In this document: positions 1-64,000 of the stretch, piece by piece
Layout: each line of letters starts with the position of its first letter
Position numbering within the stretch: position 1 is the stretch's first letter
NCBI GenBank assembly: GCA_948144175.1
Contig: CANXME010002192.1
Coordinates: 1,922,001 to 1,986,000 of the forward strand
Source: Closterium sp. NIES-65
Taxonomy: Eukaryota; Streptophyta; Zygnematophyceae; Desmidiales; Closteriaceae
Length of the DNA stretch: 64,000 bases
Direction of reading: 5' to 3'
Program-made: the position numbers and the translations under genes
The notes under the pieces: generated by a model
Seen by the model: the letters and a program-made list of their open reading frames with translations, nothing else
Database searches by the model: none
Told to the model about the DNA's origin: nothing

Positions 1-315
1 AGTTCACCCAGGTCTGTGCACGTGTGTCTCTTCTGCAGCTCGGACTTCACGTGGGCGAGTCCAGCAGTGTGAGCTGTGGCAAAGACCAAGTCGTCGACGT
101 ACACGAGGATGTAGAACGGCGGCAGAGAGGTGTCGGTGCGTAGAAACAGCGACGGGTCAGCAGTAGAGGGAGCAAACCCAAGAGCCGCAAGTGTAGTCCT
201 CAGTGTGTCGTGCCACTCGCGCGGTGCCTGGCGGAGACCGTAGACTGGCCGTCAGAGGCTCCACTGGGTGCCAGGAGGGAAAGTCCTAGTGAAGCCAGGT
301 GGACGTGGCGGATGC
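1..315 (-). mobile_element. Ty1/copia reverse-transcriptase fragment
   Basis: The minus strand encodes part of a copia reverse transcriptase, including the VYVDDLVFAT-type catalytic stretch. The DNA matches 56082-56395 of the younger copia element in this window almost base for base, so it belongs to the same family. Similarity stops near 315 and the left part lies outside the window. It is a fossil piece, probably sitting in an intron of the gene that follows, because the next exon has its acceptor at 410-411. Confidence 0.85.
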
Positions 316-411
316 AGGAAGGTGTGACGTGGAAAGTTCACACAGTCCATCCTGTGGTCACGCGGCCACATTCATAACTGATGGTTTCTCTCTCCCCATG
401 TCATGTTGTAG

Positions 412-2374
412 ACCCCACACCCCTGCGCAGAACAAAGCCTACTTAGTGTGCTCTCAGCTCCTGTTTTTGAACCCCCCGGAGAAAATCAAGTACTACCCTG
501 CAGCGGAGGAAGTGTTCGAGGCGTTTGCTGTCCACTTGTCTGCCGAAGGGCTCGAGTCACTGAAGCTGCTGTGGTTGCACAACGACAAGTCAACCATGGG
601 TGTCTTCAACCACCAGATGTCATCAACCAGGTCAACAATCAAAAGCACCCTCAGGCCAGCAACGTACGCCGGCATGGGCCTCTCCGATTACGCCCATCTC
701 GTGGATACCCTGCCCATTGAGCTACACCCAAAGAAGTGGTTCAACCACGAGGATCTCCTGGCCGAGTACAGAGATGGTATGTGCGACTCGAACACACCAT
801 ATCCCCCTGCCTATATGTCAGGTGGCAGCTACAAATAACCGTGCGGTGTTCCTCACCCTGACTCTCATCAGCCACTTGATTTCTCTGCACCCCCTTTCCA
901 ACCCGTACGCTCCCTCCAAAATACAGAACAGTGGGCCCTCAACTGGCACTTTGACAAGGCCATCGGAATGCCCTTCAGCAACCCAATGTTTTCTTATGCA
1001 TTCAAGCTCTCCTTCAAGAGGGGCGGGGTCGTGTTCACCAAGTTCAAGAGCCGCATGGTGGCATGGGGCCTGTTTTCGGTAAGGATGTAGATATGTGTCT
1101 GTACACCCATGCCTCATCCCCTAAACCCCTTGCCTATACTTCATCTAAATCCCTGGTCGCTTAGGCGTTTGCAGTTACGTAGGGTGTGTCATCTTCACCG
1201 CTTTCAGTTGGCCCATATACCCGTAACTGTTAAAGACTAAGGACGGAGTCTATGAAGATTAGGTGCCCAAATTTCTCAAAATCGTTGGTCTCAATTTCTG
1301 GACAGAAACGTCGACTTCACAAGAAACGTTGTCGACGAAAGGTGCACTATTAGAATCCCACGAAATTCGAATATGTTGTAGCCCTAAACCGTGGCTACAT
1401 TTCCCAATTTGAATCGTATCAAAATATGAAGCATATCTCGAGTTATGCTTTTCGGCGCACTAGGGGGTATGCTGCCACAGAAATTTAACTCAATCACAAT
1501 TAATTCACAAGTCCCACAAAAGAACATTAGACTAGCACTAAACCTGGTAGGAGGGGAAGAGGAGGACGAGAGGGAAGGTCCTAAAAGAGAGTCCCCAACC
1601 AACGAAACCCCATGCCACACAATTCCCTTCCCCATAGGCAACAAACTTTGACCTTTGTCACTTTCCAACCCATGCCATCCACCTCACCACAACTTGGCCA
1701 CACTTACCAACCTGGTTTGGCTTCACCCAACCTCTTGGCAGCATCTACAGTGATGGGTTCGAATTTCCCAACCCCCTCAAGTCTGTACCCCATATTGAGT
1801 CAATGCCACAACTTCCCAATGTAGCTGCAACCAAAATATATAAGCATACGAACTCCAATGTTCATAACTTTCTTGGTTGTGCTCCGATCGCGACGATTCT
1901 TGGTTCGTCGGAAAGCTCTTGAGTAGAGGAATCACTTCAGATATCTGCTCAAGCCAAATAACATACACACACACAGAAAATCCAAACCACACAAGACACA
2001 AATTTCTTGCACACGCTCACACCACGCATGCAACGCACAAACACATGATGGGAGGCAGACAGACGTGAATGCATATGGTTGCATCACACAACACTAACCC
2101 CCCCCCCCATACTCCATCCACCCAACCCTACACCACATTGCAGATCGAGCGTTGCAAGCGAATTCCGGCCCAGCCGGAAGAAAACAGGCCGGACTACTTC
2201 GAGTGGTGTGACAAGGTCAAACAGATGATACAATTTGCCGTCGTGGAGCGGTGGATCCCACACGATCCGGCTCAGCGTGCGTTCGTCTTCCCGAACAAGT
2301 TCCTCATCGACGATGGCGACCTTGGAGATGTCATTCTTGCCCACCGGGCGATTGCAGGGCCCAGCATTGCGTAG
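412..2374 (+). CDS. Unrecognised gene, last three exons
   Basis: Three exons with matching phases: 412-776, 927-1078 and 2144-2374. Acceptors TTGTAG, ATACAG and TTGCAG and donors GTATGT and GTAAGG are all canonical; the phases (2, 1, 0) keep one frame to the TAG at 2372-2374. The spliced part gives about 248 residues, rich in aromatic and basic residues (for example QWALNWHFDKAIGMPF in exon 2), without a signal peptide or membrane segment. I do not recognise the family. Upstream exons must lie left of the copia scrap at 1-315. The last intron (1079-2143, about 1.06 kb) is low-complexity and may hold inserted repeat DNA. It could be a lineage-specific gene or part of an unrecognised transposon; the splice logic makes a real gene more likely. 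Confidence 0.55.
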
Positions 2375-2735
2375 GCTATTTGACCTGGTGCTAAAACTGC
2401 TGGTTGTTAGAATGCTGAATAATGGTTGTTGTAACCCAAAATATTGAATGTAATTCTGAAATCCTCAATACCCAAAATAAAACAAAACCAAAATCCAGTT
2501 TTAAAAAATTTGGTACCGAAATTGGACCAAAACGGATTGCGCCCGAATGTCATCCGGAAAAGCTCGCGTGCCAATTTGAAACTTGACCCGAGCCAAACCT
2601 TGTCGCGAGATGTGTGTCGGAGCTCCTATCAAATGATTCCAACCGTCGGTCGAAATTGGGTCCGGATTTTTTTACGCGAAGACAACCCCAATCAAAATTC
2701 GTCCAAACTTGGCATATGGTTTTTGTGATGGAACT
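2375..2735. other. 3' flank, no gene seen
   Basis: AT-rich downstream sequence of the preceding gene followed by about 250 bases of non-coding character leading into the copia fragment. No exon, RNA gene or repeat could be supported. Confidence 0.4.
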
Positions 2736-4290
2736 TCTACCTTGGGCTCCAAATCGGACGAGACGTGGAGAAGCGGAGCATGCGAGTGCACCAACGGAAG
2801 TACCTGGAGGCTTTGGCTGCCAACCTTGGCTAGAGTGAAGGTCATGTGGCTACTCCCTTTCCTTTTGGGTTCAAGTGTGTGAAGGGACCAGAGGAGGAGA
2901 GCGTTGGTGAAGAGGAGAGGTGCCGTTTTCACTCGTTGTTGGGCAGCCTCATGTATGCGGCGGTAAACACTCGGCCGGACGTGGTCTTTGCTAGCTGGTA
3001 GCTGGCTAGGGTTGTGCAATGCCCTAATGAGGAGCAGGTAGTTGCTGGAATGAGGGTGGCCAAGTATCTTGGCCAAACACCGACCGTTGGGCTGCAATAC
3101 TCGGCGGCGGCGCAAAGGCGCCAAAAGGGCGCGGATTGTGTAGAACCCGGGTGTTTGTTCCTCACCGCCTACTCGGATGCTTCATATGCATCTGAACCAG
3201 AGGACATGACAAGTGTTGGAGGGTTCATTTGCTGTGTTGGTGGAGGCCCAACTGCTTGGGAGAGCAAGAAGCAGGTGGACCAAGCATTGAGCTCGGTGGA
3301 GTCCGAGCACATGACACTCTTCCGTGCCATACGGGAGATTGTGTGGCAGCGGCGTTTGTTGGCTGAATTGGGGGAGGAGCAGCAAGGACCTACCCCACTT
3401 TACTGTGACAGCCAGGGTGCCATTGCACTAGCCAAGAATCCTGTGTTGCACGGCCTCACCAAGCACATGAGGGTGAAGTAGCACTGGACGAGGAACATGG
3501 TGGCCGCGGGTGAAGTTGAATTGCGCTACGTGAAGACAACGGGGCAGCCGGCTGACATGATGACTAAGAGGCTGGTGGAGCAGCAGCATTGGAAGTGTTG
3601 CAAGCTGGCTGGGATGGCTCTAAACTGAGAGAGCAACATATCCTAAGGCTAACAATCCGAGGGGGAGTTTGTTGGTGCAAACCTACGGCTTGCACTCGGC
3701 TTGTTGTCCGTGTGCGTGCATGCATGTGTGTGCATGGAGTGGCATGGAGGCATGAGATGATATACATTTCATGCTTATAATAGTGTGTGTATAATGGGTC
3801 ATGATGTTGAGTGTGTGTGTGTCGAGTCAATAGCGAGTTTTCGCTAGTCGCGTGTTACACGGTCATTTGTGTCTCGCGCGCAGTTTCTGTTTCGTCGTGT
3901 GTCCCGTGCGCCGTTTCTATTTTGTCGTGTGTCGAACGTTCGGCGTATCGCAGGTGTGTGCAGCAGACCCATCAAGAACTCAAGGATGAGTTTTTTGTGA
4001 TGAAGAACCCGAGCCCTGGTGTCAACATTCAAGTGATCGCGAAGCCCGCGAAAAGAGTACACCTCAAGATATTGAAGATAGTTACATTACTTTGTGTAGT
4101 GTAACATTTCACTTGGTGTAGGCCCTAGTAAAAGGTAGTTTCGAGACCCTTCGTGGTTGGGGACAGTGTGGCGCTGTTCCATATCACTGTACCTCGGCTC
4201 TTGGGGTTTGTAGGAGCTCGGAGTCATTCCCAACTCGTAAGTCTTCCTAACTCTTCCTATCTTGTGTTCTAAGACTATAGTGGCTGCCAT
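2736..4290 (+). mobile_element. Ty1/copia 3' end: RT tail, RNase H, LTR
   Basis: From about 2900 the plus strand encodes the end of a copia RT (GSLMYAAVNTRPDVVFAS) and then RNase H up to about 3630, with the familiar SKKQ, ALSSVESEH, YCDSQGAIALAKNP and QPADMMTKRL blocks. A purine tract (GAGGGGGAG) precedes the LTR start TGTTGGTGC at 3670. The right LTR limit is uncertain and placed near 4290. No matching left LTR is in view. It belongs to another copia lineage than the 43-62 kb elements and is a broken fossil. It lies just upstream of copy A, where that gene's first exon would be expected. Confidence 0.8.
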
Positions 4291-4999
4291 AGTGCCGTTC
4301 GTTCAAACCGACGCTGTGTCGTCAATACTTGGTGAAATCATGCGATCTAAATTGCCTATCGTAGGCGACGTTAAGACGCTCCAGATCCAAGTTGAATCAG
4401 GTCATTTAAAGCTGTGACCGGAACGCTATGAACGTTTAAAGCCGCTGTGCAGAAATCCGTCTGTGCACTCTATATTTCGTTTTAGGCACATTCAAGCCTA
4501 TTGTGACTATAACATCATCTGACCAGCCCCTCGAAAGGGAGCAGTTCCGAGCTATCCATGCAGCGCGAATCCCGCTCTGGCCTCGTGTTCTCCGAAGTAT
4601 GCAAACCGGTTCTTTCGGCTCATCAGCAGCCTCTACGCGGGGGATGTCCTAAGTGGACTTTTCACGCTCGGTCGCAACTGGGCCGAGGATCCACGCCTAA
4701 CAAACCCGCGCATCGAGCCGGTTCTTGCGTTGCGCACCGAAGGCAAATGCAGTGAGTGTGGCGCCGCGGGCTGGCTGTTTAATTTTCGAGAGGGGGAAGG
4801 AGGGAGGGGAGGGGAAGGGGGGAGGAAGAGGTTGAGGGGAAGTGGGGAGGGAGAGGGGCAGGGCCGACGACACGCAGGTAGAATTCTCGGGGGAAGAGGA
4901 GAGCAAAGCGCGGCTTATTTTCCGACCATCTAATGAGACTTATCTTTTTTTCATTCGGCAGGCTTAGGTATTGCTCACCCTTATTCAGACGCAACCTTG

Positions 5000-5115
5000 A
5001 TTTTTCCACAGGAAACCTTTTTTTTGCCCTTCTATTCATCTCCCCTCCCCTCCCCCCCCTCCCCTCCCCTCCCCTCCCCTCCCCCCCCCTCCCCTCCCCT
5101 CCCCTCCCCTTCCCG
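5000..5115. repeat. Pyrimidine-rich C/T run before an exon
   Basis: Near-pure CCCCT repeats fill the last 100 bases of copy A intron 2 and serve as an extreme polypyrimidine tract before the acceptor at 5127-5129. Confidence 0.6.
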
Positions 5116-5445
5116 TTTTCAACCCCCAGAGTCATCATGGGCCATCACAGCAGTGAGCGCGGTGGAAATGGCGTACGCGTTAGTGGCTGCCTCGACGCCC
5201 TCCATGGATCCCCCAAGCGCATATCACTACAGCAGGTGCGGTGTTGCTAACCAAGCACGGGCTTAACGGGAGCAGCTACTTCGGCTGAATAATTATTCGT
5301 GCTTATACGCATGCAGCTTATACCGCGTACACGTAGCTTTGCACCTAGCAGCAGCAGCAACAGCAGCAGGTTTTGATTGCAGGCTCACCAGCAGGTATTC
5401 TGTTCGGGCAGATTTACCTCCCCCAACCAATAACCCAACCCCACA

Positions 5446-5720
5446 GGTGCTGGACTGCAGGAACAGAACCAGCAGCAGCTGTGCGGCGGGCGGGTGGTCG
5501 ACCCACCCGCACCCCTTCCCCCTGCCGTCACCCACCCTTCCCACCCCCCAACCCCGTAGGTGCTACTGCAGGAACAGTAGCTGTTCTGTCAGCGGCTGCG
5601 CCACTCCCTTTTGCGTCACCCACCGTTCTCCTCTCCTTCTCTCAACCCCCAACCCAACCCCTCAGGTGCAAGACTGCACGAATAGCACGAGCAACAGCTG
5701 TGCGGCGGGCGGGTGGTTGA
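5446..5720 (+). repeat. Partial tandem copies of papain exon 4
   Basis: The first half of exon 4, encoding LDCRN..SSSCAAGGW, occurs at 5448-5505 and 5665-5720, with a weaker relic near 5560, before the complete exon at 5788-5949. Each piece brings its own CAG acceptor and the following pyrimidine-rich stretch (cccaccccttcccc), so the unit spans the intron-exon boundary. A copy of the exon's second half lies at 6010-6091. Confidence 0.75.
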
Positions 5721-6224
5721 CCCACCCGCACCCCTTCCCCCTGCCGTCACCCACCCCTCCTGCCTCTCCCCACCCACAACCCATCAGATTCTGGACTGCA
5801 GGAACGCAACGAGCAGCAGCTGTGCGGCGGGCGGGTGGCCGACAACAGCGCTGGACTACATGGTGGACGCCACGCTCACGTGGGGGGGGCTTGCGAGCGA
5901 TTCTGGGTACGCGTACACGCAGAAGGACGGCAAATGTAACAGGGGAAAGGTACAGCTGGGGGAGGTATGCCTGGGGGAGGTATGCCTGGGGAAGGTATGC
6001 TTGGGGGAAAGGACGCTGACGTGGCGGGGCTTGCCGCCGAGGCTGGCTACGCATACGCGCAGAAGGACGCCAAATGCAACAGGGGAAAGGTATTCTTGTG
6101 GCAGGTACACCGGGGGCAGGTATAATGCTTCATGATGGCGCGCATCTTTGTCGCGAGAGGCTCCTGTCCGTTCATTCCACAACGTCTTGCAGCAGGAGAG
6201 AGATGAGCTGTTCATGTCCATGTG

Positions 6225-6345
6225 CCCATGCCCGTGCCCATGCCTATGTGTCCATGTGCCTGTGCCCATGCCCATACCCATGCCCATGCCCATGTGCCCA
6301 TGCCCATGCCCATGTGCCCATGCCCATGCGCCCACATGCTCCTGC
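6225..6345. repeat. CCCATG hexamer array
   Basis: Imperfect hexamers of the type CCCATG fill the intron in front of exon 6 of copy A. A related array stands at 18718-18890, before exon 5 of copy B. Confidence 0.6.
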
Positions 6346-6599
6346 CTCAGGCAACACAGACTCAGCCCACCATTGCATTCGTGCGAGGCTCCTACCCCTC
6401 CTTCCAGACCTACACAGATATAATGGGAACACTGTTTTTAGCTTGAATCACAGATGTAAGGAGAGCAGTGGCTTGGTGCATTTCTTATCACGCTCTTACC
6501 CCTCCTTCCAGACGCACATATTATAAGTACGAGAAGCAGTTGTTAGGTGTGTGTAAACAAGACTCATGGGCTCTAACTCCTCCTTATGGTCTTACTCAG

Positions 6600-7025
6600 C
6601 AAGGTTTGCGGAGCAGTGTGTAGGTTGATTTTGAGTCAATGATGCAAGGGCTGACTGTTGAGCCGTGTTTTGAGTGGACTTAAAACTGTCCTACTCCTCA
6701 CTTTTGAGTCGACTCAAAACGAGGCGACTTTTGAGTCGACTCAAAACGAGGTAACTTTTGAATCGACTTAAAACGAGGTAACTTTTGAGTCGACTCAAAA
6801 CGAGGTGACTTTTGAGCCGATGATGCAAGGGCTGACTGTTGAGCCGTGTTTTGAGTGGACTCAAAACAGTCCTACTCCTCACCGAGGTGTGTGGAGCAGT
6901 GTTTAGTTTGTTTAGGAGTCGATGCAACGGCTGACTTTTGAGGTGCCTCAAAAGTCCTCCCTACTAACGGAGGTGTTCGGGGCAATGTGTAGGTTGGTTC
7001 TTTAGTTGACGCAATAGCGTCATAC
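6600..7025. repeat. Palindrome-bearing repeat block
   Basis: Three diverged copies of one unit (a GGAGCAGTGTGTAGGTTG type core, near 6610, 6890 and 6980) are separated by palindromes TTTTGAG-N4-CTCAAAA. Exact copies: 6702-6719, 6729-6746, 6783-6800 (centre TCGA) and 6849-6866 (centre TGGA). Weaker ones are at 6667-6685 and 6756-6773. A 24-bp form with the arms GACTTTTGAGG/CCTCAAAAGTC is at 6933-6956. Confidence 0.8.
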
Positions 7026-7109
7026 TCCCCTCTCCCAGTCCTCCTCACAGGCAGGCAGGAGGGGCGTTGTTTCAGATAATGTGTTGAGCAGTCAAAGCTT
7101 GTACTAAAT

Positions 7110-7370
7110 TGTGCTCATCCTTTCCTTTTTCCCTCCAACACTCCTTCCCTCCTCTCTTCCTCCACCTCTCCCTCCCCCCTTTCTCCCTCCACCTCTCTTT
7201 CCCCCCTCTCTCCCTCCACCTCTCCCTCTTTCCTCTCTCCCTCCACCTCTCCCTCTTTCCTCTCTCCCTCCACCTCTTCCTCTTCCCTCTCTCCCTCCAC
7301 CTCTTTTTCTTTCCTCTCTCCCTCCACCTCTCCCCTTCCCCTTCCCCCGTGCACGCTTCCCTTCCACCCT
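7110..7370. repeat. CTCCCTCCACCT-type pyrimidine array
   Basis: About ten imperfect 21-27 base units of CTCCCTCCACCTCTCCC type stand directly before exon 7 of copy A. The long open frames here on both strands are products of the repeat. Confidence 0.7.
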
Positions 7371-7793
7371 CTTCCCCAGGGCATATGCAGCGACGCAGGG
7401 TGTGCAGCGGCGGGGGTGGTGGATCACAGTGTGGTGGTGATGGGGTACAGCTTAACGTCATCGGAAGGCGCCTACTGGATCCTCCGCAACTCCTGGGGGG
7501 GCACGTGGGGCATGCAGGTAGGGTATGCGTGGCTTTGTTGTTTCTTTGCAAGTCGTTTTTTATCATTTAGTTAAAATGACCTGCAAGAGAAATAATATTA
7601 ATAATAAAAGATAAATAAAAAACGCTATCCGCGTGCACTATCACTCTCTGTATGCAGGGTTACATGGAAATGGCCTTTGAGGGAGGCGTTGGCATTTGTG
7701 GCATTCACTCAGTGCCGGCCCTCTACCCCATCATTAAGAGTTTGTTGACCCCCTCGTCTGTCTGCTTCTATGCATGCATGCGCACATATGGGG

Positions 7794-8075
7794 CACTGAT
7801 GGGGCACATGTGGGGCACTGATGGCGCACATGTGGGGCACTGATGGCGCACATGTGGGGCTCTGATGGCGCACATGTGGGGGCACTGATGGCGCACATGT
7901 GGGGCACTGATGGCGCACATGTGGGGCACTGATGGCGCACATGTGGGGCACTGATGGCGCACATGTGGGGCACTGATGGCGCACATGTGGGGCACTGATG
8001 GCGCACATGTGGGGCAGTGATGGCGCACATGTGGGGCACTGATGGCGCACATGTGGGACAGTGATGGCGCACAAG
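7794..8075. repeat. 23-bp satellite in copy A intron 8
   Basis: About twelve near-identical head-to-tail 23-base units (GGCACTGATGGCGCACATGT plus GGG). The array begins 55 bases after exon 8. It ends beside a palindrome at 8098-8114, which is itself followed by a diverged copy of the unit. Confidence 0.85.
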
Positions 8076-9388
8076 TAAGGAAGTTCTACACGTGATGTTT
8101 GAGGCGCCTCGAAAATCACCTCAATGCAGTGTATACATGTGGGGTAGTGATGGATCGCAAGTGAGAAGTTCTACTCGTGCTCGTGCTCGTGCCTGCATTC
8201 TCTCTTTTGACGCGCCTCACAAGACCTCCCCTCCCTCTCCTTCTCCCCCCCACCACACCAGCGCCCAAGCCATGCTAGTCACCGCAGAACCCATGTGGGG
8301 GGGGGCACGTGCGAGGAGGTGATGGATAGATTCTACACGTGCTCGTGCCTGGACCCGCTCTTCATTCCCGTTGCCGACAAGGGCGGCGCCCAGACGTGTG
8401 TGTTTGGTGAGTGGCGCCCACGCGTGTGTTTAATGAGTGGCGCCCACGCGTATGTGCTTTGGGAATATGAAGCTCACACTACTTTTTCACCATATGCCAT
8501 GCATCATTATCTTCCCCCCCTTCCCATCATACCCCATGACCTTACACTGACCTCTCCTGCACCCCCCACCGCCCCTCCCTCCTCTTCCCGCCCCGCCTAA
8601 TAAGAGCTCCCCTTGCGCCTCTTCCCCTTCCCCTGCACCTTTTCCCCTCCCCTAGCCCCTCTTCTCCTTCCCTCCCCCCACTCCCCCCTTGTACCTCTTC
8701 CCCTCCCCTTGCCCCTCGTCCCACTCGCTCTCTGCCAGCTGGCATGTGCAGCCAAGGAACGACAGTCTCCAACTCCCCTTGCGCCTCTGTTTTTCCCCCT
8801 GCCCCCCCACCCCCCCCCCCCCCCCCCCCCCCCCCCTCCACTTGCCCTTGCCAGTCAACGTGTGCAGCCAGCAGGACGAAAACCCGTGTGCAGTCGGCAC
8901 GTGCATCAACGACAAGGCGGGCGGCTTCTTTTGTCTCTGTCCACCGGGATTCGACCAGGGGTACCGCCCGAACGGTGCTCACACATGCGTCCCAAGTGAG
9001 TGTTCAAGCGGGCGGCTAATCTTGTCTTTTCTTACCCATGTTCTCACATGTGTCCTTATATGTGTTCAAGTGGATGGCTCCTCTTGTCCTTTTGCGATTC
9101 ATGCTTCTTTTAGAACCACAGTTAATCACATCTATCCCATCCCATATATGCACCGCAAATCACATCCATCCCATACCATGTATGCACAGCTTACTCTGAA
9201 ACATCACTGCGTCTTCATCCCTTTGAGTTCTTCTCACGTCTCAATCGCGTCTCCTCTTTCTCGCCCCTCCTCCTCTTTCTCACCTCTCCTGCTCCCCCTT
9301 TTTTTCTTCCCGGTTGTTATTATTATTTATCTTCTTGTTTTCTTTGTTCTTGTAAAATTTTCTTCCTTGCCTCCCTGAATCTCTGCAG

Positions 9389-9460
9389 CCACCACTCCAA
9401 GCTACAGCGTCGTCTTCCCAACAGACATCAGTTGTCCGCTCGCCGACCCCGTTCCCCATC
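9389..9460 (+). repeat. Partial copy of the first LysM exon
   Basis: A CAG acceptor plus YSVVFPTDISCPL-coding sequence repeats the beginning of the complete exon at 9506-9615. It has no visible donor, so it is probably a silent duplicate. Confidence 0.65.
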
Positions 9461-9935
9461 TCTAGCCTCTCCCATCTCTCCCCCCCTCCACCCCCCTCCC
9501 TGCAGCCTACAACCCCTCATACACCGTCATCTTCCCAATAGACATCAGCTGTCCGCTCGTCTACCAGCTCTACGGCCTCACAGAGGAGGCGTTTCTCGCT
9601 CAGAACCCCAACCTGGTGAGCTAGATGCTGAGAGTACCTTCACAGCTGGGAGGCTGATCTGGGAGGCTGATGTGGGAGGCTGGGAGAACGTTGCAACTGT
9701 GATCTCTCCTTTCCTCCTGCGTTCTCGCACTGTCCCACCTACTCGCCAGCTCCGCCCTGCGTCTCCCCCACTGAGCATGGAAGAGGACTTGCACGTGTGT
9801 TGTGATTCGACTCACACCCCCACCCGCTGAGTATAAATGAGGACTTGATGAGTGAGTGACAGATACCCTCACCCACCGCACCCCACTTCACCACACCTCT
9901 CCCAACCCCATGCCTTCACCTTTTGAATCACAAGG

Positions 9936-10033
9936 AATGGATCACTGCAAGTCCATCCCGGCCAACACGGCAGTGAGCGTGGCGCCACCCCTCAAGGGGG
10001 CAGTGTACTGTGCGCTCTACTACTCGTGGACTG
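9936..10033 (+). repeat. Partial copy of the LysM2 exon, 5' half
   Basis: Encodes MDHCKSIPANTAVSVAPP and ends at YYSWT. It duplicates the beginning of the exon at 10090-10313, which follows 57 bases later. This duplicate keeps the base that the full-length exon lacks. Confidence 0.65.
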
Positions 10034-10313
10034 GTCACTGGCGTAACTCACACCAAACCCCAACCCACCCCACCCCACTCAACCCACAGGGCATGGACCA
10101 GTACGAAACCATCCTTGCCAACACGGGAGTGAGCATGGCACCACCCTCAAGGGGGCAGTGTATTATGCGCTCTACTACTCGTGGACGGAAAATGACACGT
10201 GTGAGAGCGTGGCGGACAGTTTCTGGCTCACAGTGGACGACTTTCTGACGCTCAACCCCGGAATCAATTGCACGGATTGCACCGCCTGGAACGCTTTGAG
10301 CGTGAACCAGCAG

Positions 10314-10594
10314 GTGAGATGTGGTGCATTGCAGTGTACTGCGGTGCTCGGTGGTTTGGCGGACTTGTTCTGGCTGACAGTTGACGACTTTCTGACACTC
10401 AACCCCGGAATCAACTGCACGGATTACACCGCTTGGAACACTCTGACTGTGAACCAGCAGGTGAGATGTGGTGCAGTGCGGTGCAGAGCGGTGCTTGATG
10501 GTGTGGCTGACAGTTTCTGGATTGCAGTAAGGGGCTTTCTGACGCTAAACTTGGGATCAACTGCCTGGAACGCTCCGACTGTGAATCAGCAGGT
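10314..10594 (+). repeat. Two partial copies of the LysM2 exon, 3' half
   Basis: Units of about 140 bases repeat the WLTVDDFLTLNPGINC..VNQQ part of the exon together with its GTGAGATG donor and the following GGTGCAGTGCGGTGC run. Donors fall at the ends of the copies near 10460 and 10591. A similar extra copy follows the exon in copy B at 25057-25145. Confidence 0.7.
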
Positions 10595-11242
10595 GAGATG
10601 CGGTGCAGTGCGGTGCTCTATGGTGTGGTGCATGCGTTTGGGCAGGCATTAGATCTGCCAGTGGGGTTCAACCTAGGGTTAACCGTGCACCTCACTCACA
10701 CCGGGGTTCACACCTGCCTAGGCAGCCCACGTGCATGGCATACAAATGTTGTTTTGAGACGCCTCAAAACAGCACTTTTAACTCATGGCAATGGGCGGCA
10801 TTCCTGCTCAGGCTGTCCACATGCACGGCATGGTACACAGTTCGTGCCAGCGACACACGCAAGGGCAACATGCCTCGTCAAACCCCTTCTTATTCCGCTC
10901 CCTCGTCTTCTCTCTTCCCACCTCTCTCCTCACAGCTGTGTGTGGCGAAGGGCAGCGGGGGAGGGGACGTGCCCACGCTGCCCATGTGCACGGCATGGTA
11001 CACAGTACACTCGCGGGACACATGCGAGAGCATCATGAAGGATTTCGCTCTCAACCAAACCACCTTCTTCTCACTCAACCCGGGCGTGGGCTGCGACAGC
11101 CTCTTCGCGTCTGTTGGGGGCAGCAGCCTCGGCTGGAGTGGGGGTGGTGTGCAGGTGAGGGAATGGCAGCAGGTGAGGGGTGGGGAGGAGAAAATGGAGA
11201 TAATAATGTGATGTTTTTACGCCTTCTTCTTGATACGAGCTA

Positions 11243-11264
11243 GTTTTTTAGAATTCTCAAAAAC
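11243..11264. repeat. Palindrome between two 60-base copies
   Basis: Imperfect palindrome centred on GAATTC. The stretch beginning CAGCAGGTGAGGGGTGGGG (about 11165-11225) is repeated at once after it (11265-11330). Confidence 0.8.
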
Positions 11265-11332
11265 CAGCAGGTGAGGGGTGGGGAGGAGAAAGTGGAGATA
11301 GTAATGTGATGTTTTGATGCCTTTTTCCAGCT

Positions 11333-11560
11333 CAACTCAGCACTGGGCTGCGACAGCCTTTTTGCGTCCCTTGGGGGCAGCAGCCTTGGCCGGGCTGGGG
11401 GTGGAGTGCAGGTGAGGGGTTGGATGCGGTGATGATGGGATGGGAAGGGGTGTGGTTTTCCCTGCCTTCTTCTCCCTCAACCCGGGTGTCGGCTGCGACA
11501 GCCTCTTCGCGTCTGTTGGGAGCAGCAGCCTCGACTGGAGTGGAGGTGGTGTGCAGGTGA
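11333..11560 (+). repeat. Two partial copies of the LysM3 exon, 3' half
   Basis: Sequence for LGCDSLFASLGGSS and for FFSLNPGVGCDSLFASVG, each ending in GTGCAG followed by a GTGAG donor, repeats the end of the exon at 10936-11154. Confidence 0.7.
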
Positions 11561-11753
11561 GCGGTGGGGAGTAGGTGAGGGGTGGGATGCAGGTGAGGGG
11601 ATGGCGTCCTGGTGAGGGGTGGGATGCAGATGAGGGGATGGCGTGCTGGTGAGGGGTGGGATGCGGTAGTGAAGGAAGATCTGGCGCGTGTGGGATGCAT
11701 ACCTGGTGGATACCTCAAGCCCATCCACCCAATCTCTCCCCCCACTAAACCAG

Positions 11754-11781
11754 GTGTGTTTTGAGTCGACTCAAAACACAC
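11754..11781. repeat. Perfect 28-bp palindrome
   Basis: Arms GTGTGTTTTGAG and CTCAAAACACAC around TCGA. The sequences on its two sides (a GGCGCGTG..GATGCATAC..TGGT block at about 11680-11730 and again at 11783-11830) are imperfect copies of each other. They also resemble the start of the last exon (GGATGCATACCTGGT). Confidence 0.85.
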
Positions 11782-12698
11782 TTGGCGCGTGCAGATGCAT
11801 ACTTGGTGAAAACCTCGGGCCCATCCACTAAAACGCACCCATCCATCCTTAAACTTGCTGGCTACACCAAAGGAAGCAAAAAGGAAACACCCTCCACGCC
11901 CACCCACCCATCCCCATGGGCCGTTGCAGGTGTGTGTGCATACATTCCCAGTGGAGAGATCGTGAGGTTAAGCACCGAGGTATCCACTAAGTAGGCATCC
12001 ACACACACCTCGATCCCCAGGCTCGTCGACCCAGTCTCTCCCCCCACCCTCCACGCCCGCCCACCCATCCCCTTGGGCCATCGCAGATGTGTAGGCATGC
12101 AACCTGGTGGTTACCCCCAGTCCGCTCAACCCATTCTCCTCTCCCTCAATGAAGCGCACTCACCCATCTCACCCTCCATGCCCACCCACCCATCCCTATG
12201 CGCCATCGCAGGTGTGTATAGATGCTTACCTGGTGTAAACCCCATGCTCGTGCTCCGCGCCCACCCACCCATCCCCATATGCCATCGCAGGTGTGTGTGG
12301 ATGCATACCTGGTAGAAACCTCGGGCTCACCCACCCCTCGCTCCCTCCGTGAGCTCTTCTCCACTTCCCCACTCGTTCCCTCCACCCCATCCCTCTCCTT
12401 CCAATCCTCCTCTTCTTCCTCTTCTTTCTCCTCCTCTTCCTCCTCTCCCTCGTCTCTCTCAACACGAGGAAGACTGCTCATCCCCTCTCCCTCCGCTCAA
12501 CCAATGAGAGGACGCCATCTGGCGGTGTCAAAGAAGCGGTGCCTGGCGTTTTACTCAGTGACGCGGGGGGACTTTTGTGCGCGCATCATATCGCTCAAGT
12601 TCCAGAACAGTGCGAAGACGCTGGCCGACTTGAACAATGGATATGTGTGCACCAATGATAGGCTATATGTGGGGCTCTCGCTTTGCACTCGAAGATAG

Positions 12699-13271
12699 AC
12701 GTACGAGCTTTCAAGGCGCCTAAAAAAGTTGTACTTTGGAAGGTTGTGTACCTTAACTTTGTAGGCTCTCCATTGCTGGATTGTACTTTACCTCAGTAAG
12801 CTTTCCCTTGGTCGAATGTAAGGTATGCATTGCGAAATCTAAACTGAATACCATAGTTCGTTTCCTTACGAAACACTCACAAGACTGTAACACCTATTTG
12901 TTTCGGCAATATCTGGTTTCGTGACCAAGTTTCGTCCAGCCCACAGATATCTACGTTTCCAGTTCTCACGGAAACACCTGCAGCAACCTGCGCAGGCACC
13001 AGAGCCTGAACTGTCGGAACAGCCAATAGACACTCGACATTCAGCGCCACGCATATAAAGCTGTCCTCTTGTCTCTTTCACATGTTTTTTCATAAATTTT
13101 GAACAATTTTGCTAACTCCAAATGTAATCTTGTTACATGAATATTTTTTTCCATGACAAAGGTTTGTCTGCCGCTACTTGCGCTCCATCCTGGCGTCTTG
13201 CCGAGCAGAACCGAGTCGCAGGCAAAGCCTCAGTCGGTTGCCTTGCCGCCTTTTCAAAAAGCTTCTGAATG
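12699..13271. other. Spacer after copy A, no gene seen
   Basis: 3' flank of copy A. It contains one weak palindrome of the family (12708-12728, core AGGCGCCT). No exon or RNA gene could be supported. Confidence 0.4.
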
Positions 13272-13500
13272 AGGTCGTATCTCCAGCAAGTGTCAAGAAG
13301 GGCTTGGTGTCAAGCGCTGTTAACGGTTGACACCAAGTGGAGCCGCGTGTGAGCGCGGCTCCAGCCTGGTGTCAATGTTGGGCACATTGGACGATTTCCC
13401 GCGATCACATTGGTTGGTTTAGCTGACACCAGGAGGGATAGTCCTCCATGTGTTTTCCGAGTTGGTGTTATGACACTAGCCCTTGCTGGAGATACAACCT
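13272..13500. mobile_element. MITE-like inverted-repeat element
   Basis: 19-base ends at 13272-13290 and 13482-13500 are reverse complements with one mismatch (AGGTCGTATCTCCAGCAAG). Inside is a second dyad: TTGACACCA (13327-13335) with TGGTGTCAA (13367-13375), enclosing a perfect 10-base hairpin TGGAGCCGCG/CGCGGCTCCA (13338-13347 and 13354-13363). No target duplication was found, so element status is an inference. Confidence 0.5.
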
Positions 13501-13558
13501 AGGGCTTTGAGGAGGACGACGAGGGGGATGTGCATGACAGGAGGACTGAGGGAGAGGG

Positions 13559-13620
13559 AGGGGGGGGGGGGGGGGGGTGGGGGGGGGTAGGGGGGGGGGG
13601 GGGGGTGGGGGGGGGGGGGA
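13559..13620. repeat. Interrupted poly-G run
   Basis: About 60 bases of almost pure G with a few T and A. Such a run could form G-quadruplexes. Its length is likely unreliable in assembly. Confidence 0.7.
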
Positions 13621-14109
13621 TGTGCACAAGTTGACAAAAAAGCTGCTCCATTTCAATTTTCGCGAATGACCAGTTCGGAAGAACGTACACGAGAGAGCCA
13701 CGAGTAAGCAAGCAGCTTCATCTCTTCCCTTCCCCATTCGCCACCCGCCCTTCTCCTGCACTTACTTCGAAAGTTTTACCAGGAGCTGCCTAACGACTGT
13801 GTTCATGACGAGCTCAGGTTCATGATAACGAACACGTCATACTACTAGTAAAGCAGGGGATTGCATTTCAAACTCTGAGCGCGTCGTGATAGTCCGTCCA
13901 GGCGATCTAATACTGTATTTCTAGGCGTCTCGAAATACCCAGCTCTAATTTTCTTCGGCGCCGCATATATTGCCTCGTCTGGTTGGTCGAAGACTATCCG
14001 ACTTTCTGAGTCGGTCTAAAAGTCACCTCCGCCGAGGGGTCCGCGGCGTCGACTGTCACCGTGACGTCCCATAAGGGGCTTTTTGACCGTTGCTGCTCGG
14101 ATCATCGAG

Positions 14110-14280
14110 AGCACCGCGCCTCGAAATTAGAGCAGCGTGCCTTGAGGTTATAGCAGCGTGCCTCGAGATTGGAGCAGCGTGCCTCGAGATTGGAGCAGCG
14201 TGCCTCGAGATTGGAGCAGCTTGCCTCGAGATAAGAGCAGCGCGCCTCGAGATTAGAGCAGCGTGCATCGAGACTAGACA
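14110..14280. promoter_or_regulatory. 21-bp repeat array upstream of copy B
   Basis: Seven to eight imperfect 21-base units of the type GCAGCGTGCCTCGAGATTGGA, several carrying CTCGAG, end about 40 bases before the proposed ATG at 14322. Position suggests promoter or 5' leader; a regulatory role is inferred only. Its open frames lack other support. Confidence 0.5.
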
Positions 14281-14321
14281 GGCCAAACCAAAGCCCCTTT
14301 TCTGTGCGCACAGCCGCCGCC

Positions 14322-26486
<12,165 letters not shown>

Positions 26487-26782
26487 CAGACAGGGTAGTG
26501 GTTGTTTTTTGAGAATTCTCAAAAAACACACGCAGAGGTAGCAGGCAGGGTAGTGGTTGGGGACAAAGCGCGAGATGGTGGAGCTCAACAATGGATATGT
26601 GTGTACCGACGATAGGCTCTACGTGGGGCTGAGCCTGTGCACGCGCCGACAGAAGTGCCTTTCATGTGAAGCTGGCGGAGTTGAACAACGGATACGTGTG
26701 CAACAACGATAGGCTGTACGTGGGGTTGTCCCTTTGAACACGGAGGTAGGAGCTAGTGAGTTCTTTCGAGGTGCCTCGAAAG
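26487..26782 (+). repeat. 3'-end copies of the last exon, with palindromes
   Basis: Two copies of the LNNGYVC..DRLYVGLSLC-coding end lie at 26580-26650 and 26668-26740. A perfect 26-bp palindrome centred on GAGAATTCTC (26503-26528) separates two GAGGTAGCAG.CAGGGTAGTG copies. Another palindrome, CTTTCGAGGTGCCTCGAAAG, is at 26763-26782. Confidence 0.8.
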
Positions 26783-27384
26783 TTTGTGTGCGTGCTGGTT
26801 GGTTGAGATCGTGCCAGAATTGGCATGCCCTTCCTTGTGTGAAGCCTGGGGGTTGTGTTGTGTTGGCATGTCTGCTTGGAGTGCAAACAGAAGATACGTT
26901 TTTGCATCTCTCACTGGTTATTCCAAGCGCATTTACGGTAGTGGGGAGGGGATATTTCCACCAAGTTGCTGCAGCCCAGGCCGCTGGCTGGCATATTTCT
27001 GTACACGCATTAGCTGGCCACACGCACAGTATTGGAACGCTTCAATTGAGTACGTGTTATACCTTATGTACTCTACATTTGTAATATGCATATTTTATTG
27101 CCATAACGAGCAGTTCTGCTGTGGCCTATTGTGGCGCTTGCGTTTATGGCCATTTAGAGAGTTTCTGGTTGCCTCAGCGCAGCGGAGTGGATTGGTAGGG
27201 CCATGTTGGCTGCACAGGTGTACCTTGGTACTTACCTGTAGTACTTGAGTTGAGGCATGCATGGTATGGTGATGGTAGAAGAAAGCAATCATACTGAAAT
27301 GCATTGACACCTACAAGAATGACCTCATCTCACCGTAGAAAAAACTGTCATGTCGTGACATGACGTGACGACTCTAAAAAGACA
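26783..27384. other. Intergenic, no gene seen
   Basis: No exon, repeat or RNA gene could be supported between copy B and the repeat block that follows. Confidence 0.35.
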
Positions 27385-27905
27385 TCTCACCTTGCCGTGG
27401 CACACCATGTCCAAGCCATGTGTCCTCAGGGGACGCCTCCCATGAAGGAGTTGCAGCCCACAAGTCGTCTGGCTCCAAAAGAAACACACACACACCACAC
27501 CCATGTCACGCCATGTCCAAGCCATGTGTCCTCAGGGGATGCCTCCCCTGAAGGAGTTGCAGCACACCCACACCCAAACCTGGGTCCAAGAGAAACACCA
27601 CAGCACACCCATACCCAAACCTGGGTAAAAGAGAAAGACCACAGCACACCCATATCCATACCTGGCTCATGAGAAACACCACAGCACACCGATACCCATA
27701 CCTGGCTCATGAGAAACACCACAGCACACCCACACCCATACCTGGCTCATGAGAAACACCACAGCACACCCATACCCATACCTGATTTATGAGAAACACC
27801 ACAGCACACCCACACCCATACCTGGCTCATGAGAAACACCACAGCACACCCACACCCATACCTGGTTTATGAGAAACACCACAGCACACCCACACCCATA
27901 CACAG
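27385..27905. repeat. 100-base duplication and 40-bp satellite
   Basis: A block CCATGTCCAAGCCATGTGTC.. is present twice (about 27405-27480 and 27508-27560). About eight 40-base units of the type GAGAAACACCACAGCACACC plus CACACCCATACCTGGCTCAT follow, to 27905. There are no spacers. Confidence 0.85.
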
Positions 27906-27939
27906 TACCACATGCTTGTGACAAGTTGCAAGCTCATAT

Positions 27940-28110
27940 CATCTAGAACCAAGTGAAGAGTGTACTCGGGTCATCTCTCATGAAGGAAACTTCTGAGTTG
28001 ACTCAAGGTGACTTTCAACTTTTGAGTCGACTCAAGGTGACTATTGGCTTTTGTGTCGACTCAAAGGGTCCAAGTGGAGTGTGTACCAGGGTCATCTCTT
28101 ATGAAGGAGA
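27940..28110. repeat. Triple TCGACTCAA half-palindromes between copies
   Basis: CCAAGTGAAGAGTGTACTCG..GTCATCTCTCATGAAGGA (27949-27989) recurs at 28070-28108. Between the copies are three variants of the family palindrome, at about 27990, 28020 and 28050. Confidence 0.7.
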
Positions 28111-28700
28111 TGAAGGCACAGGTGGCCGGACCGGGCCAAAAGAGCAACACGACCACACCCACCATGCTCATCATGCCCGTGTAGGACCTGCTTTTGAGAA
28201 GTCGCATATGCAACATTCTAGAAGCAGGCTCGGTGAGAACGAGGAACATACCAGGAGGAGCTGAAGGCACAGGCGGCCGTTCCAGGTCAGAAAAGCAACA
28301 CCACCACCACATCACATCCACCATTGGGACCGGCCTTTGAGAACCATGAAATGGTATGTGTCGAACCGAAGCCAAGTGTGAAAAAAGGGGAGCATAACCC
28401 ATCAAGAGTTCAAAGCGGGAAAGAGAGCGGAATTACCTCTTGGGTTAACCCAAAGCTGAGAAACTATAAATACTAAATATGAAATGAATGAATACATAAA
28501 TAAATTAAGTACGCAAAACTGAAGCCCACACCTGGCCTGGCTCAAGAAGCCTTTCCAGAAATTTTTTAAAATGTGCCACATTAGCATAGTTGCCCATTCT
28601 TTAGGCGCCTTAATAACAGGCACTACCACTACCATAACAGATTGCTTGCTGGAACAAAACCAGCTGGTGATAACACAATAAGCCACGATGAAGCTTATGA

Positions 28701-32823
<4,123 letters not shown>

Positions 32824-33604
32824 TGCGGTTTTCTATGATAGAATATAATTCCAAAACCAAGGTGAAGAGTTAAACTGTATCAGAAGAAACCTCTGAAGTC
32901 GGAAAGAGTTGCATGTTCATACATGGAGTCGGAAGTCTCTTGCATTGCTCGAAATGATGTTGTGCTTTTCGGTACTATCGGCACTACAATCACTGTTGCT
33001 TTGGTGCAGTTGGGAAGGGGGGAAAGGGGTGTGCTATGCCTGGTTGGATGCAGGTAGGCGGGAGAAGGGGTGGTGCGGTGCTGGGTTGGGGGGTTACGGG
33101 GTGAGTGTCGCTTGCCAAAAAGCCAGCCAGCAACTCAATTCCCGCAGACGCGTCCCAGGTGGAATTGGATGACAGCAACTCGTCCTCGTGCTGTTTATAC
33201 CCAAAAAGAATCCCAGAAAGGTGGGTGGGGGGAGGAGAGCAGTTGGTGTACAGCTCGGTGGTCCGCATGAGGTCTGAGGAGTCAACACGAACTGCTCATA
33301 TGAAAACAGCTGCCCAGAAAAAAAAAAAAAACACCCTCGCGTAACTGGGTTGTGAATTGAAATGATTGTAATGATTACAGTTGCAGAATTGTTTGATCCG
33401 AGCACGCTATGGTATCCTGCCAACAGTGAACTCGGGCTTTCGTATATTCAGTCTCTGAAGAAGATATCACCAAGGCTCAAATACACTAGAGATAATTGGT
33501 TTCACAGAGGGTATAAGCTTGAATTGAAATGACAGTGGTTTGGGGGGGCAGAAAAATAACTCAGAACTGCACGCCCCTTCACTGCAAAAGGGGTGCCATA
33601 AAAT
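32824..33604. other. Upstream region of WRKY-like gene 1
   Basis: 5' flank of the minus-strand gene, with an A13 run at 33319-33331. No exon, clear promoter element or RNA gene could be supported. Confidence 0.35.
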
Positions 33605-33606
33605 TA

Positions 33607-34136
33607 GGACGTCGACCCAATCGACTTTGATCGGCTCGGATCCGCTCGGCTGAATTAGATCGGATTGCTTGTGATCGTTTTTTCGCGCCGCTCAGTCAGA
33701 TTTGATTTTTCTCGAATATTCTGCGCTATTGTCTGACAACCGGTAGCCCATACCTCGTAGTTGTATTCCCATTTTGGCGAGATGGGCAAATCAATGTATC
33801 GTGGTAATGTCGCTCTTATCGCACTGCGCGCAGGGTCCGCTCCAGAACCTTCGAACCGGTCTGTATGTATGAGCGAGGATTTTCGAGACCTCATGGCGAG
33901 GCGTCTTAAATTTTGCTTACGTCGCCTAGGGCCCCGATCACATGCAATCAAGTGATCGGGGCTGATTGTATCTGATCGGGTCTGATCGGTCTGTTCGAGG
34001 CGGCTGATCAAGCTGGCGCGATCAGCTGATCGCGATCTGCTGATTGCCCCCGATTGCATAAAATTGGCTTCCCGCCTTCGTCGAAGTTATTGATCGCCTC
34101 TGATCGCGCCGAGCCAAGTCGATTGGGCCCACGTCC
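33607..34136. mobile_element. MITE with TA target duplication
   Basis: The ends 33607-33627 and 34116-34136 are 21-base inverted repeats (GGACGTCGACCCAATCGACTT against GGACGTGGGCCCAATCGACTT reversed), matching at 19 of 21 positions, and each is flanked by TA. The interior (about 490 bases) is rich in TGATCG motifs and holds a perfect hairpin with 11-base arms GCCCCGATCAC/GTGATCGGGGC (33931-33941 and 33952-33962). No transposase frame. The TA duplication suggests a Tc1/mariner-like or related DNA family. Confidence 0.7.
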
Positions 34137-34138
34137 TA

Positions 34139-35472
34139 CAGTGAAGTAACGAAAACAAATCCGAATTTAGGGCCAAACCCACACCCAAACCCACACCTCT
34201 CTGCACCCTCAACCCCCAAACACCTCCTTCCCAGCTGCCCTTTCCCAGCAATCCCACAGGTTGGCTACTAGGCACACTCTAGAGTACGGCATCACAACTC
34301 GTAGGGTAACACATCGAACTCCCCGTCTACTGCACACATACGTGAACTGAACGTTATTGGTGTACAGTATTTGATGCCAGCAGTAAAAGGATAGAAACGT
34401 ATTGACGGGTTGTCGAGAGCAAATACAGCGAAATATTGCTCATCTGATTTTCGGTATAACTTGTTTAGCCACTACAGTCTCATCATGGACGGGACGGACA
34501 GAATGTTGACATTGCGACAATGTCCACATGTGCACCCATGTCAAACAGCAATGCCACCCATCTCCACATAGATGGCGAAAACTGGTGTTATACGTAGCAC
34601 GGGCTAGGGGTAGTGTCGCAGACACGCTGTGGTGTACTCGCATTTCGTTCATGGCCAAGTTAGTGGTATGGTATCCGTTGACAGAAAAATCTCTTCAAAC
34701 GAGTCAAAGTTGTAGCAACGCTTCCCCACAGCTGACTTGTACAGTTACCATGAAGGCTGTGGGTGGAAAAGTTCTGCACATTTTGACATTGCTCCGGTGA
34801 TCATGCACGCGAAGCCACAGTTCGAAGTCAGCAGTGACCTCATGTCGATGGCAGGGAGTCTTAGTCATCAAGCAAATGTCCAACTCTGGCATGCCAGCCA
34901 GTTTGGTTCGACATCAAGTCGCCACAACCGGTGCAGAGGAGTGATGTACGGCTTTCTAATTAATTACAGTTCAGTAGCAACAAGTGCAGAATTTGATATG
35001 TATGTTGGGTGTGTGGTCACGCTGTAATTGTCGCTGGGGCCTGTCACCTGTGGTTTGATCGTCGCGAAGGATTACGTGCCCGCCCAAATTCGGGTCGAGA
35101 GTGCTGAACCGTCAGATTTAGGACCTTCGAAATATCCAGCAGTTCCCCCTCCCTCCTCCTTACAAGGCAAAGACGCTACACCGATTAAAGTTGGCCCAGA
35201 ATGTAAGTTGACCAAGCTTCAATACAAAAAACATTACTGACTATAACATGAAAAGTCAGACACGATCATGTTGAAGCTATTGTAAGGAAAATAACATATC
35301 CTAGACATCAACATTACATTGATTCGTCTTCGGATTTGTTTTCCCAATCTACGCCAAACCACAGTCTCCTGAAGTCCCGGCCTAGATATCTTGCTACCCA
35401 TTTGCATGACAGACCATTTGAGGCAAAGTAGCTGGTACGTAATAACTTAGGAGGCATTAATGAAGCTTGAAT
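34139..35472. other. Intergenic between the two WRKY-like genes
   Basis: Unique-looking sequence with no supported exon. The part next to 35472 would hold the 3' UTR of WRKY-like gene 2. Confidence 0.35.
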
Positions 35473-39270
<3,798 letters not shown>

Positions 39271-41538
39271 GGTGGCGACGTCACGTGTATGTGCCACATC
39301 TCGTAGTAAACAGAGAAAACTACTTGTAACGACTCGTTGGATCTGTTTCTAATCTTGCCAAAATGGGGGGGGGGGGGGGGGGGGGGGGGGGGGAAGGGGG
39401 GGCGGGGGGGAAGAGTACCATGCTTTGACTGAGTAATGCAACGCGGCGCGCGCATCGTCGAGCACGCGGAGTCACGACTCACAATCAAGTTTGAGTCAAA
39501 CAATCAACGTCGGCGACTTTCAACGGATTGGGAAGAGGGGTGCTGAAACGTGAAGCAGAAACCAGAATGGTTACAGCTGGGATGGACTGGAGTCTGGGCT
39601 GGCTTGGGATGGAGAATGGGTTCGGAGATCATGGTGGGGAGAGAAGTGAGATGGGTGTCTGGAAGGGTCGGTGGGAGATTTGGGGTGGCGGAGTTGGGGT
39701 TTGCTGGGGGAAGAAGAAGGGGGAGAGGGGGTTTCGCAATTCTCAACTCCCCCCCAGCCAGCAACGCACTTGGTGCTTGTGCTTGGAAATTTGAAGGTCG
39801 GATCTTAGTGCTGTGCAGAACCAGATAGCGATCTCCGAGGGCAAGGGGGAAGGATGGAGGGGAGCGAGAATGGAGAATGGTATACAGTGGCCTTGCCTAA
39901 ATCAGGGTGGCATCACTGGCATGGCATGTCTGATCATGATTCTTGCCCACATTTGTGACAATCAGGGTGTTTTTCTTCGGACATCCTGAAAAAAAGCCTG
40001 CTCTTTTGAATCTCTCACGGTCTAAATTATTTCTCAGTGTAACGTCAATTGTTAGGCTGGCAGAATATCGTGTCAATGAAAACTCATGGGCTAAGAGCTG
40101 AGATATATTAACAATCAACAAAAAAACGACAAAAACTTTTTTATATTTTCACAAATCAAACTGCAGCAGAAACAGACACCTTACAAGATCCCCATATTCG
40201 TGTAAATATTTTTTTCCGACCCATAGGGTGCCTGTCGCATTCTACTCGAGACCCCCACACGGAGCACCTTTCACCCGCAACCCCCTTACCGCCCTAGTCA
40301 AGTACCGTGATTATTTATACTGCGAATTTTGATTAACGTGCGTGGAGGAATCCTGCAATCTCTCAAGTCTGCCTCTTTGCGCACCTCATATGCAGGGTAA
40401 ATAGGGTCACAGCTCTGTTCAATATGGGGGTACATATTTCGGTAACGACAAGATAGGATATTCGAATATGTTGTGAGGTGGACAACTGGCGATACAAATG
40501 TTCTCTGATTAAGGCACCTGACATTCCAAGACCCTGATACTGATAACAACATTTACTCAAATTTTCATATTGCTCGTCAATGTGCACCCATACTGGCTTT
40601 GTTTTCGCCTATTTCGAATGCAATTTCAATTATGCGATATTCGCCAGCGAGCATTGCGGATGTCGCGTCACGGTTTCAAGGGAGGGCCGTGACTGTGGAA
40701 AGCAGCGCCATGTCGACAGCATCGAATTTTGAAGTGCATGGTAACCAAGCGCACTCATGCCAAACGACAATTCCAGCTCACCCCACAAGAATGTGAAACT
40801 CGTTCCGACAGTGCGACTAAAAGGCTTTGAAGGGACAACGATTCATCTTGTGTTGAGTGCCGTACGTAGGTAATGGAGCATCTGTTAAGTAGTGGACGAA
40901 ACCACGAGGTTGGGAAGGCTTGTGAAGAAGCCACGGGGAACGAAGACACCTTGCGCCGCTATCGTCATCATCGGAAGTTGAATACAGACACCACCATGAC
41001 AAGCTAGACGTTGACGGAAAGAGGTCAACGGTCAGCAGTGACCTCGTTCTGTCATACTGTGCAGACAATAGAGACAGACAGACAGTCAACAAGTTTCTAC
41101 CTTACACAACGCTAATCTAAAACATGCTGTACACCCTCATTCTCGTTAGACTGGCATATGTTATACTGACAGGGACACTTAGTGTAGCCGCAGCGGACCA
41201 AAGAAGGTCCTATCACATGCGTTATACTGACAGTTTGACCCAGGGCGTTTAGTCAAGGTTCTATACGTTCTAAAATGGTAATGCTTTTTTTTGAGCGGTT
41301 AAGACAGTTATTCAGCGTTAACGAATTTTACGGCGCAAGTCTGGTTTCGTCGCCTCGTGCGACTTGGCCCGCAACAGAGTTATCTCACCAGCCCGCTACG
41401 TCCAAACACTGTAGCCACTGCTTCCGCCGGTGAGTAGACTGAGAATGAGGGTGTAATTATATGCCTACCATTAGGCCAAAAATATGTCAACGGCTTCATT
41501 ACACGTACATTACACTTATATGCCAACGACATCAGCTA
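39271..41538. other. Gene-poor stretch upstream of WRKY-like gene 2
   Basis: A G-run of about 30 bases lies at 39364-39393. The rest is AT-richer, with only short unsupported open frames. I see no RNA gene or repeat family here. Confidence 0.4.
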
Positions 41539-41546
41539 GTGGGCAC

Positions 41547-42166
41547 CAGGGCTGTCAATATCCCTGGGGGCAGAACTTGAGGCCCCCAGCTGCTGAAATT
41601 CTGACCCTGATTTTCAGGTAGGTGACCAAATTTCGCCCTTTACGGTCACGGGTGCAGGCCGAAGTGTTAACTTGAAATTCGGGCTCCAATGTGCTGTGTA
41701 CTTAAATAACCTAAACAGCATTATAGACAAGAAAATCACATACTTCACTACTTACCACTCCAGTCAACCTGTATGTCACAACTTCCAACTACAACTACAG
41801 CTGCACTACCTACTGCATTTCTACTCATCTCCTGACTTCGACACTACACACACACTAGATTGGATTAAAATCGAGTGAAACATCCTCCACCTGGTGCCCT
41901 ATTGTACAACTTTCATGGAGAGGGGGGGTGAGGGGAGGGGGGCGTTCCGCAAGATTTTAGGGGGGTGGTCTTCGGAACCGAAAGTAGAACTTAGATTCAG
42001 GGGACGGCCCAGATTGAGCACTTGACGCGTCCGGGGAAGGGCCAAACGATGCCCTTTACTGGCACGGGTGCCAGTATAATCAAACCCTTAAATGGTCGAG
42101 CTGCGCCGAACATGACCCAAAATGTTCAGGGCGTTAAGGAGAAATGCCCTTAAATCGACAGCCCTG
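41547..42166. mobile_element. Non-autonomous hAT-type element (MITE)
   Basis: The termini are inverted repeats starting CAGGGCTGTC (41547) and ending GACAGCCCTG (42166). Both sides carry the same 8 bases, GTGGGCAC (41539-41546 and 42167-42174). An 8-bp target duplication with CAGGG-type ends is the signature of hAT elements. The 620-base interior holds two related CCCTTTAC.GGCACGGGTGC stretches (near 41635 and 42050) and no transposase frame. Confidence 0.85.
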
Positions 42167-42679
42167 GTGGGCACAACTGTATTGCCGCAGTGTCGCGTCG
42201 AGTGTAGTTCGCAGAATGTCAGGGCAGCACTGAAACAAATACTGTACAGCCTGTATTGACGAGATGCCATCTATTACAGATATGAACAGCTGACAAGTGC
42301 AGGCTTGATGTCGAACTTCCGACAACTGTGGTTTGCGACTGCTGCTTGGCCTCAGGCTTGGTGGAGAATGATTTCCGGCATTACGCCAACTCGGCTTCCG
42401 ACAACGATCCTTGTTTGCGATGACTGTTTCGTCGCCTAACGACGCAACGAAGCGAAAGCGAGGTAAAAGCGAAAAGGTTACGTAATCAGCTTTGAATCAA
42501 CTCTGTACATGCGACGCCTTGACCGCGTCTGATTGGTGTCTGGGGATCGGGACTGCAAAACTGCGGATGGTGCATTATGGGGGGGGGGGGGGGGGGGCGT
42601 TGGGTCGTACACCCTGTTTTTCGATGTTTGAGCAGTCGGGAGCCCGCCTACAGTGCGCACGTGTGCTTGGATTCACCGG

Positions 42680-43140
42680 GCTGGTGCTAGCAACCGAAAT
42701 GCACTTCAGGAGAACGGTAGACAACGGTTTATAAAACAAAACGTGCTTTTGAGTTCGGTTTTGTGCGGTAAAAGTGCTTTTCCGGTATGTTCTGGGACCA
42801 ATTTGGATGCATTGATGTCAGTACAACCGGCCTGTCACTATGGCGAATGTCAGTGTGGCGCGAAACAGGTTGTATGGGACCCCGAGCACGCCCAACAGGG
42901 TTTTTAGTTGAGCCCGCATTGTTACACCCTCTTTCGCGCCACACGGTCATTGGCCATATTGACGTACCGGCTGTACTGACATCAATGCGTCCAGAATGGT
43001 CCCAAAACATACCATATAAGCACAAATGCCGCACTCAACCGTACGCAAAAGCAAGTTTTCTTCCATAAAACATTGTGTACCGTTCCTCTGGAGTGGATAA
43101 GCCCGCCACCTACCTGGGGTTCGGTTACAAGAACCAGATC
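42680..43140. mobile_element. Foldback/MITE-like inverted repeat
   Basis: The two halves are reverse complements with scattered differences. Examples: GGTATGTTCTGGGACCA (42786-) against its mirror around 42995-43015, GCATTGATGTCAGTACA against 42972-42988, and GTGTGGCGCGAAA against 42930-42943. Arms extend outward at least to GAACGGTA (about 42712 and 43086). No coding capacity; the exact ends and any target duplication are unclear. Confidence 0.6.
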
Positions 43141-43258
43141 GCTAGGGTCCAAGCAACAGTACGCACTGTAGCCAGTGCTTCCCATTGCTAGTGTGGCGAG
43201 AGAGAGAGAGAGAGAGAGGGTGTACTGCAACTAAACGCCAAAAGCGCAGAACTGTCAC

Positions 43259-43320
43259 TTCTGGCGCACAGTTACTGCCCAGTTTTCGATCACAGCGCAG
43301 AGTTAGTGAGATTTCTACGC
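43259..43320. repeat. Inverted partner of 63839-63900
   Basis: 62 bases match the reverse complement of 63839-63900 at 55 positions (core GTTACTGCCCAGTTT and GATTTCTACGC), with weaker similarity on both sides. The two copies face each other across the LTR-element stack. A short (GA)n run precedes it at 43200-43218. Confidence 0.65.
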
Positions 43321-43470
43321 ATTAAAGTTTTGATTGGTCAATATGTCAACGGACCCACAAGTCCGCTTCGATTGAAGGCTACCGAACTGTTTGCACATGA
43401 ATTTTTGGCAGACATAAATATATTACCCTCTCCGATGGCATGTTGTTTAGGGAGCATCAACCCTAAAGAC

Positions 43471-43897
43471 TGCGTTGAAACAACCGAAAGGTTATATAAA
43501 GCATCCCCGAAGCTACTCCATTGTACCAGTACCGCAATAGCTCATATAGAGCATGCGGAATGTGGAGGGTCACCCGAAGGTGAACCGTCTGAGGAAGTCA
43601 ACGGTCGTGACCTTTGACGATCCAGTAACCGCGCGACAGTTAATTCACTGCAACATGGTAATTGTCAAGGATAGCAATAGTCGTGGTTACTGTAGCTATG
43701 CAATACAGTTAATAAGGGAATGTACCCTTCAGGGTACATGGCTAGCTAGATTTCTATTTAATCTCTTGTACTTCTATCTTTCAATCATCTTGTTCTCTTT
43801 CAATTATTATTCAACAAGGTCACTACAGAGACTTCTTTGTCTCCTCTCAGACTTAACAGATCCTATTCTATCTACTGGATCCTTTGTTGTATCGGTA
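43471..43897 (+). repeat. E1 left LTR
   Basis: Starts TGCGTTGAAACAACC and ends TTGTTGTATCGGTA. Its partner is 62364-62788, which starts TGTTGAAACAACC and ends TTGTTGTATTGGCA. Confidence 0.85.
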
Positions 43898-45824
43898 TGG
43901 TATGCGAGCTAGAGTGGATTATAGGATCCGTCAAAGTCTTCGTTCTTCTCAGAACAATCCCTTCACAAAGTTATTCATTACACCTCAATACTATCGCTCC
44001 TGAAGGAAAAGCTACTGCAGACTCACCGGGCCCACCACCAGCAACGACTAACGCGCCATCAGCGGTGACCTCCGCCAGCGCCGCTGTTGTTGAGGAGCTA
44101 GCCGCACGCATCAACGCCCTTAAAAGCCATCAAGCAATGAGCATTAACGGCTCAAGCTACGCACGTGGTGTTGATGGACTTCCTCTTCCTGGAGAAAACC
44201 GTCGCGTCAACTCTGAGAGATCCTTCACCTTCGACAATCGTCAAGGGTCAGCTCCTACACAAGACAACCCACATCGCTCACATTCAGACATCGCTACAAT
44301 GCAAACCAAATTTGTATTGACTTCAAAATTGAAATCCTCAATTCCTTTCGACATAAAGGATTTCTACACGTGGAGTTTCGAATTCGAGCTTCTCGCGATA
44401 ACCGCTCAAATCTGGATGTACTACGACAGAAGCCTACCTTTTCCTTCGGAAGGCACCATCCAGGAGAAGCATCAATACTACCACGAATCTCTCCTCGCAT
44501 ACACCGCTCTCCTTCGCAACCTCTCACCTGAACAACAGCTTGACATTCGTCCTTATAAGACGGAATGGGCTCCCGCGCACGCGACCTGGGAACACCTGCG
44601 CAACTCATACATGGCAACACATTCAGTTACAATGAGTTGTCTGCTCAGCCAGCTGACTTCGGTTAAAATGAAGCAAGGGGAGAAAGCGGGACCAATGTCA
44701 GCAGGTGCCACAATCTACGCGACCAAATCAAGAAATGCGGTGGGACTGTCCCCGACGACATGTTCATCTCGATGGTCATCTCTGGCCTTGGCCCCGACTA
44801 GCGACAGTGCCGGTCACTCCTTCGCGCCCGAGCAACCATATCGGAGTCGGCTCTGTGCGCCACGCTTCTTTTGAAGTAGAAGAAAATCGTCCTGTACAAC
44901 GAGAAAAATGTCAAACGGGAGAAATTAGTCTTCTACACAGGAGCATCACAAGGGGAGCAACGTGGAAAGAAGGGAGCTTTTTGCAAATACTACAAGAAGT
45001 CTGGCTACACTATCGACCAGTGCTACAAGCGTCAGGCCGCTGACGAGCGGCGCAACGCCTCCAACCAACAACCATCGGCATAAACAAAGCCTTCCGCCAC
45101 AACCTCCAGTGTGTCGCCTCCGTCCGTCGCCAGCACTTCTCAATCTCCTGCACTCATCACGTCGAAGGACAAAGGAAAAGGGACAATCATAAGCTGCATG
45201 GCTCGCCGCAAGAGAGGGTTCCGTTACTGGGATCGAGTAACATTCGCTCGCGACAATCCCATCAACCCCGTTGCGCCCAGTCCAGACAATGATTCAACAG
45301 TCTTCACCTGGTCCACTCGCCCCTCAGATATTACTCCTGACTTCGAGCTCCCTCCTCCTACTCCGGAATCGCCACCGAGCATTTCCGCAAACAGATATTT
45401 CGCCCTCTCACCGTACACCGGCGACTTTGATCGCATCGTCACACCCAAGATCGCCAACCTCGCCCGCCAGAGCTACAAGGATCTGGACACGTGGTACCTC
45501 GACAGTTGCTGCGGACAACACATGGTGGGATCGCCAAAGTTGATCAGCAACTCACGGCGTATGCAACAACCCTGCGAAATCACCGCCGCCAACAACGAAA
45601 AAATGAAGGCATATGAGATTGGCGAAATCTACCTCGACGCGGATGACACGAAGTTCACCCTTCACATCGGAGACGTCCTCGTCGCACCTGACCTACAATA
45701 CAACTTACTCTCATCAGCTCAACTCATGCGGTGCAGAATCGACATTCGCAGCAATCGGAAGAAGAAGACCTTCGAGCTCTTCCACAACGAAACTTACATC
45801 GGAAAGGCGATCGATGACGATAGA

Positions 45825-46682
45825 TGTCAGAACATATATGTAGCTTATGCTATTGTGTAGGCTACAGTGGGGTATCCCATAGGGGGTACAACCCAATTAG
45901 GGTTTTGCTATTTGTACTCACTTCACTCATAGTTCATTCATTCTCGTTCTATTGTCCACATGGTATCAAGCAGGTTCCCCCGTGGGAACTGTGCTTAGGG
46001 CCCACCACTTTTAAACTTTTTTTTTCTGCCCGGAGCACGCTCCGGCCCTCGCTCTCACTCTTTCGGCCTGCCCTGCGGCCCCCTAGCCGCCCGCGCGCGC
46101 CCGTTCAGGCCCCTAGCCGCCCGCGCGCCGCCCGTCCCGGCCCTTAGCCGCCCGCGCGCCGCCCGTCCCGGCCCCTAGCCGCTCGCGTGCCGCCCGTTCA
46201 GGCCCCTAGCCGCTCGCGCGCCGCCTGTTCAGGCCCCTAGCCGCCCGCGCGCCGCCCGTCCCGGCCCTTAGCCGCCCGCGCGCCGCCTGTCCCGGCCCCT
46301 AGCCGCTCGCGCGCCGCTCGTTCAGGCCCCTAGCCGCCCGCGCGCGCCCGTCCCGGCCCCTCACCGCCCGCGCGCCGCCCGACCCGGCCATTAGCCGCCC
46401 TGTGCCGCCCGCCCCGGCCGCGCTCTCCTGTCTCGGCCCCTCGGCGCCAGGACGCCGCCCGTCCTGGCCAATCACCCGTCCCGGCCTCACACCGCCCGTG
46501 CGCCTCCCGTCCCTGCTGCACGCCGCCGTCCCGGCCCCCCCCACGCCGCCCGTTAGCCGCCGTGCAGCCTGAGCCGCCCGAGCCGTCTGCGCAGCTGAGG
46601 AGCCGAGCCGCCCGAGCCGCCTGTGCCGCTGATTGCTCGAGCTGCCCGAGCCGCCTGAGCCGCCCGAGCCGCCCGAGCCGCC

Positions 46683-46716
<34 letters not shown>

Positions 46717-49700
46717 TTTTTCCCGTCGCCTGTCGAGGCGACCTGAGAGGCCAGCTGAGGGGTGGCAGGTGTGTGGTCTCCCCTGCTTCTCCTCCTCCTT
46801 CGTCTCGAGCCGCCCTGCAGCCGAGCTGCCTCGCCGCCGAGCCGCTCTACACCCGAGCCTCCCAGCAGCCGAGCCGCCCTACAGCCGCGCCGCCGGGTCG
46901 CCGAGCTGCCGAGCCGCCCTGCCGCCGAGCCGCCCGAGTCGCCCGAGCCGCAGAGCCGCCGTGCTGCCGGCCGCTGAGTCGCCGAGCCTACTCTACCCAC
47001 CAATGGTGAGCCTCTGCCGTGCTAGCACGCTGCGCGTCGCCTGCTTGCCTGCCTGCCTCCCTTTTTGGCTTGCCTGGCTGCCTGCCTTACTGCTGCTACT
47101 CCTGCTCCTGCCTCTACTGGTGGAGCCAGATGCAGCCCCATCGACGTCTGCGTGAGTCCCTCACGCCCCAGCAGCTGCGTGAGTGGTACGCTGGTTGGGG
47201 CTGTAGGGGTGGTGGCGCTACTACTGCTACCACTCCTGCTGCTTCTACTACTGGTGGCGGCCAGATGCAGCTCCCGCGACCCCCCCGCGCGTCTCTCACG
47301 CCTCAGCAGCTTCGTGAGTGGTACGCTCAGAGTGGAGGGTCTCTCAGTTCTGTTCGCTGCCCTTACGTGATTCTCACTGGTGCTCGGACTGGTCAGCCTT
47401 GTGGGACACCTAGTCATACACAGTCCCGCTGCTTCGCCCGTCTGAGCGACGCCTGGCGTACCGTGTTTGGCGACGAGGCTGAGCTCCCCGACTGGGTGGA
47501 GTTGCTTAGGCAGAGGGTAGATATATTTGCTCTTGACTATGATGCTATTCTCACTGCCATGTATGCATTGCCTACTAGTGCTGACCGTGCCGGTCACCTG
47601 TGCGTACCGCCTGACCCGTGTATCGGACCTGCTGCTCTAGCTACTGGTGAGGATGCTGCTGCTCTGGGTGCTAGTGAGTCTCCTGCTCCAGGTACAGGTG
47701 CGGCTGCTGCTCTAGGTGCTAGTGAGTCTGCTTCCTCAGGTGCGGGTGAGGCTGCGCTCTCAGGTACCACGTTGGCTTCGGCCTCCCTCACCTTTACACT
47801 TGACTCTGGGGCTTCTCGCTCCTTCTTTCGGGACCGCACCACACTCACGCCGCTTGGTCGGCCGGTTGCAGTCTCCCTGGCTGACCCCTCTGGGGGTCCT
47901 GTCCTCTCTCACTTTTCCACTGTCCTCCCGTGTCCGGCTGCCCCCTCGGGCACCCTGTCTGGCCTGTACCTCCCCTCGTTCTCGACGAACTTGGTGAGTG
48001 GTGCAGACCTGCAGGATGCGGGGGTTCACCAGTTCACTCCTGCGAGTCAGCGGGTGACCCACTGCACGAACGCACGCACAGGCCGGCACCTGGCCACGTT
48101 CTCGCGTCGGTCGGGGTCGAGCCTCTACACCCTGACCACTGAGTCTCCTCCTGTCCCTGCGTCCGGTCAGGTAGCAGCGTCAGGTCAGGTGTTTGCTGCT
48201 GCGTCCAGGTCTGGTCCTGAGTCTGCCCCCTGTTCGTGTCGCCTCCTGTCTCACGAGACTCTCCTGTGGCACCACCGTCTTGGCCACCCCTCCTTGCCCC
48301 GTCTTCGGGGCATGGCTTCCCGTGTCCTTGTCTCTGGTCTTCCCCAGTCTCTCCCTCCCCTTCCTTCGGGACCAGGACCTTCCTGTGTCCCCTGTGTCGA
48401 GGGACGCCTCCGGGCTGCTCTTCACTCCTCCCAGTTTCCCCTGACAGAGGCTCCTCTGCAGACACTTCACATGGACGTGTGGGGCCCTGCCCCCGTCCGT
48501 GGGCAGGGTCACGAGCGCTACTTCCTGTTGGTGGTTGACGACTACTCGCATTACACCACAGTCTTCCCCTTGCGCAGCAAGGGTGCTGTCACTGAGGTGC
48601 TGATCGACTGGATCCGCGAGGCTCGTCTCCAGCTCAGGAGGAGCTTCGGCTCGGACTTTCGTGTTCTACGTTTGCACTCTGACCGAGGTGGGGAGTTCTC
48701 CTCTCGCCTTCTGCGAGACTACTGTCGTGCACAGGGGATCCGCCAGACCTTTACGCTTCCGGACTCTCCACAGCAAAATGGGATTGCTGAGCGCCGCATT
48801 GGCATGGTCATGGATGTCGCTCGTACGTCCATGATGCATGCGGCTGCCCCCCATTTTCTGTGGCCGTTTGCGGTTCGGTACGCGGCGCATCAGCTCAACC
48901 TTCACCCCAGGGTCTCTCGGCCTGCGATGTCCCCAGTGTTATAATGGACGGGGAAGGTCGGCGATGCGTCTGCGTTCCGTGTCTGGGGATCTCGGGCGTT
49001 TGTCCGCGACTTGTCTGCGGACAAGCTGTCCCCCCGTGCTGCTCCCTGTGTCTTCCTTGGCTTCCCCCCTGACGCTCCAGGGTGGCAGTTCTACCACCCC
49101 TCCTCTCGTCGTGTTCTGTCCTCCCAGGACGTCACGTTCGACGAGTCAGTCCCCTTCTACCGCCTCTTCCCCTACCGTACACCTTCCCTCCCCCCCCCAC
49201 CGGACTTCCTGGTGCCAGTTCCTCCCCCGGTAGACCCCCTCCCCCCTCAGGTTCCTGCCCCTTCAGGTGTGTCCCAGGTAGACACAGTCGAGCCAGTCGA
49301 GGTTGCTGCTGAGTCTGGTCCTGCTGCGAGTGCAGAGTCTGGGGGTGCTACGCCTGCGGGTGCTGAGCTTGGGGGTGCTGCTGCTAGGGGTGCTGAGCCT
49401 GGGGGTGCGAGGCCGGGGGGTGCTGAGCTTGGGGGTGCTGCTGCTGGGGGTGCTGAGCCGGGGGGTGCTACGTCAGGAGCTGCTGAGCTTGGGGGTGCTG
49501 AGCCTGGAGGTGCGGAGCCTGCGACTGCTGGACCTGGGGGCTCTCCGGTTGCTCCGTCTCGGCGGGAGCCGCTCTCTCCACAGGAGCTGCGCGAGTGGTT
49601 TGCTCACCGCTGGAGGCGTGCTGCTGGAGCTGGAGCTCCTTCGACTGCTGAGGGTGCTGGTGCTGCCGGTCCCGGAGCTGCTGGGCCTGCGGGTCCTACT

Positions 49701-51235
49701 GGAGCTGGAGCTGCTGAGCCTGGGGGTGCTGAGTTTGGAGCTGCTGAGCCTAGGGGTGCTACGTCTGAAGCCGCTGAGCCTGGGGTTTCTCCTGGTGCTG
49801 CGTCTCGGCGGGAGCCCCTCTCTCCACAGGAGCTGCGCGAGTGGTTTGCTCGCCGCTGGAGGCGTGCTGCTGGAGCTGGAGCTCCTTCGACTGCTGAGGG
49901 TGCTGGTGCTGCCGGTCCCGGATCTGCTGGGCCTGCGGGTCCTACTGGACCTGGAGCTGCTGAGCCTGGGGGTGCTGAGTCTGGAGCTGCTGAGCCTGGG
50001 GGTGCTACGTTTGGAGCCGCTGAGCCTGGGGTTTCTCCTGGTGCTGCGTCTCGGCGGGAGCCCCTCCCTCCTACTGGAGCTAGGGCTCCTGAGGGCGTTG
50101 GTGCTGAGTCTGCTGCTGTCTGTCCTGACGGTGGTTCTGCTGCTGGTGCTGCTGGAGGTCCTGCCGCTGGAGGTGTTGGTGGCGCTGGTGCTGCCGCTGA
50201 GGGTGCTGGTGCTGTCCTTGCTGAGTCTGGAGCTGCCGCGCGGCCTCGGCCGTACTTCGTTCCGCTTCTGCAGCAAGTTCTTGGTCTTTCTCCTCCGGTA
50301 GAGTGTCCACAGCCTGTCCAGTCGCAGTCCCTGTTGGAGCCTACCTCTCCACTGCCTGCTCCCTCTCCTTACACTGGTCCTACTAGAGGTCTTGCTGAGC
50401 GTCGTGAGCCTGCGTCTCGTCCCGCGTCGCCTGTTCGTGCTGCCCGCGCTAGTGGTCGTGGTTCGCGTCCGCGTCCTCCTCCTGTCCCTGGCACCCACCG
50501 GATGTCTCTGCGTCCGTCCACTGCTCCTTTGCGTGCCCTTTTGCCTTCTCCTCCTGAGTCCTCCCTTCCTGTGCTTACCAACCCAGAGTCGGACTCCCTT
50601 CGTGCTGCCACTCCTACTGTCACGCGTCTCCTTGCTACTGTCGTCACTGACCCCTCTTTTGAGTCCGCTGCTGCGTCTGCTCTTGTCGCTGAGCTCGTCG
50701 ACTTTGCTGCTCGCTGTCGTCTAGACTACGCTGCTAGTCTTGTTGCTGTGTCTGCGTCTGTCTGTCCTCCGTACGTCGGGGGTGAGTGTGCTCTTGGCAC
50801 GGACGTCCTAGAGGACAGGCAGGAGGAGTTCCAGTATCTGGCCACCGCTTCACCTCATCTCGCGTCTGTACTGCTTGCTCCTGAGGGAGACCCGGATGCA
50901 CTAGACATCCCGACTCCGCGCTCTTACGCGGAGGCCGTAGAGGGTCCCTACTCCTCTCAGTGGCAGGCAGCTATGGATGCAGAGATGGCTTCCTGGAAGT
51001 CCACAGGCACCTACGTTGACGCAGTTCCCCCTCCTGGGGCGAACATCGTCAGTGGCATGTGGATCTTCAGGGTGAAGCGGCCGCCGGGCTCTCCACCTGT
51101 CTTCAAGGCGCGGTACGTCGCTCGTGGCTTCAGTCAGCGGCAGGGAGTTGACTACTTTCAGACCTTCTCTCCCACCCCGAAGATGACCACTCTTCGGGTG
51201 CTGCTGCACATAGCCGCTCAGCGCGACTACGAGCT
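45825..51235 (+). mobile_element. E2: Ty1/copia element inside E1
   Basis: Left LTR 45825-45960 (TGTCAGAACAT to TTGTCCACA, 136 bases), then primer site TGGTATCAAGCAGG. A GC-rich leader (46.0-47.0 kb) with repeats precedes the coding part: protease (FTLDSGASRSFF, near 47.8 kb), pre-integrase (LLWHHRLGHPS, near 48.26 kb), integrase (48.45-49.05 kb, with LHSDRGGEF and DSPQQNGIAER), a Gly/Ala/Glu-rich linker (49.26-50.3 kb), and the start of RT (50.93-51.23 kb). Same family as E4. No right LTR was found and sequence of E1 type continues at about 51.24 kb. Broken, a few breaks. Confidence 0.8.
46030..46720. repeat. GC-rich leader repeats of E2
   Basis: About twelve units of the type CCGGCCCCTAGCCGCTCGCG, then GAGCCGCCC repeats and a C-run of about 35 bases (46682-46716). 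A similar GC-rich repeat leader occurs in E4 at 61.1-61.85 kb on the other strand. The open frames on both strands are probably repeat artefacts. Confidence 0.75.
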
Positions 51236-53627
51236 TCAAGGAGCTCTTCAAGCAGAAAGGGATTGAGCACATGGTGTCCCTGCCCTACGCTCACCAACAA
51301 AAAGGAGTAGCAGAATGGACAAACAGAAGCCTCTCCACGCAAATAAGGGCTCTAATGAAGCAGTCGTCCATCCCAACAAAATATTGGCCGTTTGCGATGA
51401 ATCACGCTGTTCGGCTGCACAACTTGCTGTCCTCGCGAAGCCTCGAGAACAACAACTCTCCCTACCGGGCATGGACGGGCAGAAAAGCAGATACACGCCT
51501 ACTTTGGGTGTTTGGCTGCATTGTACAGTACAGACCCCACACTGCGAGAACCGGAAAATTTGCTGACCGGGCACGATGGGGCATCCACCTCGGGATCGAA
51601 AAGGAATTCAAGGCGTGGATCGTGCTGGACTACGCGACACACGAGGTGACGAAATCACGTGACTGCATCTTCTACGAGAAGCTGACTCTGCCCCTTTTCA
51701 AGGAGCACCAGGAAGCCGACAAACTGCGCGAGAGGCTCTTTGAGGGCCACCGCAGCTTCGCCACGTCACACGACGAAGCTGACCTGGCCGAGGATGTAGA
51801 CGCACCTGATGTCACCCCAATGGACTCTGCTCCGAGCATCCCCCTCACAAGCCAATTCGGGACTCCGATATTCGTACCTCTACATCAACCCGATCCTGAC
51901 GATATAACACCCGAGGATCATGACTACAACAGTGAGGCGCGCCGATCGCCTGATGCCGAGTTACCACAACCCAACATGTCGCAGGATACCCTCCGCCTCG
52001 GCAACGTCAGCGATGAGGACGTGGTCGAAGTTACCAGCTTCCACGACTACGACCGCCTTCACTACGAAAAGACCGACAAAACTGGTCTCCACGTTCTCGG
52101 CTTCGCCATCGCTGTTCGCCACACCTCGCCCTAGGAACCAACCACCGTCCGCCAAGCTCTATCTGGCCCTGACAGTGAAAAATGGAGAGCAGCCATGGCC
52201 GACGAAATCGCGTCGCTGAAGAATGTGGCACCTGGAAGCTAGTCCCTCGGTCATCGGCAAAGGGAAGAAAAATTATCAGCGGCAATTGGGTTTTTCGCAT
52301 CAAAACTCTCGCAGATGTCTTGATCGACAAGTAGAAGGCGCGTTGGGTGGTGCAGGGATTTGAGCAAACGCACCTGGTGGATTTTACTCTCACCTACGCT
52401 CCAGTCGGCCGCCTTACCTCGGTGCGCATTCTCCTCTGCATCGCCGCCATCAAACAGCGACCGCTCCGGCAAATCGACGTCGGCAGCGCCTTCCTATATG
52501 CTCCCGTCGATGCCATAATCTTCGTCGAGCAGCCGCATGCATTCGAAGAAAACGACGGCGTCGTGTGCCTCCTCCAAAAATCCCTCTACGGAATCAAGCA
52601 GGCACCTCGTCTGTGGCAGCAGTACCTCCATTTTGTCCTACTTAAGCTCAACTTCACTCAGCTGCCGCACGACCTTGAAATGTACAGGCGAGAATCGCGC
52701 AGGAAATTCATCCTCCTCGTCGCCTATGTCGACGACCTTCTCTACACCGGCGACGACATGGAGTTGCTGGACCAGTTTGAGGTTGACATCAAGGAGAAGC
52801 TGGAGGTGACAGTAAACCACAACGTCACACAGTTTCTCGGCCTCAATGTGACTCAGTCCGCCTCCTCCATTCACCTCTCCGCCGCCAAGTACGCCGAAAC
52901 ACTCGCGAAGCGATTCGCCATCGCACCGATCAACCTCACCACCCCCTATCACAGTCCTCCTCCTAACCACGAGCCAGACACCACACCGCTCTCTCCCGAC
53001 AACCATCGTCTCTATCAGCAGCAGCTGGGATGTCTCCTGTTCGCCGCCGTCACGTGCCGGCCCGATCTCTCCTACGTCGCAAGCCAGCTCGCACAGTACC
53101 TGAAGCAACCTGAAGGGGAGAATCTACAGGATCTACGCCGAGCACTACAGTACTTCATCTCCACCCCCGACGTCGGTCTCACCTACAAAGCTAACCTCAC
53201 CGCTACTCTACAACTCCATGGCTATGTAGATGCCGACCATGCTGGAGATGTTGACAACTGACACTCCCGCACAGGATTTATTTTTCAACTCCAACCTGCG
53301 GGACTCATCTCCTGGAACTCTCAAAAGCAGGAACTCATCGCTCTTTCGTCAGTAGAAGCAGAATTCATCGCAGCTAGCACAGCTGTTCGCGAAGGACTGT
53401 ACCTGATGGAGCTCCTGCAAGAGGCAAAAGTGACGATGAACGGGCACTTCACGTTACTCTGCGACAATCAGAGCGCGATAAAGATCGCGAACAAGCCCGG
53501 CTTCGCCAACCGCACCAAGCACATCACCCTTCGCTACTTCTTCGTGAACGATGAAATCGACAAGGGGAGAGTCAAGCTGACATACTGCCCGACCGGTGAC
53601 ATGGTAGCTGATTTCCTGACAAAGAAG

Positions 53628-56600
53628 TGTGAAGATTTTAGTAGCAAGCTTAGAAGCCATAGCTAGTGAGGTAGTAGAGGTTGAGTTCGAGTGAGTTGAG
53701 TAGGAAGAAAAAGAGTCGAGAGAATGAAGGGGTTTCACTATGGAATGTTGTACAAAATATAGTGAAGGAAAAGGGTGCACCATCTAACATGAAAACGATA
53801 TAACTACACTAGGTTTACACTACAGGCAGTTATAGTAATGCATACAATTACATTTTGACACACCCCCTAATTGCCTGCAGGGAAGAACCGTGTGTAGTAC
53901 ACCTCTTGCAGAGGTACACCAAGCGCAAAGAAAGAGGCAACAACTCCATCCCCTCACCCTCCCCCTCCCCTTCCCTCTCCCCCACACACTGCTGCAGGAG
54001 CAGCAGAGGGGGGGGAAGAGAGGAGAGGTGGAGGGACGGCGGCTGGTTGGTCTCACACCCGCCACCCCAGTGCCACTCCCCCGGCTCCCCCACACCCTCA
54101 CACCCTCCCCCCCATCAGCAGCTGCAGTAGTGTTAACGAAAGGAGGAGGAGGGGAAGGGAAGCATAACACGCATCACCCCCACACCCGTCACCCCCAGAC
54201 CCTCCCCCTTGCAGCTGCAGGGAGACAAAGGGGGAAGGGGTGGAAAAGGGGGGGGGGGGGGGGGGGGGCCGACGCACGGCCTCCCCGGGCGCCAAAGCAG
54301 GCGGTAGAGGGGGCGACGCCTGCCCACGCCTTCCAGGTGGCCCCCTCAGGTCGCCTTGATAGGTGACGGGAAAAGGGGGGGGGGGGGGGGGGGTCCACGT
54401 GCCCCCGGTGTGCCGAGGCTGGCGACAGGGCATGGCCGGGGCGAGGTCGGGGCCGCAAGTGGGCGGGGCCGCAGGTGGCATCGGGGCCGCAAGGGTGGGC
54501 GGGGCCGTAGGTGGCGACGGGGCCGAAGGTGGCGGGGCCGCAGGTGGCGACAGGGCCGCAGCGGGCAATGGGGCCACAGGTGGCGACGGAGCCGTGGTGG
54601 GTGACGGGGCCGTAGCGAAGGGCGGCGGGGCCATAGCGAAGGGCGGCGAGGCCGCAGCGAAGGGCGGCGGGGCCGCAGCGAGGGGCGGCGGGGCCGCAGC
54701 GAAGAGCAGCGGGGCCGCAGCGAAAGGTGACGGGGCCGCAGCGAAGGGCGGCGCGAGGGCCGCGAAGGGGCCGCGAGGGGCCTGAAAGGGCAGCAACGGG
54801 GCCGTTAAGAAAAAAAAGGATAAGGGGCACGCCACGGGGCGTGCCGAACGTAGAGTAGAAGCGGAAGCTTTAGGGTGGGCCCACAGGTCAGGACCTTGTC
54901 ACTCTGATAACATGTGAAGATTTTAGTAGCAAGGCTTTGAGAAGAAGTGAACGAGAATAAATGAAGCATGAATGAAGTGAGTACAAATATGAAACCCTAA
55001 TTGGGTTGTACCCCCTATGGGATACCCCACTATAGCCTACACAAATAAGTAAGCTATAATGTTCTGACACACCCCCATAGGCAAACTTGGGGAGAACAAG
55101 GGGTCACAAGACCAGTTCACATGCAAGATCATATATAGAGATATACAGAGTCAAGCAAACAAGAGCAAGAGTATATATAGGTCAAGGTACAAGCAAGGTC
55201 AAGGAGTGAGCAAGTGAGGCAAGACAGGTACAAGACCCAGCTGCGTGCAGCAACGCTGATGATCACAAGGCGCAAGTGCCTTGGTGAAGACATCAGCAGT
55301 GTTGGCCTCAGAGGCCACGTACGCAAGTCGCAACTGTCCACGCTGCTGTAGCTCACGAGCAAGAAAGTAGCGGAGAGCAATGTGCTTTGTCCTGTGCTCC
55401 AGTCGCTGCCCTCGACACAAGGCCAGCATGGCCTTGTTGTCTACGTACAGGACTGGAGGAGAACGAGGCGGCTCTCCAAGGTCGGTCAGCAGGTACGTGA
55501 GCCAGCGAAGCTCCTGAGCAGCCATAGCCCCGGCGTAGATCTCAGCCTCACAACTGGAGCCGAGAACAGAAGACGAGCGAGTAGCCCGCCATGAAACAGA
55601 GCCGGAACCAAGGCCGAAGGTGTAACCCTGTGACGACCGCTGCGTAGCCTGGTCGTCAGCCCAAGAAGCGTCCGCGTGCCCAGTGAGGACCACTGGACTG
55701 CGCCCTCCAAGCACTAGCCCCATGCCCGACGTACTGCACAAGTAGCGCAACACCCTCTTCGCTGCAGCCATGTGCTCTGGTCGGTGTCTCCCAGGAGCAA
55801 CATAGCGTGCGAGAATGCTAAGAGGGTATGCAAGGTCAGGTCGTGAGCAGGTCATCAGGTACATGAGGCAGCTAACAAGCTCTGCATACGGGCCACTCGA
55901 CTCTACGAACTTATCCAAAGGCAGAGCTGAGAGCGAGTGGCGAGTAGGCAGAGGAGTGGCCTGAGGCGAGGAGTACATGAAGCCGAAGCGCTGAAGGACC
56001 TGCTGCACCATGTGTGACTGAGTCAGGGTAATGGTGCGGCGTGCTCTGTTCCGGGTGATCTGCAAGCCAAGGTAGCTGCGCAGTTCACCCAGGTCAGTGC
56101 ACGTGTGTCTCTTCTGCAGCTCGGACTTCACGTAGGCGAGTCTAGCAGTGTCAGCTGTGGCAAAGACCAAGTCGTCGACGTACACGAGGATGTAGAACGG
56201 CAGCAGAGAGGTGTCGGTGCGTAGAAACAGCGACGGGTCGGTAGTAGAAGGAGCAAACCCAAGTGCCGCAAGCGTAGTCCTCAGTGTGTCGTGCCACTCA
56301 CGTGGCGCCTGGCGGAGACCGTAGACTGGACGCCGGAGACTCCACTGGGTACCAGGAGGGAAAGACCCAGAGAAGCCAGGTGGGCGACGCAGCCAGATCT
56401 CCTCGTGCAGGCTGCCCTGCAAGAAAGCAGTGCTGAATTCGAGAGAGTGCTGCTCGTAGTCACGGTGAGCAGCAACGTGCAGCAGTACCCAAAGAGTGGT
56501 CATCTTCGGGGTGGGGGAGAAGGTCTGAAAGTAGTCTACTCCCTGCCGCTGACTGAAGCCACGAGCCACGTAACGCGCCTTGAAGACAGGCGGAGAACCC

Positions 56601-59600
56601 GGCGGCCGCTTCACCCTGAAAATCCACATGCCACTGACGATGTTCGCCCCAGGAGGGGGAACAGCGTCAACGTAAGTGCCCGTGGACTTCCAGGAAGCCA
56701 TCTCTGCATCCATAGCTGCCTGCCACTGAGAGGAGTAGGGACCCTCTATCGCCTCCGCGTAAGAGCGCGGAGTCGGGATGTCTGGTGCATCCGGGTCTCC
56801 CTCAGGAGCTAGCAGTACAGACGCGAGACGAGGTGAAGCGGCGGCCAGACACTGGAACTCCTCCTGCCTGTCCTCAAGGACGTCCGTGCCAAGGGCACAC
56901 TCACCCCCGACGGACGGAGGACAAGCGGACTCAGACGCAGTGACAAGACGAGCAGCGTAGTCTAGACGACAGCGCGCAGCAAAGTCGACAAGCTCAGTGA
57001 CAAGGGCAGACGCAGCAGACGACTCGAAGGAAGGGTCAGTGACAGCTGTAGCAAGGAGACGCGTGACAGTGGGACTGGCAGCACGAAGAGAGTCCGACTC
57101 CGGGTCGGCAAGAGCAAGAAGAGAGGACTCAGGAGGAGAAGGCAAAGGGGCACGCAGAGGAGCAGTGGACGGACGCAGAGACATCCGGTGCGTGCCAGGG
57201 ACAGGAGGAGGACGCTGACGCGAACTGCGACCACTAGCCCGAGAAGTACGAACAGGGGACGCAGGACGAGACGCAGGCTCACGATGCTCAGTAAGACCTC
57301 CAGTCGGACCAGCGTAGGGAGAAGGAGCAGGCAAAGGGGAGGCAGGCTATAGCTGTGACTGGGAGTGGACAGGCTGTGGACCCTCGAAGGGAGGCGGAGG
57401 AGGACCAGGAGAAGGTGTAAGACCAAGAACTTGCTGCAGGAGTGGAACGCAGTACGATCGGGGCTGCGTGGCGACGCCAGAAACAGCAGGGACAACACCA
57501 GTACCTCCAGCAGGAGTACCCGCTCAAGCAGCACCTCCAGCAGCACCTCCAGCGCCAACACCCTCAGCAGCACCAGCTCCAGGAGAGCCCTCAGGCCCAG
57601 CAGCTCCAGCACCCACAGCACGAGCACCTTCGGGACGCGCGGCAGCAGCACCCTCGGCAGCCGAAGAACCTCCAACACCAGGAGCACGCCTCCAGCGCCG
57701 CGCAAACCACTCACGCAGCTCTTGTGGGAAGAGTGGCTCTCGGCGAGACGAAGCACCTCCAGGCGGAGAACCACCAAGCGAAGAACCTCTAGGCTCAGCA
57801 CCCTCAGGCAAAGCACCTCCAGGCGGAGCACCCCCAGTCTCAGCACCCCCAGGCTCAGCACCCCCAGGCTCAGAACCCCCAGACTCAGCACCCCCAGGCT
57901 CAGCACCCCCAGACTCAGCACCCCCAGGCTCAGCACCCCCAGGCTTAGCACCCACAGCAGCACCAGAGTCACCAGTGACCTCGACAGGCTCGACCACGGC
58001 TACCTGGGACACACCTGAAGGGGCAGGACCCTGAGGGGGGAGGGGGTCTACCTGGGGGGGGGACTTGGTACCAAGAAGAGCGGGGGCGGGGGGAGGGACG
58101 GAGTGCGGTAGGGGAAGAGGCGGTAGTAGGGTACCGACTCGTCGAACGTGACGTCCTGGGAGGACAGAACACGTCGAGAGGTGGGGTGGTAGAACTGCCA
58201 CCCAGGGGCGTCGGGGGGGAACCCCAGGAAGACGCAGGGAGCAGCGCGAGGGGACAGCTTGTCCGCAGACAAGTCGCGGACAAACGCCCGAGATCCCCAG
58301 ACCCGGAACGCCGACGCATCGCCAACCTTCCCCGTCCACAGCAGGGCTGGGGAGGTCTCCGGCCTGGAGACCCTGGGGTGGAGGTTGATCTGATGCGCCG
58401 CGTACCTGACTGCAAACGGCCACAGAAAATGGGGGGCAGCCGGATGCATCATAGACGTACGAGCGACGTCCATGACCATGCCAATGCAGCGCTCTGCAAT
58501 CCCATTTTGCTGCGGTGAGTCGGGAAGCGTGAAGGTCTGGCGGATGCCTCGCGCACGACAGAAGGCACGCAGAAGGCCAGAGGAGAACTCTCCGCCTCTG
58601 TCCGAGTGCAGACGCAACACAGGAAAGTCCGAGCCAAATCTCTGCCTGAGCTGGACACGAGCTGCGCGGATCCAGTCGGTCAGCACCTCAGTGACATCAC
58701 CCTTGCTGCGCAAGGGGAAGACTGTGGTGTAACGCGAGTAGTCGTCAACCACCAACAGGAAGTAGCGCTCGTGACCGAGTCCACGGACGCGGAGAGGGCC
58801 CCACACGTCCATGTGAAGTGTTCCTCTGTCGGAGGAAACTAGGAGGAGTGAGGGGCAGCACGCAGGCGCCCCTTGACACAGGGGACACAGACAAGGCCAG
58901 GGCCCTGAGTAAGGGGAGGGAGGGACCGGGGGAGACCAGACACAAGAAGACGGGAGGCCATGCCTCTGAGCCGAAGCAGAGAGGGGTGGCCAAGGCGGTG
59001 GTGCCAGAGGAGAGTCTCGTGATACAGACGGCGACACGAACAGGGGGCAGACTCAGGACCAGACCTGGACGCTGCAGCAAACACCTGACCAGACGAAGGG
59101 ACTCTACCAGACTCAGCACCGGGAGGAGAAGCAGTGGTCAGTGTGTACAGGCTTGACCCTGGCTGACGTGTAAACGTAGCCAGGTGGCGACCTGTGCTAG
59201 CCTCTGTGCAGTGTGTCACCCGCTGACGAGCAGGAGTGAACTGGTGGACACCCACATCCTGTAGGTCAGCACCACTCACCAGGTTCGTAGAGAACGAGGG
59301 GAGGTAAAGACCAGTTAGGGTGCCAGAGGGAGCCGCCGGACACGGGAGGACTGTGGAGAAACAAGACAGGACAGGACCCCCAGAGGGGTCAGCCAGGGAC
59401 ACCGCAACAGGCCGACTAAGCGGCGTGAGAGTGGTGCGGTCCCGAAAGAAGGAGCGAGACGCCCCAGAGTCAAGGGTGAAGGTGTGAGAGGCAGAAGCCG
59501 ACACAGTACCTGAGAGGGCAGACTCACCAGTACCTGAGAGCACAGACGCACTGGCACCTAGAGCAGCAGCCTCACTGGCACGTGACGCAGCAGTACCAAT

Positions 59601-62270
59601 GCCCGGGTCGGGCGGGAAACACCGGTAACAGTCACCACCATCACTAACAGTCACAGCATACATGGCAGCAAGGATAGCATCAAAGTCAAGATCAAAAACA
59701 GCTACACCAGCCCTGGACAGCTCTCCCCAGCGGGGGATCTCAGAGGCCTCCGGAAACTGCTGGCGCCAAGCGTCGGTCAAGCGGGCAAAGCAGCGACGAG
59801 CGGTGTGGGTGCCCCCACACTGCTCACCCGCGCGGTCGCCGGTGCGAATGAGGTAGGTGCAGGGACCGAACGCCCCACCACGCTGACGCTGCGAGTACCA
59901 CTCACGGAGCTGCTGAGGGGCGGGGACATCGCGAGAGCGTTGCTGCTGCTGCTGCTGCTGGCGCTGACCACCCCCAGTGCCGCCCCGCTGGGACGAGCCA
60001 CTCCGACCACCTCCACCACTGCCACCTCCGCCTCCGCTGCCACCGCCGCCATCGCTACCCTCGCCCCCGCCGCTCCCACTGCCACCTCCGCCACGACCTC
60101 CGCTGCCACCTCCGCCTCCACTGCCGCCACCAGTACCTCCACTCCCGGCTCCACCCCCACCGCCACCCCCACTCCCCCCGCCGCCCCCACCTCCTCCGCC
60201 ACCGCCCCCGCTAGCTCCACCCGCTCCCTTGCCCCCCTTGCCCCTGCCAGAGCAGCGCCTACCGCTGGGGGCAGACGCCGCATCGACCGACTCTAAACCA
60301 ACGAGGTCGGCCGCAGCAGCAGAGGCGACAGAGGGTAACAGGGGGGAAGGAGAACACCCCTCAAAGATGGGGGTGCGCGGGTCACCACGAGAGGCCCCTA
60401 CAGCGACTATGCTCTTCTCGGCCGCTAGTAGGGACTTCTCGAGGAGGTCGATAGTGAGGGTGGTGGGACAGACAGAGAGAAACTGGTCCCTAACAGCACG
60501 AAGGGACTCAAGGAGACGGGTGACTAGAAAGTAGGGGGTGATGTACATGGGAGGGGGGTTTTCAGAGAGGAAGGCAGCAGGAAGCGCAGCTCGGTAGCGA
60601 GTGTCACTAGCGCGAAGGTGGGTAAAGAGGTCAGTGACTGTGGGAAAGGCAGCAAGGTCAGGGAAGAGGTACGATAGCATGAGGCGGCTCGGTGTAGCAG
60701 TGGAAGGGGAGGAGTAGCGCGCAACTACAGCGTCGTACAAGGCCTGAGCGGTCTTGCACTGACTAAAGTGTGCACGCTCGGAGGAAGGGAGGTGGCGACG
60801 CACAGCAAGACGTGCAGCAACATCGCGTGTGGCCCACTTGGAGCGAACAGTGGGGTCAGCATCAGCAGGAGGGGCAGGGACAGCGCCAGAGACAAAGTCA
60901 AAGAGAGAAACCTCATCGATCGCATCGCACAGTAAGTACAGCTGCAGGTCCTCAATCCAGACTGCCAAGTCAATGGCGCGACCCTCAGCGTCAAAAGTCA
61001 GGACACTGGGGGTGGCCATTGTAGCAGCTGACAGTCTCACCGGGCAAGAAGAGTCGGGTAGCACAGCGGCACAGCAACACGGCAGTACAGCAGCTGCGCC
61101 GGCCTAGGAGCAGTGGGAGCCCCACAGGAGCAGAAGATCGGCTCCTCGGGCGGCTCGGGCGGCTCGGGCGGCTCGGGCGGCGTGGGCGTCTCGCGGGCGG
61201 CTCGCGGGCGGCTCGCGGGCGGCTCACAGGCGGTAGCACGGGCGGCTGGTGCGGCTTGTGGACAGCTGCACGGGCGGCTGGGGCGGCGAGCGGGCGGCTC
61301 ACGGGCGGCTGCACGGGCGGCCGAGGCGGCTCACGGGCGACTGGGGCGGCTGCACGGGCGCTGGGGCGGCTCGCAGGCTGCTCACGGGCGGCTGCACTGG
61401 CGGCCGCACGGGTAGGTGCACGGGCGGGTGCACAGGCGGGTACACGGGCGGGTGCACGGGCGGGCACACGGGCGGCTGCACGGGCTGCTCGTCGAGCGGC
61501 GCTTGGGCGGCGCGTGGGCGGTGCGTTGGGCAGCGCGACGGGCGGCGTTAGGGCGGGCAGCGGGCAGCGCTACGGGCGGCGCGTTGGGCAGCGCGACGGG
61601 CGGCGCTAGGGCGGCTGCACGGGCAACGCGATGGGCTGTGCTAGGGCGGCGCGTTGGGCGGCGCTAGGGCGGCGCGTTGGGCAGCGCGTCGGGCGGCGCT
61701 AGGCTGGCGCGTCGAGCGGCGCTAGGGCGGCGCTAGGGAAGCGCTGTGGGCGGCACGTCGGGCGGCTAGCGCTAGAGCAGGCAGCGGACGGGCGCTAGGG
61801 GCGCTAGGGGCGGCGCTCACATTCGAGGGCGGGCGGTGCGCTAGCGATTAGGGCAGAAAAAAAAAGACGTTTCGAGGTGGTGGGCCCTAAGCACAGGTCC
61901 CACAGGGGAACCTGCTCGATACCATGAGAAGAAGTGAACGAGAATGAATGAAGTATGAATGAAGTGAGTACAAATATGAAACCCTAATTGGGTTGTACCC
62001 CCTATGGGATACCCCACTATAGCCTACACAAATAAGTAAGCTATAATGTTCTGACAGGCTTAGAAGCCATAGCTAGTGAGGTAGTAGAGGTTGAGTTCGA
62101 GTGAGTTGAGTAGGAAGAAAAAGAGTCGAGAGAATGAAGGGGTTTGACTATGGAATTTTGTACAAAATATCGTGAAGGAAAAGGGTGCACCACCTAACAT
62201 GAAAGCGATATAACTACACTAGGTTTACACTACAGGCAGTTATAGTAATGCATACAATTACATTTTGACA
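53628..62270 (-). mobile_element. E3: small non-autonomous LTR element holding E4
   Basis: LTRs of about 233 bases. One is 53628-53860. The other is in two parts, 54913-54937 and 62062-62270, because E4 has inserted into it. Target duplication AGAAG at 53623-53627 and 62271-62275. On the minus strand a primer-site match (TGTTATCAGAGTG) follows the first LTR at about 54912, and a purine tract (AATTAGGGGGTG) precedes the second at about 53870. The interior is only about 1.05 kb, low-complexity and GC-rich, with GGGGCCGCAGCGAAGGGCGG-type repeats and no gag or pol. LTR copies differ at about 6 of 233 sites. Best described as a TRIM/LARD-like element within E1. Confidence 0.8.
54938..62056 (-). 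mobile_element. E4: young Ty1/copia element, nearly complete
   Basis: LTRs 61925-62056 (upstream) and 54938-55069, 132 bases each with 2 differences; target duplication GGCTT at 54933-54937 and 62057-62061. A primer site TGGTATCGAGCAGG follows the upstream LTR and a GGGGGTG purine tract precedes the other. Parts on the minus strand: GC-rich leader 61.85-61.1 kb, gag about 61.0-60.4 kb (MATPSVLTFDAEG), Gly-rich stretch 60.2-59.9 kb, protease near 59.47 kb, pre-integrase and integrase 59.0-58.1 kb, proline/acid-rich linker 58.0-57.3 kb, RT 56.8-55.9 kb, RNase H 55.7-55.25 kb. All domains are present in order; it looks broken by only two or three changes. Youngest element of the stack. Confidence 0.9.
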
Positions 62271-62363
62271 AGAAGCAGCCACGTCAGCAGTACCAACACT
62301 GCGCCGACCTCTGCGGGATCACCAAGAAATCCCACGGGGCCCACCTTCAGGAATGAAGGGGAG

Positions 62364-62788
62364 TGTTGAAACAACCAAAAGGTTATATAAAGCATTCCCG
62401 AAGCTACTCCACTGTACCAGTACCGCAATAGCTTATATAGAGCATGCGGAATGTCAAGGGTCACCCGAAGGTCAACCGTCTGAGGAAGTCAACGGTCGTG
62501 ACCTTTGACGATCCAGTAACCGCGCGACAGTTAATTCACTGCAACATGGTAACTGTCGAGGATAGCAATAGTCGCGATTACTGTAGCTATGCAATACAGT
62601 TAATAAGGGAATGTACCCCTCAGAGTACATGGCTAGCTAGATTTCTATTTAATCTCTTGTACTCCTATCTTTCAATCATCTTGTTCTCTTTCAATTATTA
62701 TTCAAAAAGGTCACTACAAAAACTTCTTTGTCTCCTCTCAGACTAAACAGATCCTATTCCATCTACTGGATCCTTTGTTGTATTGGCA
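62364..62788 (+). repeat. E1 right LTR
   Basis: Begins behind the purine tract GAATGAAGGGGAG and ends TTGTTGTATTGGCA. It is about 95% identical to 43471-43897. Confidence 0.85.
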
Positions 62789-62802
62789 CACTGGGCGGAA
62801 TT

Positions 62803-62854
62803 GTTTAGGGTGCATCAACCCTAAACATTGGGCGAAAGTGTTTCGGGTTGATGC
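62803..62854. repeat. Overlapping hairpins with TTTAGGG/CCCTAAA
   Basis: GTTTAGGGT-GCATCA-ACCCTAAAC forms a perfect 9-base stem (62803-62826). The right arm also pairs further on: GCATCAACCCTAAACA (62812-62827) with TGTTTCGGGTTGATGC (62839-62854), one mismatch. A related hairpin (GTTTAGGGAGCATCAACCCT) is at 43445-43464, just before the E1 left LTR, and a relative lies at 63688-63724. Confidence 0.6.
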
Positions 62855-63539
62855 CAAGCCCTTTGATTCACTTTTAGGGTCATCAACCTATCAGGGTCCC
62901 CCTGTGTGTAAACTCTGATTGACAGTGTTCCAAAAAAAAGAGGCTGAAATGTCAGTGTTGTGTTTGTAAAAAGTCTGATGCATCAGTGTAGCACTAGTAA
63001 AAAGGCTGTCACTAACGCGTCGCATGTGATGGCAGCGGGGCAGGATCCTTGGCAGCCCTCCAGCACCACATGGTGGCCACGTTCGGATTGGCCAAGACTG
63101 ACTGCTGCAGCGAAATGGCCCGATGGTGTGAGGCGCCGCGCCAACAAAATACCTCTGAACGTGAACCAGAGGCAGAATTTCACAGGTTGGCCTCGCCACG
63201 GGGTGCTTACACCTCGAGAATCTGAGATTCCCTGTAATTGCGGTCAAATCCACATGGCACGGGTAAGAATCGCTTCAGTGTTGGTTTCGTTACAACGTTG
63301 TGGCATCAGTGTCCTAGGGGAAAAAGTCTGAAATTTCAGTGTGGCCTAATAAGAAAAGTCTGAAATTTCAGTCCCTCAAAAATCTCAACACTGACTTTTA
63401 AGGGTAGGTAAAAAAAGGACTGTTGAAATCAGGAATTTCAGGGTTTTTTTCCTGATATCTGAGGACTGGCTGATGCCCTTTGCGACAGGTTTCATATATA
63501 CATATATATATGTATATATATATATTTCCGCCATCGATG
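62855..63539. other. Flank with short dyads, no gene seen
   Basis: Contains two CTGAAATTTCAG palindromes (63330-63341 and 63360-63371) and a TATATACATATATATA run (about 63495-63525). No exon could be supported. Confidence 0.4.
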
Positions 63540-63544
63540 GAGGA

Positions 63545-63678
63545 TGTCAGAATGTTATGTTTGTCTAGCCTGCAGTGGGGTACTCAATAGTGAGTACAGC
63601 CCAACTTAGGGTTTCCTATATGTACTCAACTGCTTGCTAGTGAACCTCCTCTCTTCTTCATTCTCGTTCAGTTTCTCA
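63545..63678 (+). mobile_element. Solo LTR of the E2/E4 copia family
   Basis: 134 bases from TGTCAGAATGTTATG to CAGTTTCTCA share the GTGGGGTA, GAGTACAGCCCAA.TTAGGG and TTCATTCTCGTTC blocks of the E2 and E4 LTRs. The flanks repeat GAGGA (63540-63544 and 63679-63683). No internal region, so it is a recombination product of a former element. It is more diverged than the E4 LTRs and so older. Confidence 0.8.
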
Positions 63679-63683
63679 GAGGA

Positions 63684-64000
63684 GGCATATACCCTAAACA
63701 CTATGCGAATGGGTGTTCAGGATTGATGCTCTCTCTATATGGGCTTGAAAAATGTTTAACACATGACTGGGTTAAACTGTTTTCTCTTACACACTAGGCT
63801 TGTCGTTTTCGAAGATTTCGACCAATGAGCGTCGAGCTGCGTAGAAATCGCACTAAATCTGCGCTGTAATCGGAAACTGGGCAGTAACCCTGCCCCAGAA
63901 GCGATGGAAATGCGCATTTGGCTTGCAGTTTCGAAAACCGTGCTTTGTCAACTGAAAACCCCGCCCAACTTTACCGGATTCAAGAGGGTTGCGATCAGGG
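63684..64000. other. Window end, no gene seen
   Basis: Holds the inverted partner (63839-63900) of 43259-43320. Otherwise no supported feature. Confidence 0.4.

Follow-up and report, generated by a model that had tools for sequence, protein, structure and literature searches.

Several described systems share individual features with the elements reported here. MITEs and other nonautonomous DNA transposons are short, possess terminal inverted repeats, reach high copy numbers, and generate target duplications of a fixed, short length. Target duplications of variable length are typical of target-primed reverse transcription, not of transposases. Bacterial REP palindromes are very short, dispersed, gene-less hairpins mobilized by RAYT enzymes and, to our knowledge, lack target duplications of the kind described below. 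The organelles and nucleus of Volvox carteri carry many families of short hairpin-forming palindromes, located in introns and intergenic regions and interpreted there as selfish (PMC2670323). When Pol alpha-primase/CST fills in staggered breaks, small tandem duplications are reported to arise from complementary overhangs (PMC8355091), and work on repair-mediated duplication in vertebrates describes insertions at break sites that carry microhomology and filler, with mostly proximal DNA being copied (PMC2671141).

The palindromes of Closterium, which belongs to the group of algae most closely related to land plants, resemble each of these systems in part. They are like the Volvox repeats in forming families of short hairpin-forming palindromes, a likeness of description rather than of sequence; the main text of that report matches neither "duplicat" nor "flank," and thus no description of target duplication was seen in it for Volvox (PMC2670323), whereas the sampled Closterium nuclear copies lie mostly between long direct repeats. 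The duplications are similar in size to those attributed to Pol alpha-primase/CST, but the Closterium copies are separated by a constant hairpin family, and neither "palindrom" nor "hairpin" occurs in that main text (PMC8355091). Direct duplication and microhomology at the filler ends (13/23 TCGA junctions) are shared with repair-mediated duplication, in which no constant insert was seen in the available text (PMC2671141), whereas the palindromic fillers of Closterium belong to one superfamily. Break-repair filler would in general be random or locally templated; here, a single palindrome superfamily with arms common to several loci was found. Terminal inverted repeats, shortness, high copy number, and target duplication recall MITEs, but the Closterium duplications measure 16 to 121 bp in the tested range (16 to 60 bp where the copies are identical) and the insert is almost pure palindrome. 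Variable target duplication recalls SINEs and other target-primed retroposons, yet the 3′ poly(A) tail typical of these is lacking, with A or T homopolymers of ≥7 bases in 2/59 inserts. The REP palindromes are likewise very short, dispersed hairpins without genes but differ from those of Closterium, which have a eukaryotic host and long target duplications. A search of open full-text literature returned no description of such an element in the text that it covered. The hairpin family between direct copies thus has the look of a very small mobile insertion of a kind not yet described.

The window, that is, the whole stretch of Closterium nuclear DNA that was analyzed, is 64 kb long. Allowing up to two mismatches, TTTTGAG-N4-CTCAAAA has 22 matches in the window, every one within 6668-28066, against a mean of 0.18 and a maximum of 2 in 100 dinucleotide shuffles. 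A sequence-only reading had counted about twenty between 6.6 and 28.1 kb, at coordinates that are correct to within 1 to 6 bases. The family, which it had not noticed elsewhere, is not limited to this stretch; the 874-Mb assembly contains 30,327 exact copies, compared to 4 of the reversed pattern. The exact copies are most often centered on TCGA (13,080), ACGT (5,047), or AATT (2,601); the centers are mostly self-complementary, as that reading had stated (55/62 exact copies), but its list lacked ACGT.

The flanks were scored for direct repeats, with neither copy allowed to be more than 12 bases away from the palindrome and with a main threshold of 15. Collapsing arrays gave 16 window loci. The palindromes and their surroundings are listed here by position in the window, with no strand assigned:

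6668..6866, palindrome cluster (6668, 6702, 6729, 6756, 6783, 6849); 27-bp array mid-cluster with ~80-bp direct copies around it; the 6702-6800 array scores 67
6869..7014, palindrome 6936-6953, center GTGC; copies 6869-6927 and 6954-7014
8049..8179, palindrome 8097-8114, center GCGC; copies 8049-8094 and 8135-8179, with 20 bases between the core and the start of the right copy
8205..8222, diverged palindrome, center GCGC; no abutting repeat, score 5; paralogue of 22098
10694..10831, palindrome 10752-10769, center ACGC; arms complementary at 8/11 positions beyond the core; diverged copies 10694-10741 and 10781-10831
11167..11327, palindrome 11245-11262, center AATT; 63-bp copies 11167-11229 and 11265-11327; single-copy paralogue 11374-11520
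11682..11840, palindrome 11759-11776, center TCGA, arms CCAGGTGTG/CACACTTGG; copies 11682-11740 and 11783-11840
15616..15736, two palindromes, 15642-15659 and 15691-15708, center GCGC; three copies of a 23- to 24-bp segment
18545..18647, palindrome 18587-18604, center TCGA; 41-bp copies 18545-18585 and 18607-18647, 95% identical
20268..20327, palindrome 20289-20306, center TCGA; 21-bp copies; clean palindrome-free paralogue 19893-20013 with one copy
22098..22115, diverged palindrome, center GCGC; adjoins a ~102-bp partial exon duplication, right gap 25 bases
24090..24259, 32-bp palindromic insert 24160-24191, its core 24167-24184 diverged (3 mismatches); ~70-bp copies 24090-24159 and 24192-24259; weak single-copy paralogue 9335-9489
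24636..24653, palindrome whose right arm is decayed; score 4, no abutting repeat
26474..26559, palindrome 26507-26524, center AATT; 31-bp copies 26474-26504 and 26529-26559; single-copy paralogue 26590-26700
26764..26781, symmetric variant TTTCGAG-GTGC-CTCGAAA; score 5, no abutting repeat; paralogue of 12709
27949..28108, three palindromes (27991, 28020, 28049), center TCGA or close; 39-bp copies 27949-27987 and 28070-28108; single-copy paralogue 28181-28307

A variant palindrome at 24012, outside the 16 loci, scores 13. One gene is present as two tandem copies, in which 8205 corresponds to 22098 and 12709 to 26764; as paralogues, the sites of each pair are not independent.

Abutting direct repeats (score of ≥15) were found at 13/16 window loci. 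Shifting all positions jointly within 4.6 to 28.9 kb gave a mean of 5.3 loci, and 13 was reached in 0/4,780 shifts. The result was similar at other thresholds, where 13, 12, 11, and 10 loci at scores of 12, 18, 23, and 26 were equaled by 0.06%, 0.02%, 0.08%, and 0.23% of shifts, respectively. Short tandem duplications abound in this region and make the background high, approximately one-quarter of the nonrepeat positions scoring ≥12; with such a background, eyeballing alone is insufficient. The claim that most palindromes lie between direct copies of local sequence, made by eye, nevertheless stands, with the exception of 8205, which had been listed among the duplicated sites. The excess over random positions that it implied was found when the comparison was run: at the fetched loci, 26/34 sites have abutting repeats, compared to 23.4% of 23,010 background positions (binomial p of ∼1e-10). 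In a second sample of isolated sites, picked by the palindrome alone, 23/30 have an abutting repeat. Abutting repeats were present at 25/31 isolated family palindromes but at 0/9 other perfect palindromes, and 1 of 13 mostly imperfect control palindromes in the window reaches 15 (27541; score of 21). Chance or background duplication was rejected on these shift, random-position, and other-palindrome controls. The palindrome with its flank duplication, in which the duplicated segment is specific to the locus, is a real, genome-wide phenomenon.

Between 18 and 35% of isolated copies, depending on the sample, lack an abutting duplication (5/28 perfect copies, 19/55 with two or fewer mismatches, and 7/30 in the second sample). 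The test admits a palindrome-to-copy gap of up to 12 to 16 bases and a copy of up to 130 bases, so that both insert length and duplication length are bounded. When the gap limit was loosened to 80, several failing sites had repeats farther out; when 300 bases of flank were used, 12/35 sites had a longer alternative alignment, and the duplication lengths at those 12 are therefore not unique.

Four lines of evidence support the proposal that a tiny hairpin inserts and gives rise to very long target duplications, one being the replication above, in which sites were picked blind to their flanks. At five window loci, a paralogous site that lacks the palindrome has a single copy of the segment that is duplicated. 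The numbers of palindromes and target copies follow n and n + 1 in three of four arrays checked (5/6, 5/6, and 2/3), whereas the fourth pairs 5 palindromes with 5 complete copies plus an 8-bp remnant. Eight duplications are 100% identical (60, 28, 23, 21, and 16 bp in the first set and 38, 19, and 17 bp in the second sample), within an overall range of 16 to 121 bp under the limits of the test. Duplication identity also declines as the palindrome decays, with medians of 0.94, 0.88, and 0.77 at 0, 1, and 2 mismatches (rho of −0.36, p of 0.03). The insertion pattern is well supported.

Where an abutting repeat is present (59 sites), the inserts are short hairpins of 18 to 49 bp. They consist mostly of inverted repeat, and several families have a common core with different centers and outer arms, the latter trimmed unequally at the two ends. 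Symmetric change was seen at the fetched loci in the center (60/66 pairs complementary versus 46.8 expected) and in pairs 10 to 12 (67/99 versus 43.4), with no excess in pairs 13 to 17 (55/165 versus 50.2); in the second sample, complementarity reached 80/90 versus 34.5 in pairs 10 to 12 and 90/150 versus 57.5 in pairs 13 to 17. At the junctions of TCGA copies, the first outward base equals the consensus arm in 13/23 cases (p of 0.001), indicating microhomology at the insert ends. Some long outer arms are found again at unrelated loci (TATATTGGTGCGAC, for instance, at both L051 and L058), so that at least those arms come from element families and not from the local target; on this ground, the idea that the variable outer arms arise mainly by fold-back copying of local target sequence was dropped. 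A repair process capping its target with a fold-back, as the sequence-only reading had it, is unnecessary for the constant part, although repair-type insertion, with a staggered break, fill-in, and microhomology, is still the likeliest route.

We consider it probable that TTTTGAG-N4-CTCAAAA forms the inner core of ultrashort hairpin insertion elements, a superfamily whose members enter staggered breaks by capture or by copying, the long duplications being created as these breaks are filled in. A break would open with the strands cut tens of nucleotides apart, and a short hairpin nucleic acid, perhaps 36 to 50 nt at full length, would be captured by or copied into it through a few bases of microhomology. 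Fill-in of both overhangs would then duplicate the target, and the direct copies could let some loci grow into minisatellites with palindrome plus target as the unit. The TTTTGAG half-sites are conserved and keep a fixed distance, which suggests either that a dimeric protein is involved or that the machinery recognizes a hairpin tip of fixed form. A slight search revealed neither a longer or autonomous partner element nor a donor molecule or an enzyme. Rfam gave no match above the gathering score, the TCGA form had no exact match in viral contigs, the palindrome at the protein level was found in 0/120 of the Copia matches listed among predicted proteins, and a tandem-unit query against predicted proteins gave 34 candidates, none matching.

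Target-primed reverse transcription offers a possible but unlikely alternative, in which retrotransposon machinery moves a very small hairpin RNA in the manner of a SINE of extreme shortness and variably staggered nicks give variable duplications. The variable duplication length, unequal arm trimming, and terminal microhomology speak for it, but tail-like runs are confined to the two inserts noted above (L006:9001 and L015:2167; other repeated tails were judged by eye only), an RNA loop has no need of the self-complementary center, and no partner element was found. It is equally doubtful that general break repair makes the tandem duplications and that the palindrome is captured filler without mobility of its own. 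Tandem duplications without a palindrome are common in this region, so the palindrome may be no more than filler in duplications that arise by a general process; direct repeats with spacers of 15 to 40 bp comprised 16 with a family palindrome and 16 without (ungapped segments, with a low-complexity filter that removed most arrays; only the spacer counts were used). A passive filler pool should be diverse, however, and 60/69 perfect even palindromes with arms of ≥8 in ∼290 kb are of this one family. Replication template switching, in which stalled forks copy a palindrome from elsewhere and restart upstream, the palindromes spreading as hot templates and the restart duplicating the target, has a low probability in our estimate. 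Junction microhomology, duplicated targets, and symmetric arms agree with it, as do the sites with repeats beyond the test range, which longer inserts would give. A unique donor flank would often be expected beside the palindrome, in contrast to the short inserts at the 59 sites, but this argument is weak because the test caps inserts at ∼50 bp. Footprints left by excision of larger transposons with these ends are very improbable: inverted ends four bases apart do look like abutted transposon ends, but isolated TTTTGAG half-sites are few (44 versus 21 expected in ∼249 kb, some within one array), and we know of no transposase that long, variable target duplications would fit. That a repeat family merely coincides with a duplication-rich region, or is an assembly artifact, is scarcely credible despite the abundance of tandem repeats and the one scoring control palindrome, given the three controls, the old copies with diverged duplications, and the palindromes common to paralogues (8205/22098).

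Insertion of hairpins into staggered breaks would, if correct, place these elements close to the lower size limit for mobile elements and, as the element is mostly hairpin, the hairpin itself would have to be what is recognized or copied. They would provide a natural readout of staggered-break fill-in, repeated many thousands of times, and a direct source of short duplications and minisatellites in introns. We see an even chance that they form a new class of mobile DNA, comprising several families of gene-less hairpins of ∼20 to 50 nt with a fixed TTTTGAG inner stem, which insert via staggered breaks tens of nucleotides wide and seed tandem duplications and minisatellites across an algal nuclear genome; on this reading the class would have been active recently, as judged from the copies with identical duplications.

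Two minor observations concern the surroundings of the palindrome and its sequence. A purine bias outside the duplication (288/460 versus 230 ± 13 in the first sample) was weaker in the second (0.566; standard error, 0.038) and was not relied on. A palindrome word match was found in one NIES-65 protein (P0168) and one NIES-64 protein (P0129) and is suggestive only.

The sequence-only reading had described about twenty copies of a palindrome, TTTTGAG-N4-CTCAAAA, between 6.6 and 28.1 kb and had noticed none elsewhere in the window. With ≤2 mismatches allowed, 22 matches were found in this interval, compared with 0.18 expected, and the rest of the window yielded none. Because the region is rich in short tandem duplications, only direct repeats abutting the palindrome were scored, with ∼25% of non-repeat background positions in the window scoring ≥12. 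The claim that the flanks are commonly duplicated also held: 13 of 16 palindrome loci reached the usual cut-off of 15, whereas the count averaged 5.3 over 4,780 shifts of the loci and in none of them reached 13. Across thresholds from 12 to 26, shifts equalling the palindrome loci made up 0 to 0.23%. Three loci (8205, 24636, and 26764) missed the cut-off, and 1 of the window's 13 control palindromes also scored.

The window, which we infer to be nuclear DNA of Closterium sp. NIES-65, occupies C1894:1922001-1986000 of the 874-Mb assembly and includes the following features.

Features of the window
4.5-26.7 kb: one intron-rich gene in two tandem copies
12709-12726 and 26764-26781: diverged palindromes just beyond the gene's last exon, one per copy, without flank duplication
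14894-15333: TC dinucleotide array, 440 bases, almost perfect
28701-31916 and 35473-38427, minus strand: long ORFs with glutamine runs, ∼68-70% DNA similarity
47-61 kb, opposite strands: two related sets of Copia-type ORFs

The Closterium homologue of the tandem gene, P0121 of sister strain NIES-64, carries Pfam domains PF00112 and PF01476, which we take to be a papain-type protease and LysM; the second gene copy matches it at 97-100% identity over several exons and less over others. Judged by eye, palindromes within both gene copies are intronic or just 3′ of the stop codon, and those at 12709 and 26764 are probably one old insertion common to both paralogues. Many tandem duplications of partial exons within 4.5-28.5 kb are palindrome-free (e.g., 19.7-20.4 kb and 25.9-26.07 kb), which indicates a high local duplication rate in this gene family. 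The glutamine-rich ORFs are a second tandem gene pair; neither they nor the Copia-type sets contain a family palindrome at ≤2 mismatches. The Copia-type ORF at 47.0-48.9 kb has protein matches in several Closterium strains (best, 93% identity at 97% query coverage).

Genome-wide, the palindrome has 30,327 exact matches, versus 4 for the reversed pattern. The centres TCGA, ACGT, and AATT account for 13,080, 5,047, and 2,601 exact copies, respectively, each with 0 in the reversed control. Among 62 exact copies in 186 kb plus the window, the centres were TCGA (27), ACGT (13), GCGC (12), AATT (3), and near-palindromic (7).

Flank duplication was then scored at loci outside the window. In L005-L024, which were selected for holding palindrome matches, 26/34 isolated sites scored ≥15, compared with 23.4% of 23,010 background positions (p ∼1e-10). 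In L005-L028 plus the window, abutting repeats were found at 36/55 isolated sites with ≤2 mismatches: 23/28 perfect palindromes, 6/10 with one mismatch, and 7/17 with two. Repeat identity also fell as the palindrome decayed, as expected if palindrome and duplication date from one event. A second sample of 40 places (35 AATT and 5 TCGA), picked by palindrome position alone from the first-listed places with obvious arrays skipped, scored ≥15 at 23/30 isolated sites and 30/40 overall. The maximum gap between palindrome and copy was 12 bases for the window shifts and L005-L024 and 16 for the 55-site set and second sample, so for the latter two the 23.4% figure slightly understates the background. 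Among perfect even palindromes of L005-L028 and the window, abutting repeats accompanied 25/31 family members and 0/9 others.

Single-copy sites and arrays support insertion of the palindromes with target duplication, rather than coincidence. The palindrome at 20289 sits between two copies of a 21-bp segment. That segment is single in a neighbouring partial duplicate of this exon region (19893-20013), which aligns with the joined flanks over 121/121 bases (87%). The single-copy paralogues of 11245 (72%), 26507 (73%), 24167 (67%), and the 28-kb locus (67%) are weaker. Such sites could also arise by deletion between the direct copies, so their reading as insertions rests on parsimony. Duplication of a segment already containing a palindrome predicts equal numbers of palindromes and targets, but three arrays have one target more; a fifth array, L009:5821, was left out of these counts.

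Palindrome arrays
L011:7990: 5 palindromes, 6 target copies
L014:1439: 5 palindromes, 6 target copies
Window 15642: 2 palindromes, 3 target copies
L023:8134: 5 palindromes, 5 full target copies plus an 8-bp remnant

Duplications span 16-121 bp and inserts 18-49 bp, ranges partly set by the method, since copies of ≤130 bases were sought within 12-16 bases of the palindrome. Widening the flanks to 300 bases gave a longer alternative alignment at 12/35 sites, and relaxing the gaps to ≤80 revealed repeats further out at several of 26 failing sites; under relaxed limits, L016:3287 has an abutting repeat of ∼148 bp. The safest lengths are those of eight fully identical duplications (16, 21, 23, 28, and 60 bp in the 55-site set; 17, 19, and 38 bp in the second sample), although three of the former five (L011:6805, L017:1955, and L018:9164) have a longer alternative too. 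At L006:9001 and L015:2167, A runs of ≥9 lie beside the palindrome, the sole tail-like runs of ≥7 in 59 inserts.

Transposases cut at a fixed stagger, and the variable duplication lengths therefore argue against a transposase origin. Nicks or breaks with variable overhangs, followed by fill-in, would instead yield target duplications of variable length; small tandem duplications from filled-in overhangs are documented in mouse cells (PMC8355091). Microhomology occurs at 13/23 junction ends of TCGA copies (p 0.001), through which the insert may anneal to the break. Because inserts, whose lengths are partly method-set, end within or near the hairpin arms, we put first a discrete hairpin molecule that is captured or copied; the hairpin may be supplied by a small RNA, by a small DNA, or by existing copies acting as templates. 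Four window inserts are predicted to fold into hairpins as single-stranded DNA (-6.0 to -13.8 kcal/mol).

By appearance, the Closterium palindromes resemble selfish palindromic repeats. Volvox is known to have short selfish palindromes, described in a paper whose text contains neither "duplicat" nor "flank" (PMC2670323). A Closterium genome-size paper covering NIES-65 (PMC10407611) contains neither "palindrom" nor "hairpin." The Closterium insertion mode may warrant a separate class.

The core is constant, while the centre and outer arms vary in step on both sides. For arm base pairs 10-14 outside the core, 53/105 were complementary in the window (30.2 expected; 0/20,000 shuffles as high). Pairs 10-12 gave 67/99 in the fetched loci (43.4 expected) and 80/90 in the second sample (34.5 expected); pairs 13-17 showed no excess in the fetched loci and 90/150 in the second sample (57.5 expected). 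This covariation at least partly reflects family structure: TCGA copies have the arms AGGTGAC/GTCACCT in common, and six AATT copies share all or part of an arm that has TATATTGGTGCGAC, or a close variant of it, at its end. The left arm is long and the right short at L058, and the reverse holds at L051, which indicates that copies were trimmed unequally from a longer hairpin. On the minus strand of L019 near 949, head-to-tail half-sites (TTTTGAG-TCGA-GGTGACTTTTGAG) adjoin a normal head-to-head palindrome, as if units join in either orientation via the self-complementary four bases. The gene model of P0129, a NIES-64 protein, contains the peptide LLRILKN, a possible translation of an AATT-type palindrome, which hints at the presence of the family in the sister strain too.
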